Origin: Micromonospora sp. M71_S20
GTDB lineage: Bacteria; Actinomycetota; Actinomycetes; Mycobacteriales; Micromonosporaceae
Assembly: GCF_003664255.1 (NCBI RefSeq)
Contig: NZ_RCCV01000004.1
Span: forward strand, 248,001 to 312,000
Reading direction: 5' to 3'
Length of the DNA stretch: 64,000 nucleotides
In this document: positions 1 to 64,000 of the stretch, in pieces
Numbering within the stretch: the stretch's first letter is position 1
How the letters are laid out: every line of letters starts with the position of its first letter
Position numbers and translations under genes: made by a program
The notes under the pieces: generated by a model
The model's database searches: none
Seen by the model: only the letters and a program-made list of their open reading frames with translations
Told to the model about the DNA's origin: nothing

Positions 1-205
1 CGAAGCGGTCGACGGCTTCGGCGTAGACCTCCTGGAACAGCTGCTCGATCTCTCGGAAGTAGTAGGTGACGGAGCCGGTAGCCATGCCGGCGGCGTCGGC
101 GACGTCACGGACCCGTACTGCGGCCAGGCCGTGCGTGACGATCGCGCGCCGCGCCGCCCGCACCAGGTGCTGGCGCCGCTCCTCCTGGTTCTTGGGCCGC
201 GCCAT
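1..205 (-). CDS. TetR-family regulator, N-terminal part (runs off window)
   Basis: The first 68 codons of a minus-strand gene whose 3' end lies outside the window. The translation begins MARPKNQEERRQ and continues through a typical TetR helix-turn-helix, with RVRDVADAAG followed by TGSVTYYF, the usual helix 2-turn-helix 3 signature. A GGGAG ribosome site lies about 8 bases upstream of the ATG at 205. The ligand-binding domain is absent, so nothing can be said about the inducer. It would act as a dimeric cytoplasmic DNA-binding repressor. Family assignment is firm and the target is unknown. Confidence 0.85.
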   Translation of the reverse strand, partial: MARPKNQEERRQHLVRAARRAIVTHGLAAVRVRDVADAAGMATGSVTYYFREIEQLFQEVYAEAVDRF

Positions 206-435
206 ATCCTGCACTCCCTTCACCGGCCAGCCTCCGTCGCCACGGGAACGTCTGCCCGCCGTGGAGATGGACTCAACAGTACCGTTCAGGCCTTGGACAG
301 ATGGCGCCACTGGTTCTTCACCGGAGCGTACGAAGAACCGCTCTCGTCATTCGGGAGTTCCCGTGGACCTTCATCCGCGCCGTTATGCCACCTCAGCGTT
401 GGCCAGACTGGCCGCGCTCGCCGCGGCGGCCTGCT

Positions 436-824
436 GGGGGAACCGGGATGAACTGCTCCGGCTTCAAGGGCGGCATCGGCCTGGACAGTGCAAGGCCCTT
501 GCCCGGCGGGTCCCCCTGGGCATGGCCCGCACCGGCACCTCCGGCTCGCACTTCTCTGGTGATCCGTTTTCTTGCTTTCGCCACAGCCACTCCCGGCGCT
601 CTCGCAAGTTGCTGTCCGAGCCCTGAGCGGGGAGGAACTGGATTCCCTGCGGTTCGTGCCGTGGGGGTACACCGACCGCTTCTACGAGGCGACCCGTCCA
701 GGTGGTGGAAGAGGCCATCGTCAACGCGCTGATCGGCAATACCGCGATGGTTGGCCGGGACGGCAACCGCACGCCGGCCCTGCCGCGCGACCGTCTGATC
801 AGTCTGCTGGCCCACCGATCTTGA
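436..824 (+). pseudogene. P1-family (DmpA-type) peptidase, C-terminal remnant
   Basis: Three short stretches in different frames rebuild the C-terminal third of a P1/S58 family aminopeptidase. They are GGTGMNCSGFKGGIG (about 438-482), ARRVPLGMARTGTSGSHFSGD then FLAFATATPGAL (about 498-605), and LRFVPWGYTDRFYEA followed by EEAIVNALIGNTAMVGRDG ending at a TGA at 822-824. At least three frame changes separate them and no N-terminal half is present, so this is a decayed remnant. Its 3' end overlaps the convergent gene at 799-1272. Recognition rests on the family's GTGMxC-FKGGIG and C-terminal NAL-GN motifs. Confidence 0.7.
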
Positions 825-1272
825 TTCGAGCCCGGAGCCGACGACGCCGCAGCGCGTAGAGAATCGCGCTGCCGGCGAAGATCGCTGCGCTGGCCGCCAG
901 CCAGCGGGCCAGCAGCGGCTGCGGGGTCAGGCCGGTCGCCGCCGTGTACGTGTCGCCGCCGAGTCCGAGGATGCCGGGAAGGTAGACGAGCAGGAGCAGC
1001 CCGGAGGCAAGCGCGGGCACTCGTACGTGGTTCAGCACGGAGCGGCGGTTCGGGCGGTCCGTCGCGGCGAGCAGCGCCCGATCGACCAGGGCGTAGACCG
1101 GGAACAGGAACAGGTCGTGGACGACGACCGCGCCAAGGAACCAGAGCAGCATCCGGGCCGCGGTCGGCTCCCCGGACAGCCGCAGCGCTATCCAGCCGGT
1201 CACCGCGAAGCAACCGAACAGGAGCAGCAGGTGCCAGAGCGCGGCGCCGTAGCTTCGCCGGAACTCAGTCAT
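799..1272 (-). CDS. small integral membrane protein, coupled to the molybdopterin oxidoreductase
   Basis: A 157 aa protein with about four hydrophobic segments (roughly residues 8-30, 40-62, 85-105 and 125-145) and an arginine-rich C-terminus. I do not recognise a named family. The ATG at 1272 lies 8 bases inside the end of the upstream oxidoreductase gene, so the two are translationally coupled. This suggests a membrane partner or electron-transfer accessory of that enzyme, which is inference from position only. The longer frame opening upstream to 1623 runs through the oxidoreductase gene in another frame and is not used. Confidence 0.75.
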   Translation of the reverse strand: MTEFRRSYGAALWHLLLLFGCFAVTGWIALRLSGEPTAARMLLWFLGAVVVHDLFLFPVYALVDRALLAATDRPNRRSVLNHVRVPALASGLLLLVYLPGILGLGGDTYTAATGLTPQPLLARWLAASAAIFAGSAILYALRRRRLRARIKIGGPAD

Positions 1273-2674
1273 CGGGCTGCTCCTCGAAGGTGATGTCGCG
1301 GACCCACTTCGTGCAGTGCACGCCGGGCAGCGCTGGCACGATGATGCGGGCGGGGTAGCCGTGGTCGGCCGAGAGGTCGACGCCGTTGACGCGCAGGGCG
1401 AGCAGCGAGTCGGGGTGGCGGACCTGGTTGACCTGTAACCGGGCCTGACGGAACAGACCGGCCTGTTCCAGCGATTCGACCCGTGCCACGGCGCTGTCGG
1501 GTGCGCCGACCAGAGCCGCGAGGTCTCGTAGCCGCACCCCCGTCCAGGTTTGCGTTGTCGACCAGCCCTCGACGCAGGCGATCGGTAGGTCCGCGGTGTG
1601 CTGTGGCATCGCGAGCAGGCCATCGCGGTCCACCTCTACCGTGCGGCTGCCGCCGCGCACCGTCAGCCGCCACTGAGCTCCGGTGTCGGCGGGTTGGATA
1701 CCGGCCGCGACGGCGGTCCGGTTGATCGGGAAACCGTTGGGTCCGTCGTCGTGCTGCCGGCCCCGCGGTAGCAGCAGCGCGGTCCGGCGCAGCACCCCGT
1801 CCAGGCTCTGCCCGATGGTCAGCGCCGCCAACAGCAAGGCGCCGCCCCCGGTCAGTGCGAGAACGCCACGTCGGCTCATCGTCGCCGGGCCGGGCCGGCG
1901 GGCTACCAGCCCGTCCGGATCCGCCGGCTCCGGCGTGGTGTCCTCCGCCGTGGCACGCGTGAGGCGCGGACCGCGCAGCGCGGAGATCGTACGAGGAAGC
2001 TTGATCGCCACGTGTGTGACGAGGGCGGCGGTGAAGATCCAGGCGCCGTACCAGTGCGCGGTGTAGAAGTCGAACCCGAACAGGTACGCGTACTGGATGT
2101 TGAGCAGGCCGGTGGCCATCTCGAAGAGGATTCCGCCCACCAGGAGCAGCAGGGAGAGCCGTTCGAGTACCTGGGCCACCGAGCGGGCCGGCGGCCAGTC
2201 GAACAGCTTGGGTACCACCGACCAGAGTTTCGCCACGACAACCGGTACCAACACGATGCCGAGCGTCACGTGCAGTCCCTGGGTGAGTCGGAACAGCCAG
2301 GCGGGGCGGGTCGGCCAGTCGAAGATGGGAGGGTGCAGCCAGCCCACGTCGCTGGGGAAGGCCTGGCCGAGCCGAGGGCCGTAGGCGATCCAGTCCAGCA
2401 GTCCGGTGATGATCACCAGCGGTAGGGTGGCGAGCAGGACGACGCCGAATACGGACGTCAACCATGGGCCGCGTACCGGGCTGCGCCAAGCATTGGTGGC
2501 GGCGTCGGCTCCGGGCGGGCGATGCCGGTCCAACGCGCGCCACAGCCGCGCCGGGTAGGCGTACGCTCGGGCCCCGGTCGCCTCGGCGGATCGCCCGGTC
2601 TCCTCGGACGTGCGCCTCGGCTCACCGGGGTCGGGTCCCGCAGTCGGATCATGGGACGGCGGGTCGGCTGGCAC
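1265..2674 (-). CDS. membrane-bound molybdopterin-dependent oxidoreductase (sulfite-oxidase fold with cytochrome-b-like module)
   Basis: A 469 aa fusion. Residues about 70-232 hold four to five membrane helices resembling a cytochrome b561/FdnI module, with candidate haem-ligating histidines at H135 and H221. A further hydrophobic segment at about 266-290 follows a twin-arginine-like SRR. Residues about 320-465 are the oxidoreductase molybdopterin-binding (sulfite-oxidase/YedY type) domain. C367 in LPIACVEGWS is the expected molybdenum ligand, and HGYPARIIVPALPG is the conserved cofactor-contact loop. The GTG start at 2674 has a GGAGG site just upstream. It probably passes electrons between the membrane and an extracytoplasmic substrate, which is not identifiable here. 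It is divergent from the epimerase gene at 2861. Confidence 0.88.
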   Translation of the reverse strand: MPADPPSHDPTAGPDPGEPRRTSEETGRSAEATGARAYAYPARLWRALDRHRPPGADAATNAWRSPVRGPWLTSVFGVVLLATLPLVIITGLLDWIAYGPRLGQAFPSDVGWLHPPIFDWPTRPAWLFRLTQGLHVTLGIVLVPVVVAKLWSVVPKLFDWPPARSVAQVLERLSLLLLVGGILFEMATGLLNIQYAYLFGFDFYTAHWYGAWIFTAALVTHVAIKLPRTISALRGPRLTRATAEDTTPEPADPDGLVARRPGPATMSRRGVLALTGGGALLLAALTIGQSLDGVLRRTALLLPRGRQHDDGPNGFPINRTAVAAGIQPADTGAQWRLTVRGGSRTVEVDRDGLLAMPQHTADLPIACVEGWSTTQTWTGVRLRDLAALVGAPDSAVARVESLEQAGLFRQARLQVNQVRHPDSLLALRVNGVDLSADHGYPARIIVPALPGVHCTKWVRDITFEEQPDD

Positions 2675-2860
2675 GGTTCCTCCAGTCGGTAACGGCGTCG
2701 AACCGGACGCGACGGGCTTTTGTGCAGGACGCTAGCCGGCAGCGGCGCCTTCGGGCGGGCTTTGCGGCATTACCGAAGGCTTACCGCCCGTCCCTTACGG
2801 ATTGCTGACATCGGAGCGGAACCGGCCCCGAGGGCCGCCGCTCTGACCTAGCGTGGCGCA

Positions 2861-3922
2861 ATGCGGGTACTCGTCACCGGCGCCGCCGGGTTCATCGGAT
2901 CGCAGGTCGCGGACCTGCTCGTCGCGGAGGGGCACCAGGTGGTGTGCCTGGACGCGCTGTTGCCCCAGGCGCACGGGAGCGTGCTGCCCGAGTGGTTCCG
3001 CCGCCATGATCCGGTCGTTGGCGACATTCGCGATCCGCACCTGCTCGACGATCTGCTGGTTGGAGTTGATGCCGTGTGTCACCAGGCGGCGATGGTCGGT
3101 CACGGGCTGGATCCGTCGGATGCTCCCGAGTACGTCAGCCACAACGACTACGGCACGGCGGTGCTGCTGGCAGCGATGCACCGGGCTGGCGTGTCTCGTC
3201 TGGTGTTGGCCAGTTCCATGGTCGTCTACGGTGAAGGGCGATACACCTGCGCCCGGCACGGGGTCGTTCGACCGGCCCCACGTCGCGAGGCCGATGTCGC
3301 CGCCGGCCGGTACGACCCCACCTGTCCGGCGTGCGCCGGCGCACTCACCAGCGCGCTCGTGCCGGAGGACGCCCCGCTCGAACCGCGCAGCACCTACGCG
3401 GCCAGCAAACTGGCCCAGGAGCATCTGGCCGCCGCATGGGGCCGGCAAATCGGGGCAGGGGTCTGGGCACTGCGCTACCACAACGTGTACGGTCCTCGGA
3501 TGCCCCGCGACACCCCGTATGCCGGAGTAGCGTCGATCTTCCGGTCGGCGCTGGCCAGTGGTCGGCCGCCACGGGTCTACGAGGACGGCCGGCAACGGCG
3601 CGACTTCGTGCACGTCTCCGACGTGGCGCGCGCGAACGTGCTGGCGCTGACCGCTCCGGCTCCGGACGGTCTGGTAGCGGTCAACGTCTGCTCCGGTCAG
3701 CCCCACACCGTCGGCGACCTCGCCACCGCCTTGGCCGCGGCGATGGGCGGGCCGGTACCGGTGGTGGTCGGCGGCGCCCGGGCCGCCGACGTGCGGCACG
3801 TGGTCGCCGACCCCGGCCGCGCACGCGACCTGCTCGGATACACCGCCCGGGTCAGCTTCGTCGACGGGGTGACCGCCTTCGCGACAGACCCTCTGCGGGA
3901 ACCGGCCGTCGTGTCGGTCTGA
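2861..3922 (+). CDS. NAD-dependent nucleotide-sugar epimerase/dehydratase with Cys insert
   Basis: A 353 aa extended SDR. GAAGFIG at residues 8-14 is the NAD-binding glycine motif, and Y179/K183 in TYAASK is the catalytic YxxxK pair. Between the substrate-side strand and the catalytic Tyr there is an insert of about 40 residues carrying C130, H133, C155 and C158 (TCARHG, CPACAG), a spacing typical of a small zinc site. Such an insert is known in some actinobacterial dTDP-rhamnose-epimerase-like proteins. It heads a run of sugar-related genes (membrane protein, GT2, DUF2064, methyltransferase), so supplying an NDP-sugar is plausible. The exact substrate is unknown. Confidence 0.88.
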   Translation: MRVLVTGAAGFIGSQVADLLVAEGHQVVCLDALLPQAHGSVLPEWFRRHDPVVGDIRDPHLLDDLLVGVDAVCHQAAMVGHGLDPSDAPEYVSHNDYGTAVLLAAMHRAGVSRLVLASSMVVYGEGRYTCARHGVVRPAPRREADVAAGRYDPTCPACAGALTSALVPEDAPLEPRSTYAASKLAQEHLAAAWGRQIGAGVWALRYHNVYGPRMPRDTPYAGVASIFRSALASGRPPRVYEDGRQRRDFVHVSDVARANVLALTAPAPDGLVAVNVCSGQPHTVGDLATALAAAMGGPVPVVVGGARAADVRHVVADPGRARDLLGYTARVSFVDGVTAFATDPLREPAVVSV

Positions 3923-3956
3923 GCGGACTCGCCCCACCCGCCCATCGGGGGCCGGC

Positions 3957-5438
3957 TCACGAGACGGTGAACAGTAGGTGGTTGACGGCGAGGGCGGTGA
4001 GCGCCTGCCCGGCCAGCCACCAGCGGCGCGCTGGGGCAGGTAGCTGCGCGGCGGCGACGAGCAGCCAGACCGTGAACGGTAGCCAGATCCGCTCCACCTC
4101 TGCCTTGCTCATGCCCGACAGGTCGGCGGCGACCACCGCCAGCACCGCGGCGGCCGGTAGTAGAACGGTGGGCCCGAGTGTCTCGACCCGTCGTGCGAGC
4201 GCGCCAAGCCGCCGGTTCCGGATCGCGACGCGGGTTAGCGGGTCACCGCCCGGTCCCGGTCTGCTGGTCCTCGGCGTCGACGCGGCCGGTGCCGGGGAGC
4301 TGTCCCACGCTCGCCAGGCCCGGCGGGCCGAGTGCAGAGTGCGGCGTAGCGCTGGTCCGAGCACCGGCCCGGCAGAGAGCAGCAGTGCCGCCAGGTTGGC
4401 CCAGACCCAGTAGCTGTAGGGCCGTTCGGCTGCCCAACCCTGGTAGTAGCGCTCGACGACCCGGTCGTACCCCTGCCACCAGTGAAAGCCAGCAACAGTG
4501 AACGCCGCTACCACGGCGGCCACGCCGATGGCGCCGGCGAGCAGCGCACTGCCCCTGCCTTTGGCGCGTAGCGCCAGCACGACGAGAGCCAGGGGCGCGA
4601 CCAGAACGAAGCCGTAGGAGAGGTACAGCGCGAAGCCCAGCAGTACGCCGCCGACCAGGGAGGTCACGGGTCCTCGTACTGCCAGCATCGCGAGGCCAGC
4701 GGCTACCAACCCGGTGAAGAAGCCGTCGGCGGAGGCACCCACCCAGACCGCCCCCGGCAGCAGTACCAGGAACGGCAGCACCGCCCGGGCGGCCTCGCCG
4801 GCGCCCAGGGCCCGTAGGGCGATCGGCACGGACACCACGACGCTTGCCCCGACCAGGACACAGACCAGCGCCGCCGCCGTGCCACCGCCCAGGCCTATCC
4901 GGTCCAACCCGACGAACACCAGTAGGGCACCCGGCGGGTGGCCGGCGGTGTGGGTGGACCACGAGTCCGGCTGGAAGTCCAGAATGCGGTCCGCGAAGCC
5001 GGCCAGCATCCGCCGGATGTCCGTCACCCGGGGCACCTCGTGCAGGTACTCGGCCTGCGGGGTGAGCCGCCTGGTCAGACCCGTCGACCAGCCGTCCACC
5101 AGCGCCAGGGCGAGCGTCCAGCCGACCGCCGCCAGGTAGCCGACGGACAGCAGAGTGCCCCATCGGGCGGTGCGGGCCCACTGCGTGCCGGGCCCGGCCA
5201 CCGCGACGGCTATCGCCAGCGCAGCCGGCGTCCCCCAGCCCAGGTGCGGTTTCCAGGTGGCGTAGAGCGGCGCGGCGTCGGCGTGCAGGCCCACGCCTGC
5301 GCGGTTGAGCATCGCGCCCACCGCCACGGCGGTGACCAGCAGCGTTGCCTCGACGCCCAGCACAAGCAGGTCGCCCCGGTAGCGGGTCGGACTGCGGTGG
5401 CGGACGGGCGAACGGGAGATGGTGGCACCGGGTCTCAT
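3957..5438 (-). CDS. polytopic membrane protein, glycosyltransferase-C-like
   Basis: A 493 aa protein with about 10-12 predicted membrane helices beginning at residue 24, after a basic N-terminal tail. An extracytoplasmic loop after the second or third helix contains the segment TDIRRMLAGF and, later, HTAGHPPGALL. Such a loop is typical of GT-C (ArnT/mannosyltransferase-like) enzymes that use polyprenyl-phosphate sugars, but no catalytic motif is decisive. The position between an epimerase and a dolichyl-phosphate-mannose-synthase-like GT2 supports a role in transferring a lipid-linked sugar. It is convergent with the epimerase (34 bp gap) and divergent from the GT2 gene. Confidence 0.75.
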   Translation of the reverse strand: MRPGATISRSPVRHRSPTRYRGDLLVLGVEATLLVTAVAVGAMLNRAGVGLHADAAPLYATWKPHLGWGTPAALAIAVAVAGPGTQWARTARWGTLLSVGYLAAVGWTLALALVDGWSTGLTRRLTPQAEYLHEVPRVTDIRRMLAGFADRILDFQPDSWSTHTAGHPPGALLVFVGLDRIGLGGGTAAALVCVLVGASVVVSVPIALRALGAGEAARAVLPFLVLLPGAVWVGASADGFFTGLVAAGLAMLAVRGPVTSLVGGVLLGFALYLSYGFVLVAPLALVVLALRAKGRGSALLAGAIGVAAVVAAFTVAGFHWWQGYDRVVERYYQGWAAERPYSYWVWANLAALLLSAGPVLGPALRRTLHSARRAWRAWDSSPAPAASTPRTSRPGPGGDPLTRVAIRNRRLGALARRVETLGPTVLLPAAAVLAVVAADLSGMSKAEVERIWLPFTVWLLVAAAQLPAPARRWWLAGQALTALAVNHLLFTVS

Positions 5439-5582
5439 GTCGACCGGACGGTACGGCCCGGTCCGCGCCCCGTCAGCCGATTTGTCGGCATGTCACCGGA
5501 CGGTAAGAAGTGTTGATGCGGTAAGTGTTCCGTAAGGTCGAATCCGGCGCGGGCGGCCCTGGGCGGCCCTAGCGTCGGCGGT

Positions 5583-6257
5583 ATGCCGACAAAGATCGAC
5601 GTGGTGCTGCCGTGCCTGGACGAGGCCGCAGCCCTGCCCGCCGTGCTGACCGCGCTGCCGCCCGGATACCGGGCGATCGTCGTGGACAACGGGTCGCGCG
5701 ACGGCTCACCCGAGGTGGCCGCCCGGCACGGTGCGCGGGTGGTGCACGAACCACGACGGGGGTACGGCGCGGCCGTGCACACCGGGATCGAGGCCGCCGA
5801 GACCGAACTGGTCTGCGTGCTGGACGCCGACGGGTCCTTTGCCCCCCGAGAGCTACCCGCCCTGGTCGCCCCCGTCGCCGACGGGGTCGCTGACCTGGCC
5901 GTCGGCCGCCGTCGACCGATTGGTGTCGGGGTGTGGCCCTGGCACGCGCGGGCGGGCACGGCGCTGGTCGCCGCGCTGCTGCGGCATCGGGGCGTGCCGC
6001 TGCGCGACCTCAGCCCGATCCGGGTGGCCCGCCGAGAGGCACTGCTCGCCCTCGGAGTCACAGACCGGGCCTTCGGCTATCCGCTGGAGCTGTTGATCCG
6101 GGCCGCCTCGGCGGGTTGGCGCATCCACGAGGTGGATGTCACCTACGCCCCGCGCGCCGCCGGCACCCGTTCCAAGGTCTCCGGCTCCGTACGGGGCACC
6201 CTGCGGGCCACCCGAGACTTCGCCGCCGTGTTGCGTACCGTCCGGGAGCCCCGGTGA
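5583..6257 (+). CDS. GT2 glycosyltransferase, polyprenyl-phosphate-sugar synthase-like
   Basis: A 224 aa single-domain GT-A enzyme. The N-terminal strand VVLPCLDEAAALPAVL, VVDNGSRDGS at about residues 39-48 and LDADGSF at about 80-86 are the nucleotide and metal binding motifs of GT2 enzymes related to dolichyl-phosphate mannose synthase. There are no membrane helices, so it is probably a peripheral enzyme that moves a sugar from an NDP donor to a polyprenyl phosphate. The stop at 6255-6257 overlaps the GTG start of the next gene (GTGA), so expression is coupled. Confidence 0.88.
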   Translation: MPTKIDVVLPCLDEAAALPAVLTALPPGYRAIVVDNGSRDGSPEVAARHGARVVHEPRRGYGAAVHTGIEAAETELVCVLDADGSFAPRELPALVAPVADGVADLAVGRRRPIGVGVWPWHARAGTALVAALLRHRGVPLRDLSPIRVARREALLALGVTDRAFGYPLELLIRAASAGWRIHEVDVTYAPRAAGTRSKVSGSVRGTLRATRDFAAVLRTVREPR

Positions 6258-6928
6258 CCGTCGTGCTGGTGATGGCCAAGGCGCCCGTGCCCGGCTTGGT
6301 GAAGACCCGGCTGTGCCCGCCGGCAACGCCCGTCCAGGCCGCGCAGTTGGCCGCCGCCGCGCTGCGGGACACCCTGGATGCCGTCCGAGACACACCAGGG
6401 GTGACGCCCGTTCTGGCGTTGGCCGGACACCTCGCGAACGCCGTGGACGGCGTGGAGCTGACCGCCGCCCTTGCTGGCTGGTCGGTCCTGCCGCAGCGAG
6501 GCACGGATCTCGCCGACCGACTCGCGCACGCCCACCTCGACGTCGCCGAAACATTCCCCGACCGTCGGGTGCTGCAGATCGGGATGGACACCCCGCAACT
6601 GACCCCGGCGCGGCTGGCCGCCGCCATCCGCCGGCTCGACGATGCCGACGCAGCCCTCGGGTACGCCCACGACGGCGGCTGGTGGGCGTTGGGGCTGCGC
6701 GACCCCCGGCAGGCGGTGATGCTGCGCGCGGTGCCGATGTCGACGCCGGTTACGGGCCGCTCGACATGGTCCGCGCTGACTGGGCGTGGACTGCGCGCCG
6801 TGCCGCTGCCCGTGCTGCGAGACGTCGACAACTGGTCCGACGCGCGCGCCGTGGCGGCGGCGATCCCGGATGGCCGGTTCGCCCGCCAGGTCGAGGCCGT
6901 GCGTCGCGACATGGTGGTGCGCGCGTGA
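6254..6928 (+). CDS. TIGR04282/DUF2064 family nucleotidyltransferase-like glycosyltransferase
   Basis: A 224 aa protein starting at GTG 6254. MAKAPVPGLVKTRL near the N-terminus is the signature of the DUF2064/TIGR04282 family, which has a GT-A fold resembling sugar-nucleotide transferases, and IGMDTPQL is the family's acidic motif. Some members are annotated as arsenosugar glycosyltransferases, but no arsenic gene is nearby. The coupled neighbours (GT2 before, methyltransferase after, both with 4-base GTGA overlaps) form a conserved actinobacterial trio, so the three probably act on one metabolite. Confidence 0.85.
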   Translation: MTVVLVMAKAPVPGLVKTRLCPPATPVQAAQLAAAALRDTLDAVRDTPGVTPVLALAGHLANAVDGVELTAALAGWSVLPQRGTDLADRLAHAHLDVAETFPDRRVLQIGMDTPQLTPARLAAAIRRLDDADAALGYAHDGGWWALGLRDPRQAVMLRAVPMSTPVTGRSTWSALTGRGLRAVPLPVLRDVDNWSDARAVAAAIPDGRFARQVEAVRRDMVVRA

Positions 6929-7572
6929 CCGCGGACGGATTTGCCTCGGCGCTACTCGACCAAGCCGGAGACGTGCACTGGTTGATGCCTGCGGACGGGC
7001 CCCGCCGCCGGCTGCCGGTGAAGCGGTGGCATCGATCGGCCACCCCGGCGGACGCGGCGGTGGTCGCCCGCTGTGCCGGCCCCACCCTTGACCTGGGGTG
7101 CGGTCCGGGCCGGATGTCGATGGCACTGACCAGGGCCGGGCTTAGCGCCGTGGGGGTGGACGTGTCGTCGCGTGCGGTGGCGTTGACCCGGGCGCGAGGC
7201 GCGGTCGCCGTGCACGCCGACCTGTTCGGCCCGCTGCCAGCCGAGGGACGGTGGGCACACACGGTGCTGCTCGACGGGAACATCGGCATCGGCGGCGACC
7301 CGGTCGCGCTGCTGCGACGGTGCGGGTCGCTGCTGCGTCCGTCCGGCACGGTGCTGGTCGAGCTGGAACCGCCTGGCGTCGGTGCCTGGCAGGGGCAGGT
7401 CCACGTGGCGACCGGACGGCACCGGGGCCCTACCTTCCGTTGGGCGTGGCTGGACACGGATGCGGTGTCAGGTGTCGCTGCGGCGTCGGGACTGGCGGTT
7501 GGCGAGGTGTTCCGGTCTGGCGGTCGCTGGTTCGCCGAGTTGACCCGCTTGGACCGTCCCGCCGCGCCCTGA
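6925..7572 (+). CDS. class I SAM-dependent methyltransferase
   Basis: A 215 aa protein from GTG 6925, which overlaps the previous stop. LDLGCGPGRMS at about residues 54-64 is the SAM-binding motif I, followed by VGVDVSSRAV (motif II acidic region). The N-terminal 45 residues (DVHWLMPADG, RRLPVKRWH) are characteristic of this family and probably cap the active site. As the last gene of the coupled trio it probably methylates the product of, or an acceptor for, the preceding glycosyltransferases. The substrate is unknown. Confidence 0.87.
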   Translation: MTADGFASALLDQAGDVHWLMPADGPRRRLPVKRWHRSATPADAAVVARCAGPTLDLGCGPGRMSMALTRAGLSAVGVDVSSRAVALTRARGAVAVHADLFGPLPAEGRWAHTVLLDGNIGIGGDPVALLRRCGSLLRPSGTVLVELEPPGVGAWQGQVHVATGRHRGPTFRWAWLDTDAVSGVAAASGLAVGEVFRSGGRWFAELTRLDRPAAP

Positions 7573-7657
7573 CCTGCACTCCTGACGGGCGCAGCCGTAA
7601 GAACCTGGCAAGCTTCCGGCCGGCCGTCGACGCCCGGATCGTCGCTACTCTGGCCAG

Positions 7658-8386
7658 ATGGATGCGGCCAGGACAGGGCGGGAACCAGGGCCTAGGAAGC
7701 GGGTGCTGGTGGTCGACGACGACCACAACGTCAGCGACGTGATCTGCCGTTATCTGGAGCACGACGGTTTCCTGGCCAGCCATGCGGGCGACGGGGCGGC
7801 GGCGTTGGCGGCCGTCGCCAGGCGGACGCCAGACCTGGTGGTGCTCGACCTGATGCTGCCCGAGGTCAGCGGCCTGCAGGTGTGTCGCGAACTACGGGCC
7901 AGGCCCCACGGCGTACCGATCATCATGTTGACCGCGCTCGGCGACGAGGCCGACCGGATCCTCGGCCTGCAACTGGGCGCGGACGACTACCTGACCAAAC
8001 CCTTCTCGCCCCGCGAGTTGGTGCTGCGGGTCCGGTCGGTGCTTCGCCGTGCCGGCGGTGAGCCGGCCCTCGGGCGGCCAGAGACCCTCACCGATGGCAA
8101 CCTGGTGGTGCAGACCGGCCCCCGCACCGTCCACCTCGCCGGCCGGGAGCTCGCTCTGACCCTGCGCGAGTTCGACCTTCTCGTCCACCTGATGCGGCAC
8201 CGGGCCCGGGCGTTCACCCGAGCCGAACTACTCGAGCGGGTCTGGGGCTGGAGCTTCGGCGACCACTCGACCGTGACCGTGCACGTCCGGCGCCTGCGCG
8301 AAAAAATTGAGACCGACCCGGCCAACCCCCGACGGCTCGTGACTGTCTGGGGCATCGGCTATCGGTACGGGCCGGCCGATGCGTGA
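7658..8386 (+). CDS. OmpR-family response regulator
   Basis: A 242 aa cytoplasmic transcription factor. The receiver domain (about 14-128) has the acidic pair D20/D21, phosphoacceptor D64 in VVLDLMLPE and K114 in TKPFSP. A winged-helix DNA-binding domain fills about 145-240 (TLREFDLLVHLM, VTVHVRRLREKI, GIGYRYG). Its stop overlaps the start of the histidine-kinase gene by 8 bases, giving a standard cognate pair. It lies about 85 bp after the methyltransferase and may control the sugar/oxidoreductase block, which is inferred from position. Confidence 0.93.
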   Translation: MDAARTGREPGPRKRVLVVDDDHNVSDVICRYLEHDGFLASHAGDGAAALAAVARRTPDLVVLDLMLPEVSGLQVCRELRARPHGVPIIMLTALGDEADRILGLQLGADDYLTKPFSPRELVLRVRSVLRRAGGEPALGRPETLTDGNLVVQTGPRTVHLAGRELALTLREFDLLVHLMRHRARAFTRAELLERVWGWSFGDHSTVTVHVRRLREKIETDPANPRRLVTVWGIGYRYGPADA

Positions 8387-9398
8387 TCTGGCACTGATCT
8401 TCGCGATCGCTCTCGGCGCGGCGCTCGCCGCCGGTGCCGCCGGAGCGTTGCTGCTGCGCCTGCTCCGAGGTAGCTCGATCATCGTGCACCTCGGCGTGCT
8501 ACTCACCACCGCCGTGGTCGCGGTTGTCCTCGGCGTGGTGGCGGTCGCGGAGGCTATGTTCCTGTCCCCACACGACCTGGAGGTGGTGCTGATCACCGTC
8601 GGCGCGGCGGCGGTGGTCAGCCTCGGCGTCGGCGGGCACTTCGGTCGCCGGTTGGCCACTGCCGCGGTGTGGGCCGATCAGGCCCGCGAACGAGAGCGGC
8701 AGGTGGAGGCCGGGCGTCGGGACCTCGTTGCCTGGGTCTCCCACGACCTGCGTACCCCACTCGCCGGGCTGCGGGCGATGGCGGAAGCGCTGGAGGACGG
8801 CGTCGTCCGCGACCCTGCAACCGTCGAGGAGTACCACCGGCGCATCCGGTTGGAGACGGACCGGATGACCAGGCTCGTCGATGATCTGTTCGAACTGTCT
8901 CGGATCAACGCCGGGGCCCTGCGGCTGTCCATGGCGGCGGTACCGCTCGGCGAGGTGGTCTCGGACGCGCTGGCCAGCACCGCGCCGCTGGCCGCGGCCC
9001 GACGGATCAAGCTGGTCGCTGCGGAGTCCGGCTGGCCGACGGTGGCCGCCAGTGAACCGGAGCTGACCCGGGTCGTGGCAAATCTACTGCTCAACGCGGT
9101 CCGTTACACACCACCTGACGGGACCGTACTCATCGAGGCCGGCCGCGACCGGGACCACGCCTGGCTGTCCGTCGCCGACACCTGCGGCGGCATTCCCACC
9201 ACCGATTTGCCTCGGCTGTTCGACGTCGCCTTCCGGGGCGAACCTGCCCGTAGCCCTCACGCGGGAGGTGCTGGTGGCGCGTCCGGAGGCTTCGGACTGG
9301 CGATCGTGCGCGGACTGGTCGAGGCGCACGGCGGACGCGTCGAGGTACGCAACACCACAGACGGATGCCAGTTCGTGGTCCGGCTCGCCGCCGTCTGA
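8379..9398 (+). CDS. membrane sensor histidine kinase
   Basis: A 339 aa kinase with three N-terminal hydrophobic segments (about 5-27, 35-58 and 68-88) and very little extracytoplasmic sequence, which suggests an intramembrane-sensing type. H122 in VSHDLRTPLAG is the phosphorylated histidine. The catalytic domain shows the N box (LLLNAVRYTPP), G1 (DTCGGIP) and G2 (GGFGLAIVRG). It pairs with the overlapping regulator gene upstream. The signal is unknown. Confidence 0.92.
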   Translation: MRDLALIFAIALGAALAAGAAGALLLRLLRGSSIIVHLGVLLTTAVVAVVLGVVAVAEAMFLSPHDLEVVLITVGAAAVVSLGVGGHFGRRLATAAVWADQARERERQVEAGRRDLVAWVSHDLRTPLAGLRAMAEALEDGVVRDPATVEEYHRRIRLETDRMTRLVDDLFELSRINAGALRLSMAAVPLGEVVSDALASTAPLAAARRIKLVAAESGWPTVAASEPELTRVVANLLLNAVRYTPPDGTVLIEAGRDRDHAWLSVADTCGGIPTTDLPRLFDVAFRGEPARSPHAGGAGGASGGFGLAIVRGLVEAHGGRVEVRNTTDGCQFVVRLAAV

Positions 9399-9474
9399 TC
9401 CGCCGTGGCGGGCGGATGCCATTCGAACAGGGTCCATACGTTCCTCGAACATGCATGGCCTATCGTCGGTCCGC

Positions 9475-10776
9475 ATGACGGAGCGGGAAGCGGTAGCCCA
9501 TCTGCTGCGGCGTGCCACCTTTGGGCCTACGGCCCAGGAGGTGGACGCGGCGCAGCGGGCCGGTGTCGTCGCCACACTCGACAAGCTGCTCACCCCGGTC
9601 GGCCTTGACCGGGGTGCGGCCGACACCCCGGTGCCCGCCCTCGGCGTCGATCCGTACGCGGGCATTACTCGGGAGTCCAGCCGTGAGGAGCGGCAGCGGG
9701 CCAACGAGCAGCGCCGGGAGCAGGTGCTCCGGCTGACCACCTGGTGGTTGGATCGGATGGTCGCCGCCGAGCACCAGCTGAGCGAGAAGTTGTTGTTCTT
9801 CTGGCACGGGCACTGGGCGACCAGCGTGCAGAAGGTCCGGTCGGCTCCGCTGATGCTGCGGCAACTGGAGACGTTGCGCGGTCACGGGCACGGGCGGCTG
9901 GAGCCGCTGGTCGATGCGATGATTCGTGACCCGGCGCTGATCCTGTGGTTGGACGGTCAGAAGAACACCCGCAAGGCCCCGAATGAGAATTTCGCCCGGG
10001 AACTCATGGAGCTGTTCACCCTCGGCGTCGGCGGCGGCTACACCGAGGCGGACGTGAAGGACGGCGCCCGGGCGTTGACCGGCTGGGTGGTGGATCGTCC
10101 GACGGGGACAGCCCGGTTCCAGCCTCGACGACACGATGACGGACCGAAGACCATCCTGGGCGTGACGGGGGCGTTCGACGCTCGGGCGTACGCGAGTCTG
10201 CTGGCCGGACGGCCGGAGGCGGGACGGTTCGTCGCCAGCCGGCTGTGGTTCCGCTTCGCCGGTCCGCACGTGCCAACCCCGGCCGACCTCGCCGGCCCGG
10301 ACACGGTGGGCACCCTACGGCGGGTGTTCACCGCACCGGGGTTCGCGCGGACCCGGGACACGTTGGTCAAGCAGCCCGTGGAGTGGCTGGTCGGGGCGTT
10401 GCGGCAGCTCGGCGTACGGCCGTCCGCCCTGCCCGAGCAGCGTCGCCGGCAGGTGCTGTCCGGTCTGACCGCGATGGATCAGATGCCGCTGCGTCCGCCG
10501 AGCGTGGGCGGGTGGCCGGCCGGGGCGGCGTGGTTGAGTACGTCGTCGTTGCAGGCCCGGCTGCGCACGGCCGAGCTGCTGGCTGGTTCGGCAGACAGAG
10601 CTGTGCTGGCCGCGTTGACCGCCGCGCCCACCGACGGGCGGCCGGAGGCGCTGGCCCGGCTGCTGGTGGTCGACCGGTGGAGCGAGCGCACGCGGGCCGC
10701 CCTGGCGCCGGTGGCCGGCGAGCCGCGCCGGCTGCTGGCCGCCGGTCTGGTCAGCCCCGAGTACACGGTCAGCTAA
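9475..10776 (+). CDS. DUF1800 family protein
   Basis: A 433 aa protein. ATG 9475 (MTEREAVAHLLRRATFG) is chosen because the family starts at this LLRRATFG motif, and the upstream extension to 9268 runs back into the kinase gene. Family landmarks include LLFFWHGHWATS, NFARELMELFTLGVGGGYTE, VKDGARALTGW and WPAGAAWLST. DUF1800 proteins are almost always encoded next to a DUF1501 protein, as here, with an 18 bp gap. Their function is not established, but the pair is thought to act in the envelope. No signal peptide is visible on this member. Confidence 0.9.
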   Translation: MTEREAVAHLLRRATFGPTAQEVDAAQRAGVVATLDKLLTPVGLDRGAADTPVPALGVDPYAGITRESSREERQRANEQRREQVLRLTTWWLDRMVAAEHQLSEKLLFFWHGHWATSVQKVRSAPLMLRQLETLRGHGHGRLEPLVDAMIRDPALILWLDGQKNTRKAPNENFARELMELFTLGVGGGYTEADVKDGARALTGWVVDRPTGTARFQPRRHDDGPKTILGVTGAFDARAYASLLAGRPEAGRFVASRLWFRFAGPHVPTPADLAGPDTVGTLRRVFTAPGFARTRDTLVKQPVEWLVGALRQLGVRPSALPEQRRRQVLSGLTAMDQMPLRPPSVGGWPAGAAWLSTSSLQARLRTAELLAGSADRAVLAALTAAPTDGRPEALARLLVVDRWSERTRAALAPVAGEPRRLLAAGLVSPEYTVS

Positions 10777-10794
10777 GCGCGGAAGGAGACGACA

Positions 10795-12036
10795 GTGGAC
10801 AACCTGACCCGACGGCGCTTCCTCGTGGCGAGCGGTGTGGTGGGCGCGACCGCCCTGGCGGCCGGAGCCACCGCGTACCGCCTGGACGACCTGTTCGCCA
10901 CGACCGGCGACCGGGATCCCGAGGCCCGCACGCTGGTGCTGGTCACCCTGTACGGCGGCAACGACGGACTGAACACCATCGTCCCGTACGCCGACCCCGC
11001 CTACCAGGACGCGCGTCCAGAGCTGGCGTACACGGCGGAGCAGGTCCGACGGCTCGACGACGAGGTCGGACTGAACCCGGCCCTGGCCGGGCTGCACCGG
11101 CTGCACTCGCAGGGGCGGCTGGCCATCGTCCACGGAGTCGGCTACCCGAAGCCGGACCGCAGCCACTTCCGTTCCATGGACATCTGGCACACCGCGCAGC
11201 CCGACCGGCCCGGCACGACCGGCTGGCTCGGCCGCTGGCTGGACCAGGCCGGCGGCGACCCCAGGCTGGCGGTGTCGTTCGAGCCGACGCTGCCGCCGCT
11301 ATTGGCCGGGCAGCGCAGCGCGGGCGCGGCGGTGCCGGTCACCGGACGGAAGGCAGGTCGGGGACTGCCGCAGTCGGTGCTGACCGCGTTCGCGGATCCC
11401 GAGGCGGACGAGTCGGAGTCGCGCGCACGGGCGGCGGCCTGCTTCGCCGACCTCCGGTCCGTCGAGGAGATGATCCGAGAGGTACGCGAGGCCGCCGACG
11501 CCGACGAGGCCGAGCCGGACGGAGAGACGGCGCCCGCCACGGCGACCGGCGGCGCGCGTACGCCGCTCGACGCCCAACTCGACCTCGTCGCCCAGTGCGT
11601 GGAGGCCGGCGTCTCCACCCGGGTCTTCTCCGTCTCGCTGGGTGGCTTCGACACCCACGCCGACGAGAAGCAGTTACAGGAGGTGCTGCTCGGCCAGGTC
11701 GATCGCGCGCTGACCGCCTTCGCCGACCGGATGGGACGCACCGAGGCCGGCCGCAAGGTGGTGGTGGCCGTCTATTCCGAGTTCGGCCGCCGGGTGCGCG
11801 CCAACGCCTCCGACGGCACGGATCACGGCACCGCCTCGAACGTGCTGTTGCTCGGGTCGGCCGTGCGGGGCGGTCGCTACGGGGCGCCGCCCAGCCTGAC
11901 CGATCTCGACGACGGTGACCTCAAGTCCACCACCGACTTTCGAGACGTCTACGCCACCCTGCTGGAGAAGGTCCTCGACACCGATCCGGGCGCGGTGCTG
12001 GCCGGCTGGCGGGGGCGGCTGCCCGGCGTCTTGTGA
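10795..12036 (+). CDS. DUF1501 family protein, Tat-exported
   Basis: A 413 aa protein from GTG 10795 with a GGAAGGAG ribosome site. The N-terminus TRRRFLVASGVVGATALAAG is a twin-arginine signal. The mature part has LVLVTLYGGNDGLNTIVPY, HFRSMDIWHTA and a C-terminal SEFGRRVRANAS with DHGTAS, the alkaline-phosphatase-superfamily-like landmarks of DUF1501. An acidic, low-complexity insert (about 225-255) is not conserved. It is a probable partner of the DUF1800 product. The Tat signal implies that the DUF1501 protein folds, perhaps with a cofactor, before export. Confidence 0.9.
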   Translation: MDNLTRRRFLVASGVVGATALAAGATAYRLDDLFATTGDRDPEARTLVLVTLYGGNDGLNTIVPYADPAYQDARPELAYTAEQVRRLDDEVGLNPALAGLHRLHSQGRLAIVHGVGYPKPDRSHFRSMDIWHTAQPDRPGTTGWLGRWLDQAGGDPRLAVSFEPTLPPLLAGQRSAGAAVPVTGRKAGRGLPQSVLTAFADPEADESESRARAAACFADLRSVEEMIREVREAADADEAEPDGETAPATATGGARTPLDAQLDLVAQCVEAGVSTRVFSVSLGGFDTHADEKQLQEVLLGQVDRALTAFADRMGRTEAGRKVVVAVYSEFGRRVRANASDGTDHGTASNVLLLGSAVRGGRYGAPPSLTDLDDGDLKSTTDFRDVYATLLEKVLDTDPGAVLAGWRGRLPGVL

Positions 12037-12090
12037 TCATGAGGCGAGCCCTGTCGCTGTGACACGTGTGCTCCTCGTGCTGGCGGTTGG

Positions 12091-12306
12091 TCAGATGCCG
12101 AGCGGCGGCCCTGCTCGCAAGGTCACGTCGGCGTCGAAGCTGTTCTGCGCGTCGGAGGCGCGTGCGCCGCCCGGCGCTGCGACGTACCCGGCTGCCTGGT
12201 AGTGGCGCAGATAGCCGTCGGGCAGGTTGATCGATCGCAGCCGGAAGCCGTCGGCGGTGTTCTCGGGGCAGAAGGTGGCGTCCGCCCGGAACAGTGAGTT
12301 GCCGAG
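12091..12306 (-). pseudogene. AbfB (CBM42) domain C-terminal fragment
   Basis: The minus-strand frame ending at 12091 reads LFRADATFC, then RLRSINLPDGYLRHY and SFDADVTLRAGPPLGI. This is the last repeat of an alpha-L-arabinofuranosidase-B-type carbohydrate-binding domain. Sequence upstream of about 12306 belongs to another gene fragment, so the catalytic or N-terminal portion is lost. The spread of identical AbfB motifs (FRADATFC, YLRHY) makes the family call fairly safe. Confidence 0.6.
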
Positions 12307-12310
12307 GTTC

Positions 12311-12493
12311 GGCCACGGCGACGAACGACTCGACGTCAACGGTCTGGCCGACCTACTCACCGAACCGGCCACCGACGCAGTACCCGCAGCCGCACTACCG
12401 GCGTGGCTGGTCGGCAGAGCCGAGCAACTCAACAGTGGTCCCCTGGCCGACGACGTGGCGATGCTGCTCGTCACACCTGCCAACGGCACCTGA
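12311..12493 (+). pseudogene. SpoIIE/PP2C-type phosphatase C-terminal fragment
   Basis: The plus-strand frame FGHGDERLDVNGLADLL, then LADDVAMLLVTPANGT and a stop at 12491-12493, matches the last 60 residues of SpoIIE-domain phosphatases, where the metal-binding DDVAxLLL motif closes the domain. The fragment begins abruptly where the AbfB remnant ends, so the junction is a deletion or recombination point. No function is expected. Confidence 0.5.
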
Positions 12494-12751
12494 ATCCGCA
12501 TGCGGAGGGCTGGCCCACAGTGCGGACACGATGCCCCTGTGCCCCGGCCAGTGCGGCGGGGCGAGCGCGAGGGTCTGCTGGTGATACCCGTGCACCCGGC
12601 CCGTGACGGCCGCGCAGCTTGGGTAGCCCACCGGCTTCTCGGGAGTTCGAGCCTGCACGAGGATCCGCTCGCCCTTGTCCGTAACGTCGTCGGTCGCCAG
12701 CGGCAGCAGCCCCGAGAACACCGTCTTCGTAAGATCCTCGATCTTGTACAC
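12494..12751 (-). pseudogene. ISL3-family transposase N-terminal fragment
   Basis: The minus-strand frame from ATG 12751 (MYKIEDLTKTVFSGLL) continues through ILVQARTPEKP and VHGYHQQTLA, the N-terminal zinc-finger region of ISL3 transposases. One of the expected zinc cysteines is missing (YPSCAAVTG instead of CPxCG). Beyond about 12570 the frame no longer matches, and the DDE domain is absent. It is unrelated in detail to the intact ISL3 element at 37757. Confidence 0.55.
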
Positions 12752-12801
12752 ATGACCTCAACGTCATCGACCAGCTCCGGTCACCAGGTGGCCGGTGAAC
12801 G

Positions 12802-13584
12802 TCAAAGATTGGTCATGCCGGTGGCGGTGGGGTCGAGCAGGTCTTGGACGGCGGAGTGGATGCGGCCGGCGCAGTGTTGAACGTAGCTGTCGTCGGCGGC
12901 GGCGTCGGGGCCGTGACGGGGAAAGTGCAGCGGTGGACCGATGAGGATGGTGATGCGGGCGGGTAGCGGTAGGTAGGGCACGGCCGGAAGAAAGGTCAGG
13001 CCCCACGGCAGGCTGAGAAGCAGCGGCCACCGGGCAAGCCGAAGCCACCGTTGGGTGCGCAGCATGCGGGCGATGGCGGCGCCGTCGTACAGAACCACGG
13101 CGGTGTTGTGCGCCCCTGCGGCGGCGACGGGGATGACCGGCACGCCGCAGGCCACCGCGAGGCGCGCGTGGCCGACGCGACCTTCGAAGACCACTTTATG
13201 GCGATCAGTCCAGCGGCGAGCGCCGTCGGCGTCGCTACCGGGGTAGACGAGCACCTTGTCGCCGCTGGCGAGCAGAGCCGCGGCCGTGGCCGCGTCAGCG
13301 GGGACGGCGCCGAGGGGCCGCAGCCAGCGCCCGAGCAGGGTTAGGCCCAGCTGGTGGGTGAGCACCCAGGGCGTGTCGGCGAGGCCTCTGGCGTGGTGGA
13401 CGGCCGCGCCGAACAGGTAGGTGTCGCCGGTGTAGAAGCCGCCGTTGTGGTTGGCGACGTACAGCGCCGGACCGGACGGGATTTGGTCGAGGCCGATGAC
13501 CCGGGCGCGGTGGTAGGGCACCAGGAGGCGCCGGACCCGGCGGGCCGCACGGGCGATAGCGGCGGGGTCGCGTCGGGGCGTCAC
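12802..13584 (-). CDS. lysophospholipid (1-acylglycerol-phosphate) acyltransferase-like
   Basis: A 260 aa protein from GTG 13584. LYVANHNGGFYTGDTY at about residues 42-57 occupies the place of the PlsC catalytic NHxxxxD block, although the His-Asp spacing is longer than usual. VLVYPGSDADGARRW and VPVIPVAAAGAHNT follow as the glycerol-phosphate binding and core motifs. It most resembles the diacylglycerol-acyltransferase-like subfamily found in mycolic/actinobacterial genomes. The GTG overlaps the stop of the upstream flavoprotein (ATGA-like coupling). It acts at the membrane on acyl-CoA or acyl-ACP, and the acceptor is uncertain. Confidence 0.8.
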   Translation of the reverse strand: MTPRRDPAAIARAARRVRRLLVPYHRARVIGLDQIPSGPALYVANHNGGFYTGDTYLFGAAVHHARGLADTPWVLTHQLGLTLLGRWLRPLGAVPADAATAAALLASGDKVLVYPGSDADGARRWTDRHKVVFEGRVGHARLAVACGVPVIPVAAAGAHNTAVVLYDGAAIARMLRTQRWLRLARWPLLLSLPWGLTFLPAVPYLPLPARITILIGPPLHFPRHGPDAAADDSYVQHCAGRIHSAVQDLLDPTATGMTNL

Positions 13585-15033
13585 GAGGTGCGGGCGGTGG
13601 TGCGTAGCGCGGCCAGTAGCGGCCGGGTCAGCCGGCGGGTGGTGGGGGTCAGTAGTCGCCGTTGCAGGTGTTCGCCGGCGGCGTCGACGGCGGCGAGTGC
13701 GTACGTGGGGTAGGGGTGCACGGTGCGGTACAGGTCGGTGAGCCGGCCACGGCGGGCGATCAGAGCGGCCAACTCACCGATGAACTCACCGGCGGTGGGG
13801 GAGACGATGGTGGCCCCAACCAGCCGCCCGCCCGGGTCTGCGACCAGGGTCGCCCACCCGTCGGTACGCCCGGCGGTCACTGCCCGGTCCACATCGGCGA
13901 GGTCGAGGCGGGTGACGATGGCGCGGTCGCCCCACCGGTGCCGGGCCTGGGCGGCGCGCAGGCCGACCCGGGCGATCTCCGGGTCGGTGAAGACCACGTA
14001 TGGCATCGGCAGATAGCGCACGTGACGGGGCAGCCAGAACAGCGCGTTGAGCGTGGCCGTTGCGGCCTGGTGAGCGGCGACGTGGGTGAACGGCAGCACA
14101 CCGGTTACGTCACCGGCGGCATACACCCCCGGCGCGGTGGTGCGCATCCGGGTGTCAACGCGGACGGCGGCAATGGTGGGTGAGCGCCACGCCGGCGTGA
14201 CGCAGGCCCAGCCTCGCGGTACGTGGTCGCCGCCCACCGGCGGCGAGGATCCGGTCGACGTCGATCGCGCCAGGCCGGGCGCCGGTCAGCCGCGCTCGCC
14301 AAGGCATGCTGGCGCTGACCTCAGTCAGCTCGGTGGCGGTGCGCACGTCGACGCCCTCGTCCCGTAGCCGGGCGGCGAGCAGTTCTCCCACTTCCGGGTC
14401 CTCGCGCGGTAGCAGGCGTGGTGCACGCTCCACCAGTGTGACCGTGCTGCCGAGACGGGCGAACGCCTGACCCAGCTCGCAGCCGACCGGCCCGCCACCG
14501 AGCACCAGCATCCGCGACGGCAGGGCCTCCAGGTCCCAGACGGTGTCGCTGGTCAGCGGCTCGGCCTGCGTCAGTCCGGGAACCGGTGGCAGCTCCGGCT
14601 CCGAGCCGGCCGCCACCAGCACGCACCGCGCCGAAACTTCGCGCCCGTCAGAGGTGAGCCGCACCCGCCGCGGTCCGACGAACACGGCTTCATCGGCGAT
14701 CACCTCGGCTCCGGCCGCGCGGATCCGCTCCGGCGCGTCGTGCGGCGCGATCGCCCGCTGCGCCGCGCGCACGTGTGCCATCACCTTCGCCAGATCGATT
14801 TTCGGGTCCACCGGGGTCAGGCCCACCCGGTCGGCGCGGCGCATCCGGTGCGCCAGGTCGGCTGCCTCAATCAACGCCTTGCTCGGCACGCACCCCGACC
14901 ACAGACACTCGCCGCCGGTGCGGTCCCGCTCGACCAGCGCCACCCGGGCGCCCAAACCGCCCGCGATCACGGCCGAAACCAGCCCCGCGGTGCCGCCGCC
15001 GAGCACCAGCAGATCCAGATCGGTCATCGGCAT
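13581..15033 (-). pseudogene. pyridine nucleotide-disulfide oxidoreductase (dihydrolipoamide dehydrogenase/mercuric reductase-like), one frameshift
   Basis: Two frames together give a complete flavoprotein. The first (15033 to about 14180) has the FAD motif LGGGTAGL, the redox pair C43/C48 in GECLWSGCVPSKA and the NAD motif LGGGPVGCELG. The second (to 13581) has PGVYAAGDVTG and the dimerisation domain with HPYPTYALA. They join near 14180, where one base appears missing within a run of short C/A repeats, breaking the protein between RHAGVALT and AAVRVDT. All motifs are otherwise intact, so a sequencing error or a very recent mutation is likely. If functional, it would be an FAD-dependent disulfide reductase coupled to the acyltransferase gene. 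Confidence 0.8.
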
Positions 15034-15644
15034 CTCACGGTTGACGCCACCGGCAGCGGCATAATCTTGGTCACGCCGCGACGCTACCCAGCGGCATCAA
15101 GCACTGACACCGCTTACCGAAACTCGTTAGCAACCGGTAAGGCCGTCCAGTGCCAGCCGGGCAGAGGCATCACCTGGATCGCGTACCGAAGACGACGTGT
15201 ACGTGCCCGTCGCGCAGCATCTTGTGGATGACGTCGGTGAAGCCGCTATCGACCAGAGTTCACGGGGGTCGGTGCGCGTTGGTTCCGCCCTGCCACGTAC
15301 GCCAGCCGCGCGGCCGGCGCCAAGACCCTACGGCCCACCGGCCGGGTGAGGCCGACTGCGGTCACCTGTCCGCCCGAGCACAGCAGACCCGTGGTTAGTC
15401 CGGTGCCGACCATGCCGAGCCATGCGGCCTCGCCAACAGGCGGAAGGCGGGCGACGCCAGGGAAGAGCAGAGACATCAAGGGCGTTCTCCTGCCGGCAAC
15501 ACCATCCGACTGGCCGAAGGTTCGGGGCACATCCGTCGCGCCCGGTAGGGGTCCGTGACCAGCTCGCGCGGCGGCGTCACCTGCGACAACGGCACCGATT
15601 GCCCTGCGTGACCATGAACGTTCCCGATGAGGTGACAGCCACTC
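15034..15644 (-). other. region with short gene remnants and one possible small ORF
   Basis: No convincing full gene. The minus strand at about 15168-15245 encodes SGFTDVIHKMLRDGHVHVVFG, a plausible fragment of an unidentified protein. From 15476 down to 15246 an open frame of 76 codons (MSLLFPGVARLPPVG, one hydrophobic stretch) could be a small membrane peptide, but coding character is weak. The 5' part includes the promoter region of the flavoprotein gene. Confidence 0.3.
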
Positions 15645-16097
15645 TCAGCGGGTGTTGCGTGCGATCTTGTCGTAGGTCAGGCCGGTGACAGCCGCGTACA
15701 CACCCTTGTGCGCGAGGTCAGTCGCCAGCTCTTGTCCCGTCCACCGCCAAGGCCAGTCAGCGACGCCCAGAGACTTGTACAGCATGACGTCGCCCATCCA
15801 CAACAGCGCGCAGTGGGCGGCAGTTGCTGCGGGGCCGGTCAGGCCGGCGACCTGGAGAAGCCCTCGTACGGAGCCCATTGCAATTCCGTGGCTCCAATGC
15901 ATGCCAGCGTTCAGCGACTGCACATCACTGCCGATGGCAGGGTTCCTGCCTGGGATCAGGTGCGCACCCACCTGCCCCGGCACGCTGCTTGCCGCCCGTC
16001 GCGACACCGCCATCTCCACTCGCTGCGTCACAGTCATTGCGGCAGTGCCCACGATTCCCGCAACCAGTCCACTTCCTAGCGCACCGAGAATGCCCAC
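15645..16097 (-). CDS. hypothetical membrane protein
   Basis: A 150 aa protein from GTG 16097 with three to four hydrophobic, glycine/alanine-rich segments (about 3-22, 68-90, 95-110 and 125-142). It resembles small actinobacterial membrane proteins described only by DUF numbers. No catalytic motif is visible. It stands alone between remnants and the TetR gene. Confidence 0.65.
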   Translation of the reverse strand: MGILGALGSGLVAGIVGTAAMTVTQRVEMAVSRRAASSVPGQVGAHLIPGRNPAIGSDVQSLNAGMHWSHGIAMGSVRGLLQVAGLTGPAATAAHCALLWMGDVMLYKSLGVADWPWRWTGQELATDLAHKGVYAAVTGLTYDKIARNTR

Positions 16098-16317
16098 GAA
16101 CTCAGTGTGGCACCAGGGCGGCCCGCTTGTGGGCAGATGGGGTGAGGGGCCCCGGCTGGTGGTTCATTACCGACCTCGGATCCCGGAAAACACATCTCAA
16201 GGGTTTCAACGGCAAGTAATGGTTTGGCGAGGTGATGGCTGTGTGCGGTGTGACTTGAATGGGGACGTCTGGCGTGATGTGGTGCTGTCGGGCATGAACG
16301 TCCCGAGGTCCACCACG

Positions 16318-16890
16318 TCAGGGCTTGCGCTTGTAGGCCGCCAGCACCCGAGCCACGAGTTGCTCGGCGTGCCGCCTGTCGACGGGGCCGCCGACGGCGC
16401 GGCGGTAGAAGATCGGTCCGGCAAGCAGGTCGAGCACCTCGGCCGGGTCCGTGTCGGCAGGAAGTTCTCCTCGGCTGATGCCGCGCGTGACGGCTTGCAG
16501 GATGACGGCGTGGCGGGCGTCGGCCTCCCGGTGGTGCAGCGCGGCGAGTTGTGGGTTGCGCTCGGCGGCGTCTACCAGTGCGAACCACAGTCCTGCGGCC
16601 GGGCCGTGGGACAGCGCAGCGGCGAGCCCGGTGACCAGTTCGACGAGATCGTCGCGCAGCGTTCCGGTGTCTGGATCGTCGGGTATGCGCCGCACATTGT
16701 CGAAGGCGTCGAGCACCAGGGCGGCGTGGCCGTCCCAGTGCCGGTAGATCGTCGTCTTCGCCACTCCGGATCGTTCTGCGACGGCCTCGATCGTGGTCCC
16801 CGCGATTCCGCGCTCGGCGAGTAGGTGCAGGACGGTGGCGAGCACCACGGCACGGGTGCGTAGCACCCGTGGATTCGTCGGCGGGCTCAC
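16318..16890 (-). CDS. TetR-family transcriptional regulator
   Basis: A 190 aa protein from GTG 16890. The N-terminal HTH is clear (GIAGTTIEAVAERSGVAKTT then IYRHWDGHAALV). The C-terminal helices (LVELVTGLAAAL, GELPADTDPAEVLDLLAGP) match the TetR C-terminal domain with the LxGPxxYR element. It sits 3 bp after the decayed NmrA-like gene and the F420-type oxidoreductase, all on the same strand, so it may regulate that small operon. The inducer is unknown. Confidence 0.88.
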   Translation of the reverse strand: MSPPTNPRVLRTRAVVLATVLHLLAERGIAGTTIEAVAERSGVAKTTIYRHWDGHAALVLDAFDNVRRIPDDPDTGTLRDDLVELVTGLAAALSHGPAAGLWFALVDAAERNPQLAALHHREADARHAVILQAVTRGISRGELPADTDPAEVLDLLAGPIFYRRAVGGPVDRRHAEQLVARVLAAYKRKP

Positions 16891-16893
16891 CCG

Positions 16894-17475
16894 TCACCTC
16901 CCCGCGTCTGTTGTCCGTGGCCTACTGCCAAGGCCGGTAAATACGGCAGCCGCGACGTCGCCTAGGTCGCGGGTGTCGACGAATGCCACCCGGCCATGCC
17001 TGGCAGGCAGATAACGCCGGTCGTCGCGGATGTCCCGCTGGTACGCGTCGGCCAGGGTTTGGTGCGAAGAACCCCGGCCGCAGGATCGTGTATGGCAGTC
17101 CTGAGGCATGAGGATGCGTCTCTAGGCGGTGATGGGGCAGTGCCGGGTTGCGCTCGGCACCGATGACCGAGGCGAACACGACTTGCTGGGCGCCGCCGTG
17201 CGCGGCGGCTCGACCAGCGCGTTCAGGGTGGGTCCCACCCGGGCGATCTGCGGTGGTCGAAGCAGGAACAATCCGCTCGCGCCGTCCAGCGCCGCGTGGA
17301 AGGTGCGCGGGTCGCGCAGGTCCAGGCGCGCCGCGGGTACGCCGGGAAAGCGTTTCCTGAGGGCGGTGGGGTTGGTCCCGGCGACCCGTACGGCCATCCC
17401 TGCGGCCAGCAGGGATCGGGTCACCGCGCCGCCCCCGTTGCCGGTCGCCCCGGTCACCAGCACCGGCGCGGCCAT
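16894..17475 (-). pseudogene. NmrA/NAD(P)H-binding family protein, two frameshifts
   Basis: Begins with an intact Rossmann start, VLVTGATGNGGGAVTRSLL, and continues to RPPQIARVGPTLNALVE in one frame. It then moves to FASVIGAERNPALPHHRLE and GLPYTILRPGFFA in a second frame, and DAYQRDIRDDRRYLPARHG with FVDTRDLGDVAAAVFTG in a third. The total of about 195 residues is shorter than the usual 280-290, so the C-terminus is also missing. The ATG at 17475 overlaps the stop of the upstream DUF385 gene, showing that it was once translationally coupled. Confidence 0.8.
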
Positions 17476-17975
17476 CAGGTACCGCTTTCGACGTCGAGGT
17501 AGACCAGAGCCAGCCCGTCGCGGCGGGCTGCCTCGGTCAACTCGTCGTGCGTCGGCGTACGCGGCACGTTGATTTTGATGCCCATTCGCCGGCCCGCACG
17601 TTGGTACCCGGCCTGCTCAATGAGCGAGTGATAGACCTGCGCGACAAGGTCCGGGTCCTCGACGAGCTGCGCTCGTGCCGCCAGTCGCCGGCCCAGCAGT
17701 GTGACAGCGATGTCGGGTCGGTCGCGCAGGTTGACCCGCCACGGCGAGTTGGTCAACACCAGCAGCCGGCCGTCGCCGCCGTCTCGGTAGGCCACCGGAA
17801 AGACCAGCTCGCGGCCCGAGCGTCGCCCGACGACGTGCAGCAAGAGCAGGTGACGACCGACCCGCTGGGCCCGTCGTGGCGTCGACAGGAACCAGCGCAT
17901 GACCTTGTTGACGACCCGGTACGGGGCTTTGGGTGGACGAACCCGCTGCACGGCTGGAAGTGAGGTGGAGGCCAT
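17475..17975 (-). CDS. F420H2-dependent nitroreductase-family (DUF385/Ddn-like) oxidoreductase
   Basis: A 166 aa split-barrel protein. LLLLHVVGRRSGRELVFPVAY and LLVLTNSPWRVNLRDRPDIAV are typical of deazaflavin-dependent Ddn/DUF385 enzymes, which bind F420 and reduce quinones or nitro compounds. ATG 17975 follows a palindrome at 17989-18006 that could bind the TetR product encoded downstream in the same operon. Family assignment is good and the substrate is unknown. Confidence 0.83.
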   Translation of the reverse strand: MASTSLPAVQRVRPPKAPYRVVNKVMRWFLSTPRRAQRVGRHLLLLHVVGRRSGRELVFPVAYRDGGDGRLLVLTNSPWRVNLRDRPDIAVTLLGRRLAARAQLVEDPDLVAQVYHSLIEQAGYQRAGRRMGIKINVPRTPTHDELTEAARRDGLALVYLDVESGT

Positions 17976-17988
17976 ACCGCCACACTAA

Positions 17989-18006
17989 CGCTACGGATGC
18001 GTAGCG
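17989..18006. promoter_or_regulatory. palindrome upstream of the DUF385 operon, candidate TetR operator
   Basis: cgctac-6 bases-gtagcg is a perfect 6+6 inverted repeat 14 bases before the DUF385 start codon. The operon ends with a TetR gene, so an autoregulatory operator is a reasonable inference. Confidence 0.4.
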
Positions 18007-18015
18007 GAAAGATCG

Positions 18016-18048
18016 GATGCGTCACCCCAACCGAAGGCGTGACGCATC
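18016..18048. repeat. palindromic repeat, TGCGTCAC-type, copy 1
   Basis: gatgcgtcac (18016-18025) and gtgacgcatc (18039-18048) form a perfect 10-bp stem with a 13-base loop in the gap between divergent genes. A similar stem with the same core occurs at 40066-40096. It may be a dispersed palindromic element or a shared operator. Confidence 0.5.
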
Positions 18049-18220
18049 AGGGGTTCGGGTGGGGCGGCTGGACCCTTCCTGCGGCCATGCCCGTGGTCAG
18101 GCTGAATATTGACCCATGTGCAAGTGCCTCCGTATTCTTTGCCGGCCCGTACGACGAACTCGACTGGCCGGCCCCCGAGCGCCAACGGATCCTGGATCCC
18201 TCACAGACGGAGGAACTTCG

Positions 18221-18766
18221 ATGCCATCACGCTGGCGCGTCGCGTTTGCGGCAACCCTGGCCGCCGCTCTCATCTTGTTGGCTGCCCCGGCGGCTGTCGC
18301 CGCACCGCTGCCGGCCGGCACGTGGTGGGGGGTGGAAGACGGCCGCACCACCTCCAGCTACAACGAGTACTTCCCGGGCTACCAGTTCGGCTGCGGGGGC
18401 GATCAGCGCCATAAGGGCGTCGACGTGGGCGCTCCCACCGGCAACCGTATCTACGCGTGGGGAGCCGGCCGTGTCGTCGGTCGCGGCTATGACCCGGGCG
18501 GCTACAACCGGTGGATCCAGGTCTACTTCCCATCCGTCAACATGAGCCTGACCCTCGGCCACCTCCTTGACGGCTCCGAGCTACGCGTCGGCAACACCTT
18601 CACCAAGGGCACCCGTTGGGCAAGAATCGGCACCTTGGCGGACGGTCTCAACCACCGTCACGTCCACTTCCGCGCCGCCCGCGGCAACCACGGCGCCTCT
18701 CCCATCGGCCCGTGCGAGGACATGAACCCCTTCGTCCTCTGGGACGCGCTGGGCCTGCCTTCCTGA
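18221..18766 (+). CDS. secreted M23-family metallopeptidase
   Basis: A 181 aa protein. The residues from about 4 to 26 are a Sec signal peptide ending near AVAAPLPAG. The mature domain has HKGVDVG (the HxxxD zinc motif at about residues 64-68) and HRHVHFRA (the HxH motif at about 146-148), the zinc and catalytic residues of LytM/M23 endopeptidases that cut peptidoglycan cross-links. ATG 18221 has a GGAGG site 6 bases upstream, so the longer frame from 18116 is not used. The compact size means a catalytic domain alone, without a cell-wall-binding repeat. Confidence 0.87.
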   Translation: MPSRWRVAFAATLAAALILLAAPAAVAAPLPAGTWWGVEDGRTTSSYNEYFPGYQFGCGGDQRHKGVDVGAPTGNRIYAWGAGRVVGRGYDPGGYNRWIQVYFPSVNMSLTLGHLLDGSELRVGNTFTKGTRWARIGTLADGLNHRHVHFRAARGNHGASPIGPCEDMNPFVLWDALGLPS

Positions 18767-18778
18767 CGACTTGACTGT

Positions 18779-18819
18779 CAGTTGCGGGGGCGCGCACAAC
18801 CCGCCTGCCCCCGCAACTG
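18779..18819 (+). terminator. hairpin terminator after the M23 gene
   Basis: cagttgcgggggc (18779-18791) pairs perfectly with gcccccgcaactg (18807-18819), a 13-bp GC-rich stem 12 bases past the stop codon. No T-run follows, as is common in actinobacteria. Confidence 0.7.
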
Positions 18820-19093
18820 ATCGAGAGCGCCAGCCGCGCCGTGGACACCGAAGCCCCGTCAGACCTGAGCCGACCGGCTAGCCACACCCGCGCCGCATTG
18901 ATGTTTCGGACTCATGGGCCGAACTCATCTCAGTATGCACCGCCCTGGCGTGCGTGGACGTGTTTTGGCTGCTCAGAGGGCATCCCTGGCCTGATGGATC
19001 TCGTTTGCCGGTTCCAGCCCCGCCGTGATTTGTGAGCTGCTTTCATGTCGTTGTGCCCTGAAGGAGGGCATCCGTCACAGGAAGGTGCGTGAC

Positions 19094-20047
19094 ATGAAGT
19101 ATCCGCTCACCAGGACCCTGCTGCTCGCCGGAGTCTCCATCGCTCTGGGCGCCGGATCGTCCGTCGGATTCGCCGGTGCCGCGTCGGCCGACGGCGCCCC
19201 GGGGGACAACTCCGACGGCTACCGGTCGTGGGAGAAGTCCTGCCACCGCCCCTACGGCGACTACGACCGCTACGACTCGTCGAAAGACCGGGAGAGGAGG
19301 CGCAGCGGGCTCAAGGCCATCGGTTTGACCGACGACCAGAAGCTGATCAAGTTTGACGTGAGCAACCCGGACCGCGCCTGCAAGATCGGCAAGGTGTGGC
19401 TCGACGACGACAACGAACTTGTCGGTATCGACTACCGGGTGCAGAACGGCAAGCTCTACGGTGTCGGCGACGAAGGCGGCGTCTACGTCCTGTCCACCCG
19501 CGACGCCTCCGCCTCCAAGGTCAGCCAGCTATCGGTAGACCTGGATGGCACGTACTTCGGGGTCGACTTCAACCCGGCCGCGGACCGACTGCGGGTCATC
19601 AGCGACAAGGGCCAGAACCTGCGCCACAACGTTAACGACGACACCACCGTCGAGGACGGGGATCTGACCTACCCGCCGGCAAACGACATCGCCTACGGCG
19701 TCACCGGGGCGGCCTACACCAACAACGACCTCGCCCCGGACACCGCCACCACCCTGTTCGACATCGACACCAACCTCGACCAGGTCGCGGTGCAGTCACC
19801 CGCCAACACCGGGCAACTCGCCGCCACCGGCAAGCTCGGCGTCAACGCCGGAACCTGGGCCGGGTTCGACATCTACAGCACCGTCCGCGACGACAAAACG
19901 GTCTACAACAAGGGCTTCGCCGTCCTGCAGGTCAACAACCGCAGCAAGGTCTACAAGATCGACATGCTGACCGGTGACGCCGACAAGCAGGGCGCCTTCT
20001 ACGACTACCACGTCGTCGACCTCGCACTGCCCCTCAACCAGCACTGA
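19094..20047 (+). CDS. secreted DUF4394 domain protein
   Basis: A 317 aa protein from ATG 19094. The N-terminal 33 residues form a Sec signal peptide (LTRTLLLAGVSIALGAG, cut near ASADGAPG). After a charged linker, DUF4394 covers about residues 75-315, with repeated beta-strand units such as LIKFDVSNP, GVDFNPAADRLRVIS, YTNNDLAP and TTLFDIDTNLDQV, suggestive of a beta-propeller. The function of DUF4394 proteins is not known. This one would be extracellular. A perfect 32-base palindrome follows the gene. Confidence 0.88.
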   Translation: MKYPLTRTLLLAGVSIALGAGSSVGFAGAASADGAPGDNSDGYRSWEKSCHRPYGDYDRYDSSKDRERRRSGLKAIGLTDDQKLIKFDVSNPDRACKIGKVWLDDDNELVGIDYRVQNGKLYGVGDEGGVYVLSTRDASASKVSQLSVDLDGTYFGVDFNPAADRLRVISDKGQNLRHNVNDDTTVEDGDLTYPPANDIAYGVTGAAYTNNDLAPDTATTLFDIDTNLDQVAVQSPANTGQLAATGKLGVNAGTWAGFDIYSTVRDDKTVYNKGFAVLQVNNRSKVYKIDMLTGDADKQGAFYDYHVVDLALPLNQH

Positions 20048-20337
20048 GACGACCGTCCGCGCGCAAACACGCAACGAACCCAGGGGAGGGCCGGCATGCC
20101 GGCCCTCCCCTGAAGCAAAACCTGTGAGGCGGCCTTGGCAGCGCGCTCAAGTTGCTCATACAACTGCCCAGCGGCGTGCAGGAGTCGAGCCTCATCGGAC
20201 CATGCCTGCCACTGCTCAACCCAAGCGTCGAAAGCACGCACAATCCGCCCAGGCGGCGCCTCACTACTGTCATCGTCGCGCAGCCGGGCGTCCAACAGGC
20301 GCGGCGCGGAACCAGCGAACCCGCCCACGGAGTCCAT
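20005..20337 (-). CDS. hypothetical helical protein, possibly truncated
   Basis: A minus-strand frame of 110 codons whose first 75 residues look genuinely coding (RLLDARLRDDDSSE, IVRAFDAWVEQWQAW, LYEQLERAAKAASQ), mostly helical and amphipathic. The C-terminal 25 residues read through the terminator palindrome and into the end of the DUF4394 gene, so the true end has probably been lost. Upstream it approaches the interrupted WD40 gene in divergent orientation. No family is recognised. Confidence 0.4.
   Translation of the reverse strand: MDSVGGFAGSAPRLLDARLRDDDSSEAPPGRIVRAFDAWVEQWQAWSDEARLLHAAGQLYEQLERAAKAASQVLLQGRAGMPALPWVRCVFARGRSSQCWLRGSARSTTW
20081..20112. terminator. perfect 32-base palindrome terminator
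   Basis: Caggggagggccggca followed directly by its exact reverse complement, 33 bases after the DUF4394 stop. It can fold as a 14-15 bp GC stem with a minimal loop and would act on both strands. Confidence 0.75.
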
Positions 20338-20755
20338 GTCGATCGCTGGTGTAGCAACTCCGGTGGCGCCGGCTCCGTCGGTGGCCGAGACGGACGCAGT
20401 CGCATGATCACTGGGCTTGACCCGTTTCGACGGACAGGGTCGTTGTGTTGATCTTAGTTAGGCGGCTTGGTCGATCGGTAGCGGTTGTGAGCTGGCGGCC
20501 TCGAAAGCCGCAGGGCTGAGGTAGCCGAGGGTTGAGTGTCGGCGGCGGGTATTGTACCAGCCCTCGATGTATTCGAATATGGCCTGGCGGGCGGCTTGGT
20601 GGGTGGGCCAGGCCTGGCGGTGCAGGAGTTCGGTTTTGATGGTGGCGAAGAACGACTCGGCGACGGCGTTGTCCCAGCACTGTCCGCGCCGACCGACGGA
20701 CAGGCGGATGTCGTGACGGTGTGCGAGGCGGGCGTGCTGGGCGCTGACGTATTGC

Positions 20756-22203
20756 CCGGGTTCAACCGGTCGTTGCAACACCGCTGCTGTGCAGCAATCG
20801 TAGGTGCTCGTCGAGGGCCTCGGCGGGTGTCTTCCAGCCGAGGACCTTGCGGGGCCTGCTGTTGATGGCGGCCTGGACGGCGAGGAGGTCATCGAGGCTC
20901 CAGCGGGACAGGTCGGTGCCCTTGGGGAAGTACTGGCGTAGCAGGCCGTTGGTGTTCTCGTTCGTGCCGCGCTGCCAGGGCGAGTGGGGGTCGGCGAAGT
21001 AGACCGCCATGCCGGTTTCGATCTTGAATTGGGCGTGTGCGGAGAGCTCCTTGCCCCGGTCCCAGGTCAGCGACCGTAGCAGCTCGGCCGGCATCATCGT
21101 CATCGTCGAGCTGAGGGCGTCTTTCATCGCGATGGCGCCGTAGCCGCCCAGGGCGGGCCCGTTCTTGACAGGTGGGACGGTTCCGTAGCCCTCGAGGCGG
21201 GGCAGGTGGACCAGGAGCGTGTAGCGGCTGCTGCGCTCCACGACGGTGCCGATCGCCGACCGGTTCAAACCGATGATCAGATCGCCCTCCCAGTGCCCAG
21301 GCACCGCACGGTCGGTGGCCTCGGCAGGCCGTTCACTGAGCACGACATCGGCGGTGACATGACCCTGCGGCCTGTTCCGGGACCGTTCCCGGGGCTTGCG
21401 CAGTGCCCGGCCGGTGCGCAAGCAGGCGACCAGCTCACGCTGGAGCGCTCCACGTCCTTGAATGTAGAGCGCCTGGTAGATCGCCTCGTGGCTGATGCGC
21501 ATGTCCTCATCGTCGGGGAAGTCGACGACCAGCCGCCGGCTGATCTGTTCCGGGCTCCAGACCGTGGCCCAGCGCCGGTCGGCGCGGTGCGGCTTGTTCA
21601 GCCCTTTCCAAGTCGTCGACGGGCCAGCGGCAACGGTCCCGTCAGGACGCTGCAACTGCCCGCTCAGCCGCGCTTGGACGTACTCGCATAGCCGCGGGTT
21701 GCCCGCCAACTTCACCCGCTTCGGGCGCCGCGCCGCGATCTGCGCCTTCCACTGTGCGACGCCTGCCCGGTACTCCCGCTTGCCGGCACGGGTGGCGGCG
21801 TTGCGCCGCAGCTCCCGCGAGATCGTGCCGGGGTCTCGATGGAGCTGCCGGGCGATCGCGCGGACACCCTGGCCCTGCGCCTTGAGTAGCGCAATCTCCT
21901 CGCGCTCGAAGAAGGACAGGTAGCGGCCGGTGGGCTCGGCAAGGCTCAACGGGGGCATGCCGCCAGCGTGCCGAAACCAGCGCACCGCAACGGGCGTCGA
22001 CACACCGAGATCGAGCGCCGCCTCCTCGGTGCGCTTGCCCTGCGCAATCAGGCGCCAGAAGGCGCGCTCCACATGCCGCGCCGGCATCGGCCGGCCCGGC
22101 GAACGCATCGCCGGCCGCAACGCCCGATCCGCCTGCTGCTGACGACGCACCATTCGAACACCTCCACGACCACGAGGTGTTGCGACGACCGGTTGAGTCC
22201 GCC
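20756..22203 (-). mobile_element. IS30-family element inserted in IS3 orfB
   Basis: 1448 bp. Flanked by the 4-base direct repeat ttgc at 20752-20755 and 22204-22207. Imperfect terminal inverted repeats share tcaaccggtcgt-gcaacacc with one mismatch (left end at about 20763, right end at about 22197). It contains a single intact transposase gene. Both ends and the gene are whole, so it may still be mobile. Confidence 0.88.
20762..22153 (-). CDS. IS30-family transposase
   Basis: A 463 aa protein. ATG 22153 is the first in-element start; the frame also opens further upstream, but only into interrupted orfB sequence. N-terminal HTH regions occur at about 20-65 (GKRTEEAALDLGVSTPVAVR) and 75-120 (FFEREEIALLKAQGQGVRAI, LHRDPGTISRELRRN), the latter being the IS30 signature. 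The DDE integrase core has the acidic residues in GHWEGDLIIG, LTWDRGKELSAH and GTNENTNGLLRQYFPKG. Length and motifs are complete. Confidence 0.95.
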   Translation of the reverse strand: MVRRQQQADRALRPAMRSPGRPMPARHVERAFWRLIAQGKRTEEAALDLGVSTPVAVRWFRHAGGMPPLSLAEPTGRYLSFFEREEIALLKAQGQGVRAIARQLHRDPGTISRELRRNAATRAGKREYRAGVAQWKAQIAARRPKRVKLAGNPRLCEYVQARLSGQLQRPDGTVAAGPSTTWKGLNKPHRADRRWATVWSPEQISRRLVVDFPDDEDMRISHEAIYQALYIQGRGALQRELVACLRTGRALRKPRERSRNRPQGHVTADVVLSERPAEATDRAVPGHWEGDLIIGLNRSAIGTVVERSSRYTLLVHLPRLEGYGTVPPVKNGPALGGYGAIAMKDALSSTMTMMPAELLRSLTWDRGKELSAHAQFKIETGMAVYFADPHSPWQRGTNENTNGLLRQYFPKGTDLSRWSLDDLLAVQAAINSRPRKVLGWKTPAEALDEHLRLLHSSGVATTG

Positions 22204-22802
22204 TTGCGTGCCGCGGTCGGAATGAAACACCAGCCCGGGCTCGGGTCGGCGGCGTGCGAGAGCGTCGGCGAGGGCGGCGTCGACCAGGTCGGTCCTCAGG
22301 TTGTCGGCCACGGCCCAGCCGACAACCCGGCGTGATGCGAGATCGATGACGGTGGCCAGGTAGAGCCAGCCCTGCCACGTGTTGATGTAGGTGATGTCGC
22401 CGCACCAGCGGGTATCGATTACGCCAGGATCAACACGGAAGTCGCGGCCGACCAGGTCAGGCCGGAGCTCGGCGGCCGGATCCGGGATTGTGGTCGTGCG
22501 CCAGCGGCGTGGGCTCTTGCCGGCGAGTCCGGCGGTGCGCATCAGCCGGGCGACGCGTTTGCGGCCGTGCCGTAGCCCCTGCTCGGTGAGCTCCGCGTGG
22601 ATCCGCGGCGCCCCGTAGGTGCCCTTGGACCGTTCGTGCAGCACGGTGATCTTGTCGGTGAGCCGGGCATCGACCCGCTCGCGCTGCGACTGGGCACCGG
22701 TTTTCTGCTGGTAGTAGGCGGATCGGGAGACCTCGAGCAGTTCGCAGGCACGTTTGACGTTGTGCTTGCCGGCCTGCTCCGCGGCGATGAACGGGAAGAC
22801 GT

Positions 22803-23126
22803 TCACCGGGTCTCCTTCGCGAAGAAAGCCGTCGCTCGTTTGAGCACATCGACGTCTTCGCGCAGCCTGCGGTTCTCTTTGCGCAGCTGTGCGAGTTCGG
22901 CCCGTTCGTCGGTGGTCAGCCCGTCGGCGCGGACGCCGGTGTCGAGTTCGGCCTGCTTGACCCACTCACGCACTGCCGTCTCGGTCAGGTCGAAGTCCTG
23001 GCTGACCTGCCGGAGCGTGCGGTCACCACGCTGGCACAACTCGACGATCTCGGCCTTGAACTCCGGCGTGAACGAACGCCGAGGCCGTGGCCGCTTCTCT
23101 CCCATGCTCTCCATGATGCTGGACAT
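22803..23126 (-). CDS. IS3-family transposase OrfA
   Basis: A 107 aa protein. An N-terminal HTH_Tnp_1 domain (RRSFTPEFKAEIVELCQRGD, TLRQVSQDFDLTETAVREW) is followed by a leucine-zipper-like segment (AELAQLRKENRRLREDVDVL) used for dimerisation. Its TGA overlaps the GTG start of orfB at 22804-22806. IS3 elements usually make an OrfAB fusion by frameshifting, but here simple coupling is also possible. Confidence 0.92.
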   Translation of the reverse strand: MSSIMESMGEKRPRPRRSFTPEFKAEIVELCQRGDRTLRQVSQDFDLTETAVREWVKQAELDTGVRADGLTTDERAELAQLRKENRRLREDVDVLKRATAFFAKETR

Positions 23127-24211
23127 CCTCCCGGAGACCCCAGGTCCCGCTACGATTCGGAGGCGACGATTGCCTGTCGATCATGTTCTCGCCATCAGGC
23201 GACCTGATCGCCACCGCAAAGCAGGAGCAGATCACGGTGTGGGATGCGGGATCTGGTGTCCTCCACGCACAATGGGGCGCTCGACCGCGACGAAAGCCGA
23301 GACGCATACCGGCATCGACACCGTTCCCGTGGGCGTATGCGCTTGCCTGGTCCGGCGACGGCGAGCGGATGGCCGTCCACACGCATTGATTCTACGGCAG
23401 AACACCACCCGCCCTTTCAATTTGGCACGTAGCCACAGCGCAGCGCCTAGCAGTCCTCGACGGCAGCGAAGACAGCACCGGAACGCTTGCCTGGTCCCCG
23501 GACTCAAGCCTCATAGCTGCTGTCATCAGCAAGCACAACGTGAGCTTCTGGCGAGGAGACGACTACACCCGTACCCACCAATGGCGAATCGAAGGACTCG
23601 GCAAAGTAGCCGCCCTGGCCTGGTCGAATGACTCCACCAGACTCGCCGCCGCCGTCGGCAACCAGATCGAGATCTGGAACGTAACGCAGCAGCACGTAAG
23701 CGTGCGCTTTGTCGGCCACACAGGCAAGGTCCAACACCTCAGCTGGGCAACCGACGGAAACAGGCTGGCAACCATCAGCGACGACCACATGCTCTACCTC
23801 TGGCGCACTCAAGACGGACGACCGTTCGGCGTACTCGACATACCTCACGGGATTGTGCGCAGCCTGTCATGGCAAGACGCCCTCATCGTCACCTACGATG
23901 ACGGCACGATCATGAGTTGGGATATCTGCGGTGACCGCGTGCAGGCTTCGGCCGAAGGCGGTGAACCTCGTGCGCTCAGCGCCGAAGAACGCGAGCGATA
24001 CGGGCTGCCGTCAACGCCGACCGACTGAAACTCGCCAGGACATGAGCGGCGGGATCCAACTCGATGGCTGCACGTTCAGCTCGGTCAGTCGATAACGGAG
24101 CGAGCCGGCTGGCAAGCTTCGACCCCATGCCCCCAAACTGCTATTCATGCTCACGCACGGCAACGGGGCGCGGGCTTGAGCCAATCCTGGCCGTACCGTA
24201 ATCTATGAGCA

Positions 24212-24280
24212 TGTGCACCCCAGAATGGTGCACATATGATGCGTGCACGTGTTCGAATCCCCCCTCGGACACGTTATTTC
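24212..24280. other. candidate attachment site: inverted repeat and tRNA-3'-end-like sequence beside the recombinase
   Basis: tgtgcacc (24212-24219) and ggtgcaca (24227-24234) form a perfect 8-bp inverted repeat. Immediately after, gttcgaatcccccctcgga (about 24252-24270) looks like the T-loop and 3' acceptor half of a tRNA gene, but no matching 5' half or paired T-stem is present. It lies at the 3' end of a large serine recombinase gene, where an att hybrid would be expected. The call rests on resemblance and position. Confidence 0.4.
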
Positions 24281-25791
24281 CACACGAAGCGTGATGATTC
24301 TTCGTGCTTTGCGTGATCCCCGTCCCGTTGGGCGGGGATTTTTGCTGTGCCGGCGAGGCTGCTTCCCTGTGGGTTGAGCGGGTGGGCCGCGGTCTCGGCT
24401 TCGACGGTCCAGGTGTGGTGGTCACACACGACGATCATGTTGTTGGCGCGTAGGTATGCGGTGACCTTCTCCGGGTCGGGGCTGCGCAGCGTGGGATGGT
24501 GCCGGTGCAGTCTGCGGTCATGTCGGAGGCGGTCCAGCAAGTGGTCTCCCCGGATGTAGAGGATCTTCGGCTGTCGGGTGGTCTTGGTTCGGGTGCTGGT
24601 GTAGCCGTGGCGGCAGCGGTAGCCGGGACGGCCGTGGACCCAGTGGGAGTCCATCAGGCGGCCGCAGGCGCCGCAGCACACGAGGCCGGCCAGGCGGTAG
24701 CGGCGCGTAGCGCCGTCCGCGGGGGTGGGCGCGGTGTGGATGGCTTGGGCGGCGACGAACTGTTCCTCGGTGACCAGCGGCGGGTGGGCGATCTGTCGGG
24801 CGACGACCCACTGCGGGGCGGCGTTCCAGCGCTGGACCTCGCGGTGGCGCGTGAGGGTCCCATCGGGTGTGAGGTCGTCGTGGTCGGTGCGTTGCCGGTT
24901 CCACACCTGGCGGCCGGTGTAGCGGGGGTTGGCCAGGATCGCCGCGACTGTGGTCAGCATCCAGGCGTGTGCGCTGCGGTGCCGATTGCGCGCCGGGTCG
25001 GCGTCAGATGGGCATTGCACGTCGTTGTCGTTGAGTTCCCGGGCGATGCTGGCCACGCTGCGCCCGGCCAGCCGCTGCTCGAACATCCAGCGGACGTGGG
25101 GTGCGGTGGCGGGGTCGGGTTCCAGGCGGTGCAGGCGCCGCCCCCAGGCGGCGTGGGCGCGGTTCGGGTGAGGGCCGGCGTCGGCGAGCCGGTAGCCGTA
25201 GGGCGGTCGACCGCCGAGGTGTCGTCCCTGCGTCTCGGCTTGGGCGCGCATGGCCGCGGTCGTGCGGTGGCGCGCTCGGGATACCTCGCGTTGGGAGTGC
25301 ACGCCCAATAGGTCCAGCAGTGCCAGTTGTCGGGGGTTGTCGAAGTCCACCGGACCGTAGGTTTCCGGTAGCCACAGCTGTACACCGTGCTTGAACAGGG
25401 TTGGGGCGAGCTGTTCGAGCTGTTGGCCGTGGAAGGCGCGTTCGTACTCGCCGACGACGATCGCGTCGAACCGGCGTGCCGGGTCGGCCAGTGCGGCGAG
25501 CAGCAGGGCCGCCTGCGGCCGGTCCGGCCAGGCGATCCGGCGGGAGACGCCCTCATCGAAAAACTCAACCACGATCCGGCCATGCCCGACGACCAGGTCC
25601 TCGGCATAGTTGCGCTGCCACCGGCACGACGACGCCCGATCCTGGAAGTCGACCGTGGACATCCGGCCGTAGAACGCGAACCGCAGCCCATCCGTAGCGG
25701 TGGTGAACCGCCGTGGCCGTAGCTTCCGCTGCCCGGCGGCCCAGGACGAGAGCGTGCTTCGTTCGGGTGCTGCCGTCGTTCTCGTCGCCAT
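24274..25791 (-). CDS. large serine recombinase/integrase
   Basis: A 505 aa protein. The resolvase domain starts at about residue 36. FYGRMSTVDFQDRASS gives Y41, R43 and the likely nucleophile S45. A recombinase domain follows (GGRPPYGYRLADAGPHPN, SVASIARELNDNDV, AILANPRYTGRQVWNRQR). Then comes a zinc ribbon (LVCCGACGRLMDSHW, GYRCRHG) and a C-terminal tail. This is the architecture of site-specific integrases of phages and integrative elements. The tail after about 470 (NPQGSSLAGTAKIPAQRDGD) overlaps a terminator and the att-like site, so the exact C-terminus may reflect the integration junction. It probably mobilised the accessory segment to its right or left. Confidence 0.92.
   Translation of the reverse strand: MATRTTAAPERSTLSSWAAGQRKLRPRRFTTATDGLRFAFYGRMSTVDFQDRASSCRWQRNYAEDLVVGHGRIVVEFFDEGVSRRIAWPDRPQAALLLAALADPARRFDAIVVGEYERAFHGQQLEQLAPTLFKHGVQLWLPETYGPVDFDNPRQLALLDLLGVHSQREVSRARHRTTAAMRAQAETQGRHLGGRPPYGYRLADAGPHPNRAHAAWGRRLHRLEPDPATAPHVRWMFEQRLAGRSVASIARELNDNDVQCPSDADPARNRHRSAHAWMLTTVAAILANPRYTGRQVWNRQRTDHDDLTPDGTLTRHREVQRWNAAPQWVVARQIAHPPLVTEEQFVAAQAIHTAPTPADGATRRYRLAGLVCCGACGRLMDSHWVHGRPGYRCRHGYTSTRTKTTRQPKILYIRGDHLLDRLRHDRRLHRHHPTLRSPDPEKVTAYLRANNMIVVCDHHTWTVEAETAAHPLNPQGSSLAGTAKIPAQRDGDHAKHEESSRFVWK
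24316..24343 (+). terminator. plus-strand terminator with T-run
   Basis: atccccgtccc-gtt-gggcggggat forms a strong stem (one bulge) followed by five Ts on the plus strand. It would stop transcription coming from the WD40 side and lies within the last codons of the convergent recombinase gene. Confidence 0.6.
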
Positions 25792-26020
25792 AGGACCTCC
25801 ACGATCGGTGCGTTTACCCCGTCCTGGTTCCCACGTTCAGAGTAGGGGGAGCGGCTGATTCATGTAGTTCGATCACCCTTTCGGGTGGTATAGCGGAATC
25901 GTCCGGGCGGCTGACGGGCAGGGTCGGGGCAAGGTCTGTCGGCGACCCTGGCTGCTTGCTGATGAGGGTGCGGCCGGTGCTCACCGTCTCGATGCCTCCT
26001 GTAAGGCGACCACCGCCTGA

Positions 26021-26700
26021 GTGCTGCGCGCCCTCGCCGAAGCTCTCGAGCTACCCGGTGGAACAACCGCGCCTTGCTGGCTACCCGCACGGAGTTCCGT
26101 GCAGCTCAACGGCTGCCCGCGACCTCGTGTGGAACATCCCATGGCTGGCTCCCGCAGCGGACGACATCGCCGTGGTGCGAGTGCCCGGACCGCACGAACT
26201 GGCCAAGGCCCGGACGCACGTGATGGCGACCCGGCAGGGCACTGCCCGTTTCCGCCGTCCCGGCAGCAACGCGACCGAGTCGGAAGACCTGTGGGACGGC
26301 ATCGAACAGGCCGTCGAGCGGACCGTGGAACTGACCCGTTGCCCGCGCTGCGGAGCACATCCCGAGCAGCCCGCACGGGCGCGGCCCCGCGCGCGGACAA
26401 CTGCTTCCACGTCTCGTGTACGAGCTGCGGCGTGGCTTGGGAGAGCCGCCGCTGCCGAACCTGCACGCGCAGTTACCCGGTCCTGGATACCGTCCGTGAA
26501 TCGCCGGGGATCCCCGATGGGGACCGCATCGACCAGCGGTACGCAGCGACCTGCTCGCCGCACCATGCGCGACCCGCAGCCGTGTCTTCATCTGCCCCTG
26601 GTGCGCCACGTGTGCGAACGCCCAGTCGGACCAGAACTGTGCCAGGTGCTACGCAATAACAGGGAGCGTCGATCCGATCCCGCAGGTGAGGCCGTGAGCA
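26021..26700 (+). pseudogene. zinc-ribbon-rich unknown protein, frameshifted
   Basis: Three frames assemble into one protein. They run from LRALAEALELPGGT, through VWNIPWLAPAADDIAVV and LWDGIEQAVERTVELTRCPRCGAHPE, then NCFHVSCTSCGVAWESRRC with RTCTRSYPVLDTV, and finally SRVFICPWCATCANAQ with DQNCARCYAITG. Five or more CxxC pairs imply several zinc ribbons. At least two indels destroy the frame. It lies 2 bp before the next decayed gene, so the two were probably an operon. No function is known to me. Confidence 0.55.
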
Positions 26701-26701
26701 G

Positions 26702-27888
26702 GTGATGCGAGATCCTCCCGGGCGACGCCGCGCAACGGCCCTCCTGGCATTCGGCGAATCCTGGCAGGATGATCAGGTGCTCTTGGTCCCTCGCCTTGTG
26801 GCGTCCTTCCACGTGCCGGCGAACTCCCCTCGCATACCCGATACCCCTCGCACTGTGGACACGCCGGCCGTCCAGCGGTGGCCGCATCGCCGGCTCGTGG
26901 TGATCCGTCGGGACGACGAGCTGTTGGCGCACGACATCGACCGGCTCGTCGCCGGCGACGACGCTCCCGCCGCCCGGTTTCCGGCGCCGTGGCCGCGCGG
27001 GGCGGGCGGGGTCGATGCGGTGAGCTCCGCCCTCGATTTGGCGGTCTTCAGCGGTCAGCACGCGTTGCACGCGGTCGACGCGGCCGGCGCGTTGCACTGG
27101 AGGGTGCGGCATGCCTGCTGGGGCTCGCCCTGCTTGTCATGGCACGACTCCTACAAGGAGTACGCGGGAATCGACGGGCACCGCCATCCCGACCACGGTT
27201 CGTGCGGGATCAGCGCGGACGGCTCGACGGTATGGGCGCACGTACGCACCCCACTGCCCGACGACGGCGAGTTGGAGTTGGACGAGGAGTGGCTCGTGCT
27301 CGACGCCGTCGACGGTCGCGTCCTGGGACGAGCTCCGACGGACACCGCGACCGCCGGCTCCTACCACGTTCCTCACCCCGACCCGGGCCAGGTGGGCCTG
27401 AGCGTCGGTGAGGGCCAGGACGGTTCGCCGCTGCGGTGGGGCCGGTGGGGCGGCAGCTAACTCACCGTCACCCGCATCGGTGACGACGACCGCTGTCTCG
27501 TCGATGTCAGCCCGTGTGGGACGCGGTTGCTCACGATCGCCCACTGGGGGAGGCAGCCGGCAATCCATCGTCTTCCCGACGGCGCGGTGATCCACGAGGT
27601 CGTCGACCACCAGATTCCCCTGCGTCCTCAAGCACCGTCGGACGTCGAGGAGGAGCCGTTCTGGGGCTACCAGTGCGGCTTGGTTGACGAGCGCACGGTC
27701 ATCGCGAGCACCATCGAGGGGCACGGGCCTCCGGCACTGGCTGATCGACACGACGCGGGGGGGATGTGCTGGGTCAGGTGGAGTACCCGATGCCCGTATC
27801 GGAGGACCCGATGGCGCTCGGTGACGGTACCTGGCTCACCTGTTGTGAGGAGGACCCCTTCCAACTGCTGCTGTGGAGCCTCCCCTAG
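26702..27888 (+). pseudogene. beta-propeller-like unknown protein with an internal stop and a frameshift
   Basis: Starts ATG 26705 or a nearby codon and runs well (RRDDELLAHDIDRLVAGDD, VSSALDLAVFSGQHALHAV, CGISADGSTVWAHV, WLVLDAVDGRVLGRA) until a TAA at 27458-27460. The same frame continues as DRCLVDVSPCGTRLLTIAHWG and GYQCGLVDERTVIAS. A frame change near 27730 then gives HWLIDTTRGDVLGQVEYPM and a stop at 27886-27888. Repeated short beta-strand units suggest a WD40/PQQ-like propeller. Two lesions make it nonfunctional as written. Confidence 0.6.
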
Positions 27889-28014
27889 TCTAACGACCTT
27901 GTGCACATAGGCAGATGAGCGCCAACGCGTGGAGGCCAGGGTAAGCAACTGCTACTTGACCCTATGGAAGGTCATCAACGTCACGGCCGTGGCGGCACCC
28001 GGCGGTGGTGGGCG

Positions 28015-28626
28015 TCACGGCCAGTTGATCTGACCTAAGTTATCGAGTTCCGCCTCGTCTTCCTCTAGTAGCGTGGCAATGTCGTAAAGCATGTCCGCTA
28101 CGTCTGTCCATGCTGGCTGGGCCGATGCGCCAGTGTCCCGATAAAACTCCATCACGCAGCCGTTTTTTGGGCCGCCGCGCAGGTCCACGAATAGATTCCC
28201 GCCGCCGTGGTTGGTGGCGGCAGGCAACCAGGCAGGCAGCCAGAACTCGCAAACCGTTCCGGCTGGCCGATTGTTCTCCGAATTCACAAAGTCGTCCCAC
28301 TGGTCGAACGGTGCGATCTCACGAGTGACGTCCATCCACAATCGGCGGCTTTTCAACGCTTCAGCGACCGGGTAAGGCACGAAGCCTGGCGGGATAAGCC
28401 ACACGGCGTCGGTCTGAAGGCCGAAATGCGCCCCGTCGGCGTACAACCACCAGGCCCGCAGGTCCGGCGGCAGTGGCTGGCCGACTGCCTCCTGCGCCGC
28501 CGTCAGGTCGGCCTCAGACGCCGGCGGTCGTAGAGCCGCGCGGGCCCGGGGCGCGTGCTGTTGAAGCCACGTGTCAATGCGACCTATCGCTGCCGCCGCG
28601 ACCGCCGCACGATCTGCACCCGCCAT
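28015..28626 (-). CDS. SMI1/KNR4 (SUKH) family protein
   Basis: A 203 aa protein from ATG 28626 with an AAGGG site. PPASEADLTAAQEAVGQPLP and LRAWWLYADGAHFG form the canonical SUKH start (the family's ExxLP, W-D/G region). FVNSENNRPAGTVCEFWLP and GGGNLFVDLRGG form the conserved end. SUKH proteins are widespread as immunity proteins against polymorphic toxins and as regulatory proteins. No toxin gene is visible beside it, so an orphan immunity protein is possible. It is cytoplasmic. Confidence 0.85.
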   Translation of the reverse strand: MAGADRAAVAAAAIGRIDTWLQQHAPRARAALRPPASEADLTAAQEAVGQPLPPDLRAWWLYADGAHFGLQTDAVWLIPPGFVPYPVAEALKSRRLWMDVTREIAPFDQWDDFVNSENNRPAGTVCEFWLPAWLPAATNHGGGNLFVDLRGGPKNGCVMEFYRDTGASAQPAWTDVADMLYDIATLLEEDEAELDNLGQINWP

Positions 28627-28734
28627 GTTCACCCTTTCGATCGCCGAACCAGGCCGCCTGCCAGGGCAGTGGTGCCCTGGCGGGGTGGCCGCCGAGCATG
28701 GACTCACTCGCTCGCTCGAAGGACGACCATGACG

Positions 28735-28935
28735 CTATTCGCCACCGGCCAGGCCTCGAGCCTGCCCGTGGTGCACATCGCTCACCCACTCCCAGCCGGG
28801 CTTGGCCGAGGGGCCGATCCTCGGGTCATCAGGCGCGCGACCGTCACGTAGGGCGAGCACGTACGCCCGGTCCCGCTCGATCCGGACGCGAGGACCGCGC
28901 GCTTTCATGAGCTCGATCTCCACGTCCTCGGACAT
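28735..28935 (-). CDS. small hypothetical protein
   Basis: A 66 aa charged protein from ATG 28935 (MSEDVEIELMKARGPRVRIE, DRAYVLALRDGRAPDDPRIG). Composition is plausible for coding sequence and no family is recognised. A longer start at 29106 would add a hydrophobic leader (ITTLSIVANLLVQVASFL), but that segment is separated by low-quality coding sequence. Confidence 0.45.
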   Translation of the reverse strand: MSEDVEIELMKARGPRVRIERDRAYVLALRDGRAPDDPRIGPSAKPGWEWVSDVHHGQARGLAGGE

Positions 28936-29334
28936 CGGCCCGCCTCCCACAGATGCACCCCCGCTCCCGATCCACTGTCTGCGGGTGTGGCGTGCGAGAG
29001 TGCCCGACGATGGTGGGTCGCCCGGTCGGGTGGGGTTCAGGAACGACGCCACCTGGACCAATAGGTTGGCGACGATGGACAGCGTAGTGATGCCGGCCTG
29101 CGTCATCCGTCCTTGCGCGGCGGGTCACACCGCGGCGGAGGAACGGACGGCCACCGCCGTGACGGCTGCTCCGGCGCGCCCCCACCTTGCCGGCGGGCGC
29201 GCCGGGGTACGCCGACCGGCCGAACGGCCAAGGCGGCCGAGCCGCCGGTCGCCTTTACCTAAGGGACCAACGCCCCTCCTCTGACTTCTGGCGCGCGACG
29301 ATACGGTGAGCATCGGCGGTGAAGGGCTGAAGAC
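28936..29334. other. no gene recognised
   Basis: About 400 bases between two small hypotheticals. Apart from the possible hydrophobic leader noted for the minus-strand small ORF (down from 29106), I see no coding frame with normal composition, no hairpin of note and no RNA gene. Confidence 0.5.
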
Positions 29335-29580
29335 GTGGACCGCGTGCTGGTGGAGTTCTACGGTGGGCCGCTCGACCGCGAGCAAAGAGTGACATCCGCC
29401 CTACCCGTCGTCTGGCCGTTGCCTGCGTCGGCGACATGGGCGGATCAGCCGGTGGTGAACCTCGAGCAGCCGCGGCTGAAGGAACGGATGCTCTACGTAA
29501 GGCGAATTGATCCAGTGACCGGGCGGTTAGCGATCAACGAGGCAGGTCTGGTCATCTACGACTTCCGCGGCTACCTCTGA
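29335..29580 (+). CDS. small conserved-looking hypothetical protein
   Basis: An 81 aa protein from GTG 29335 (MDRVLVEFYGGPLDREQRV) ending YDFRGYL. The composition and the FYGGPLDG-like opening resemble small actinobacterial and phage hypotheticals. There is no membrane segment or catalytic motif. Function is unknown. Confidence 0.6.
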   Translation: MDRVLVEFYGGPLDREQRVTSALPVVWPLPASATWADQPVVNLEQPRLKERMLYVRRIDPVTGRLAINEAGLVIYDFRGYL

Positions 29581-29599
29581 ACACCATCACCGCGACGAC

Positions 29600-29810
29600 G
29601 TGTGTCTACGCGCGACCGGGCGGTCCTCCAGCGGCCCCGGGAACCGATGCCGTCGGGGCGGACGGGGTGGCAGCAGCAGTGCGGTTCCGGCCCAGATTTC
29701 GTCGGACCGATCCGCGGCGGCTGCTCACCCCTCCTCACGTTCAGACAGAACGACCCTCACGTCCCGAGGACACGCCCAACATCATTTCGTTAGGAGTTGT
29801 CACGAGGAAC
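29600..29810 (-). pseudogene. IS5-family transposase 5'-end remnant, copy 1
   Basis: The minus strand has an AGGAGGGGTG ribosome-site region followed by codons for EQPPRIGSDEIW and then LLPPRPPRRHRFPG in nearby frames, the start of IS5-type transposases. The 110 bases at about 29697-29805 are about 85% identical to 52275-52378. Only the first 50 or so codons survive. Confidence 0.55.
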
Positions 29811-29823
29811 ATCCGTACGTCGG

Positions 29824-31092
29824 TCAGAGCATTGGTGAACCATAGAGCAGACGGTTCGGCGAACCGTTGCCAGGATTGGTCACCACGCCCAGGGTCGCGC
29901 TCTCGACCAGAAACGCGTGCACCTGCGCCGGGGTCCAGGTCGGATTCTTGCTCAGCACCCGGGCGGCCATCCCCGCCACATGCGCGGACGCCTGGAGGGT
30001 GAGGCTGATGGACTTGACCGCGGTGTCCGAGTCAGGGGAGGCAGACACGACGTCCACGCCGGGGGCGAAAAGGTCGACGCAGGGGCCGAAGTTGGAGTAG
30101 GAAGGCCGGGCGTCATTGGATTGGATGGACGCGACGGTGATGACGGTGGGCACCGAACCAGGGGAGTCATTGCAGGCGTTCTGGTTCACGTCGCCAGCCG
30201 GTGTCGTTATGACGATGCCGTCGTCGACAGCATTGGCGACCGCCGTGTTCAGCGCGGTGCTCATACCGCCGGCCAACACGAAGTCACCGACGGCGGGCGG
30301 ATCCCAGGGGCTGTTGTCGGCGACCACCCAGTCGACGGCGCCGATCAACGCGCTGAGGGTGCCGTTACAACTGGGCAGGCCGACCGAGACCAACTCGACG
30401 TTCTTGGCGACTCCGTACGTCGTTCCACCGATGATGCCGGCCACATGCGTGCCAAGGGTCTTGAAGCAGCTGGCGGCATAACCGTGGTGGGCCCGACCGC
30501 CGAACTCCTGGTGGGTGGTGCGGATTCCGGGGCCGATGACGTAGACCCGGACCCCGGTACCTTGGCGTACGAAGTTGTAGGTGGTGTCGAGTCCGACCGG
30601 AGCATCGATCCGGTCCAGGTTCCAGGGTGCGTTCGGTTGAGCGGTGGACGGCTGCACCGAAGCCGTCTCGGGCACCTTGACGGCCTGGTCCTGCTCTACG
30701 TAGGCCACCGCCGGATCGGCGGCGAGCCGCCGGGCGACCGCCTCAGAGGTCCGCACCGAGAAGCCGTTGAGGGCGTCGCCCCACACCTGGTCCGGCATTG
30801 TGCCGAATCGACTGGCCAGTGCCCGGGCTGCGCCGGACACGGTGGACTTGCGGCTACCCGCCGAGCCCGCGGCCGCACCGTCCTTGAGCACCACAATGTA
30901 TTCGCCCGGCACTGCGGTCGCCCGGCCGGCCCCGAGGATCTCGCCGACGGCATTCCCGGTCCGTCCCGGATTGGCGGCCGAGGCCGCTGGTTGCGTGAAT
31001 ATGACGGCAGCCAGCGTGGCGGCGACGAGCGCCACGGCATTGCGCCCGGGTCGACGGGTGGGAACGAGTGTCACTCTTCGCGGGTATTCCAT
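29824..31092 (-). CDS. secreted S8 subtilase homologue lacking all catalytic residues
   Basis: A 422 aa protein from ATG 31092 with a GAAGGAG ribosome site. Residues 1-40 are a signal peptide, about 62-135 an I9 propeptide/inhibitor domain (GEYIVVLKDG, AVAYVEQDQ) and about 150-420 a peptidase S8 fold. The expected triad is gone. Asp is G187 (VYVIGPGIRTTH instead of VYVIDTGI), His is L213 (KTLGTHVAG instead of GHGTHVAG) and Ser is L366 (SLTLQASAHVAG instead of SGTSMASPHVAG). The oxyanion Asn is also replaced, by D301 (TPAGDVNQ instead of AAGNDNQ). The frame is otherwise uninterrupted and the fold residues are retained, so this reads as a maintained pseudo-protease rather than a random wreck. 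A binding or inhibitor-sequestering role is only inference. Confidence 0.88.
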   Translation of the reverse strand: MEYPRRVTLVPTRRPGRNAVALVAATLAAVIFTQPAASAANPGRTGNAVGEILGAGRATAVPGEYIVVLKDGAAAGSAGSRKSTVSGAARALASRFGTMPDQVWGDALNGFSVRTSEAVARRLAADPAVAYVEQDQAVKVPETASVQPSTAQPNAPWNLDRIDAPVGLDTTYNFVRQGTGVRVYVIGPGIRTTHQEFGGRAHHGYAASCFKTLGTHVAGIIGGTTYGVAKNVELVSVGLPSCNGTLSALIGAVDWVVADNSPWDPPAVGDFVLAGGMSTALNTAVANAVDDGIVITTPAGDVNQNACNDSPGSVPTVITVASIQSNDARPSYSNFGPCVDLFAPGVDVVSASPDSDTAVKSISLTLQASAHVAGMAARVLSKNPTWTPAQVHAFLVESATLGVVTNPGNGSPNRLLYGSPML

Positions 31093-31500
31093 CTACCAAG
31101 CTCCTTCGTTCTCGTTGCGGCAAGGGGTCGCCAATGCCCGTGCATTGCCCGGTTGGTTTGCCGGACTCTACAGCCAACGGCAGCCGCAGAGGGACGCCTT
31201 GGGTTGATGTACGCATTGCCATGCGTCGTTTTCGCGGTGACTGACAAAATCCGATTCACATGTATCAAACAAGCCGCTGACGCATCATGCGGAGTCGGCG
31301 CACGCGCCCTCGGCGTACGCCGGATGGGGTCAGGTCGCGAGCCTCATCCGATCAGCGGCGCGGCGCCGGGCCGGCCGAGAGGCCGGCGGCCGGCCCGGGC
31401 CCCCGGCCCGAGGCCGATTACCCCTGTGGAGCGCCCGCCATGACCTGTGCCGGCACGCCACTGGTCATGGGCTGCCCCGGCTTACGCGGAGGTGGATTGA
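31093..31500. other. intergenic region, no gene recognised
   Basis: About 400 bases upstream of the pseudo-protease. The first 200 bases are less GC-rich (gtgactgacaaaatccg near 31240) and probably hold its promoter. A GC-rich tract with ggccggccgagaggccggcggccgg-like inverted segments lies at about 31368-31400. No coding frame looks real. Confidence 0.5.
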
Positions 31501-31537
31501 TTGGGAGCTTGTATCACTTGATGTTGAAGAGAGTGGC

Positions 31538-32168
31538 ATGGGACGACGGGGCTACCACCGAAGTTCAAGCGCAAGGTCTTGGCCTGATCGAGTCCGGCCG
31601 GTCGGTGACCGACGTGGTTCGGGACCTGGGCATCAGCGGTCAGTCGATATACACCTGGCGGCGACAAGACCGTATTGAGCGTGGCCTGGTGCCAGGGCTG
31701 AGTAGTGCGAAGAAGAGGAACTGACTGCGGCGAAGCGGCGGATCGCGCAGCTTGAGGTGGAGTTGCACGCCACCCGACACGCGATGGAGTTGGTGCGGAG
31801 GTGGTGCCTCCAAAAGACGCTACGAGGCGGTCAAGGTATTAATGGCCGCCGAAGGCATCCCGGTGGAGGTGGCGTGTCGGGTGGTCGACGTGTCGACGTC
31901 GGGCTACTACGAGTGGCTGACCCGGTCGATCGACGCCTCCCGGCCGCCGCACTGGTCACCAACGCCCTGGGCATGGCCATCGACAGTCGATGGTCAGCAG
32001 CCGGCACGATCATCCATTCCGACCAGGGCGTGCAGTCGCCTCCTGGGCCTTCACCACACGCGCCCGCGACCCCGGGCTGATGCCATCGATGGGCGGCGTC
32101 GGCGACTGCTGCGACAACCCGCGCTCCGTTCGGTACGCCCGCCGGCGGCCCGGCCCAGGGGCTTGCTA
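31538..32168 (+). pseudogene. IS3-family (orfA/orfB) remnant with frameshifts and an internal deletion
   Basis: The reconstructed order is LDLIESGRSVTDVVRDLGIS with QSIYTWRRQDRIERGLVPG (OrfA HTH), then LTAAKRRIAQLEVELHATRH (zipper), RRYEAVKVLMAAEGIPVEVAC and TSGYYEWLTRSID (OrfB start). There is a jump to ALVTNALGMAIDSRW and GTIIHSDQGVQ (DDE region), then GLMPSMGGVGDCCDNPRSV. Several indels and a missing middle section make it dead. It is a different IS3 subgroup from the element at 20418. Confidence 0.8.
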
Positions 32169-32274
32169 GCCGCGGGGTGAACATCGGTCGTCGACTTGCC
32201 GTTTCCCTCGGGGCGAGGGCTCGGCCGGCCATAGGATCTCTGCGGCCGGCCGTGCCGACCGCGAAAGGGTGACG

Positions 32275-33627
32275 ATGGAGATTCGAGCCGGAGCCAGGGG
32301 CCGGGTGGTCATGCTGGTCGACAACGCGGTCCAGGGCGACTCCCGGGTGCAGAAGTCGGCCCGGTCGGCCGCCGCCGCCGGCTGGGACGTCACCCTGCTG
32401 GGCCGCTCGCCCGACGGGGAGCCGCACCGGTGGCGGATCGGCGAGGCCCTGGTGCGGCTGCTGCCGATGGGCCGTCCCGGCGCGCCCGTGCGCCGGACGA
32501 CGCGCCGGGACGCGGCGGCGCTGCTCGCGCGCCTCGGCCTGCGGACGGCGGTCGAGCGGGCGTACACCCGACTGTGCCTGCGGCTGTACGGTGACCGCGC
32601 CTGGCGCCGGTTGCAGCCGGCACTGTGGAGCTACGAGCACGCCTACGGCCCAGTGCTCGACGAGTTGGCGCCCGATCTGATCCACGCCAACGACTTCCGC
32701 ATGCTCGGCGTGGGTGCACGAGGGCTCCTGCGGGCCAGGGCCGCCGGCCGCCGGGTCAGCCTGGTGTGGGACGCCCACGAGTTCCTGCCGGGCATCAAAC
32801 CCTGGAGCGACAACGTGCGGTGGCTGCCCGCCCAGTTGGCGCACGAACGGGAGTACGCGCGCCACGCTGACGCGGTGGTGACCGTCTCGCCGGAGCTGGC
32901 CCGCCTGCTGCAACGCGAGCACGACCTGCCCGAACTCCCCACCGTCGTGCTGAACGCCCCCGACGGTCGCGAGGTCGGCGACAGGCCCGTGCGGGCCACC
33001 GAGACCCTCCGCGCGGGGTTCGGCCTCGGGCCGGCCGACCCGCTGCTGGTCTACAGCGGCGCCGCGGCGCCGCAGCGCGGCCTCGACGTCCTGGTCGAGG
33101 CGCTGCCGCTGCTGGCCGGCGTGCACGTCGCGCTGGTGGTCAACCATCCCGACGGCGAGTACGTCCGGTCGCTGACGGCACGGGCGGCCGACCTTCGTGT
33201 CGGCGACCGCCTGCACGTGCGGGGGTACGTGCCGCACGACGGGGTGGTGCCGCTGCTCGCCGGGGCCGACCTGGGGGTGATCCCGATCCAGCACTGGCCC
33301 AACCACGAGATCGCGCTGATCACCAAGTTCTTCGAGTACTCGCACGCCCGGCTGCCGATCGTGGTGAGCGACGTGCGCACCATGGCCGACACCGTCCGAG
33401 CGACCGGGCAGGGCGAGGTGTTCCGGGCCGGGGACGCCGAGGACCTCGCCCGCGCCGTCCGGGCCGTTCTCGCCGACCCCGGCCGGTACCGGGCGGCGTA
33501 CGACGACCCTGCCCTGCTGGCGGGGTGGACGTGGGAGCGGCAGGCCGTGGAACTCGATCGGGTCTACGCCCGGCTGGTGCCGATGGGCGTCGCCGGCGGG
33601 GCGCACGCGTACGGCCGTGTCGGCTGA
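32275..33627 (+). CDS. GT4 family glycosyltransferase
   Basis: A 450 aa protein. ATG 32275 is preferred to GTG 32269 because the GAAAGGG site is then correctly spaced. The N-terminal Rossmann half begins VVMLVDNAVQGDSRVQKSAR (GT4-like). The C-terminal half has the donor-binding block LVYSGAAAPQRGLDVLVEAL, YVPHDGVVPLLAGADLGVI and FFEYSHARLPIVVSDV with the family's E-x7-E-type region. It probably adds a sugar to a surface glycan. It overlaps the following GT2 gene by 11 bases, so the two are co-translated. Confidence 0.9.
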   Translation: MEIRAGARGRVVMLVDNAVQGDSRVQKSARSAAAAGWDVTLLGRSPDGEPHRWRIGEALVRLLPMGRPGAPVRRTTRRDAAALLARLGLRTAVERAYTRLCLRLYGDRAWRRLQPALWSYEHAYGPVLDELAPDLIHANDFRMLGVGARGLLRARAAGRRVSLVWDAHEFLPGIKPWSDNVRWLPAQLAHEREYARHADAVVTVSPELARLLQREHDLPELPTVVLNAPDGREVGDRPVRATETLRAGFGLGPADPLLVYSGAAAPQRGLDVLVEALPLLAGVHVALVVNHPDGEYVRSLTARAADLRVGDRLHVRGYVPHDGVVPLLAGADLGVIPIQHWPNHEIALITKFFEYSHARLPIVVSDVRTMADTVRATGQGEVFRAGDAEDLARAVRAVLADPGRYRAAYDDPALLAGWTWERQAVELDRVYARLVPMGVAGGAHAYGRVG

Positions 33628-35233
33628 ACCCGTGGCCGCCGGCGCGCCGGCGGCGGGTCCTCGGGGCGGCTCCCGGCTGCCCGACGTGACCGTCGTCGTA
33701 CCCGTGTACAACACGATGCCGTACCTCACCGGGTGCCTGGACTCGCTGCTCGGACAGAGCATCGGCACAGACCGGATGCAGATCGTGGCGGTGGACGACG
33801 GGTCGACCGACGGCAGCGGCCGGCAGCTTGATCGCTACGCCCGCCGGTATCCGGGCACCGTGACCGTCGTGCACCAGCCCAACTCCGGCGGCCCGGCGGC
33901 GCCCTGCAACCGGGCCCTCGACCTGGCCACCGGGCGGTACGTCTTCTTCGTCGGCGCGGACGACCGCCTCGGTCCCGAGGCTCTGGAACGGCTGGTGGCC
34001 GCCGCCGACCGGTACGGCTCCGACGTCGTCCTCGGCCGGGTGGTCGGGGTGAACAGCCGCTACGTCCACCAGGAGGTCTTCGCCCGTACGGCGGTGGACG
34101 TCGGGCTGGCCGACTCGGCCCTGCCGCTGTCGTTGGCCAACACCAAGCTGTTCCGGCGGGAACTGGTCGAGCGGCACCGGCTGCGGTACCCGGAGGACAT
34201 GCCTATCGGCAGCGACCAGCCGTTCACCCTGGAGGCGTGCCACCGGGCGGCCCGGGTCACGACCCTCGCCGACTACGACTACTACTACGCCGTGCGGCGG
34301 CTGAACGCCCGGAACATCACCTACCTAAGCCGGGCGGAAGAGCGGCTCGACTGCGCGCGGCGGCTCGTGGAGTTCGCCGTCGGCCTGATCCCACCGGGCG
34401 ACGAGCGGGACGCGGTGCTGCGGCGCTACTTCCGCTTCGAGGTGGCGGCCCTGCTCGACGACGACTTCCTGCGGCTGGACGGGCCGACCCGCGAGCTGCT
34501 GCACGCCGCCGTACGGGAGCTGGCCGGGCGGCACCTGACCGCCTCCGTACGGGACCGGCTGCCGGTGGAGACCCGACTGCGGATCGGGGTCGCCGAGCAC
34601 GGCACGCCCGACGACTTGGTCGACGTGATCCGGCAGGACGCGGAACGAGGCGTGCCGTCGACGGTCTTCGAGGGCGGCCGGCGGTACGCGGCGTATCCGG
34701 GCTTCCGGGGGTCGCACGGCCGGCTGCCCGACGGCGTCTTCGACGTCACCGACGCCGTGGACTGGCTGGCCCGGTTCGAGGTCACCGACATCGGCTGGGA
34801 CCGCGACGCCGACGCGGGGCCGGCCCTCGTCCTGGACCTGCGCACGCCCCTGCCCGACCTCGACCGGCTCTGCCCGGGACCACCGCGACTCACCGCCGGC
34901 GAACTGGCCGGCGTCGTACGGCCCGCCACGGCCACCGGCAACACCATGCTGCGGGCCCGGATCAGCGTGACCGAGGTGCTGGGCGCCAGCGCGGTGACCG
35001 GGCAGCGCCGCCCCGTACACCTGACGCTGCCCGCGCCCGACGGCCGGCCCGGGACCGCGCCGCTGCGCGCACCCCGCCGGGTCCGGTTTCCCCGACCGGT
35101 GATCCGGCGGCGGGGGCGGCGCTGGTACGCCGTCTCGCCGGTGACCGACGGCAGCGGCCGGTTGATGATCTCCGTGGTGCCACTGACCCCGCGGCGGGTG
35201 CTCGCCCGGCTGGTCACCCGCCGCCCTTCCTGA
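33617..35233 (+). CDS. GT2 family glycosyltransferase (teichoic/surface-polymer type)
   Basis: A 538 aa protein from GTG 33617. The GT-A domain (residues about 15-240) has VTVVVPVYNTMPYLTGCLDS, VAVDDGSTDGSG, NSGGPAAPCNRALD and FFVGADDRLG (the DxD-equivalent). SDQPFTLEACHRA near residue 200 is the conserved acceptor-side motif. The C-terminal 300 residues form a helical linker and a beta-rich domain, as in wall-teichoic-acid-type GT2 enzymes such as TarS relatives. It is probably cytoplasmic and membrane-associated, and works with the GT4 partner. The polymer is unknown. Confidence 0.88.
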   Translation: MSAEPVAAGAPAAGPRGGSRLPDVTVVVPVYNTMPYLTGCLDSLLGQSIGTDRMQIVAVDDGSTDGSGRQLDRYARRYPGTVTVVHQPNSGGPAAPCNRALDLATGRYVFFVGADDRLGPEALERLVAAADRYGSDVVLGRVVGVNSRYVHQEVFARTAVDVGLADSALPLSLANTKLFRRELVERHRLRYPEDMPIGSDQPFTLEACHRAARVTTLADYDYYYAVRRLNARNITYLSRAEERLDCARRLVEFAVGLIPPGDERDAVLRRYFRFEVAALLDDDFLRLDGPTRELLHAAVRELAGRHLTASVRDRLPVETRLRIGVAEHGTPDDLVDVIRQDAERGVPSTVFEGGRRYAAYPGFRGSHGRLPDGVFDVTDAVDWLARFEVTDIGWDRDADAGPALVLDLRTPLPDLDRLCPGPPRLTAGELAGVVRPATATGNTMLRARISVTEVLGASAVTGQRRPVHLTLPAPDGRPGTAPLRAPRRVRFPRPVIRRRGRRWYAVSPVTDGSGRLMISVVPLTPRRVLARLVTRRPS

Positions 35234-35314
35234 CGGGCCGCCGCGAGGCCGGGGCCGCCCCGAGCCAGGCGAACGGCGGCCGTGGGCCTTCGGCGGCCCG
35301 ATGCCGGCCAGCGG

Positions 35315-36334
35315 CTACCGCAGGGCGAGCGGGGCCACGGCCAGGTGCCGGCGGTTGTCGAGTGCCCGCCACTCCAGCGCGTGTCGGATACCGTCCTCGA
35401 TGCCGAAGCGCGGCGACCATCGCAGCAGGTCCTGGTAGCGGCGGCTGCGGTTGTAGACCCCCGGGACATCGCCCGGCCGCCGGGCGGCCTCCCGGTACGG
35501 CAGGGGATGGCCGGTCACCGCGGCGAACGCGGCCAGCAGTTCCCGGACCGTGGTGCCCACCCCGGTACCGATGTTGAGCGCGGCGTACCCGTGCGGGCCG
35601 GCGGCCGTCACCTCGTCGAAGCGGGTCAGGGCGGCCACGTGGGCCTGGGCGAGATCCCACACGTGGACGTAGTCCCGGACGGCGCTGCCGTCGCGGGTGG
35701 GCCAGTCCGTGCCGGTGATGTGGAACTCCGTGCTGGTCGTGGCGGCCTCGATCATGCGACCCAGGGCGTGCGTCGGGTGGAGCAGTTGCAACCCGGTGCG
35801 CAGCAGGGGATCGGCCCCGATGGGGTTGAAGTAGCGCAGCGCCACCGCCCGCAGCTCCCCGGCCCGCGCGCAGTCGGCCAGCACCGCCTCGACCATGGCC
35901 TTGCTGCGGGCGTACGGGCTGATCGGGTCGACGGGGGAGGACTCGTCGACCGCGAAGTCCGTACCCGGCCGGTAGACGGCGGCGGTGGAGCTGAACAGCA
36001 CCCGACGGCACCCGTTGCGAACCAGGTGGCGGACCAGCTCGACGGACTTGGCGAGATTCTCCCGGTAGTAGCGCAGCGGGTCGCGGGTCGACTCGGGTAC
36101 CACGATCATCCCGGCGCAGTGCACGGTGGCCCGGATCTCGGGGTGCTCGGCGAAGATCCGGTCGACCAAGTCGCCGTCGGCGATGTCACCGCGATAGAAG
36201 GGGCGACCGGCCGCGAAGGACGCCCGGCCGGTCGACAGGTCGTCAAGGATCACCGGCGTGATGCCCCGGTCCAGCAGCGCGGAGCCAACCGTGCTGCCGA
36301 TGAAGCCGGCACCACCGGTGATCAGATACTTCAT
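35315..36334 (-). CDS. galE: UDP-glucose 4-epimerase
   Basis: A 339 aa protein from ATG 36334 (MKYLITGGAGFIGSTVGSAL), the expected family start; the 8-codon upstream extension is not needed. It has the NAD motif GGAGFIG at 7-13, DDLSTG at 31-36, the catalytic FSSTAAVY with Y141/K145 in YARSKAM, and LRYFNPIGA. It interconverts UDP-Glc and UDP-Gal (or the N-acetyl forms), feeding the neighbouring glycosyltransferases. It is convergent with the GT2 gene at 35233 and adjacent to a second GT2 on its own strand. Confidence 0.9.
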   Translation of the reverse strand: MKYLITGGAGFIGSTVGSALLDRGITPVILDDLSTGRASFAAGRPFYRGDIADGDLVDRIFAEHPEIRATVHCAGMIVVPESTRDPLRYYRENLAKSVELVRHLVRNGCRRVLFSSTAAVYRPGTDFAVDESSPVDPISPYARSKAMVEAVLADCARAGELRAVALRYFNPIGADPLLRTGLQLLHPTHALGRMIEAATTSTEFHITGTDWPTRDGSAVRDYVHVWDLAQAHVAALTRFDEVTAAGPHGYAALNIGTGVGTTVRELLAAFAAVTGHPLPYREAARRPGDVPGVYNRSRRYQDLLRWSPRFGIEDGIRHALEWRALDNRRHLAVAPLALR

Positions 36335-36350
36335 GCTCGTCACCGTTCCG

Positions 36351-37508
36351 TCACCCATCCGCGCCGACGGGCGCGTTCGAGCTGGTCCGAGCGGGTTGCG
36401 CCGGCCGTGGCCGCAGCGACCGGCGCAGCCGGCCCGCCGCCCTGTGCGCTGCCCGCAGGGCCGCCCAGACTACGTACGCGTCGTGGCGCACCATCCGGTG
36501 CTTGAGCCCGGCGATCCCGCCGGGTCGGGGGTAGCCGGCGGCGGGCAGCCACCGCCGGTAGTCCGCCGCCATGCGGCGGAAGAACGCCCGGCGGTCCTCC
36601 GGCGGTAGCCGGAGGTCGTTGCCGACGATCACCAGGTAGTGGTCGAGCATGACGCGGAACAGGTCGGGCCGGAACCGGTCCGGGGCGTCGCCGCCGGCGG
36701 TCGCCAGCCAGCCGAACACCGAGGCGTACTGGTCGAAGACCTCGAAGTGCCGCGAACTCAGGGTGGCGGTGATCCGGTCGCGGGGGCGCTGCCGGTAGTG
36801 GTAGCAGTCCCGCTCCAGCACGTCGATACTGCTGGCGGCGATCAGCAGGGGATGACTGTAGGCGCAGTCCTCGTACCAGCCGGGCCGGAAGGAGAGTCCC
36901 AGCTCGGTCAGGAACGTACGGCGGACGAGCTTGGTGCACGCGGACTGGGCGAGCATGAGCAGCTCGGGCCGGTCGGCCAGGCGCAGCGGGGCGCGTCGCC
37001 CCCCGAGGGCCAGCCCGGACGGCCGGGCCACCACCCGGCCGTCGGGGAACACCTCGGCGTGGTCGACGATCAGCACGTCCGGGCGGGTGTCCGCGAGTCG
37101 CTCCCGCACCGCCGCGACCGCGCCGGGCGGCAGCCAGTCGTCACCGTCGACGAACCAGAGGTAGTCGCCGGTGGCCTGGGCCGCGCCAGCGTTGCGGGCG
37201 CCGCCCAGGCCGGCGTTCTTGGCCAGGCGGACCACCCGCACCCGGGGGTCGCGCGTGGCGTACTGGTCGAGCAGCCTCCCACTGCCGTCCGGCGAGGCGT
37301 CGTCCACCGCGACGACCTCCACGTCCTCGGCGCCGGGTTGGGCGAGGATCGAGTCGAGGCAGGTCGCGAGGTACGCCTCGACGCCGTGCACCGGAACGAC
37401 GACGGACAACGTCGGGCGGTCGGCTGGGGTATCGGCACCGTCCACGGCTGGGACTATGTCGAGGCACCCCGACCGTTCCGCCACGCGCAGGTGAACTGGG
37501 CCTGACAT
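36351..37508 (-). CDS. GT2 family glycosyltransferase
   Basis: A 385 aa protein. ATG 37508 is chosen; the frame is open further upstream to 37769 but only through a lectin remnant. The GT-A core has LSVVVPVHGVEAYLATCLDS, VVAVDDASPDGSG, GLGGARNAGA and WFVDGDDWLPPG (DxD). WYEDCAYSHPLLIAAS at about 235-250 is the acceptor-side motif. The C-terminus is basic and rich in arginine, probably for membrane contact. The stop is 17 bases from the galE start, so the two form an operon supplying UDP-Gal to this enzyme. Confidence 0.87.
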   Translation of the reverse strand: MSGPVHLRVAERSGCLDIVPAVDGADTPADRPTLSVVVPVHGVEAYLATCLDSILAQPGAEDVEVVAVDDASPDGSGRLLDQYATRDPRVRVVRLAKNAGLGGARNAGAAQATGDYLWFVDGDDWLPPGAVAAVRERLADTRPDVLIVDHAEVFPDGRVVARPSGLALGGRRAPLRLADRPELLMLAQSACTKLVRRTFLTELGLSFRPGWYEDCAYSHPLLIAASSIDVLERDCYHYRQRPRDRITATLSSRHFEVFDQYASVFGWLATAGGDAPDRFRPDLFRVMLDHYLVIVGNDLRLPPEDRRAFFRRMAADYRRWLPAAGYPRPGGIAGLKHRMVRHDAYVVWAALRAAHRAAGRLRRSLRPRPAQPARTSSNAPVGADG

Positions 37509-37566
37509 TCTGCGAGCCGGCCCGGTGTGTGCCACCGGGCAGCACCGCACGCCGGGTCGAGGCGCG

Positions 37567-37750
37567 TCAGGCGGGCACCGTCCACTTCTGGTTCGCGCCA
37601 CCGGTGCACGTCCAGATCTGGGTCGGTGTCGCGTTGGCCGAGCTGTTGTCCAGCACGTCCAGGCACTTGTCCGCGCTGGCGCTGACCAGGTCGCGGGCCG
37701 CTGTCGCGGTCCACCGCTGGTTCGCCGCGCCGGTGTGTCGGCGACGCGTG
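37567..37750 (-). pseudogene. ricin-type beta-trefoil lectin (CBM13) C-terminal fragment
   Basis: The minus-strand frame ANQRWTATAARDLVSAS, KCLDVLDNSSAN, TPTQIWTCTGGANQKWTV gives two QxW repeats of a ricin B-like domain, with a stop at 37567. It ends upstream at the ISL3 element (37757), so the catalytic or N-terminal portion has been cut off, probably by events linked to that insertion. Confidence 0.7.
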
Positions 37751-37756
37751 AAATCG

Positions 37757-39421
37757 GGCTCTGGCACACATTCTGTGATTGATCTTGGCGTCAGCTCATG
37801 GTGTAGCGAGGACTCGTTTGCGGAGGAGGTCGAGGTTCGCCCGGCCATACATCTGCCGCTTGATCGTCTTGATGCGGTTGACCTGGCCTTCGACCGGGCC
37901 TGAGCTCCAGGACAGGGTGAGGCCGGCGAGGACGGCGTCGCGGTCGCTGGCCAGGCCGGCGGCGAAGCCGCGGATTTCGGGGTATCCGGCGTGCCGGGCA
38001 CGGTTGATCCAGACGTCGAGGTGCTGGCCGGTGCCCTGGTGGCGGACCAGTGCGGCGAACCCGCGGGCGAGGTCGGCGACAGTGTCGAGGTCCGGGCACC
38101 GGCCGCGGGCGTCGGCGAGATCGGTGCGATCGTCGTCCGTCAGTTTGTGTCCGGGTCGCATGATCCAGGCGGTGATCCGCCGGGCTGACGGCACTCGGAC
38201 GGCCACGGTGGTGGGCCGGGTGCGGTTCACGGCAAGCCAATCCCGCAGCACGCGCAAATTCCCCTGATAGCCCCGGGCCAGGATCTCGGCGTGCAGGTCG
38301 GCTGTCTCGTGGACACCGTCGGTAAGTCGTTGCCGCAGGTAGAGGTGGAACGGGGCGAGGACGCTGGGTCGGCTGCTGGCGTTCGGGCCGATCAACGCTT
38401 CGGCGGTGGCGGCGTGGGCGTACTTGCGGGCGGTTCTGACGTTCATGTCGAGCCGGCGGGCGGTCGCGCTGATCGACAGTCCTTCGGCCCGCAGGGCGTG
38501 CACGGCGGCGTGGCGTTGGCGGGTGTTCTCCGCGCGGCGTCCCGTCCTGACCGCCTCGGCCGTGGTCGGCGCGGCCAGGGCAGGTATCGAAACGGTGTCC
38601 TCGCGCAGGCACCGACGGTGCCCACGAACGACCTTCTCGACCGCGTCGCTGAGGTTCTTCAGCAGGTGCCACCGGTCGGCGACCTGAACCGCGTCAGGTG
38701 CTCCCTTGCGGGCGCCGTCGGCATAGCTACCACCACGATCCCGACAGATGATCTGGACCCCGGGGTGCTCGCGCAGCCATGCGGCGAGAGCGTCGGCGGT
38801 GCGGTCGGGCAGGACATCGATCGACCGGCGGGTGTGCATGTCGAGTAGGACGGTGGCGTATCGGTGCCCGCGACGGCGGGCGAAGTCGTCCACGCCCAGC
38901 ACCGTCGGCGTCACCAGCGGCGAGTCAGGCATCCTCCGGATCATCCGGATCAACGTCATCCGAGACACCGACACCGCCAACCGCTGCGCCAACCGGCTGC
39001 CCGATCGACCGCCCAACGCCACCGCGACCGCTTCCAGATCACCCGCCGCCAGGACCGTGTGACGGGCATGCCGACGGGTCAGCCCGGGAACCTGCTCGAC
39101 GAACGTCCGCCGCTGACACCCGACGTTCGAGCAGGCGAATCGGCGGACCGTCAACGCGACCAGCACCTCATGGCCACCCAACCTGACATCGGCCAGCCGC
39201 CGCACATAGCGGCCATGCACCGCGGTCGACCAGGTGCCACAAGCACCGCACGACGCCCGCACCGTCCGCGTCGCCGCATCGATCCTGACCCCGACGCCCC
39301 GGACCACCACCGCGTCCAACCGCAGGCCCACCAGATGCGGAAGCAACGCCGAAATGATCTCCATCCGGGCACCCAACCCGAACTACCGACGAGCGCGACT
39401 CACAAAATGTGTGCCAGAGCC
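37757..39421 (-). mobile_element. ISL3-family insertion sequence
   Basis: 1665 bp with near-perfect terminal inverted repeats. ggctctggcacacatt (37757-37772) on the left matches its complement ending at 39421, with one mismatch in the next six bases (tctgtga versus tttgtga). It encodes one transposase. The 8-base flanks (tgaaatcg and aaggttga) are not direct repeats, which ISL3 elements normally make. The element has therefore probably taken part in a deletion or rearrangement joining a lectin gene remnant to a TIGR02391 gene remnant. Confidence 0.9.
37796..39364 (-). CDS. ISL3-family transposase
   Basis: A 522 aa protein from ATG 39364 (a TTG four codons earlier, at 39376, is also possible). 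The N-terminal zinc region is complete (CGACGTWSTAVHG, RRFACSNVGCQRRTF). Next come an HTH (RSGSRLAQRLAVSVSRMTLI) and the DDE domain with VLGVDDFARRRGHRYATVLL, IICRDRGGSYADGAR and GPVEGQVNRIKTIKRQMYG. Full length and intact, so the element may be active. Confidence 0.95.
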   Translation of the reverse strand: MEIISALLPHLVGLRLDAVVVRGVGVRIDAATRTVRASCGACGTWSTAVHGRYVRRLADVRLGGHEVLVALTVRRFACSNVGCQRRTFVEQVPGLTRRHARHTVLAAGDLEAVAVALGGRSGSRLAQRLAVSVSRMTLIRMIRRMPDSPLVTPTVLGVDDFARRRGHRYATVLLDMHTRRSIDVLPDRTADALAAWLREHPGVQIICRDRGGSYADGARKGAPDAVQVADRWHLLKNLSDAVEKVVRGHRRCLREDTVSIPALAAPTTAEAVRTGRRAENTRQRHAAVHALRAEGLSISATARRLDMNVRTARKYAHAATAEALIGPNASSRPSVLAPFHLYLRQRLTDGVHETADLHAEILARGYQGNLRVLRDWLAVNRTRPTTVAVRVPSARRITAWIMRPGHKLTDDDRTDLADARGRCPDLDTVADLARGFAALVRHQGTGQHLDVWINRARHAGYPEIRGFAAGLASDRDAVLAGLTLSWSSGPVEGQVNRIKTIKRQMYGRANLDLLRKRVLATP

Positions 39422-39783
39422 AAGGTTGAGCCGGCGTTGACACGTTCGACTGGCTGCGCACCCATGGACTGCTGGCGGCCGACCCGGAGCAAAGCTCCGC
39501 GCATTGCTACATCACACGACGCGGGCGAGCGGTCCTCGAAGCATCTGACGGGCTCGCTCTCGTTCACGCCGAGCAGCGGCTGAACGTGGACCTGCATCCG
39601 CGGATCGCGGCCACGGTGCGAACCCAGTTCCTGCTCGGCGAGTACGAATTGGCGGCCTTCGCGACCCTGCGCGAGGTGGAGATCCGCGTGCGGGAACTTG
39701 CCGGCGCCAGTGACTCCGACATCGGCGTCAAGCTGATGCGGCAGGCATTCGGCAATCAAGGGCCGCTGGCTGACCTGAAGTGA
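39422..39783 (+). pseudogene. TIGR02391 family protein, truncated at both ends by IS elements
   Basis: An open frame from the ISL3 end reads FDWLRTHGLLAADP, YITRRGRAVLEASDG, DLHPRIAATVRTQFLLG, EYELAAFATLREVEIRVREL and VKLMRQAFGNQGPLADL. This is the N-terminal and middle part of the TIGR02391 (abi-like, DNA-modification-associated) family. The N-terminus is cut by the ISL3 element at 39421. The stop codon TGA (39781-39783) is the first triplet of the IS3-type end tgacccctatcggcc, so the C-terminal helices are lost. Confidence 0.75.
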
Positions 39784-40010
39784 CCCCTATCGGCCGGACA
39801 CCCCCATGTGTGTAAGGGACTCTCGGTGGGTCTTCTCGTAGGTGTCGGGGCTGACGTTACCCAGACGGCTGTGCCGGCGGCGAGGGTTGTAGAAGCCTTC
39901 GATGTAGGAGAAAACTTCCATCTCCAGTTCGTGCCGGGACGGCCAGGCGCGGGTGTAGACCAGTTCGGTCTTGAGGGTGGCGAAGAACGACTCGGCCATG
40001 GCGTTGGGCC
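39781..40010 (-). pseudogene. IS3-family OrfB C-terminal remnant
   Basis: The minus frame 39999-39787 encodes AMAESFFATLKTELVYTRAW, FSYIEGFYNPRRRHSRLG and NVSPDTYEKTHRES, the last 70 residues of an IS3-type OrfB including the catalytic Glu. The IS end tgacccctatcggccggaca lies at 39781. Everything upstream of AMAESF has been deleted at about 40010. Confidence 0.85.
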
Positions 40011-40065
40011 GCTACATCCCGCCGTGGGCGTAGCGCTTCCGGTGCACGCCCGTTGGCTGGAGCGA

Positions 40066-40096
40066 GTGCGTCACCTGCCTAAAGCGGGTGACGCAC
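40066..40096. repeat. palindromic repeat, TGCGTCAC-type, copy 2
   Basis: gtgcgtcacc (40066-40075) and ggtgacgcac (40087-40096) make a perfect 10-bp stem with an 11-base loop. It shares the TGCGTCACC...GTGACGCA core with 18016-18048. Confidence 0.5.
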
Positions 40097-40229
40097 CCTG
40101 GTGCCCGGTAGGCGGCAGAAGCGGACGCGTTTGTCATCTGTGATTCTCAAGGGTCGCCGACGGGTTGCCATGTCAAGACGCCTTTTTGATCAGCGGAAGG
40201 GCGTTCGGCACTGCAGCGGCCGTTCTGGT

Positions 40230-40874
40230 TCACGTGCGAGCAATCACGATGGCTTCGTGTGGGCGATCGAACCAGTCGCAATCAAGACGGATACCGGTAC
40301 GGCGCTCGACGGCAGCGAGCATTCCTGCCACCCACAGACCGGGAGTCCGCATGGCGTCGTAGAGATCAGCAAGCTCGGCGTCGAGCGCGTTAGGTCTGAC
40401 TCCTGCGCATGGCCATCCAGCTTCCATCGCGGTGATGAGCTCGCCCTGTGTGGCAAAGCTGAACCGTGTCATCGCGTCGACATCCCACCAGGCACTGTGA
40501 ACCTTCGCGTCGATGCTGAGCGCCCGCAGCACCTCCGGGCGGGTGCACTGGAAGCCGTTGTTTTCAAATATGGTGACAGCAGGGCCTACCTGATCGAGAT
40601 GCAGGACCCATCCGTCGTTCGGGCCGATCTCGTAGGCTTCGGACAGGTCAAGCACTTCGAGATCGTCGGGGTCGCCACCAAGACGGGACGCGACGTCCTC
40701 GAGAGCCAGGGCAGCGCCGAGCGGCTGTGTCACCGTCCAGCACATCGCCACCGGCAGTCCAGTGGTCTCAAGGTCTTTGTAATAGGCAAGCACGTCGGAA
40801 AGCACGCGGCCATTGTCGATCGCTCCCGACGGGCGCGCGGCCTCCTCCCAACCTGCCGTAGCGTCCGAGGTCAC
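40230..40874 (-). CDS. DUF6461-like hypothetical protein
   Basis: A 214 aa protein from GTG 40874. MCWTVTQPLGAALALEDVAS, GWVLHLDQVGPAVTIFENNG and VHSAWWDVDAMTRFSFATQG resemble the DUF6461 family of Streptomyces and relatives. No membrane segment or active site is visible. A remnant of another gene (VIRCDGDGFQFCPLRPPP ... RICRDPLDLFAVP, minus strand, about 41020 to 40877) ends 2 bases upstream, so it may once have been the second gene of an operon. Confidence 0.65.
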   Translation of the reverse strand: MTSDATAGWEEAARPSGAIDNGRVLSDVLAYYKDLETTGLPVAMCWTVTQPLGAALALEDVASRLGGDPDDLEVLDLSEAYEIGPNDGWVLHLDQVGPAVTIFENNGFQCTRPEVLRALSIDAKVHSAWWDVDAMTRFSFATQGELITAMEAGWPCAGVRPNALDAELADLYDAMRTPGLWVAGMLAAVERRTGIRLDCDWFDRPHEAIVIART

Positions 40875-41025
40875 TTCAGCGGACTGGCACCGCGAACAAA
40901 TCGAGCGGATCGCGGCAGATCCGGATGCCGAATGAGTCCGTCACCTGGGGCGGCGGGCGCAACGGGCAGAACTGGAATCCGTCCCCGTCGCAGCGGATCA
41001 CGTCTCCGTCCGGCTGCCGGGACTG

Positions 41026-42225
41026 TCAGCGCAGGTGTTCGGGGCGTACGCCGATGCCGACGAGCCTGGCGGGGAGGGCTTGTAGCGCCGGGAACCGCTG
41101 CAGCAGGCGGATCGGTGCCGGGGCTTCGATGCGGCCGGTGGCGTGCAGTAGCGGGTCGACAACGCGCCGCTGCGCGGCGCGTTGGATGTTCTGCGTCACC
41201 ACCGTCGGCAAGTGCCGGCGCTTCTGCACTGCGGCGAGGTCCGCTTCGGTGACCGGCTGCCCGGCGGCGAGGTTCGGGCCTAGCATCCGGGCGGTGGCCG
41301 CGGCGTCCTGCACTGCTAGGTTGATGCCGACGCCGCCGATCGGGGACATGGCGTGTGCGGCGTCGCCGATGAGCAGTGCGCCGGGCGCGTGCCACCGCTT
41401 TAGTCGGTTGACCTTCACCGTCAGCAGTTTGACGTCGTCCCAGGTGGCGAGCTCACCGACCCGGTCGGCGAGGACCGGGTGCCGGCGCGTCACCTGCTCC
41501 CGCAGCGCCTCCAGCCCGGCCGCGCGGATCTCGTCGTAGCCGCCCTTGGCGATGACGTATGCGCACTGGTAGTAGTCGCCGCGGTCGATGGCGAGCATCA
41601 GCCCGCCGGCGCCGATCCGCATCGCCAGGCCGTCGCCGTCGCCTGCGCGACGCGAGATCCGGAACCACAGCACGTCCATGGGAGCGCCGTAGTCGACCGG
41701 CTGCAGGTCAAGCTCGCGGCGTACCACCGAATCGCGGCCGTCGCAGGCGACGGTGAGCGATGCCTCGATCTCCAGTTCGCCCTCCGGGCCTACGGCGCGC
41801 ACGCCGGTGACAGCGCCGGACGTGTCGCGGAGCAGGCCCGTCGCGGTGGTGGAGCGAAGCAGCGTGAAGGCGGGGAACTTCGCTGCCTCGGTCGCGAGCA
41901 TTTCCAGGAAGTCCCACTGGGGAACGAAGTACAGGTAGTTGTGTGGCGCCGGCAGGCGCGTGAAGTCCGCGACGGTGTAGGTGCCGTCGTCGAAGGTGGC
42001 GCGCAACGCGCCGGCCTTGCGCCCGGGTAGCGCCGCCATCCGATCGCCGAGCCCGATCTCGTCGAGCATGTTCAGTGTGGAGGAATGCGCCGTGTCGCCG
42101 CGGAAGTCCCGGAGGAAGTCGGCATGCTTTTCCAGCACGGTGACCTCCACTCCCTGCCGGGCGAGCAGCAGCCCCAGGACGAGCCCTGCGGGCCCGCCGC
42201 CGACAACGCAGACAGTGGTCTTCAT
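41026..42225 (-). CDS. FAD-dependent monooxygenase (PHBH-type)
   Basis: A 399 aa protein. VCVVGGGPAGLVLGLLLARQ (GxGxxG, residues 5-24), VACDGRDSVVRREL (the DG motif, about 158-171) and LLIGDAAHAMSPIGGVGIN (the GD motif, about 282-300) define class A flavoprotein hydroxylases, which use NAD(P)H and O2 on aromatic substrates. ATG 42225 has GGAGGAG 5 bases upstream. It is divergent from a TetR gene across a 90-bp gap containing two palindromes, the typical layout of a substrate-induced detoxification or tailoring oxygenase. Confidence 0.9.
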   Translation of the reverse strand: MKTTVCVVGGGPAGLVLGLLLARQGVEVTVLEKHADFLRDFRGDTAHSSTLNMLDEIGLGDRMAALPGRKAGALRATFDDGTYTVADFTRLPAPHNYLYFVPQWDFLEMLATEAAKFPAFTLLRSTTATGLLRDTSGAVTGVRAVGPEGELEIEASLTVACDGRDSVVRRELDLQPVDYGAPMDVLWFRISRRAGDGDGLAMRIGAGGLMLAIDRGDYYQCAYVIAKGGYDEIRAAGLEALREQVTRRHPVLADRVGELATWDDVKLLTVKVNRLKRWHAPGALLIGDAAHAMSPIGGVGINLAVQDAAATARMLGPNLAAGQPVTEADLAAVQKRRHLPTVVTQNIQRAAQRRVVDPLLHATGRIEAPAPIRLLQRFPALQALPARLVGIGVRPEHLR

Positions 42226-42238
42226 AACTCCTCCAATC

Positions 42239-42302
42239 GCAACTCATGTTGCTTTCTGAGTTTGACATGATGGTAGGAGGTAACGCAACAACCGGTGCGT
42301 TA
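42239..42302. promoter_or_regulatory. two operator-like palindromes between the monooxygenase and TetR genes
   Basis: gcaac-tcat-gttgc (42239-42252) and taacgca-8 bases-tgcgtta (42281-42302) are perfect inverted repeats. The second ends just before the TetR gene's AAAGGAGG site. Dual operators for TetR control of both divergent promoters are the obvious reading. That they bind the TetR product is inference. Confidence 0.6.
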
Positions 42303-42315
42303 AAGGAGGTGTCCG

Positions 42316-43062
42316 ATGTCTGCTGGCCAGCGACCGGGCGGGCGCAGCGCCCGTGTCCGGGCCGCGGTCCTCACAGCCGCCCGTGGTCTCCTCGTCGACG
42401 GGTACGCCGAGTTGACCGTCGAACGGATTGCCCAGGTGGCCGGCGTCAACAAGACGTCGGTGTACCGCCGGTGGGCCGACCTGGAAGGCGTCCTCGGCGA
42501 CCTGCTCAGCGAGTACGCCAGTGAGGTCGTCCCGATCCCGGACACCGGCGAACTCGACACGGACCTGGAAGAGCTGGCGTTGCTGGTCCGGCGCGGCATG
42601 ACCGGCGAACCCGGCGAGCTGATCACGGCCCTGGCCGCGGCCGCGCCCCGCAACCCGCGCGCCGCGCAGATCGTCCGCGGCTTCTTCGCCGAACGGTTCG
42701 GCCTCGCCGAGGCCGTCGTCGACCACGCCATCGCCCGGGGCGAACTGCCTCAGGGCACCGATGCCCGGGCCGCTATCGAGATCCTAGGCGCGCCCTTCTT
42801 CCTGCGGCTGCTCGTCGTCGACGAACCCATCGACGAGGAGTTCGCGCAACGTACCGCCGCCGCAGCCGCCGCAGCCCTCCGCGCCGGCGTCTTCAATCCG
42901 GCGCGAGGGCCTCGTCCCGCCATGGGCGCCAGCGCAGCGTCTCCCGCCAGCCGTCCCGGCCGCAGCCCGGTCCCAGTCGGTGACGTCAAAATGCCCGTCG
43001 ATCCGCGCCGACAAAGCCCCGGCCATGGCGGCGCCGTGGAACGGGGTTGTGACCGGCGATGA
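42316..43062 (+). CDS. TetR-family regulator of the divergent monooxygenase
   Basis: A 248 aa protein. ATG 42316 follows AAAGGAGG. The HTH (YAELTVERIAQVAGVNKTSV, YRRWADLEGVL) and the C-terminal TetR_C domain (GRELPQGTDAR-like, LGAPFFLRLLV) are intact to about residue 195. The last 50 residues (after FNPARGPRP) are proline/arginine-rich and unlike the family, so the original stop has probably been lost and the frame runs into unrelated DNA. It probably represses the monooxygenase gene and itself through the palindromes at 42239-42302. Confidence 0.87.
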   Translation: MSAGQRPGGRSARVRAAVLTAARGLLVDGYAELTVERIAQVAGVNKTSVYRRWADLEGVLGDLLSEYASEVVPIPDTGELDTDLEELALLVRRGMTGEPGELITALAAAAPRNPRAAQIVRGFFAERFGLAEAVVDHAIARGELPQGTDARAAIEILGAPFFLRLLVVDEPIDEEFAQRTAAAAAAALRAGVFNPARGPRPAMGASAASPASRPGRSPVPVGDVKMPVDPRRQSPGHGGAVERGCDRR

Positions 43063-43472
43063 CGGAGAACCTGTCACCGACTGCCCGGCCCCGATGCCCC
43101 GCCGCTGCCCGCACCACAGCCGCCGCAGACGATGACGGTGTATCCGGCCACGGTCGGTGCCACAGCCGCGCGATGGCCAAGTCAAAGGCTCTGCGGAACC
43201 AGATAACTGAACGCAACGGGCCGTCGCACGACCATCGGCCGGTAGCCGTGATGGCCAACCTCGTTTTGTCGTCCGCTGACGCGAACGCATCGCGGCAGAT
43301 GGGTGCGTCTCGTCCTCGGCGAGGTAAGCCCGTTTGAAGGCCCACACGGGATTCGACGTAGATACGTAATCTCGCGCTCGTCTCGGTGGAGTACACCGAG
43401 GCGAGCGCGAGAAGGAGCATTCTGGAGGGCCGCTGGTGGAACCAGGCCCGACTGCCGGCGGTCCAACCTGAC
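43063..43472. other. no intact gene; possible antisense remnants
   Basis: The minus strand shows short plausible pieces (PFHGAAMAGALSARIDGHFD at about 42990-43050 and a Cys/Gly-rich patch), but no family is recognised and the frames break. The right part holds the upstream region of the small membrane protein. I see no RNA gene. Confidence 0.35.
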
Positions 43473-43889
43473 ATGCGCGCGGTCGTCTCCCTCAGCTCTG
43501 TCCTGCTGGGTTTGTTCGTCGGCGCTCTCATGCTGCGTTCCGGCTGGGAGTTGCCGATGCGAACCTCCTGCTCAGGCGACGTGTGCACGTCGCAGTCGTG
43601 GATCGACGTCGACTGGGACCGCGTCAACTGGGAACTGAAGCCGACCAGGATCGCCTGCTTCGAGGCCAACCCGGCCAACCACGATGTCCTGATCGGGCCC
43701 GGCGACGAATGCGTACGGTCCCGCGGCGACGTCATCGAGCACCAGGCCACCTACGAAGAACTACGTGAAGAAATCCAGCAACGGCGCATCCGGGCACTTG
43801 CGTTCGCCAGTGCCGCGATCGCGCTGCCACCGATCCTCGTCGAGGTGTGGTGGCGGGATCGCCGCAGACCGGCACCGACGGCACACTGA
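43473..43889 (+). CDS. small membrane protein with two helices
   Basis: 138 aa from ATG 43473 (a GTG at 43386 would add 29 residues). Hydrophobic segments occur at about 5-23 (SLSSVLLGLFVGALML) and 108-126 (ALAFASAAIALPPILVEVWW). Between them is an extracytoplasmic loop with four cysteines (TSCSGDVCTSQSW, RIACFEA, GDECVRS), suggesting disulfide bonds, then a charged helix (TYEELREEIQQRRIR). No named family is recognised. Confidence 0.6.
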   Translation: MRAVVSLSSVLLGLFVGALMLRSGWELPMRTSCSGDVCTSQSWIDVDWDRVNWELKPTRIACFEANPANHDVLIGPGDECVRSRGDVIEHQATYEELREEIQQRRIRALAFASAAIALPPILVEVWWRDRRRPAPTAH

Positions 43890-44234
43890 CTCCACGCTCC
43901 CCACCCTGATCGCGGCATGAGCGAGCGCCTGATTGAGCGCGCGTTCACACGGTTCCTCGGTGCGAGCCTGGCGTGCCTGAGAAGTTGTTCGACCACCCAG
44001 GCTTGTCGGTGCCCGGGAAGGCAATCACAGCGTGAGTCAAGATGTACTCAACGTCGCCACCGGCCACTGGCGGAAACTGCTGACCGCCGGCCCGGCACCC
44101 CACCGCCGTACGCGCTCCGGTCGACTGACCGCCGGCCACCGGCACCCGTCTGTGACCGTGCGGACAGCCGGAAACGCGTTTCTCCGATTGGCGTTCGCTG
44201 CGTAGGATCTCCGGCGATCAAGGGGGATGAAACG
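43890..44234. other. intergenic, fragments only
   Basis: A plus-strand piece ends LFDHPGLSVPGKAITA with a stop near 44035. A short GTG-started frame (VLNVATGHWRKLL) runs to about 44205. Neither is convincing. The last 30 bases carry the AAGGGGG ribosome site of the next gene. Confidence 0.35.
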
Positions 44235-46244
44235 GTGGGCGATTTCCAGCAGTTCGTGACGGATGTGACTTCGCGTCTGTCCACGATGTCCAAGGGTGAG
44301 TTGTACGCCGTCGGCGACGGTCTCGACCGGGACTCACTCTGGCTCACCTTTCTCAATTCCTTCCCCGCCGGCACCAATCTGCGGTTCCGTGAGCGATCCG
44401 AGTACGACTGCTCGACCTGCCGCGGTTTCATCAAGCACTTCGGCAACGTCGTCGAGATCCACGACGGGCGGGTCCGTACCGTCTGGTCCGGGGTATCGGC
44501 ATCCGACCCGGTCTTCTCCGTCGTCGCCGCCGCTCTGGACGAGTTCGTTCTTTCGCTGCCGTTGTCCACCATCTTCCGGTCCACTCAGGCGCAGTACGGG
44601 ACGAAGACCACTCGAACGCTGCGCGACGGCCAGGTCGAGGTGTGGCACCACCTGCACGGCCGGGTGGAGAAGCGGCATCGCATCGAGGACGTCGGCGCGG
44701 CACAGGGCAACTTTGACGCCGCGGTGCAGGTCTTCCAGCGTGGCCTGGCCGAGCTGACTCGGCACGCTCTGGACACCGTCGTCGACCTCGTCGACGACAA
44801 CGCCCTCTACCGCGGCGCGGAGCATCGCCGGGCGGTGACCGAGTTCCGCTCGCTGCAGAACCGGTGGACCCAGGCGACCGACCGACGTGCCTTCGTCTTC
44901 GCCAACGCCATGAACCCGGCGGCCCGGTTCCGCAACACGGTGATCGGCACCCTCGTCCAGGATCTCTCCGCGGGCGTCGACCTGGAGCAGGCGGTCCGGT
45001 CGTTCGAGGCGAAGGTGGCGCCGCAGAATTACCAGCGCCCCACGGCGTTGATCACCCCGGGCATGGTCAAGGCCGCCATGGGGACCATTGCCGAGCTGGG
45101 TATCGAGGAGTCGTTGCAGCGACGGTTCGCCCGGCTGTCTGATGTGTCGGTCACCAACGTGCTGTGGGTCGACAACGACACCCAGGCACGGATGAAGGAC
45201 GGCATCGAAGGGCTGCTCATGCAGGCGGCCACCATCCGGTCGTCAGGTGCGATCGTTCGCGACGCCAAGCCGGAGGAGATTCCCGTGGTCTCCTTCATGA
45301 AGGACATCCTGCCCAGCGCCGCCACCATCGACCTCTGGGTTGCCAACACCCACGAGCCGCACCTCGTCAGCCTCACCACCGGCAGGTGCCCGGCTGCTCC
45401 GCGGTTGTTCAAGTGGGACAACGATTTTGGCTGGTCGTACGGCGGCAACGTCACCGACTCGATCAGGGAGAAGGTCAAGCGGGCCGGCGGCAACGTCACC
45501 GGCAAGCTGCGGGTGAGCTTGTCCTGGTTCAACCACGACGACCTAGACCTGCACGTGTACGAACCCAACGGCGACCACATCTGGTACCAGGAGAAGCGCA
45601 ACAAGCTGGACGTCGACATGAACGCCGGCGGGACGCTCTCCCGCGAGCCGGTGGAGAACGTCACCTGGACCGACCGTGTCCCCGACGGTGAGTACCGGCT
45701 CGAGGTGAACCAGTACCGCAAGCGGGACAGCACCCAGGTCGGCTTCGTGATCGAGACCGAGAGCAACGGGAAGATCGAGCATTACAGCCACGAGCGCGCG
45801 GTCGGCCACAAGGAGACCGTCGAGGTGGGCCGGATGACGGTTGCCGGCGGGGTGATCACCGCTTTCCGGCCGGGTAAGGATGTGCAGCCGGGCAGTGCGG
45901 GCAAGGAGTTGTGGGGCATCACCACCGAACAGTTCGTGCCGGTATCCACCATCATGTACTCGCCGAACTACTTTGACGACAACGAGGTCGGCAACCGGCA
46001 CTACTTCTTCATCCTGAAGGGGTGCGTGAACGACCAGCCGACGCGGGGGATCTACAACGAGTTCCTCCGCAGCGACCTGCAACCGCACCGCAAGGTGTTC
46101 GAGGTTCTCGGCGATCGAACCAAGTGCGAGCCGTCTCCCGATCAGCTGTCCGGCCTCGGCTTCAGCTCCACGGTCCGCAGCTCTGTGGTCGCCAAGGTGA
46201 CCATGACCGGCGGCCGGCGCCGCCTCATCAACATCCAGTTCTGA
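44235..46244 (+). CDS. phage-type hypothetical protein with a DUF2135-like C-terminal domain
   Basis: A 669 aa protein from GTG 44235, with AAGGGGG 8 bases upstream. There is no signal or membrane segment. The N-terminal half (ELYAVGDGLDRDSLWLTFLN, CSTCRGFIKHFGNVV, ALITPGMVKAAMGTIAELG) is family-specific and I know it only from phage and prophage proteins of unknown role. Residues about 420-535 look like a DUF2135/YfaP-type beta-sandwich: VSLSWFNHDDLDLHVYEPNG, KLDVDMNAGGTLSREPVEN, DGEYRLEVNQYRKRDST. The next gene starts 30 bases downstream, and the two appear to be an inseparable pair. It could be a virion or replication-associated component. No other phage structural gene is present here. 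Confidence 0.75.
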   Translation: MGDFQQFVTDVTSRLSTMSKGELYAVGDGLDRDSLWLTFLNSFPAGTNLRFRERSEYDCSTCRGFIKHFGNVVEIHDGRVRTVWSGVSASDPVFSVVAAALDEFVLSLPLSTIFRSTQAQYGTKTTRTLRDGQVEVWHHLHGRVEKRHRIEDVGAAQGNFDAAVQVFQRGLAELTRHALDTVVDLVDDNALYRGAEHRRAVTEFRSLQNRWTQATDRRAFVFANAMNPAARFRNTVIGTLVQDLSAGVDLEQAVRSFEAKVAPQNYQRPTALITPGMVKAAMGTIAELGIEESLQRRFARLSDVSVTNVLWVDNDTQARMKDGIEGLLMQAATIRSSGAIVRDAKPEEIPVVSFMKDILPSAATIDLWVANTHEPHLVSLTTGRCPAAPRLFKWDNDFGWSYGGNVTDSIREKVKRAGGNVTGKLRVSLSWFNHDDLDLHVYEPNGDHIWYQEKRNKLDVDMNAGGTLSREPVENVTWTDRVPDGEYRLEVNQYRKRDSTQVGFVIETESNGKIEHYSHERAVGHKETVEVGRMTVAGGVITAFRPGKDVQPGSAGKELWGITTEQFVPVSTIMYSPNYFDDNEVGNRHYFFILKGCVNDQPTRGIYNEFLRSDLQPHRKVFEVLGDRTKCEPSPDQLSGLGFSSTVRSSVVAKVTMTGGRRRLINIQF

Positions 46245-46274
46245 TTCCCTACCCAGAATTTCAGAGAGGCTGCC

Positions 46275-46670
46275 GTGACCATTTTCGAGAAGGCCACACG
46301 GGAGAAGTTCCGCTATCCGTCGGCCAAGGGACTGCTGACCACGGAACAGCTGTGGGAGCTTCCGCTGACCGCCAGGTCCGGCTTCAGCCTCGATGATGTG
46401 GCCAAGGCGGTCAACGCCGAGCTCAAGGCCGTCGACACCGAGTCGTTCGTGGCCACCGAGGCCAATCCGGCCAAGGCAACCTTGGAGACCAAGCTGGAGG
46501 TCGTCAAGCACGTCATCGCCGTCCGCCTCACGGAGGACCAGGCGGCGAAGGCGGCGGCGGCCAAGAAGCTGGAGAAGGAGAAGCTGCTGGCGGCCCTGGG
46601 CCGCAAGCAGGACGCGGTCCTGGAAAACCTGACCGAGGCAGAGCTACTGGCCCGAATCAACAACCTGTAG
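46275..46670 (+). CDS. phage-type small helical protein, partner of the 669 aa protein
   Basis: 131 aa from GTG 46275. MTIFEKATREKFRYPSAKG then LTTEQLWELPLTARSGFSLD, and a long charged helix (KKLEKEKLLAALGRKQDAVL) at about 95-128, probably a coiled coil. Proteins with this organisation are familiar in tailed-phage genomes, but their role is unknown. It is encoded directly after the DUF2135-like protein and followed by a terminator at 46882-46913, so the two genes make a self-contained unit. Confidence 0.75.
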   Translation: MTIFEKATREKFRYPSAKGLLTTEQLWELPLTARSGFSLDDVAKAVNAELKAVDTESFVATEANPAKATLETKLEVVKHVIAVRLTEDQAAKAAAAKKLEKEKLLAALGRKQDAVLENLTEAELLARINNL

Positions 46671-46976
46671 CCCCGCCGATAATCAGCGTCTGCCAGCGGA
46701 CCCGCACATCGCCGAGAAGTACGGTCGCCATGCAAGACCTGTGCGGCCAGGCCGGCGCTCACGGCCACTTCTCGGCGAATTCACATCGGTACAACAGCGA
46801 TCGCGACGCCCTCTCATCGGCATGAGCGTGCGCGGGACCGGCTCGATGAGGCGCGTGTGGCCGAGCTCGCTCTCGTGCCGAGATGGGTCCCGGGCGGAAG
46901 CTCGGGACCCATCAAGGAGCCTTTTCCAAGCTCACTGATTACTCACTGTTCTCACTGTCGTTTCCCGGACGGTACG
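46671..46976. other. intergenic with terminator
   Basis: No coding frame. It contains the hairpin at 46882-46913 and, to its right, the end of the convergent Nudix remnant. Confidence 0.5.
46882..46913 (+). terminator. hairpin terminator after the phage-type pair
   Basis: gatgggtcccg and cgggacccatc form a perfect 11-bp stem with a 10-base loop, followed by aaggagccttttcc. Confidence 0.7.
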
Positions 46977-47448
46977 TCAGTGCCGAATCAGGCCGCCGAC
47001 CGCAACCGGAGAGACGTGACCGGTCGCCGGAAGCGTCCGCGCCAGCGCAAGACCGACATCGACCAGCGACGACCGGCACAGACCGGCGACATCTGATATC
47101 GATGTCCAGACCGACTCGGCGGTCTCGCCGCTCGCCTCGGGCCGCAGGACACCATCAGTAATCCGGACCTGGTAAAAGATGCCGACGTTCTGATGCTCGA
47201 TCCCCATCCGCGCCTCGGCGGCAGGAATCACCCGCGAGTCCACTCCTACGTAGCAGGCGTTCGACCACCGAAACGCAGCCCGTCTCCTCGGCGACCTCCC
47301 GCACCACAGCATCGAACGGATCCTCCGCATGCTCAACCTTGCCACCCGAAAGGGTCCAGTTCGTGTCCCCCGTCGGCGCAACATAACGGGCGAGCAGCAC
47401 ACGCCCCTCCTCGATGCACACGGCATACGCCGCCAGCCGGAAACTCAT
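46977..47448 (-). pseudogene. Nudix hydrolase, one frameshift
   Basis: From ATG 47448 (FRLAAYAVCIEEGRVLLARY) the complete Nudix box GKVEHAEDPFDAVVREVAEE with TG is intact. The frame then changes near 47250, and the C-terminal half (GVDSRVIPAAEARMGIEHQN, VGIFYQVRITDGVLRPEASG, SVWTSISDVAGL) continues in another frame to 46977. As written, the protein would end about 50 residues early. A single indel separates it from a full NTP/NDP-X pyrophosphohydrolase, so a sequencing error is possible. Confidence 0.78.
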
Positions 47449-47519
47449 CCATGCACCTCCCAACCGACCCTACCGAGCCGGCGACGACCTTCGCGTGACC
47501 GGCATCCGGCGGCAGTCTT

Positions 47520-48326
47520 TCATCGTGCGTAGCGATTGGCTTCGACGTGGTGCAGGACGAGGATGGCCTGCACAATCGTGGTGGCTCGGCGTGGGCAGCA
47601 GCGCAGCTTGGCCAGGACCTTCCAGGTCTTGAGGGTAGAGATGGCTCGTTCGCCACGGGCGCGGATCTTGGCGTGCGTGTGGTTCACGGCCTTCTGTCGG
47701 CGTGACAGCTTCGGCCGGTAGCGGTGCCGTTTGAACGGGGTGCGCACGCTGCCACGGGCACCTTGGTAGCCCTTATCCGCGAACGTCGTCACGTTCGCGC
47801 TGGTCAGCGCTCCGATGATGCCGTGGGCGCGGGCTGCGATCAGGTCGTGGACCGCGCCTGGCAGCGAAGGCGAGGCCCAGACGAGCCGGCCGGCCGCGTC
47901 GGCGATGACCTGCACGTTCACCCCGTGCCGCTGATGCTTTCCCGAGTAGTAGGGCTTCTGGTCGGCGACGCGGTCGATCGGGATCAGGGTGCCGTCCAGG
48001 ATCGCGTACGCCAGCCGGCGGATTCGCTGCATCGCCGCGGCCAGATCGTCGGCGACGGCTGCGAGTAGCGCGATCGCTTCCTGTACGTAGCGCCAGGCGG
48101 TGGCCACACCGACGGCGAACCCGGCGGCCAGACGGGTGTAGGTGTCGCCGTTGCGTAGATGGGCGAGGACGAGCAGTGCCTGCCGGCCCGGATCGAGGCG
48201 CCGCCAGCGGGATCGCTGCTGCTTACGACGACTGCGGATGCAGTCGGCGAGGTGGTTCAAGGTCCGGCTGGACAACGAGATTGTGGACGGGTAATACAGC
48301 ACAGGCGAGGCTCCCGGTCTGGGCAT
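47520..48326 (-). CDS. IS5-family transposase
   Basis: 268 aa from ATG 48326; the frame opens to 48407 but the extra residues are not family-like. It has an N-terminal HTH-like region (RRLDPGRQALLVLAHLRNGD, TYTRLAAGFAVGVATAWRYV). The DDE_Tnp_4 domain has LDGTLIPIDRV, YYSGKHQRHGVNVQVIADAA, HDLIAARAHGII, FADKGYQGA and KIRARGERAISTLKTWKVL. It appears complete. I could not fix the terminal inverted repeats, so only the gene is given. Confidence 0.9.
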   Translation of the reverse strand: MPRPGASPVLYYPSTISLSSRTLNHLADCIRSRRKQQRSRWRRLDPGRQALLVLAHLRNGDTYTRLAAGFAVGVATAWRYVQEAIALLAAVADDLAAAMQRIRRLAYAILDGTLIPIDRVADQKPYYSGKHQRHGVNVQVIADAAGRLVWASPSLPGAVHDLIAARAHGIIGALTSANVTTFADKGYQGARGSVRTPFKRHRYRPKLSRRQKAVNHTHAKIRARGERAISTLKTWKVLAKLRCCPRRATTIVQAILVLHHVEANRYAR

Positions 48327-48429
48327 CTGGTCCTGGTCGACTGTTGTCTTACCTGGATCCTCATCCTCATCGATCCCCGGACCGCCAACACCGCCCCTGG
48401 GCTGCAAGATCAGCCTGGAAAAGGCTTAA

Positions 48430-48620
48430 GGTAGGGTGATTTTCAGGCGAGCGGGAAAGCTTCGACAAGGCGCAATCCGCGTTGGGTATGTTCGTGCCGG
48501 TCCTCGTACACGACCCAAACCCCACCGGGGCAGCATCGGCTGCGGTGATTATCTGGGTGCCAGTTGTAGTTCTTCCCGGACGACGATCATGGACTCATAG
48601 TCATGATCGCCCCTCGGACA
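48430..48620 (-). repeat. gene-remnant repeat, copy A (matches 50868-50997)
   Basis: The minus strand encodes MIVVREELQLAPR, one frame change, then VWVVYEDRHEHTQRGLRLVE and a stop. About 125 bases (48491-48615) are about 85% identical to the segment at 50868-50997, including the shared block gcagcatcggctgcggtga and agttgtagttcttcccgga. It is the C-terminus of an unidentified protein, present twice as decaying copies. Confidence 0.55.
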
Positions 48621-48874
48621 CAAACTTGCGGCATCCATGCCGTCTTCTACGTACTGGTGGTCAGGGCTCCTTGACCACGTGAATCTGATCTTCGCGACCA
48701 ACCTCACCGGCCCTGTGTCGGTTGGCGGTGGTGGTCGCTGTGGCTGATTCTTCTCTGGCTTCTGTCATCCCTCCAGTCCTTCTGCCGGACCGCGGACGAA
48801 GCAACCCGCGGACGCCCACGCACGGCTGCGACGGGCTCCGTTGCCGATGCCAGCGCTTGCGCAGCAGCGGTCCG

Positions 48875-49080
48875 AGGCCAAGGTGCACCGCCTAGCGTCG
48901 GTCGATGCCAGCGGTCGAATCCGTGATCGAGGCATCGTCCATGCCCTGGCTTGGGAGCCGGGTGCCCGACTGGAGATCCGCGAGAGCTGGCGTCATTGTC
49001 GTGCGTCGGGATCCTGGTGGAGTTTTCGCTCTCACCGGTCAGGGACACCTATTCCTGCCGGCGCCCCACAAGAGAAGCAG
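48875..49080 (+). pseudogene. AbrB/SpoVT-like domain remnant, one frameshift
   Basis: LASVDASGRIRDRGIVHALA with WEPGARLEIRES is followed, after a one-base frame change, by GVIVVRRDPGGVFALTGQGH and LFLPAP. This matches the beginning of actinobacterial AbrB/MazE-like proteins, which start 'LASVDDRGRI'. The C-terminal half is replaced by the hypothetical gene on the other strand. The function is lost. Confidence 0.55.
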
Positions 49081-49268
49081 GCGGCGGCAATGCGGGGGTA
49101 CATGTCGGTGACCTGCCGCACCGCCTCGGGGTTGGCTGCGGTGTCACGGATGTAGCGGATGCGTCCAGCTTCGGTCATGTCGTCAGAAATTCCGGCGGCC
49201 CGTTCGGCGGGAGCGATGTTCCGGTCGAAGTAGTGGGCGGCGCGGGCGCGGGCGGTGGTGTCGGTCAT
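49032..49268 (-). CDS. small hypothetical protein, probably truncated
   Basis: 78 aa from ATG 49268 (MTDTTARARAAHYFDRNIAP, AERAAGISDDMTEAGRIRYI, AVRQVTDMYPRIAAACF). The last ten residues overlap the AbrB remnant on the opposite strand, so the natural C-terminus is probably missing. It is helical and charged; I do not recognise it. It lies just downstream of a phage-type gene on the same strand. Confidence 0.5.
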   Translation of the reverse strand: MTDTTARARAAHYFDRNIAPAERAAGISDDMTEAGRIRYIRDTAANPEAVRQVTDMYPRIAAACFSCGAPAGIGVPDR

Positions 49269-49384
49269 TGGGCTACCTCCGGATCGTGCTTGGGTCAGCT
49301 GTGCGAGACGGCGGGGGCGAGGGTGTTGGTCATCGGGATGCCTCCGGCGCGGGGTCGAGTTGGGGCCATGGGGGCTTCCATTGG

Positions 49385-49846
49385 CTAGTTGTCGAACCAG
49401 AACACGATGCGCACGTCATCCGGGGCACCCAGCTTCGCCAGCAGGTCGAGCCGACCGAAGTACCAGTCGTGGAGGAACCGACGAACCGTCTTCACCTGCG
49501 GCTCACCCTCACCACGCTGATCGGCGAACGTCTGGTCATAGTCGAACGCCAGCAGTTCAGCGAGGGTCAGCCACGTGTGGCTGTGCCCGTCAACGTTCCA
49601 GTCGTCGCTTTTGGCGCGAACCTCGGCGGACACGTCGGCGGGCAGGCCGCGCGGCTCGGCGATGACCGGCGACTCGGAGTAGTTCCGGACGTCGGCGAGG
49701 AACCCGAACAGGCCGTAGTCGCGGGCGCCGTCAAACGGGCACTGCTTTTCTTTGGGGAACTCGTTGTCGGGGAAGGTGTTGTCTCCGGCGTAGGCCCAGG
49801 TGCCGTTGGTGCGGGTTTCGACGTAGGCGTGGATGTCGCATCCCAT
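49385..49846 (-). CDS. phage/plasmid-type conserved hypothetical protein
   Basis: 153 aa from ATG 49846, with AAAGGAG upstream. MGCDIHAYVETRTNGTWAYA, RDYGLFGFLADVRNYSESP, SHTWLTLAELLAFDYDQTF and PDDVRIVFWFDN are hallmarks of a protein found in many phages and mobile elements, with no assigned function. The His/Asp pattern at the N-terminus (GCDIHAY) could bind metal. Starting the gene at 50059 would add unrelated sequence and is rejected. Confidence 0.8.
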   Translation of the reverse strand: MGCDIHAYVETRTNGTWAYAGDNTFPDNEFPKEKQCPFDGARDYGLFGFLADVRNYSESPVIAEPRGLPADVSAEVRAKSDDWNVDGHSHTWLTLAELLAFDYDQTFADQRGEGEPQVKTVRRFLHDWYFGRLDLLAKLGAPDDVRIVFWFDN

Positions 49847-50249
49847 GGGTGGCTCCTTTGAGGTGTTGGCTAGGTGTACTGCCCAGGCAGGTTGGTCGAG
49901 GTTGTGTGACGACACGACGTAGATAGACGTGATGAGGAAGGCCTCCGGTTGTGGATTGGAGCTGTCTAGAAACCGCTCCGCCAACCAGGACGCCTTCGTG
50001 TCCCACGCTGACGCCGCTTTGACCCCTCGTGCACGTCTTCGGCTTCCGCATTTGATCATGCACCGCGCTCGGGTGCGGTCAAGGCCCCTGGGCCGGAAGC
50101 CCGCGACTTTGACCGGGCAACCTGGGTCCGTTCCTTCGACCGCGCTTGTCGGCGGTGCCGGCCGCCACCTTCTCGGGCCGACCCATCCCCGAGCGCCGCG
50201 CGGTGCCCGTGGGCGCGACGGCGGGCGGCAACGCCGCTAGCCTCGGCCT
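49847..50249. other. intergenic, no gene recognised
   Basis: About 400 bases. The left end holds the promoter and ribosome site of the phage-type gene. An imperfect hairpin (cggtcaa at 50076-50082 with ttgaccg at 50109-50115, with ggccc/gggcc inside) may be a terminator. No coding frame is convincing. Confidence 0.45.
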
Positions 50250-50759
50250 GTGGACCGGTGCGACGAGTGCGGCTTCGACCATGCCGGCGTCTCCATCGAC
50301 GAGCTGCCGTCGCTCCTGCGCACCCTGGGCGGGCGGTACGCAGCCGTCCTCGCCGAGGTGCGGCAGGTGCGCCGACGGCCGGCCGAGGGGGTGTGGTCGC
50401 CGCTGGAGTACGCCTGCCACGTCCGCGACGTACTCAGCGTGCAGGCCGAACGCCTCGCGCTGGCGCTGCGCGTCGAGGAACCGGAGTTCGCCCCGATGGG
50501 GCGCGACGAGCGCGCCGTGGCGGAGGCGTACAACGAGCAGGATCCCGCGACCGTGCTGGCGGCGCTGGACGCGGCCGCCGACGACCTGGCCGCCCGGATC
50601 GGCGTGCTCGGCCCCGTGGAACTCGCCCGCACCGGGGTCTACCCGTGGCCGCGACCGTAGGCCCGCACACTGCTGTGGCTCGGCCGACACACCCTCCACG
50701 AGGGCGAACACCACCTGCTCGACATCCGCCGCGCCGCGGGATCGGAGGCAGCCAGCTAG
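50250..50759 (+). pseudogene. DinB-family protein with an in-frame amber stop
   Basis: From GTG 50250: FDHAGVSIDELPSLLRTLGG, EGVWSPLEYACHVRDVLSVQ, FAPMGRDERAVAEAYNEQDP. A TAG at 50658-50660 then interrupts, and the same frame continues ARTLLWLGRHTLHEGEHHLL with DIRRA to a stop at 50757-50759. The lost segment carries the HxxxH metal ligands needed by this thiol-transferase-like family. A single base change or suppression would restore a normal 169 aa protein. Confidence 0.8.
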
Positions 50760-50867
50760 AGTGCCGCCCGGTTCGCCGCGTCCGTGGTCTGGGCTCTCGA
50801 AGAGGTCACCAAGGCGGCTAGACTTGCGTGAGCTTCAAGGTTTTGCCGATTGTCATCGGCGGTGGGG

Positions 50868-50997
50868 CAGTGGTTCGTGCCGCCCCCCGTACACGAACCA
50901 AACCCCAACGGCGCAGCATCGGCTGCGGTGATATCTGGATGCCAGTTGTAGTTCTTCCCGGACGACGATCATGGATTCATGGTCGTGGTCGCCCCGG
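50868..50997 (-). repeat. gene-remnant repeat, copy B (matches 48491-48615)
   Basis: The minus strand reads MIVVREELQLASRYHRSRCC, VWFVYGGRHEPLPHRR in one frame, the same C-terminal segment as copy A without its frame change. It is a degenerate duplicate about 2.4 kb away, in the same orientation. Confidence 0.55.
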
Positions 50998-51293
50998 AGT
51001 TGTACTCGATGTACATGCCCGAGACCGGGCCCGGCACCGTGTGACCATCCCTGCTGGTACCCGTGTCGGGTGGGTGGTCGAGCGGGCTTCGTACCTCCTT
51101 TTCGACGGCTCGACGCAGTCGCCGGCGGGGACCGTAGCGGCTAGCCTCGAGGCATGCCTGTGCGAGTGCCAGGCGGGCGGCGGTCCGGTGATTTCGATTC
51201 TTGGCACGCTCCGCGCCGTTGAGCCGATGGCATTCTCGATCGCTGTCGATCCCTACAGTGTGGATGCCGCCGGACAGCAGGGGAGGGCCAGCC
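50998..51293. other. intergenic, no gene recognised
   Basis: No coding frame with normal composition. The last 15 bases provide the GGGGAGGG ribosome site of the Cys-rich protein. Confidence 0.45.
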
Positions 51294-51704
51294 ATGAGCG
51301 TCTGTGTTGCCTGTCGAGCGGAGCAGCGCACCGTTGTTTGTATCGACAGTTGGGGTGTGCCGCACGGTAGCCCTGGGCATCAGGTCAACTACCGATGGAG
51401 CAACCTGGCCGTCTGTCCGGAGTGCGAGGCCGGCCTCCTTGTGCACTTTGATCACGACTGCTTCCAACAGCCCTGGGAGGAGCCGTGGGACATGGACTGG
51501 TCGTGGCCGGTCGCCGTGGACGGGGTTCAGCGGTTGAAGGCGGTTCTTGCCCGGTGCCCGGATCCGCTGCAGCCGTCGTGCGGATGCCCGGTGCACCGGT
51601 CGCTGCGGGATAGCACCGAGGAGTCACTGCCGCGTGAGGTTCCGGTGACGATTGTGCTGACCGAGGATGGGCTGCCGCAGGTGCGGTCCGTACGCATGCT
51701 GTGA
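51294..51704 (+). CDS. Cys-rich hypothetical protein
   Basis: 136 aa from ATG 51294, with GGGGAGGG upstream. Two CxxC pairs (VCVACRAEQ at residues 3-6, AVCPECEAG at about 40-43) probably make a zinc ribbon. A third, CGCPVH, occurs near residue 97. Between them are the His/Trp-rich stretches HFDHDCFQQPW and DMDWSWPV. The C-terminus is a beta-strand-like VPVTIVLTEDGLPQ. No family is recognised. Confidence 0.6.
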   Translation: MSVCVACRAEQRTVVCIDSWGVPHGSPGHQVNYRWSNLAVCPECEAGLLVHFDHDCFQQPWEEPWDMDWSWPVAVDGVQRLKAVLARCPDPLQPSCGCPVHRSLRDSTEESLPREVPVTIVLTEDGLPQVRSVRML

Positions 51705-51747
51705 GACGCCGGCCGCTGTCGGCGATCGAGGTAGCCGGGCGTCGACG

Positions 51748-52085
51748 TCAGGTGATGGCCAGCAGCACGGCTTGGCCGTTCGCGGCTGCGGCATGGCAGA
51801 ACCGGCACAGTTCGGTGTACTGCGAGATGAGGTAGTCGAGCTCGTCGGTGCCGTTGCTCCAGATGTCCGGGTAGATCTCGGCCTGCGGTCATGGCGTCTG
51901 GGTCGAAGCGGGCGCGCAGCACCTCCACGTCCAGCGCGTCGAGCGCAGTGGCCACAGCGCGGACGGTGTCTGGGTCGAGCAGGCGAGGGGGACCGTATCC
52001 GCCGTCATGGCCGATCTCGGCACCGCCGAGGATCGCTGCGCCGGCGCCTTCACCGATCTGCCAGTCAGTGCCGGTCAGTAGGGGT
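51748..52085 (-). pseudogene. DUF1877 family protein, C-terminal part, frameshifted
   Basis: GAGAAILGGAEIGHDGGYGP, RLLDPDTVRAVATALDALDV and RARFDPDAM sit in one frame. After a frame change near 51880 the protein continues as EIYPDIWSNGTDELDYLISQ and FCHAAAANGQAVLLAIT, ending at 51748. This matches the YfbM/DUF1877 fold (LGG-IG-GYGPAR, AEIYP-IW). The N-terminal 50 or so residues are missing at the junction with the IS5 remnant near 52085. Confidence 0.7.
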
Positions 52086-52380
52086 CAGAGCCGTGGCCAA
52101 CTCCGCGTCGGGCGATGACAGGGGTGATGCGCGATCCCGCAACTCCCGGCGGTAGCAGTTGTAGTCGTAGATCCGGTCGGGCCGTTGCCGGGGTCTGCTG
52201 CGGATGCCTCTGATCCATGGGACCATGTCGACCAGGCGGACGAGTGGCAGCAGCGGCGCGATCTCGGCCCACAGTTCGTCCGAGACGATCCACGGCGGCT
52301 GCTCACCCCTCCTTACGCTCAGACAGCACGATCCTCACGTCCCGGGGACACGCCCAACACCATCTCGTTAGGAGTTGTAA
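52086..52380 (-). pseudogene. IS5-family transposase 5'-end remnant, copy 2
   Basis: The minus strand from AAGGAGGGGTG (about 52300-52315) encodes EQPPWIVSDELWAEIAPLLP, then about 60 residues of doubtful frame (LVDMVPWIRGIRSRPRQRPD, YDYNCYRREL). The 5' part is about 85% identical to 29697-29805. The rest of the transposase is absent. Confidence 0.55.
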
Positions 52381-52768
52381 GCGACGGGGAGATGGTCCGC
52401 AACAGCGGGCAGCTCGGCTCAAGCGCCCGATCCAGAAGGCCCCGACGGGCGAGTCGCTCCACGCCAGGCGGCGTTGTTGGCGCCGTCTCCGCAGGTGGTG
52501 TCTTGATGGACGTACAACGTGGACAGAGCGCCGCTCGGGTGCTTCGCGCGCGACCCAGCAGGAGTTCTCGACGCCCCGTCCGAGTCAGCAGGAGCGCCGC
52601 CGTCGCATCCGCACAACGCGCCCCAACCAATACAGCGCTGGAATCACTCGGACGCGCCGACACCCGCACCGTCGTAAGTCACCGCTCGACGGCAGGTCAG
52701 CGGACGAGAACCTCACTCTCCTTTGTCTTTTTCCCCAGGTCGGCGGCTTGCCCGGTAAGTCCGACGTC
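52381..52768. other. upstream region of the transporter, no clear gene
   Basis: No coding frame of normal composition on either strand. The right third (from about 52720) is richer in A/T than the surroundings and probably carries the promoter of the small ORF and MFS gene. Confidence 0.4.
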
Positions 52769-52906
52769 ATGGAGCAGATGGAAACAAGAGCACGTCTCGT
52801 TTTCCGAAGGAGAGCAATCTGGGAGTTGCGCCAGAAGTTCGGCTTCGAAAAGGTAGTATCGTCTGCTCCGACAAAGTACTATCCGCTGGCGGACGGCGAG
52901 GAATGA
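52769..52906 (+). CDS. 45-residue small ORF directly before the MFS gene
   Basis: ATG 52769 to TGA 52906, ending 9 bases before the transporter start. The peptide begins MEQMETRARLVFRRRAIW and ends VVSSAPTKYYPLADGEE. A basic amphipathic first half and a short polar tail are reminiscent of a leader peptide, but no modification enzyme of a known RiPP class is next to it. It could equally be chance or an upstream regulatory ORF. The ribosome site is weak. Confidence 0.3.
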   Translation: MEQMETRARLVFRRRAIWELRQKFGFEKVVSSAPTKYYPLADGEE

Positions 52907-52915
52907 TGGTTCTGC

Positions 52916-54175
52916 ATGCCGAAGTTTAACCCAATCGGGGAACTCAGGTCCCTTATCCCCGAGGCTGGGCCAAAGCGGGTTTACGCGCTGGCGACCTTCA
53001 TCAACATGTTCGGGTTCGGGCTGCTGGTCGTGAGCATGAGCCTGTATTTCACCCGAATCGTGCAACTGCCCGCCTCGCAGGTGGGAGCCGCCCTCACCAT
53101 CGGTGTCGGCATTAGCCTGATCAGCGGCGTCCCGGTCGGCAACCTGGCCGACCGGTGGAGTCCGGTGAAGACGGTCAAGCTCATGCTGGTGATCCAGGCC
53201 TGCACGGCTACCTACCTCATCTTTGTTGACAATTTCATCCAACTCGTCATCGCGGCCACCCTCGACATGCTGGCGATGAAGGCGTCCATAGCGGCGAGCG
53301 AATCGCTGTTGCGCCGGGTGGCTGGCGACGACGCGGTCAGCTTCCGCTCCAAGATGCACGCGATTCAGTTCGTCGCCATGGGCCTGGGGACTGCCGGGTG
53401 TGCCGTCGTGATCCAAATCGGCACTCCCACCGCATATCACGCGGCGATCGCCCTCGACGCACTCAGTTTCCTGGTCGCCTTGCTGGTTTTCACCCGGCTG
53501 CCCGATTACGAGCCGCTGCCGAAGCCGTCCACCGCGCCACGCTGGGGCGTGTTGGCCGACCGGCCCTTCGTCGCATACACGGCGGTGGCCGGCGCCATGA
53601 ACCTCCAGCTCTTCATGATCAATATGCTGCTGCCGTTGTGGGTGGTCGACGCCACTAAAGCTCCAACCTGGACGGTTGCGGTGTTCTACCTACTCAACAA
53701 CACTTTGATCGTCTTGTTCATGGTCCGCGTCGGCAACAAGGTGCAGACGATTCGGCAAGGTGGCGTGGCGATCCGGCGCGCCGGGGTGATCCTCCTGTTC
53801 AGCTGCTCCGCGATCGGCTTTGCGAACGGACTGCCCGGCTGGGCCGCGGTGATGCTCCTTTTAGCGGCCGTCTGCGTGCACACCTACGGCGAACTGTGGT
53901 ACATGGCAGGCTCCTTCGCCCTCAACTTCGGTCTGCCGCCGGCGCACGCACAGGGCCAGTACATGGGCTTCCTCGGGATCGGCGCCGGCATCGGCGAGGC
54001 GTTTGCCCCGTTGCTCTTCCTCAGCTTCATCCTGACCCTCGGCAGGCCAGGTCTGATCGGGATCGGCGTGTTCTTCGCCCTGGTGGGCCTGGTGGCGCCC
54101 GCCGTGGCGCGGTGGGGCGAGCGGACCAGGCCCGCATCGGAGGAGTCGCCGGCTAGGGAGGCCGCGCCGGCGTAG
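52916..54175 (+). CDS. MFS-family exporter
   Basis: 419 aa with about 11-12 membrane helices starting at residue 22 (RVYALATFINMFGFGLLVVS). GNLADRWSPVKTVKL at about 75-89 is the MFS motif A (G-x3-D-R-x-G-R-like) between helices 2 and 3. The basic/acidic tail (RPASEESPAREAAPA) is cytoplasmic. Position at the start of the biosynthetic segment suggests that it exports the cluster's product or an intermediate. Uptake is also possible. Confidence 0.88.
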   Translation: MPKFNPIGELRSLIPEAGPKRVYALATFINMFGFGLLVVSMSLYFTRIVQLPASQVGAALTIGVGISLISGVPVGNLADRWSPVKTVKLMLVIQACTATYLIFVDNFIQLVIAATLDMLAMKASIAASESLLRRVAGDDAVSFRSKMHAIQFVAMGLGTAGCAVVIQIGTPTAYHAAIALDALSFLVALLVFTRLPDYEPLPKPSTAPRWGVLADRPFVAYTAVAGAMNLQLFMINMLLPLWVVDATKAPTWTVAVFYLLNNTLIVLFMVRVGNKVQTIRQGGVAIRRAGVILLFSCSAIGFANGLPGWAAVMLLLAAVCVHTYGELWYMAGSFALNFGLPPAHAQGQYMGFLGIGAGIGEAFAPLLFLSFILTLGRPGLIGIGVFFALVGLVAPAVARWGERTRPASEESPAREAAPA

Positions 54176-54695
54176 CTGAGTGAGGTGATCCGACAAGGCG
54201 GCACGGACTCTCCACGCGGCCGCAGTGGTGTCTGGAACCACGTCCCTGCCGTATGCGGAGCTGAAGGTGCGGGCGATTGATGAACTCGAGTTTCGCCGCC
54301 GAGCGGATGGCCTGGCGTAATCTGTTCCAGGCGTTTTCAGCGCCGGCCAGCTCGCGAAGGCGTTTGAACTCACCGGAGCATGCCGGTAATTGTGCTGCCA
54401 ACAGCGCACACAAGGTCCCTCCGCTTGGTGGGGATTGGACGTCACCTGGCCGTTGATGCTCGGTGTCACGGTCACCCGACTCCTTCGCGCCCAGCTTTGA
54501 TTGGGCGTCGGGGCGCATGTCAGGAAGCCACTCGCGCTTGTCTCTGTGGCTGGTCGTCCTCCGTGATGAGCACGACTGAAGTAGACAGCTGGAAGGCGCC
54601 GCTGTTCTCATTACTCCATGACGTGACGATTGGGGGAATCGAAGGTGACGGGCATCAGTCGCCGTGGGCGCGCGGTCCAAGGATAAGGCCGCCAA
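54176..54695. other. no intact gene recognised
   Basis: About 520 bases. The minus strand at about 54270-54420 encodes a helical piece (LLAAQLPACSGEFKRLRELA, NRLRQAIRSAAKLEFIN) with coding-like composition but no family and no clear ends. Otherwise nothing convincing. Confidence 0.35.
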
Positions 54696-55047
54696 GTGGC
54701 CCCAGGCGCGACCGCGACGGCAGACCGGGACTCGGTCCTGCGCGCATATTCCACGGGTGGCCGATGGAACGCGGCCGCCGATGACGCGAAAAAACATCAA
54801 CTGGATTCGCGAGCTCTACCGCGACGTCTATTCGGAAGCTGGCGGGGTTCCGGTGCCGAGCGCGATAAATGCCGGAAGTTACATCAACCATGCTGACGCC
54901 GATCTCGCCGACCCGGCCTGGAACACGTCGAGGACGTCGTGGGCAGAACCCTACTTCTAATCCAATTATCCGCGTTTGCGGCAGATCGAGAAACGCTACG
55001 ACCCCCGGAACGTGTTCCACCACGCTATGTCGATCGTGCCGATGTGA
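54696..55047 (+). pseudogene. berberine-bridge-enzyme-like FAD oxidoreductase, C-terminal fragment
   Basis: DRDSVLRAYSTGGRWNAAAD in one frame passes to INWIRELYRDVYSEAGGVPV, SYINHADADLADPAWNTS in another. After an in-frame TAA at 54958-54960 comes SNYPRLRQIEKRYDPRNVFH ending at 55045-55047. This is the BBE C-terminal domain, including the YPRL-x-KxRYDPxNVF signature, of bicovalent FAD oxidases. The FAD-binding N-terminal 350 residues are missing. It may be a former tailoring oxidase of this cluster. Confidence 0.75.
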
Positions 55048-55489
55048 AGCAGGAGCGGATCGTCTGTGTGGGATCTGAAGGAGCTGGTGGCACTGACCGA
55101 ACTGGGCCAGGCCGCTCCGTCCACTCGCGGCAGCCGGGGCAGGCCGGGCTGGCCCCGGCTGATCGAACGGTTCGGTCTTGCCAAACCACTGATCGGGCGG
55201 GCCGGCGGATACCGGCCGAATCCGATCGCATTGACCTTTTTCTGTTGGCCGACGGTCGGCGTGGCCGGCGGCGAAACCGCACCGCTACGACCGGCCCAGC
55301 GCCTCGGTATGCCTCGTCAGCGCAGCAGGGCACGCCGAGCTTCACCAGCGCGGGGATCACGCCATGGTGGCGTGCCGCGCTCAGCCCTCGACGCACCGGT
55401 GTTCTGGGCACGGCACGTCGACATCTGAGCAACGGATCCAAACTCGCCCGGCCGCGCCGCGGCCCCGACCAGGAGGGAAGTCAGCATCG
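55048..55489 (-). other. IS5-type transposase fragment and intergenic
   Basis: The minus strand at about 55240-55390 reads VIPALVKLGVPCCADEAYRG then AGPVVAVRFRRRPRR, matching the 'LADKAYQGAG' block of IS5/DDE_Tnp_4 transposases. It is too short and broken to be functional. The right end carries the AGGAGGGAAG ribosome site for the methyltransferase. Confidence 0.45.
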
Positions 55490-56308
55490 ATGATCCTCGA
55501 GGACCAGTACTTTCTTGGCTACCGGAGCGCGGAGCACGAGCGGCTACAGGCACAGGCGGAGGACTTCCAATCCGAGGCGGCCTGGTTGTTCGACCAGGTC
55601 GGACCGCTCGACGGTAAGACCGTCGTGGAACTCGGCGTGGGACCCCGTGGCTGTCTGGACGAGTTGGCGCGACGGGTGGGGCCGGACGGAACCGTCATCG
55701 GCGTCGAGCGCGAGGCGGAGTCGGTCGAGCTCGCGCGCAAGTTCGTGGTGGACCGCACGCTGGACAACGTCGACGTCCGGCACGGCGATGCGCGTGCGAC
55801 CGGCCTCCCCGGCGACAGCTTCGACCTCGTCACCGAGCGGCTGATCCTGCACAACGTGCCGAGGCCTGAGGAGATCGTCGCCGAGGCGGTACGGCTGGCC
55901 CGCCCGGGAGGATGGGTCGCCTTCCACGAGGGCGATCGGGTGGGGCAGGTGTGCGACCCGCCCGCCGAGTCGTGGACCCGGCTCATGGATGTCCTCAAGC
56001 GGTACGCGGACCGCAACACGATCGACCTGTTCGTCGGCAGGCGGCTGCCCGGCCTGCTCCGCCGCGCAGGCCTCGTCGACATCCAGGTGCGACCCGTCGT
56101 CTACATCGACCACGAGCCCGGACACCCGCGGCGTGTGGTCCTCGCTGACTTCGCCGAGAACCTGCGTGACCGGCTCATCATGAGCGAGTTGATCACCAGA
56201 GAAGAGTTCGACGATCTTCACGCGGCGTTGCGCCGACACCTCGTCGATCCGGGCACCACCGTGATCTCGCACCTGTACGTCCAGGCCTGGGGCCGCAAGC
56301 CCGGGTGA
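55490..56308 (+). CDS. class I SAM-dependent methyltransferase (UbiE/COQ5-like)
   Basis: 272 aa from ATG 55490. [20 protein letters not shown] (motif I, GxGxxG variant, about 45-64), [18 protein letters not shown] (motif II) and [19 protein letters not shown] (motif III) define the fold. The C-terminal cap ([40 protein letters not shown]) is typical of small-molecule methyltransferases from natural-product clusters. It is probably a tailoring enzyme. The acceptor is unknown. Confidence 0.88.
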
Positions 56309-56448
56309 TCGCGTCGTGGTTCAGCGGAAGCCCGCCCACGGCGGCCCCGCTGGACCATCCCGGGCGCCCAGCACGGTCGAAGATGCCCGTCGGCGGCGCT
56401 TCGGCTGGACTTATGTCGCGCGCTGAAACCGGAAGAGGAGCTGCCACC

Positions 56449-58428
56449 ATGACCACGCCGCTGGAGAATCTCTCCACCGAGACGCGGACGTTCCCACCAT
56501 CGCCTGAGTTGGCCGCCGATGCCAACGCCACGGCGGACACCTACGACGACGCCGCCCCCGACGCGCCGGCGTTCTGGGCACGGCAGGCGGAGCGGCTCAC
56601 GTGGGTGAAGAAATGGGATCAGGTCCTCGACTGGAGCAATCCGCCGTTCGCCAAGTGGTTCATCGGCGGCGAGCTGAACATCGCCTACAACTGCGTGGAC
56701 CGCCACGTCGAGGCGGGCAAGGGCGAGAAGGTCGCCATCCACTGGGAGGGCGAGCCCGGCGACACCCGCACGATCACATATGCGGACCTGCTCAAGAGCG
56801 TCAGCCAGGCGGCGAACACGCTGACCGGGCTCGGCGTGACGGCCGGCGACCGGGTGGCCATCTACCTGCCGATGATCCCGGAGGCCGCGGTCGCGATGTT
56901 GGCCTGCGCCCGCATCGGCGCCACTCACAGCGTCGTCTTCGGCGGATACTCGGTGGACGCGCTCGCCACCCGGATCCAGGACGCGGGCGCGAAAGTCGTC
57001 ATCACCGCGGATGGTGGTTATCGGCGCGGCAAATCGTCGGCGCTCAAACCCACCGTCGACGACGCCGTCGCACGATGCCCGAGCATCGAGCACGTCCTGG
57101 TCGTCCGCCGCACCGGTGAGAACGTAGCCTGGGGCGAGAAGGACCTGTGGTGGCACGAGACCGTCGAGCAGGCGGACGACAAGCACGAGCCACAGGCGTT
57201 CGATTCCGAGCACCCGCTCTTCATCCTCTACACCTCGGGTACGACCGGTAAGCCGAAGGGCATCCTGCACACCAGCGGCGGCTACCTGACCCAGGTCTCG
57301 TACACCCACTGGTCGGTCTTCGACCTCAAGGTCGAAACCGACGTGCACTGGTGCGCAGCCGACATCGGCTGGATCACCGGGCACTCGCACATCGTGTACG
57401 GTCCGCTGTCGAACGGTGCGACCCAGGTCATGTACGAGGGCACCCCGGACACCCCGCACCACGGCCGGTTCTGGGAGATCGTCGACAGATACAAGGTCAC
57501 CACCCTGTACATCGCGCCCACCCTCATCCGCACCATGATGAAGTGGGGCGACGACATCCCGGCCAAGTACGACCTGTCGTCGCTGCGCGTCCTCGGCAGC
57601 GTTGGCGAGCCGATCAACCCCGAGGCCTGGATGTGGTACCGCGAGCACGTCGGCCACGACAACGTCCCCGTCGTGGACACCTGGTGGCAGACCGAGACCG
57701 GCGGGATGATGATCTCGCCGCTGCCCGGCGTGACCGCCGCGAAGCCCGGCTCGGCGATGACCCCGCTGCCGGGCATCTCCGCCGACGTGGTCAACGACGA
57801 GGCCGAGTCGGTGCCGAACGGTGGCGGCGGCTACCTCGTGCTACGCGAGCCGTGGCCCGCCATGCTGCGTACCATCTGGGGCGACGACAAACGGTTTGTC
57901 GACACTTACTGGTCCCGGTTCGGCGCCGGCGCTAGATCTGGCGACGAATGGATCTACTTCGCCGGCGACGGCGCGAAACGGGACGAGGACGGCGCGCTGT
58001 GGCTACTCGGCCGGGTCGACGACATCATGATCATCTCTGGCCATAACATCTCCACCACCGAAGTCGAATCCGCGCTGGTATCGCACCCTTCGGTCGCAGA
58101 GGCGGCCGTGGTGGGCGCGTCCGACCCTACCACCGGCCAGGCCATTGCCGCGTTCGTCATCGCCCGCAGCGACGTGGACACCGCTGACGAGACCGCAGAC
58201 CAGCTCAAGGTCGACCTGCGCAACCATGTCGCCAAGACCCTCGGCCCCATCGCGAAACCCCATCGGATCATGTTCGTAGCCGAACTACCCAAGACCCGAT
58301 CCGGCAAAATCATGCGACGCCTGCTGAAGGACGTTGCCGAGAATCGCGCGTTGGGCGATGTCAGCACGCTTCTGGACTCGACGGTCATGGATTTGATCAT
58401 GGCGGGGTCCGGAACGGCGGGAGACTGA
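56449..58428 (+). CDS. acsA: acetyl-CoA synthetase-like AMP-forming ligase
   Basis: 659 aa, a normal Acs length. ATG 56449 has GGAG 9 bases upstream. [20 protein letters not shown] (P-loop), [16 protein letters not shown] (the WWQTETGG acetate-binding motif), [20 protein letters not shown] and [20 protein letters not shown], and the C-terminal [12 protein letters not shown] with the acetylation-regulated Lys are all intact. It makes acetyl-CoA (or a short acyl-CoA) from the acid, ATP and CoA in the cytoplasm. Placement among secondary-metabolism genes suggests precursor supply, though a housekeeping role is possible. Confidence 0.92.
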
Positions 58429-58477
58429 CGCGGGAGCCTCTCGCGTCAGCGCGGCTCCCGGCTCGACCGCTATACGG

Positions 58478-58590
58478 TCAGGACATGGGAGCTACATAGG
58501 AGTCGACTTCGGCGATCAGGCCGTCGTGAAACGCGAACATCCCGTGGTCGCTGCGCCGGATCCCACAGGGCCCCGGCGAAGTTGTGAGTG
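58478..58590 (-). pseudogene. SnoaL-like fold C-terminal fragment
   Basis: The minus strand reads RRSDHGMFAFHDGLIAEVDS then YVAPMS and a stop at 58478. This is the last two strands of an NTF2/SnoaL-type protein (typical ending F-L-DGKIAExxxYxDP). The rest of the gene is absent. Confidence 0.45.
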
Positions 58591-58689
58591 TGTCCTGCTT
58601 CAAAATGAGTGTTGGAGTCGGGTCCTTGTTGGTGGCAGCAGGGCGGGCATGACCGGTTCAGGGGGTTTTCGAGGCCGGGCTGGTCTGTC

Positions 58690-58860
58690 CGAAGTGAGCC
58701 ATGCAGGCCTCACCAGCATCGTCATGGCAATGATCCGAAACCTAGCGTTAGCGATCTTCCGGCTCAGCGGCCGCCGGCAGATCACCCGTACCCTTCAGCG
58801 TGCCGCCGACGACCGGACCCGAATCCTATCGTTGCTGGCCGGCTTCCTCTTGCCCGACTG
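58690..58860 (+). pseudogene. ISAs1/IS4-type transposase C-terminal fragment
   Basis: HAGLTSIVMAMIRNLALAIF, RLSGRRQITRTLQRAADDRT and RILSLLA match the end of ISAs1-type transposases, where 'GTxxxVMAxLRNLAIxLLRL' closes the protein. Only about 55 residues survive. Confidence 0.6.
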
Positions 58861-58995
58861 CGTCCATGATCGACTGGCTTTGCAATCGGACCGGCCCGGG
58901 CCCGTTCCTTGCGCGCCGGGATGAACGCAATCTGGAAGACGCGTTCGCCACGGGACCCATGGGATCCTCGGTGCCGAGCGAAAGGACAGCCGCCG

Positions 58996-60225
58996 ATGAC
59001 AACGAAAGAAGTTGTACCCGAGGTAGGCGGGGCAACGACGTCTTATGCGCCTTCCGGGGCCAGACTCCCTTCCCTTACGGCGCTGCGGATCGTGGCCGCG
59101 ACCCTGGTGTTCATCCACCACTCGGCCTTCCAACCGCTGTTCTCCGACGAGGGCGTGCAAAAGGTCTACAATAAGCTCGCATACAACATTGGCCCCATTA
59201 GTATCACGTTCTTCTTCGTGTTGAGCGGCTTCGTCCTGACCTGGACGGCCAAGCCGCTCGACACCGCGAAACAGTTCTGGCGGCGACGATTCGTCAAGAT
59301 CTTCCCGAGCCACCTCGTGGTATATGCCATCGTGCTGGTCTTGATGCTTCTGGCCGGGCGCGCCGTCCCGTGGCCCGAAGCGTTGGTCAGCCTCGGTCTC
59401 CTGCAGGCATGGGTGCCGAGCAACGACTACCTACTGTTTGCGATAAACCCACCGACGTGGTCGCTGTCGATTGAGTTGCTGTTCTACCTGTGCTTCCCGC
59501 TCCTCCTGATCCTGGTCAACCGAATCCGGCCCAGCCGACTATGGCTGTACGCGGGGCTGGCGGCCGTGGCCGGTCTGCTGCTCGTGCCGGCGGTCTCGTG
59601 GCTATTCCTGCCCGACAGTCCGTCCATGTCCGCCGTCTCCCCCTTTTCCTGGCCACAGCTGTGGTTCAACTACTTCTTCCCGGTCACGCGAATGTTCGAG
59701 TTCCTGGGCGGAATGATCCTGGCCAAGATCCTGTTGACGGGCCGCTGGCCAAACGTGCGGCCGCTGTTCACCGTGGTACTGCTGGTGGTGACGTGGGCGG
59801 CGACCCTGCCCCTACCGCTCAACCTGTTCGAGGGCGGGTACCATGCGCTGTTCATCATGCCGATCGCCCTGGTGATCACCGCCGCGGCCGCGGCGGACAT
59901 CGCCGGGCGCCGGACGCTGTTCAACAGCCGTGGCATGGTCTGGCTGGGCGAGATCTCCTATACCTTCTATCTCGTTCACGTCGCCGTGCTCTTCTCGCTG
60001 CAGGCTGCGTTCAACCACCAATGGGGCGTGGGCGGGATGTTTCTGGGCGACTTCACGTCACGCCCGTTCGGTACCGTGGCCGCGATCGCGTTCCTCGTCG
60101 GCGCCTATCTGGCTTGTGTGCTCGTCGGATGGGTCGTGTATGCGCTGGTGGAACGCCCCGCGATGCGGCGGTGGGCCCGTCCGAGGGGAGCCCGGCCAGC
60201 AGGAACTACGTCCGCTTCCACGTAA
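58996..60225 (+). CDS. membrane acyltransferase (acyltransferase-3/OafA family)
   Basis: 409 aa from ATG 58996, with GAAAGGA upstream; the 29-codon extension to 58909 is not family-like. It has ten or more membrane helices. The family landmarks are in place: SLTALRIVAATLVFIHHSAF (the R-x10-H motif), ITFFFVLSGFVLTW, WRRRFVKIFPSH, TWSLSIELLFYLCFPLLL and YTFYLVHVAVLF. It O-acylates a sugar or metabolite at the membrane using acyl-CoA, plausibly supplied by the adjacent ligase. Confidence 0.9.
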   Translation: MTTKEVVPEVGGATTSYAPSGARLPSLTALRIVAATLVFIHHSAFQPLFSDEGVQKVYNKLAYNIGPISITFFFVLSGFVLTWTAKPLDTAKQFWRRRFVKIFPSHLVVYAIVLVLMLLAGRAVPWPEALVSLGLLQAWVPSNDYLLFAINPPTWSLSIELLFYLCFPLLLILVNRIRPSRLWLYAGLAAVAGLLLVPAVSWLFLPDSPSMSAVSPFSWPQLWFNYFFPVTRMFEFLGGMILAKILLTGRWPNVRPLFTVVLLVVTWAATLPLPLNLFEGGYHALFIMPIALVITAAAAADIAGRRTLFNSRGMVWLGEISYTFYLVHVAVLFSLQAAFNHQWGVGGMFLGDFTSRPFGTVAAIAFLVGAYLACVLVGWVVYALVERPAMRRWARPRGARPAGTTSAST

Positions 60226-60248
60226 CGGCATGACCGGCGAGGGAAACC

Positions 60249-60466
60249 GGTAGCTACATCCGCCACCACCTCGACGTCGCCGGACGCACCGACCCCCTGT
60301 TCTCCGACGACGCCATCACCTGCATCCACGACGCCGCCCGCGGTAAACCCGCACCGTCAACAACCTCGCCATAGCCGCCCTGGTCGCGACCTGCACCACC
60401 GGCGGAACCATCGTCGACGAATCCGCCGCCCGAGCCGCCATCGCCGAGGTCATCGCGACGGAGTAA
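60249..60466 (+). pseudogene. IS-associated AAA (ExeA/TniB-like) ATPase C-terminal fragment
   Basis: SYIRHHLDVAGRTDPLFSDD, AITCIHDAARGKP then, after a one-base change, RTVNNLAIAALVATCTTGG, TIVDESAARAAIAEVIA and a stop at about 60464-60466. This is the lid end of the transposition helper ATPases. The nucleotide-binding part is missing. Confidence 0.6.
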
Positions 60467-60639
60467 ACACCCGGCCGACACCACGAACACCACCGCCCCG
60501 CCCGGCACCCAGCCCGGCGGGGCGCTTCATGCCCACCCACGATGTGGCTCGCATGCTCACGCTGAAGCGCCTCCTCGCTCATGACGACGACCATTTCGTG
60601 CAGGGCGAGCCGGCACGATGCGAGAAGACGACGTACTTC

Positions 60640-61641
60640 GTGACCAATAACCTTCAAGGCATGCGATTCGGTCTTTCCATACCCCAGGGAAGTGGTTTCG
60701 AACTCGTCGGAATACCGGCGGCCAAGCAGTGGGATTCGATACGTGAGCTTGTCCGGGTCGCCGACGACGGGCCGTTCGAGTCGATTTGGGTGTCCGACCA
60801 TTTCCTCACCTTTCCACCGTCCGATGAGTCGGCGTTCGAAGTATGGTCGATGATGGCGGCGTTCGCCGCCTGCACGTCGCGGGTGCGGCTGGGGCAGCTC
60901 TGCACGTGCATGGGCTACCGCAATCCGGCCTACCTGGCCAAGGTGGCGGCCTGCATCGATGTCATGTCCGGCGGCCGGCTGGAGATGGGCGTCGGCGCAG
61001 GTTGGTACGAGCACGAATGGCGCAGTTACGGCTACGGCTTCCCCAGTGTCGCCGATCGGCTGGGCATGCTCGACGAGGGCGTGCAGATCATGCGGCAGAT
61101 GTGGACGACCGGCACGGCCACCCTGAAGGGGAAGCACTACCAGGTCGACGGGGCGTTCTGCCGGCCGCTGCCCCTGCAGGAGGGCGGAGTCCCGCTGTGG
61201 ATCGCCGGCGGCGGCGAGAAGAAGACACTGCGGATCGCGGCCAAGTACGCGCAGTACACGAACTTCGGTGTGTTACTGGATGAGTTCGCCCACAAGTCCC
61301 GCGTCCTGGCCGAGCACTGCAAGGATGTGGGCACCGACTTCGACGCGATCGTGCGATCGATCACCCTCAACGTGACCATCGGCGAGACCGAGAAGGACGT
61401 CGCCGACAAGTTGGCCTGGACCCGGGCCCACTACGCGTCGCTGCTGCCGGCCGAGGATCTCGAGCCTCTCATGCGTTATTTTGCGGAGGGCCTGATCGGC
61501 ACGCCCGAACAGATCGTAGAGCGGCTGGCCAAGGCTGGCCGGACCGGCCTCGGTTACGTGATCGTCAGATTCGTCGACGCGGCCTACGACCAGTCGAGCA
61601 TCCACCTGTTCGCCAACAAGGTGATCCCAGAACTGGCCTGA
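60640..61641 (+). CDS. LLM-class (luciferase-like) F420/flavin-dependent oxidoreductase, copy 1
   Basis: 333 aa from GTG 60640. This start is preferred because homology with copy 2 begins exactly here (VTNNLQGMRFG versus VTNKLQKMRFG) and not further upstream. The TIM-barrel landmarks are FESIWVSDHFLTFPP, VRLGQLCTCMGYRNPAYLAK, MGVGAGWYEHEWRSYGYGFP, LRIAAKYAQYTNFGV and EGLIGTPEQIVERLAKAG. It probably oxidises or reduces a pathway intermediate using F420 or FMN. The middle (about 60850-61240) is nearly base-for-base identical to copy 2 at 62433-63455, which lies convergently 800 bp away. Confidence 0.9.
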   Translation: MTNNLQGMRFGLSIPQGSGFELVGIPAAKQWDSIRELVRVADDGPFESIWVSDHFLTFPPSDESAFEVWSMMAAFAACTSRVRLGQLCTCMGYRNPAYLAKVAACIDVMSGGRLEMGVGAGWYEHEWRSYGYGFPSVADRLGMLDEGVQIMRQMWTTGTATLKGKHYQVDGAFCRPLPLQEGGVPLWIAGGGEKKTLRIAAKYAQYTNFGVLLDEFAHKSRVLAEHCKDVGTDFDAIVRSITLNVTIGETEKDVADKLAWTRAHYASLLPAEDLEPLMRYFAEGLIGTPEQIVERLAKAGRTGLGYVIVRFVDAAYDQSSIHLFANKVIPELA

Positions 61642-61904
61642 CGGCTCGCAGCCGGACAACGACCCGTCCTGATTCCGGCCCGGTCATCCTCCGGACGGGC
61701 GCACCGAGGTCGTTCCACAGTGACCGACACAGAAACCGGAGGCGCCACCGTGCCGCGATGGAACCCGGTTCGAGCGAGGTCGGCTGCCTGATCCCAGAGC
61801 CTGGTCCCAGGCGCGTGTACACCTGCCCGTCGTACGCCACCAGTTTTCGATGGTCGAACCTTGCCGAGGCCGACCCGACCGTATGGGATGCCTTACCTTG
61901 CGAG

Positions 61905-61972
61905 ATGCCCTCTCGAGCGGGACGAAGAGACTTGGACAAGCCTCGTCGTCCCAGCTCAGAGGGCATTTTCAT
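61905..61972 (+). terminator. long hairpin between the LLM gene and the acylase remnant
   Basis: atgccctctcgagcgggacga (about 61905-61925) pairs with tcgtcccagctcagagggcat (about 61946-61966), a stem of about 20 bp with two mismatches, followed by ttttc. It is an unusually long terminator-type structure or a relic of a small inverted repeat. Confidence 0.6.
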
Positions 61973-61974
61973 AG

Positions 61975-62299
61975 CGGTGGCGGCGGGCAGGGCGTCTGTC
62001 TGATGTGTCCCGACCGCGACGGCCGGGTGGTCGAGGGCGCGCCGTGGCGCTTCGTCGTCGAGTTCGGTCCCTCCGGCAGCACCCGCATCCGTGACGACGA
62101 CCTTGCCGTGGTCGGCGCGGTCGGCGCCGAACAGCAACCGCGCCACGTGCTCCGCCACGGCAGCTCGGGCAATCCCCTCTCGCCGCACTACGGGGACCAG
62201 ACGCCGGCGCACGCCGAGGGACGGCTGTACGAGGTACGCCTCGACAGCCCGCCGCAGGTGCGGAGCCGCCTGACCCTGACGCCCCGGACGGCAGGGTGA
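61975..62299 (+). pseudogene. penicillin-acylase-type N-terminal nucleophile hydrolase, C-terminal fragment
   Basis: PWRFVVEFGPSGSTRIRDDD, GAVGAEQQPRHVLRHG then SSGNPLSPHYGDQTPAHAEG, LYEVRLDSPPQVRSRLTLTP. The GxSGNPxSPHYxDQ segment is the C-terminal signature of penicillin/acyl-homoserine-lactone acylases. The catalytic Ser region and the N-terminal 600 residues are missing. It stops at 62299. Confidence 0.65.
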
Positions 62300-62432
62300 T
62301 CGGATCGCGCACGCCGGGGCGTCGTCGGGGCGCATGAGCTCGACAAGCTTCTCGCCGTGAGACGGCGCGGCTCCTCCGATCAGACCAGCGGCCTCCTGAG
62401 CGCGCCGGGCCGACCCACGAACGCGACCCGGT

Positions 62433-63455
62433 CTAGCCGTTCACGAGCTGCACCCGGCCCATCTCCGGGATCACCTTGTCGGCGAACAGGTGGATGCTCG
62501 ACTGGTCGTAGGCCGCGTCGATGAACCGGCAGATCACGTAGCCGACGCCCGCCCGGGCAGCCTCGGTCAACTGCTCGACGACCTGTTCGGGCGTGCCGAT
62601 CAGGCCCTCCGACCAGTATCGCAGGAAGGAGTCGAGTTCCTCGGCGGGCATCAGCGGCGCGTAGTGGGCCCGGATCCATGCGAGCTTGTCGGCGATCTCC
62701 TTCTCGGTCTCGCCGATGGTCACGTTGAGGATGACCGATCGCACGATCGCGTCGAAGTCGGTGCCCACATCCTTGCAGTGCTCGGCCAGGACGCGGGACT
62801 TGTGTGCGAACCCGTCCAGGGACGCCCCGAAGTTCGTGTACTGCGCGTACTTGGCCGCGATCCGCAGTGTCCTCTTCTCGCCGCTGCCGGCGATCCACAG
62901 TGGGACTCCGCCCTCCTGTAGGGGCAGCGGCCGGCAGAACGCCCCGTCGACCTGGTAGTGCTTTCCCTTCAGGGTGGCCGTGCCGGTCGTCCACATCTGT
63001 CGCATGATCTGCACGCCCTCGTCGAGCATGCCCAGCCGATCGGCGACACTGGGAAAGCCGTAGCCGTAACTGCGCCATTCGTGCTCGTACCAACCTGCGC
63101 CGACGCCCATCTCCAGCCGGCCGCCGGACATGACATCGATGCAGGCCGCCACCTTGGCCAGGTAGGCCGGATTGCGGTAGCCCATGCACGTGCAGAGCTG
63201 CCCCAGCCGCACCCGCGACGTGCAGGCGGCGAACGCCGCCATCATCGACCACGCCTCGAACACCGACTCGTCGGACGGCGGACTGGTGAGGAAATGGTCG
63301 AACACCCAGATGGAATCGAACGGCCCGGCGTCGGCGGTCCGGACCAGCTCACGTATCGAATCCCACTGCTTGGCCACCGGTATGCCGACCAGCTCGAAAC
63401 CATCACCCTGAGGGATGAACATGCCAAATCGCATCTTTTGCAGTTTATTGGTCAC
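62433..63455 (-). CDS. LLM-class F420/flavin-dependent oxidoreductase, copy 2
   Basis: 340 aa from GTG 63455. A GAGAAGG site lies 9 bases upstream of this GTG but touches the ATG at 63464, so the GTG is preferred. It has the same landmarks as copy 1 (FDSIWVFDHFLTSPPSDES, MGVGAGWYEHEWRSYGYGFP, ALRIAAKYAQYTNFGA-like) and a C-terminal extension (MGRVQLVNG). The two copies differ mainly in the first 70 and last 120 residues. It is adjacent (41 bp) to the condensation-domain gene on the same strand, so it is probably in its operon. Confidence 0.9.
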   Translation of the reverse strand: MTNKLQKMRFGMFIPQGDGFELVGIPVAKQWDSIRELVRTADAGPFDSIWVFDHFLTSPPSDESVFEAWSMMAAFAACTSRVRLGQLCTCMGYRNPAYLAKVAACIDVMSGGRLEMGVGAGWYEHEWRSYGYGFPSVADRLGMLDEGVQIMRQMWTTGTATLKGKHYQVDGAFCRPLPLQEGGVPLWIAGSGEKRTLRIAAKYAQYTNFGASLDGFAHKSRVLAEHCKDVGTDFDAIVRSVILNVTIGETEKEIADKLAWIRAHYAPLMPAEELDSFLRYWSEGLIGTPEQVVEQLTEAARAGVGYVICRFIDAAYDQSSIHLFADKVIPEMGRVQLVNG

Positions 63456-63495
63456 GAAGTCCATCCTTCTCCCACCGCGCGGGTCCGCCGCGAGG

Positions 63496-64000
63496 TCACA
63501 CCAGGCCCGGTGAGGCGCCGGGCGACGAGCTGAAGACGCGCGCTATCTCGCGGAACTCCGCAGCCATGGAGGCGATGGTCTCCTCGCGGAAGAGGTTCCG
63601 CTTGTAGGTCACGGCACCGATGGCATCGCCGGACGGGTCCCTGTTCACGTCCCACAGGGCGCCGTCCGGCACCGCGGACGACAACTCCTGTGATTTCAAC
63701 AGACGGGTGACCTGCACGAAGTTCAGGTCACCCGGCGAGTCGACGATCGGGTTCGTGGGGACGCTTTCGAGCACCATCGCGGCGGCGTCGTCGACCATCG
63801 CCGAGTCCATCAGCTGTGGCGCCTCGGCGAAGATCTGAATGGTCGGTATGTCGTGCGAGAACGCCTCGAGACAGGTTCGCCGGGTCCGCCTGAGCACTTC
63901 CTCGTACGACGTGCACCCGGTGAGGTCCGTTCGCAGCGGTACGAAGTTGTAGAGCGTGCCGACGGTGTTGTCGAAGCGCCCCCCGCCACGGCCCGGCGTG
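63496..64000 (-). CDS. NRPS-type condensation-domain protein, C-terminal part (runs off window)
   Basis: At least 167 residues of a larger protein whose N-terminus lies outside. GRGGGRFDNTVGTLYNFVPL, RTDLTGCTSYEEVLRRTRRT, EAFSHDIPTIQIFAEAPQL and DGALWDVNRDPSGDAIGAVT followed by NLFREETIASMAAEFREIAR match the C-lobe of condensation domains, with the conserved NFLPLRT-type latch and floor-loop region. The HHxxxDG active site is beyond the edge. The chain stops at 63496 with no adenylation domain after it, so it is a stand-alone or terminal condensation domain. It would form an amide or ester bond on a carrier-bound substrate. Confidence 0.85.
   Translation of the reverse strand, partial: TPGRGGGRFDNTVGTLYNFVPLRTDLTGCTSYEEVLRRTRRTCLEAFSHDIPTIQIFAEAPQLMDSAMVDDAAAMVLESVPTNPIVDSPGDLNFVQVTRLLKSQELSSAVPDGALWDVNRDPSGDAIGAVTYKRNLFREETIASMAAEFREIARVFSSSPGASPGLV

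Follow-up and report, generated by a model that had tools for sequence, protein, structure and literature searches.

A Micromonospora subtilase clade that has lost its catalytic residues: candidate secreted pseudoproteases under purifying selection

The window, a stretch of 64,000 nucleotides from Micromonospora sp. M71_S20, carries on its minus strand (29827-31092, plus the stop codon) a gene for a 422-residue subtilase in which the catalytic Asp, His and Ser and the oxyanion Asn have all been replaced. We favour, at a probability of about 0.5, the reading that its product is a dead and probably secreted S8A pseudoprotease, that this kind of protein arose once in Micromonospora, and that it was selected for a non-enzymatic job in which the uncleaved chain binds a partner. 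The four losses define a single clade, purifying selection has acted on the gene since, and the clade shares changes of the linker and the substrate groove.

The gene and the loss of its catalytic positions

The protein belongs with the aqualysin/proteinase K-like subtilases and carries an I9 prodomain. Among solved structures, its best-ranking relatives are aqualysin I, proteinase K-like enzymes and a Meiothermus keratinase. Pfam Peptidase_S8 is found at residues 214-404 (3e-24; PF00082 at 86.2 bits, cut-off 21.8) and Inhibitor_I9 at residues 65-140 (8e-8; PF05922 at 33.3 bits, cut-off 21.2). A generic subtilase model of PADLOC matches at 40.6 bits. The NCBIfam type VII mycosin model TIGR03921 reaches 70.7 bits against a cut-off of 278.75. 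An earlier note on this DNA had described a 422-codon frame at 29824..31092 free of stops and frameshifts, with the I9 prodomain retained and the fold motifs GTHVAGIIGG and HVAGMAARVL in place; translation and the Pfam matches agree on every count, and we add the strand (minus), which the note did not give. A plausible ribosome site (GAAGGAG) lies 5' of the gene. Overlying it on the plus strand is an open frame of 508 aa (29917-31443), which we take to be the usual shadow of G+C-rich coding DNA; homology and the omega analysis favour the minus strand. From the signal-like look of its N-terminus, judged by eye, the protein is probably secreted. The features of the gene are as follows.

29824..31092, minus: S8 pseudoprotease gene, 422 aa, stop included (translation, Pfam, omega)
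30973..31092, minus: signal-like N-terminus, residues 1-40, ending IFTQPAASAA (by eye; fast-evolving)
30673..30900, minus: I9 prodomain, residues 65-140 (PF05922, 8e-8; omega 0.109 over 62-140)
30640..30672, minus: lengthened I9-to-catalytic linker, residues 141-151 (length comparison of E133..W157)
29827..30639, minus: catalytic domain, dead by its residues, 152-422
30532..30534, minus: Gly187 codon (GGC) at the catalytic Asp position (Gly in 9/9 clade members; Asp in 112/112 others)
30454..30456, minus: Leu213 codon at the catalytic His position (Leu in 9/9; His in 111/112 others)
30190..30192, minus: Asp301 codon at the oxyanion Asn position (Asp in 9/9; Asn in 107/112 others)
29995..30003, minus: Leu364-Thr365-Leu366 in place of Gly-Thr-Ser, the nucleophile motif (Leu364 in 9/9; Gly in 112/112 others)

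Alignment to homologues puts Gly187 at the Asp site, Leu213 at the His, Asp301 at the oxyanion Asn and Leu366 at the Ser, exactly as had been proposed by eye. Nearby, the Gly two residues ahead of the Ser, present in all 112 of the other homologues considered below, is Leu364, and Pro370, a Pro in 103 of those 112, is Ala. With Gly, Leu, Leu and Asp in place of the triad and the oxyanion residue, the protein is by its residues a non-peptidase homologue of S8 and not an S8 peptidase, and the loss of catalytic activity is predicted on the same basis.

Homologues were collected in a protein search in which 3835 proteins passed E 1e-60 among 7994 scored candidates, and the best 120 of the 3835 were examined. 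Eight of the 120, the window protein included, form a dead group in which Gly replaces the Asp, Leu the His, Asp the oxyanion Asn, and Leu or Ile the Ser; the other seven are 78-84% identical to the window protein and come from Micromonospora matsumotoense, rifamycinica, carbonacea and haikouensis and from strains WMMD730, WMMD987 and Rc5. An orthologue found in the genome referred to here as G012 brings the clade to nine members, of which six have Leu and three Ile at position 366. The earlier note had asked whether the same four substitutions recur in other species: they do, in other Micromonospora genomes and in 9/9 clade members, and since eight further sequences carry the same losses, chance or sequencing error is ruled out. 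The other 112 of the best homologues read DHNS (106), DHSS (4), DHGS (1) or DQNA (1), so that all of them keep the Asp and 106 keep all four residues; “triad-intact” is used below for a judgement made from residues alone and does not imply activity.

A single branch, supported at 100, separates the nine dead members from all other proteins in a tree of 92 rows (the G012 protein, the six paralogues from the same genome and 85 of the best 120 homologues); this stem measures 0.47 changes per column, longer than any branch inside the clade. The neighbouring group consists of twelve proteins, eleven of which have all four residues. The root is unsure because the outgroup does not fall on one side of any branch (one row is misplaced), and the unity of the clade is independent of where the root lies.

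All seven other database entries of the clade are named “S8 family peptidase”, a name which misleads on activity. Their frames are open and three are shorter at the N-terminus; two of 361 aa (P0007 and P0008, the carbonacea and haikouensis entries) have no signal stretch, their first residue corresponding to residue 61 in the window protein, probably as an effect of start-site annotation. The gene is rare: searches of 160 genomes from the genus and of 354 from the family each gave two with a copy at least 79% identical, and every other genome match at the set thresholds was 61% identical or less. These are counts of close copies, since the best few candidates per genome (11 or 5) were scored. 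The search of genome contigs for related loci also returned five remote loci.

Purifying selection after the loss

Codon analyses used the DNA of two of the nine clade members, the window gene (L001) and the G012 gene (L009), and the omega of the clade thus rests on one pair. Pairwise codon likelihood over 354 gap-free codons from residue 45 on gave an omega of 0.054 for this pair and of 0.060-0.159 for seven pairs of triad-intact relatives analysed in the same way. YN00 returned 0.062, and the NG86 ratio was 0.29, compared with 0.34-0.65 for six pairs within the sister group. A branch model of nine genes over the same number of codons (354) estimated omega at 0.066 in the clade, lower than the 0.124 of the remaining branches with the stem counted among them (2dlnL 9.9), and an omega of 1 in the clade was rejected (2dlnL 220, with DNA from 2/9 members). 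On the stem itself omega was 0.20, which is not significantly raised (2dlnL 3.2). The likelihood models were fitted by purpose-written scripts on a single tree from a single starting point, and dS is large; when codons of residues 62-422 were resampled 60 times in a bootstrap, omega spanned 0.040-0.108.

Constraint is unevenly spread along the protein. Between the two genes, omega is 0.052 in the catalytic domain and 0.109 in I9 (62-140), as against 0.68 in residues 1-61 and 0.53 over 10 codons of the linker, and in neither of the latter two was an omega of 1 rejected. The earlier note had argued that random decay would rarely strip all four active-site positions and spare the rest, had proposed to test for selection on an inactive binding protein, and had named dN/dS as a measure to take. 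The roles it offered (prodomain sponge, inhibitor decoy, toxin or surface ligand) are conjectural, whereas selection on an inactive protein is supported by the recurrence of the losses together with a dN/dS which, for the two genes with DNA out of nine, lies far below 1 and below that of other branches: the gene encodes a predicted pseudoprotease under selection, with losses fixed in 9/9 members and an omega of 0.066 (DNA of 2/9).

These values bear directly on whether the gene is a decaying pseudogene, an explanation to which we give next to no credence. It would fit the rarity of the gene, the transposase-like frame nearby (31287-31724) and a GC3 of 0.818, below the 0.923-0.979 of the six paralogues in the same genome (the G012 gene has 0.903). 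Against it stand the rejection of omega = 1, a frame that is open at both DNA loci and in seven protein entries, and upstream sequence conserved between two unlinked loci (see below). With omega as estimated and the losses recurring in 9/9 members, decay was rejected.

Linker, groove and a possible uncleaved form

Compared with triad-intact relatives, the window protein has a longer linker and shorter active-site loops. From E133 to W157, the span linking I9 to the catalytic domain, clade members have 24-25 residues (9/9) and the others 16-18 (112/112), the linker of the clade thus being 6-9 residues longer. The loop before the lost His has 12 residues in the clade versus 15-19 in others, and the segment 242-255 has 14 in 9/9 members versus 16-17, two or three fewer. 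The stretch which we take to be the substrate strand, going by its location in subtilases, reads FVLAGG in the clade and MSLGG in many others.

From residue 62 on, 41 positions are clade-specific, i.e. invariant in the nine and shared by less than 10% of the 112 others. Twenty-eight of the 41 fall within six stretches totalling 71 residues around the lost active site and the substrate strand (187-188, 206-220, 236-257, 263-274, 294-301 and 364-375), the stretches having been drawn after the list of positions had been seen. Near the site, most of the replacements bring in an apolar residue or Gly (Leu213, Leu364, Phe210, Val272), with Ser236, Asp254, Thr297 and Asp301 as polar ones. Five active-site segments are invariant at 59/75 positions in the clade versus 25/75 in 12 sister sequences, and the rest of the domain at 138/196 versus 66/196, the sister set being also the more diverse of the two.

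Strong conservation of the active-site segments within the clade is what would be expected if the protein were still catalytic through relocated or different residues. We consider this very improbable: none of the 41 clade-specific invariant positions is a gained His, and the only Cys among them, Cys209, looks like a conserved Cys shifted by one place. The four cysteines of triad-intact relatives, which presumably form disulfides, are kept (the G012 protein has one extra in its N-terminal stretch). A relocated triad is unlikely since there is no gained His, the cysteines are as in triad-intact relatives, and the changes are to apolar residues or Gly. The rewritten groove also bears on the idea that the protein is a decoy which soaks up protein inhibitors of subtilases and so shields the active proteases of the cell. 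The overall fold is predicted to be kept, as are the four cysteines, which would suit a decoy, but the groove is where such inhibitors dock, and we regard this idea as improbable. Subtilisin inhibitors of the SSI family (PF00720) were found in 0/8 genomes, both carriers included; the control genomes were silent too.

How the protein may work is best set out as a series of conditional steps. It would have originated as a copy of an active aqualysin-like protease that kept its ancestral upstream region, and would be exported, with the I9 domain helping it to fold. Lacking the triad, it would be unable to cut its own junction between I9 and the catalytic domain, and the two-domain chain would persist uncleaved and permanently. 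The longer linker would make it easier for the uncleaved chain to run from the lost active site to where the catalytic domain begins, and would keep I9 tethered over a one-time active site that has been rebuilt and made apolar. In this form the protein would bind a protein or peptide partner outside the cell. Secretion, the absence of self-cleavage and the tethering of I9 are parts that we infer; we place the binding face at the groove, the region richest in clade-specific features, given also that constraint is stronger on the catalytic domain than on I9.

An AlphaFold model puts I9 in its canonical docking place, which was the outcome the earlier note had hoped a model would decide. That placement holds weakly, because the prediction fails when triad-intact homologues are left out of the alignment: from eight clade sequences only, the model collapses (pLDDT 26.8, pTM 0.21). 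Docking of the two domains is for this reason only inferred. In the full model, I9 and the catalytic domain together superpose on PCSK9 and on an unautoprocessed pro-subtilisin E, over 329 residues each. The latter, a structure titled “unautoprocessed form of IS1-inserted Pro-subtilisin E”, would fit an uncleaved chain, and we take this only as a hint. PCSK9 differs in having a C-terminal domain and in retaining the triad with which it cleaves itself; as it is an animal protein, the likeness is structural only.

The linker evolves fast, so other proteases might also cleave it and free I9. Another explanation has the protein controlling, in trans, the active S8 proteases of its own cell, through a released inhibitory I9 or through pairing. 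We hold it possible but doubtful. I9 is constrained (omega 0.109), and both carriers have other S8 genes; in malaria parasites SUB1-ProM, which resembles a stand-alone subtilisin propeptide, inhibits SUB1 (PMC6993865). The catalytic domain is tighter still (0.052), however, which a mere inhibitor would not need. Nor does a close sister seem to be needed: the four other S8 matches of G012 are only 41-48% identical, and one of them has an internal stop.

Genomic setting, relatives and precedents

Besides the window gene, the M71_S20 genome holds six S8 genes which are 44-55% identical to it over most of their length, plus a partial match at 31%. All six keep Asp, His and Ser, and five keep the Asn. 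In G012, where all 39 candidates were scored, the relative with one TGA inside the matched stretch (L057, G012:C1:5212284-5213567, 41% identical) is perhaps a broken copy. Since G012 has no other S8 above 48% (39/39 scored), it is unlikely that the protein depends on the closest kind of triad-intact paralogue as an obligate partner. There is no second S8 gene beside the window gene, whose contig (C4) gave no other match from this genome, and none in the 20 kb around the G012 copy, which counts against regulation in trans.

The family contains other departures from the usual residues. A group with the oxyanion Asn changed to Ser, the triad kept and a linker of 19-20 residues comprises a paralogue from the same genome (L004, C2:16377-17612) and six loci; the Asn-to-Ser copies in L016, L024, L025, L029, L030 and L050 lie near another S8 gene. 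Micromonospora sp. NPDC023956 has three related S8 proteins (P0018, P0020 and P0027), seemingly on one contig. P0027, the DQNA protein, 54-55% identical, has Gln for His and Ala for Ser, and P0020 has an odd HATH motif, from which it follows that catalysis has been lost more than once in the family. The loss in P0027 is separate and partial, confined to one genome inside a mostly triad-intact sister group, and its linker has an ordinary length of 18.

Upstream of the gene, two blocks were recognised.

31241..31267, minus: upstream block TGATACAT..., shared with triad-intact relatives (TGATACA[TC] pattern)
31163..31181, minus: second upstream block GCCNTTGGCNGTAGAGTCC, common to both clade loci

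The TGATACA[TC] pattern occurs 157 to 282 bases upstream in 2/2 clade loci, 9/12 triad-intact loci of the wider clade (membership assigned by tree or by motif) and 0/20 other S8 loci, a count over 34 loci that leaves out L008, L026, L032 and loci fetched later. GCCNTTGGCNGTAGAGTCC matches at 17/17 specified bases in both loci, compared with 13 in the best of 200 single-base shuffles, a score that is partly circular as the pattern was derived from the same two loci. A 24-base pattern made from the block of the relatives (at most one mismatch) matched in the M71_S20 genome only upstream of the paralogue L002, and did not match the diverged block of the window gene itself. Because L002 was the only match, the block is taken to be inherited and not the marker of a regulon, and the upstream region apparently came along with the gene from its ancestor. 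The window gene and L002 may be expressed together; the presence of the block before this paralogue would fit similar timing of expression, a point in favour of a trans regulator.

The neighbourhoods of the two clade loci differ. On one side of the window gene lie a small open frame with no Pfam match (29335-29580) and, beyond it, an SMI1/KNR4 (SUKH-1) gene (28015-28707, minus; PADLOC PDC-M40A match at 47.8 bits), whose protein turned up in no genome but its own among the 41 searched. On the other side is the transposase-like frame (31287-31724, plus; Pfam HTH_Tnp_1 at its residues 92-137) followed by a frame with no Pfam match (31752-32180, plus), by eye an IS3-type remnant; both sit just upstream of the conserved block of the S8 gene. 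Further out are a large serine recombinase with Resolvase and Recombinase domains (24274-25791, minus), where G+C is lower than at 32-38 kb of the window and the region is possibly mobile or variable, and glycosyltransferase genes (32269-36358), one with a TarS-linker domain, beside a frame that is epimerase-like by eye, which may be a locus for cell-surface sugar or teichoic acid. The G012 copy is flanked by a MarR regulator and a halogenase-like flavoprotein. Comparison of the whole window with 20 kb around the G012 copy revealed no common adjacent genes; besides the S8 gene there was one weak match, between 37567-38001 (minus) of the window and L043:18369-19688 (minus), at 34% over 115 aa and 70% over 183 bases of DNA, 6-7 kb from the S8 gene in each carrier. 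By eye it resembles a ricin-type lectin domain, and it is probably a common domain. In the best 70 rows of a comparison with six triad-intact loci, no neighbours were common to these and either clade locus, while triad-intact loci shared neighbours among themselves (G132/G137/G143; G143 and G077; G011 and G071).

Subtilase pseudoproteases as a general kind are already known, and the nearest bacterial precedent is CspC/CspA of C. difficile, likewise a bacterial subtilisin fold with catalytic residues lost. According to PMC6636752, CspC has lost catalytic residues, does not autoprocess and keeps its prodomain bound in the solved structure; CspC and CspA act as a signalling heterodimer (PMC12880746). 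In CspC/CspA, two triad residues are changed, a jelly-roll insertion of about 130 residues sits in the subtilase domain, and the role is in the spore beside the active CspB (PMC6636752), whereas the window protein has a signal-like N-terminus, four lost positions, no insertion and no linked partner. The jelly roll is absent in that the catalytic part aligns to aqualysin (276 residues) with no large insertion, and the NCBIfam CspBA model does not match the window protein (P0001) at E 0.01. Compared with S8A enzymes of the aqualysin I/proteinase K type, the difference lies in the missing catalytic Asp, His, Ser and oxyanion Asn. We tentatively suggest, at somewhat less than even odds, that a secreted protease of digestive type became in Micromonospora a permanently uncleaved pro-subtilase whose centre, substrate strand and linker were rebuilt together, an extracellular binder or sensor that would be an independent counterpart of CspC.

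In a survey of 91 prokaryotic genomes (PMC2605481), 42 of 966 proteins from five families were putative inactive serine protease relatives. Literature searches, with subscription journals mostly outside their coverage, gave among the matches listed no paper on the Micromonospora group and, within the same scope, none on a secreted aqualysin-type pseudoprotease for which a defined clade shares the replacement of all four positions together with a rewritten groove. To our knowledge, few bacterial subtilase cases come with an evolutionary argument for function. In this clade the order of events is partly readable, with the centre lost and the groove rebuilt on one stem, followed by a constraint tighter than on other branches. 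The dead subtilase offers a system from a soil bacterium in which to ask what a dead protease does and whether its prodomain may turn into a lasting part of the fold.
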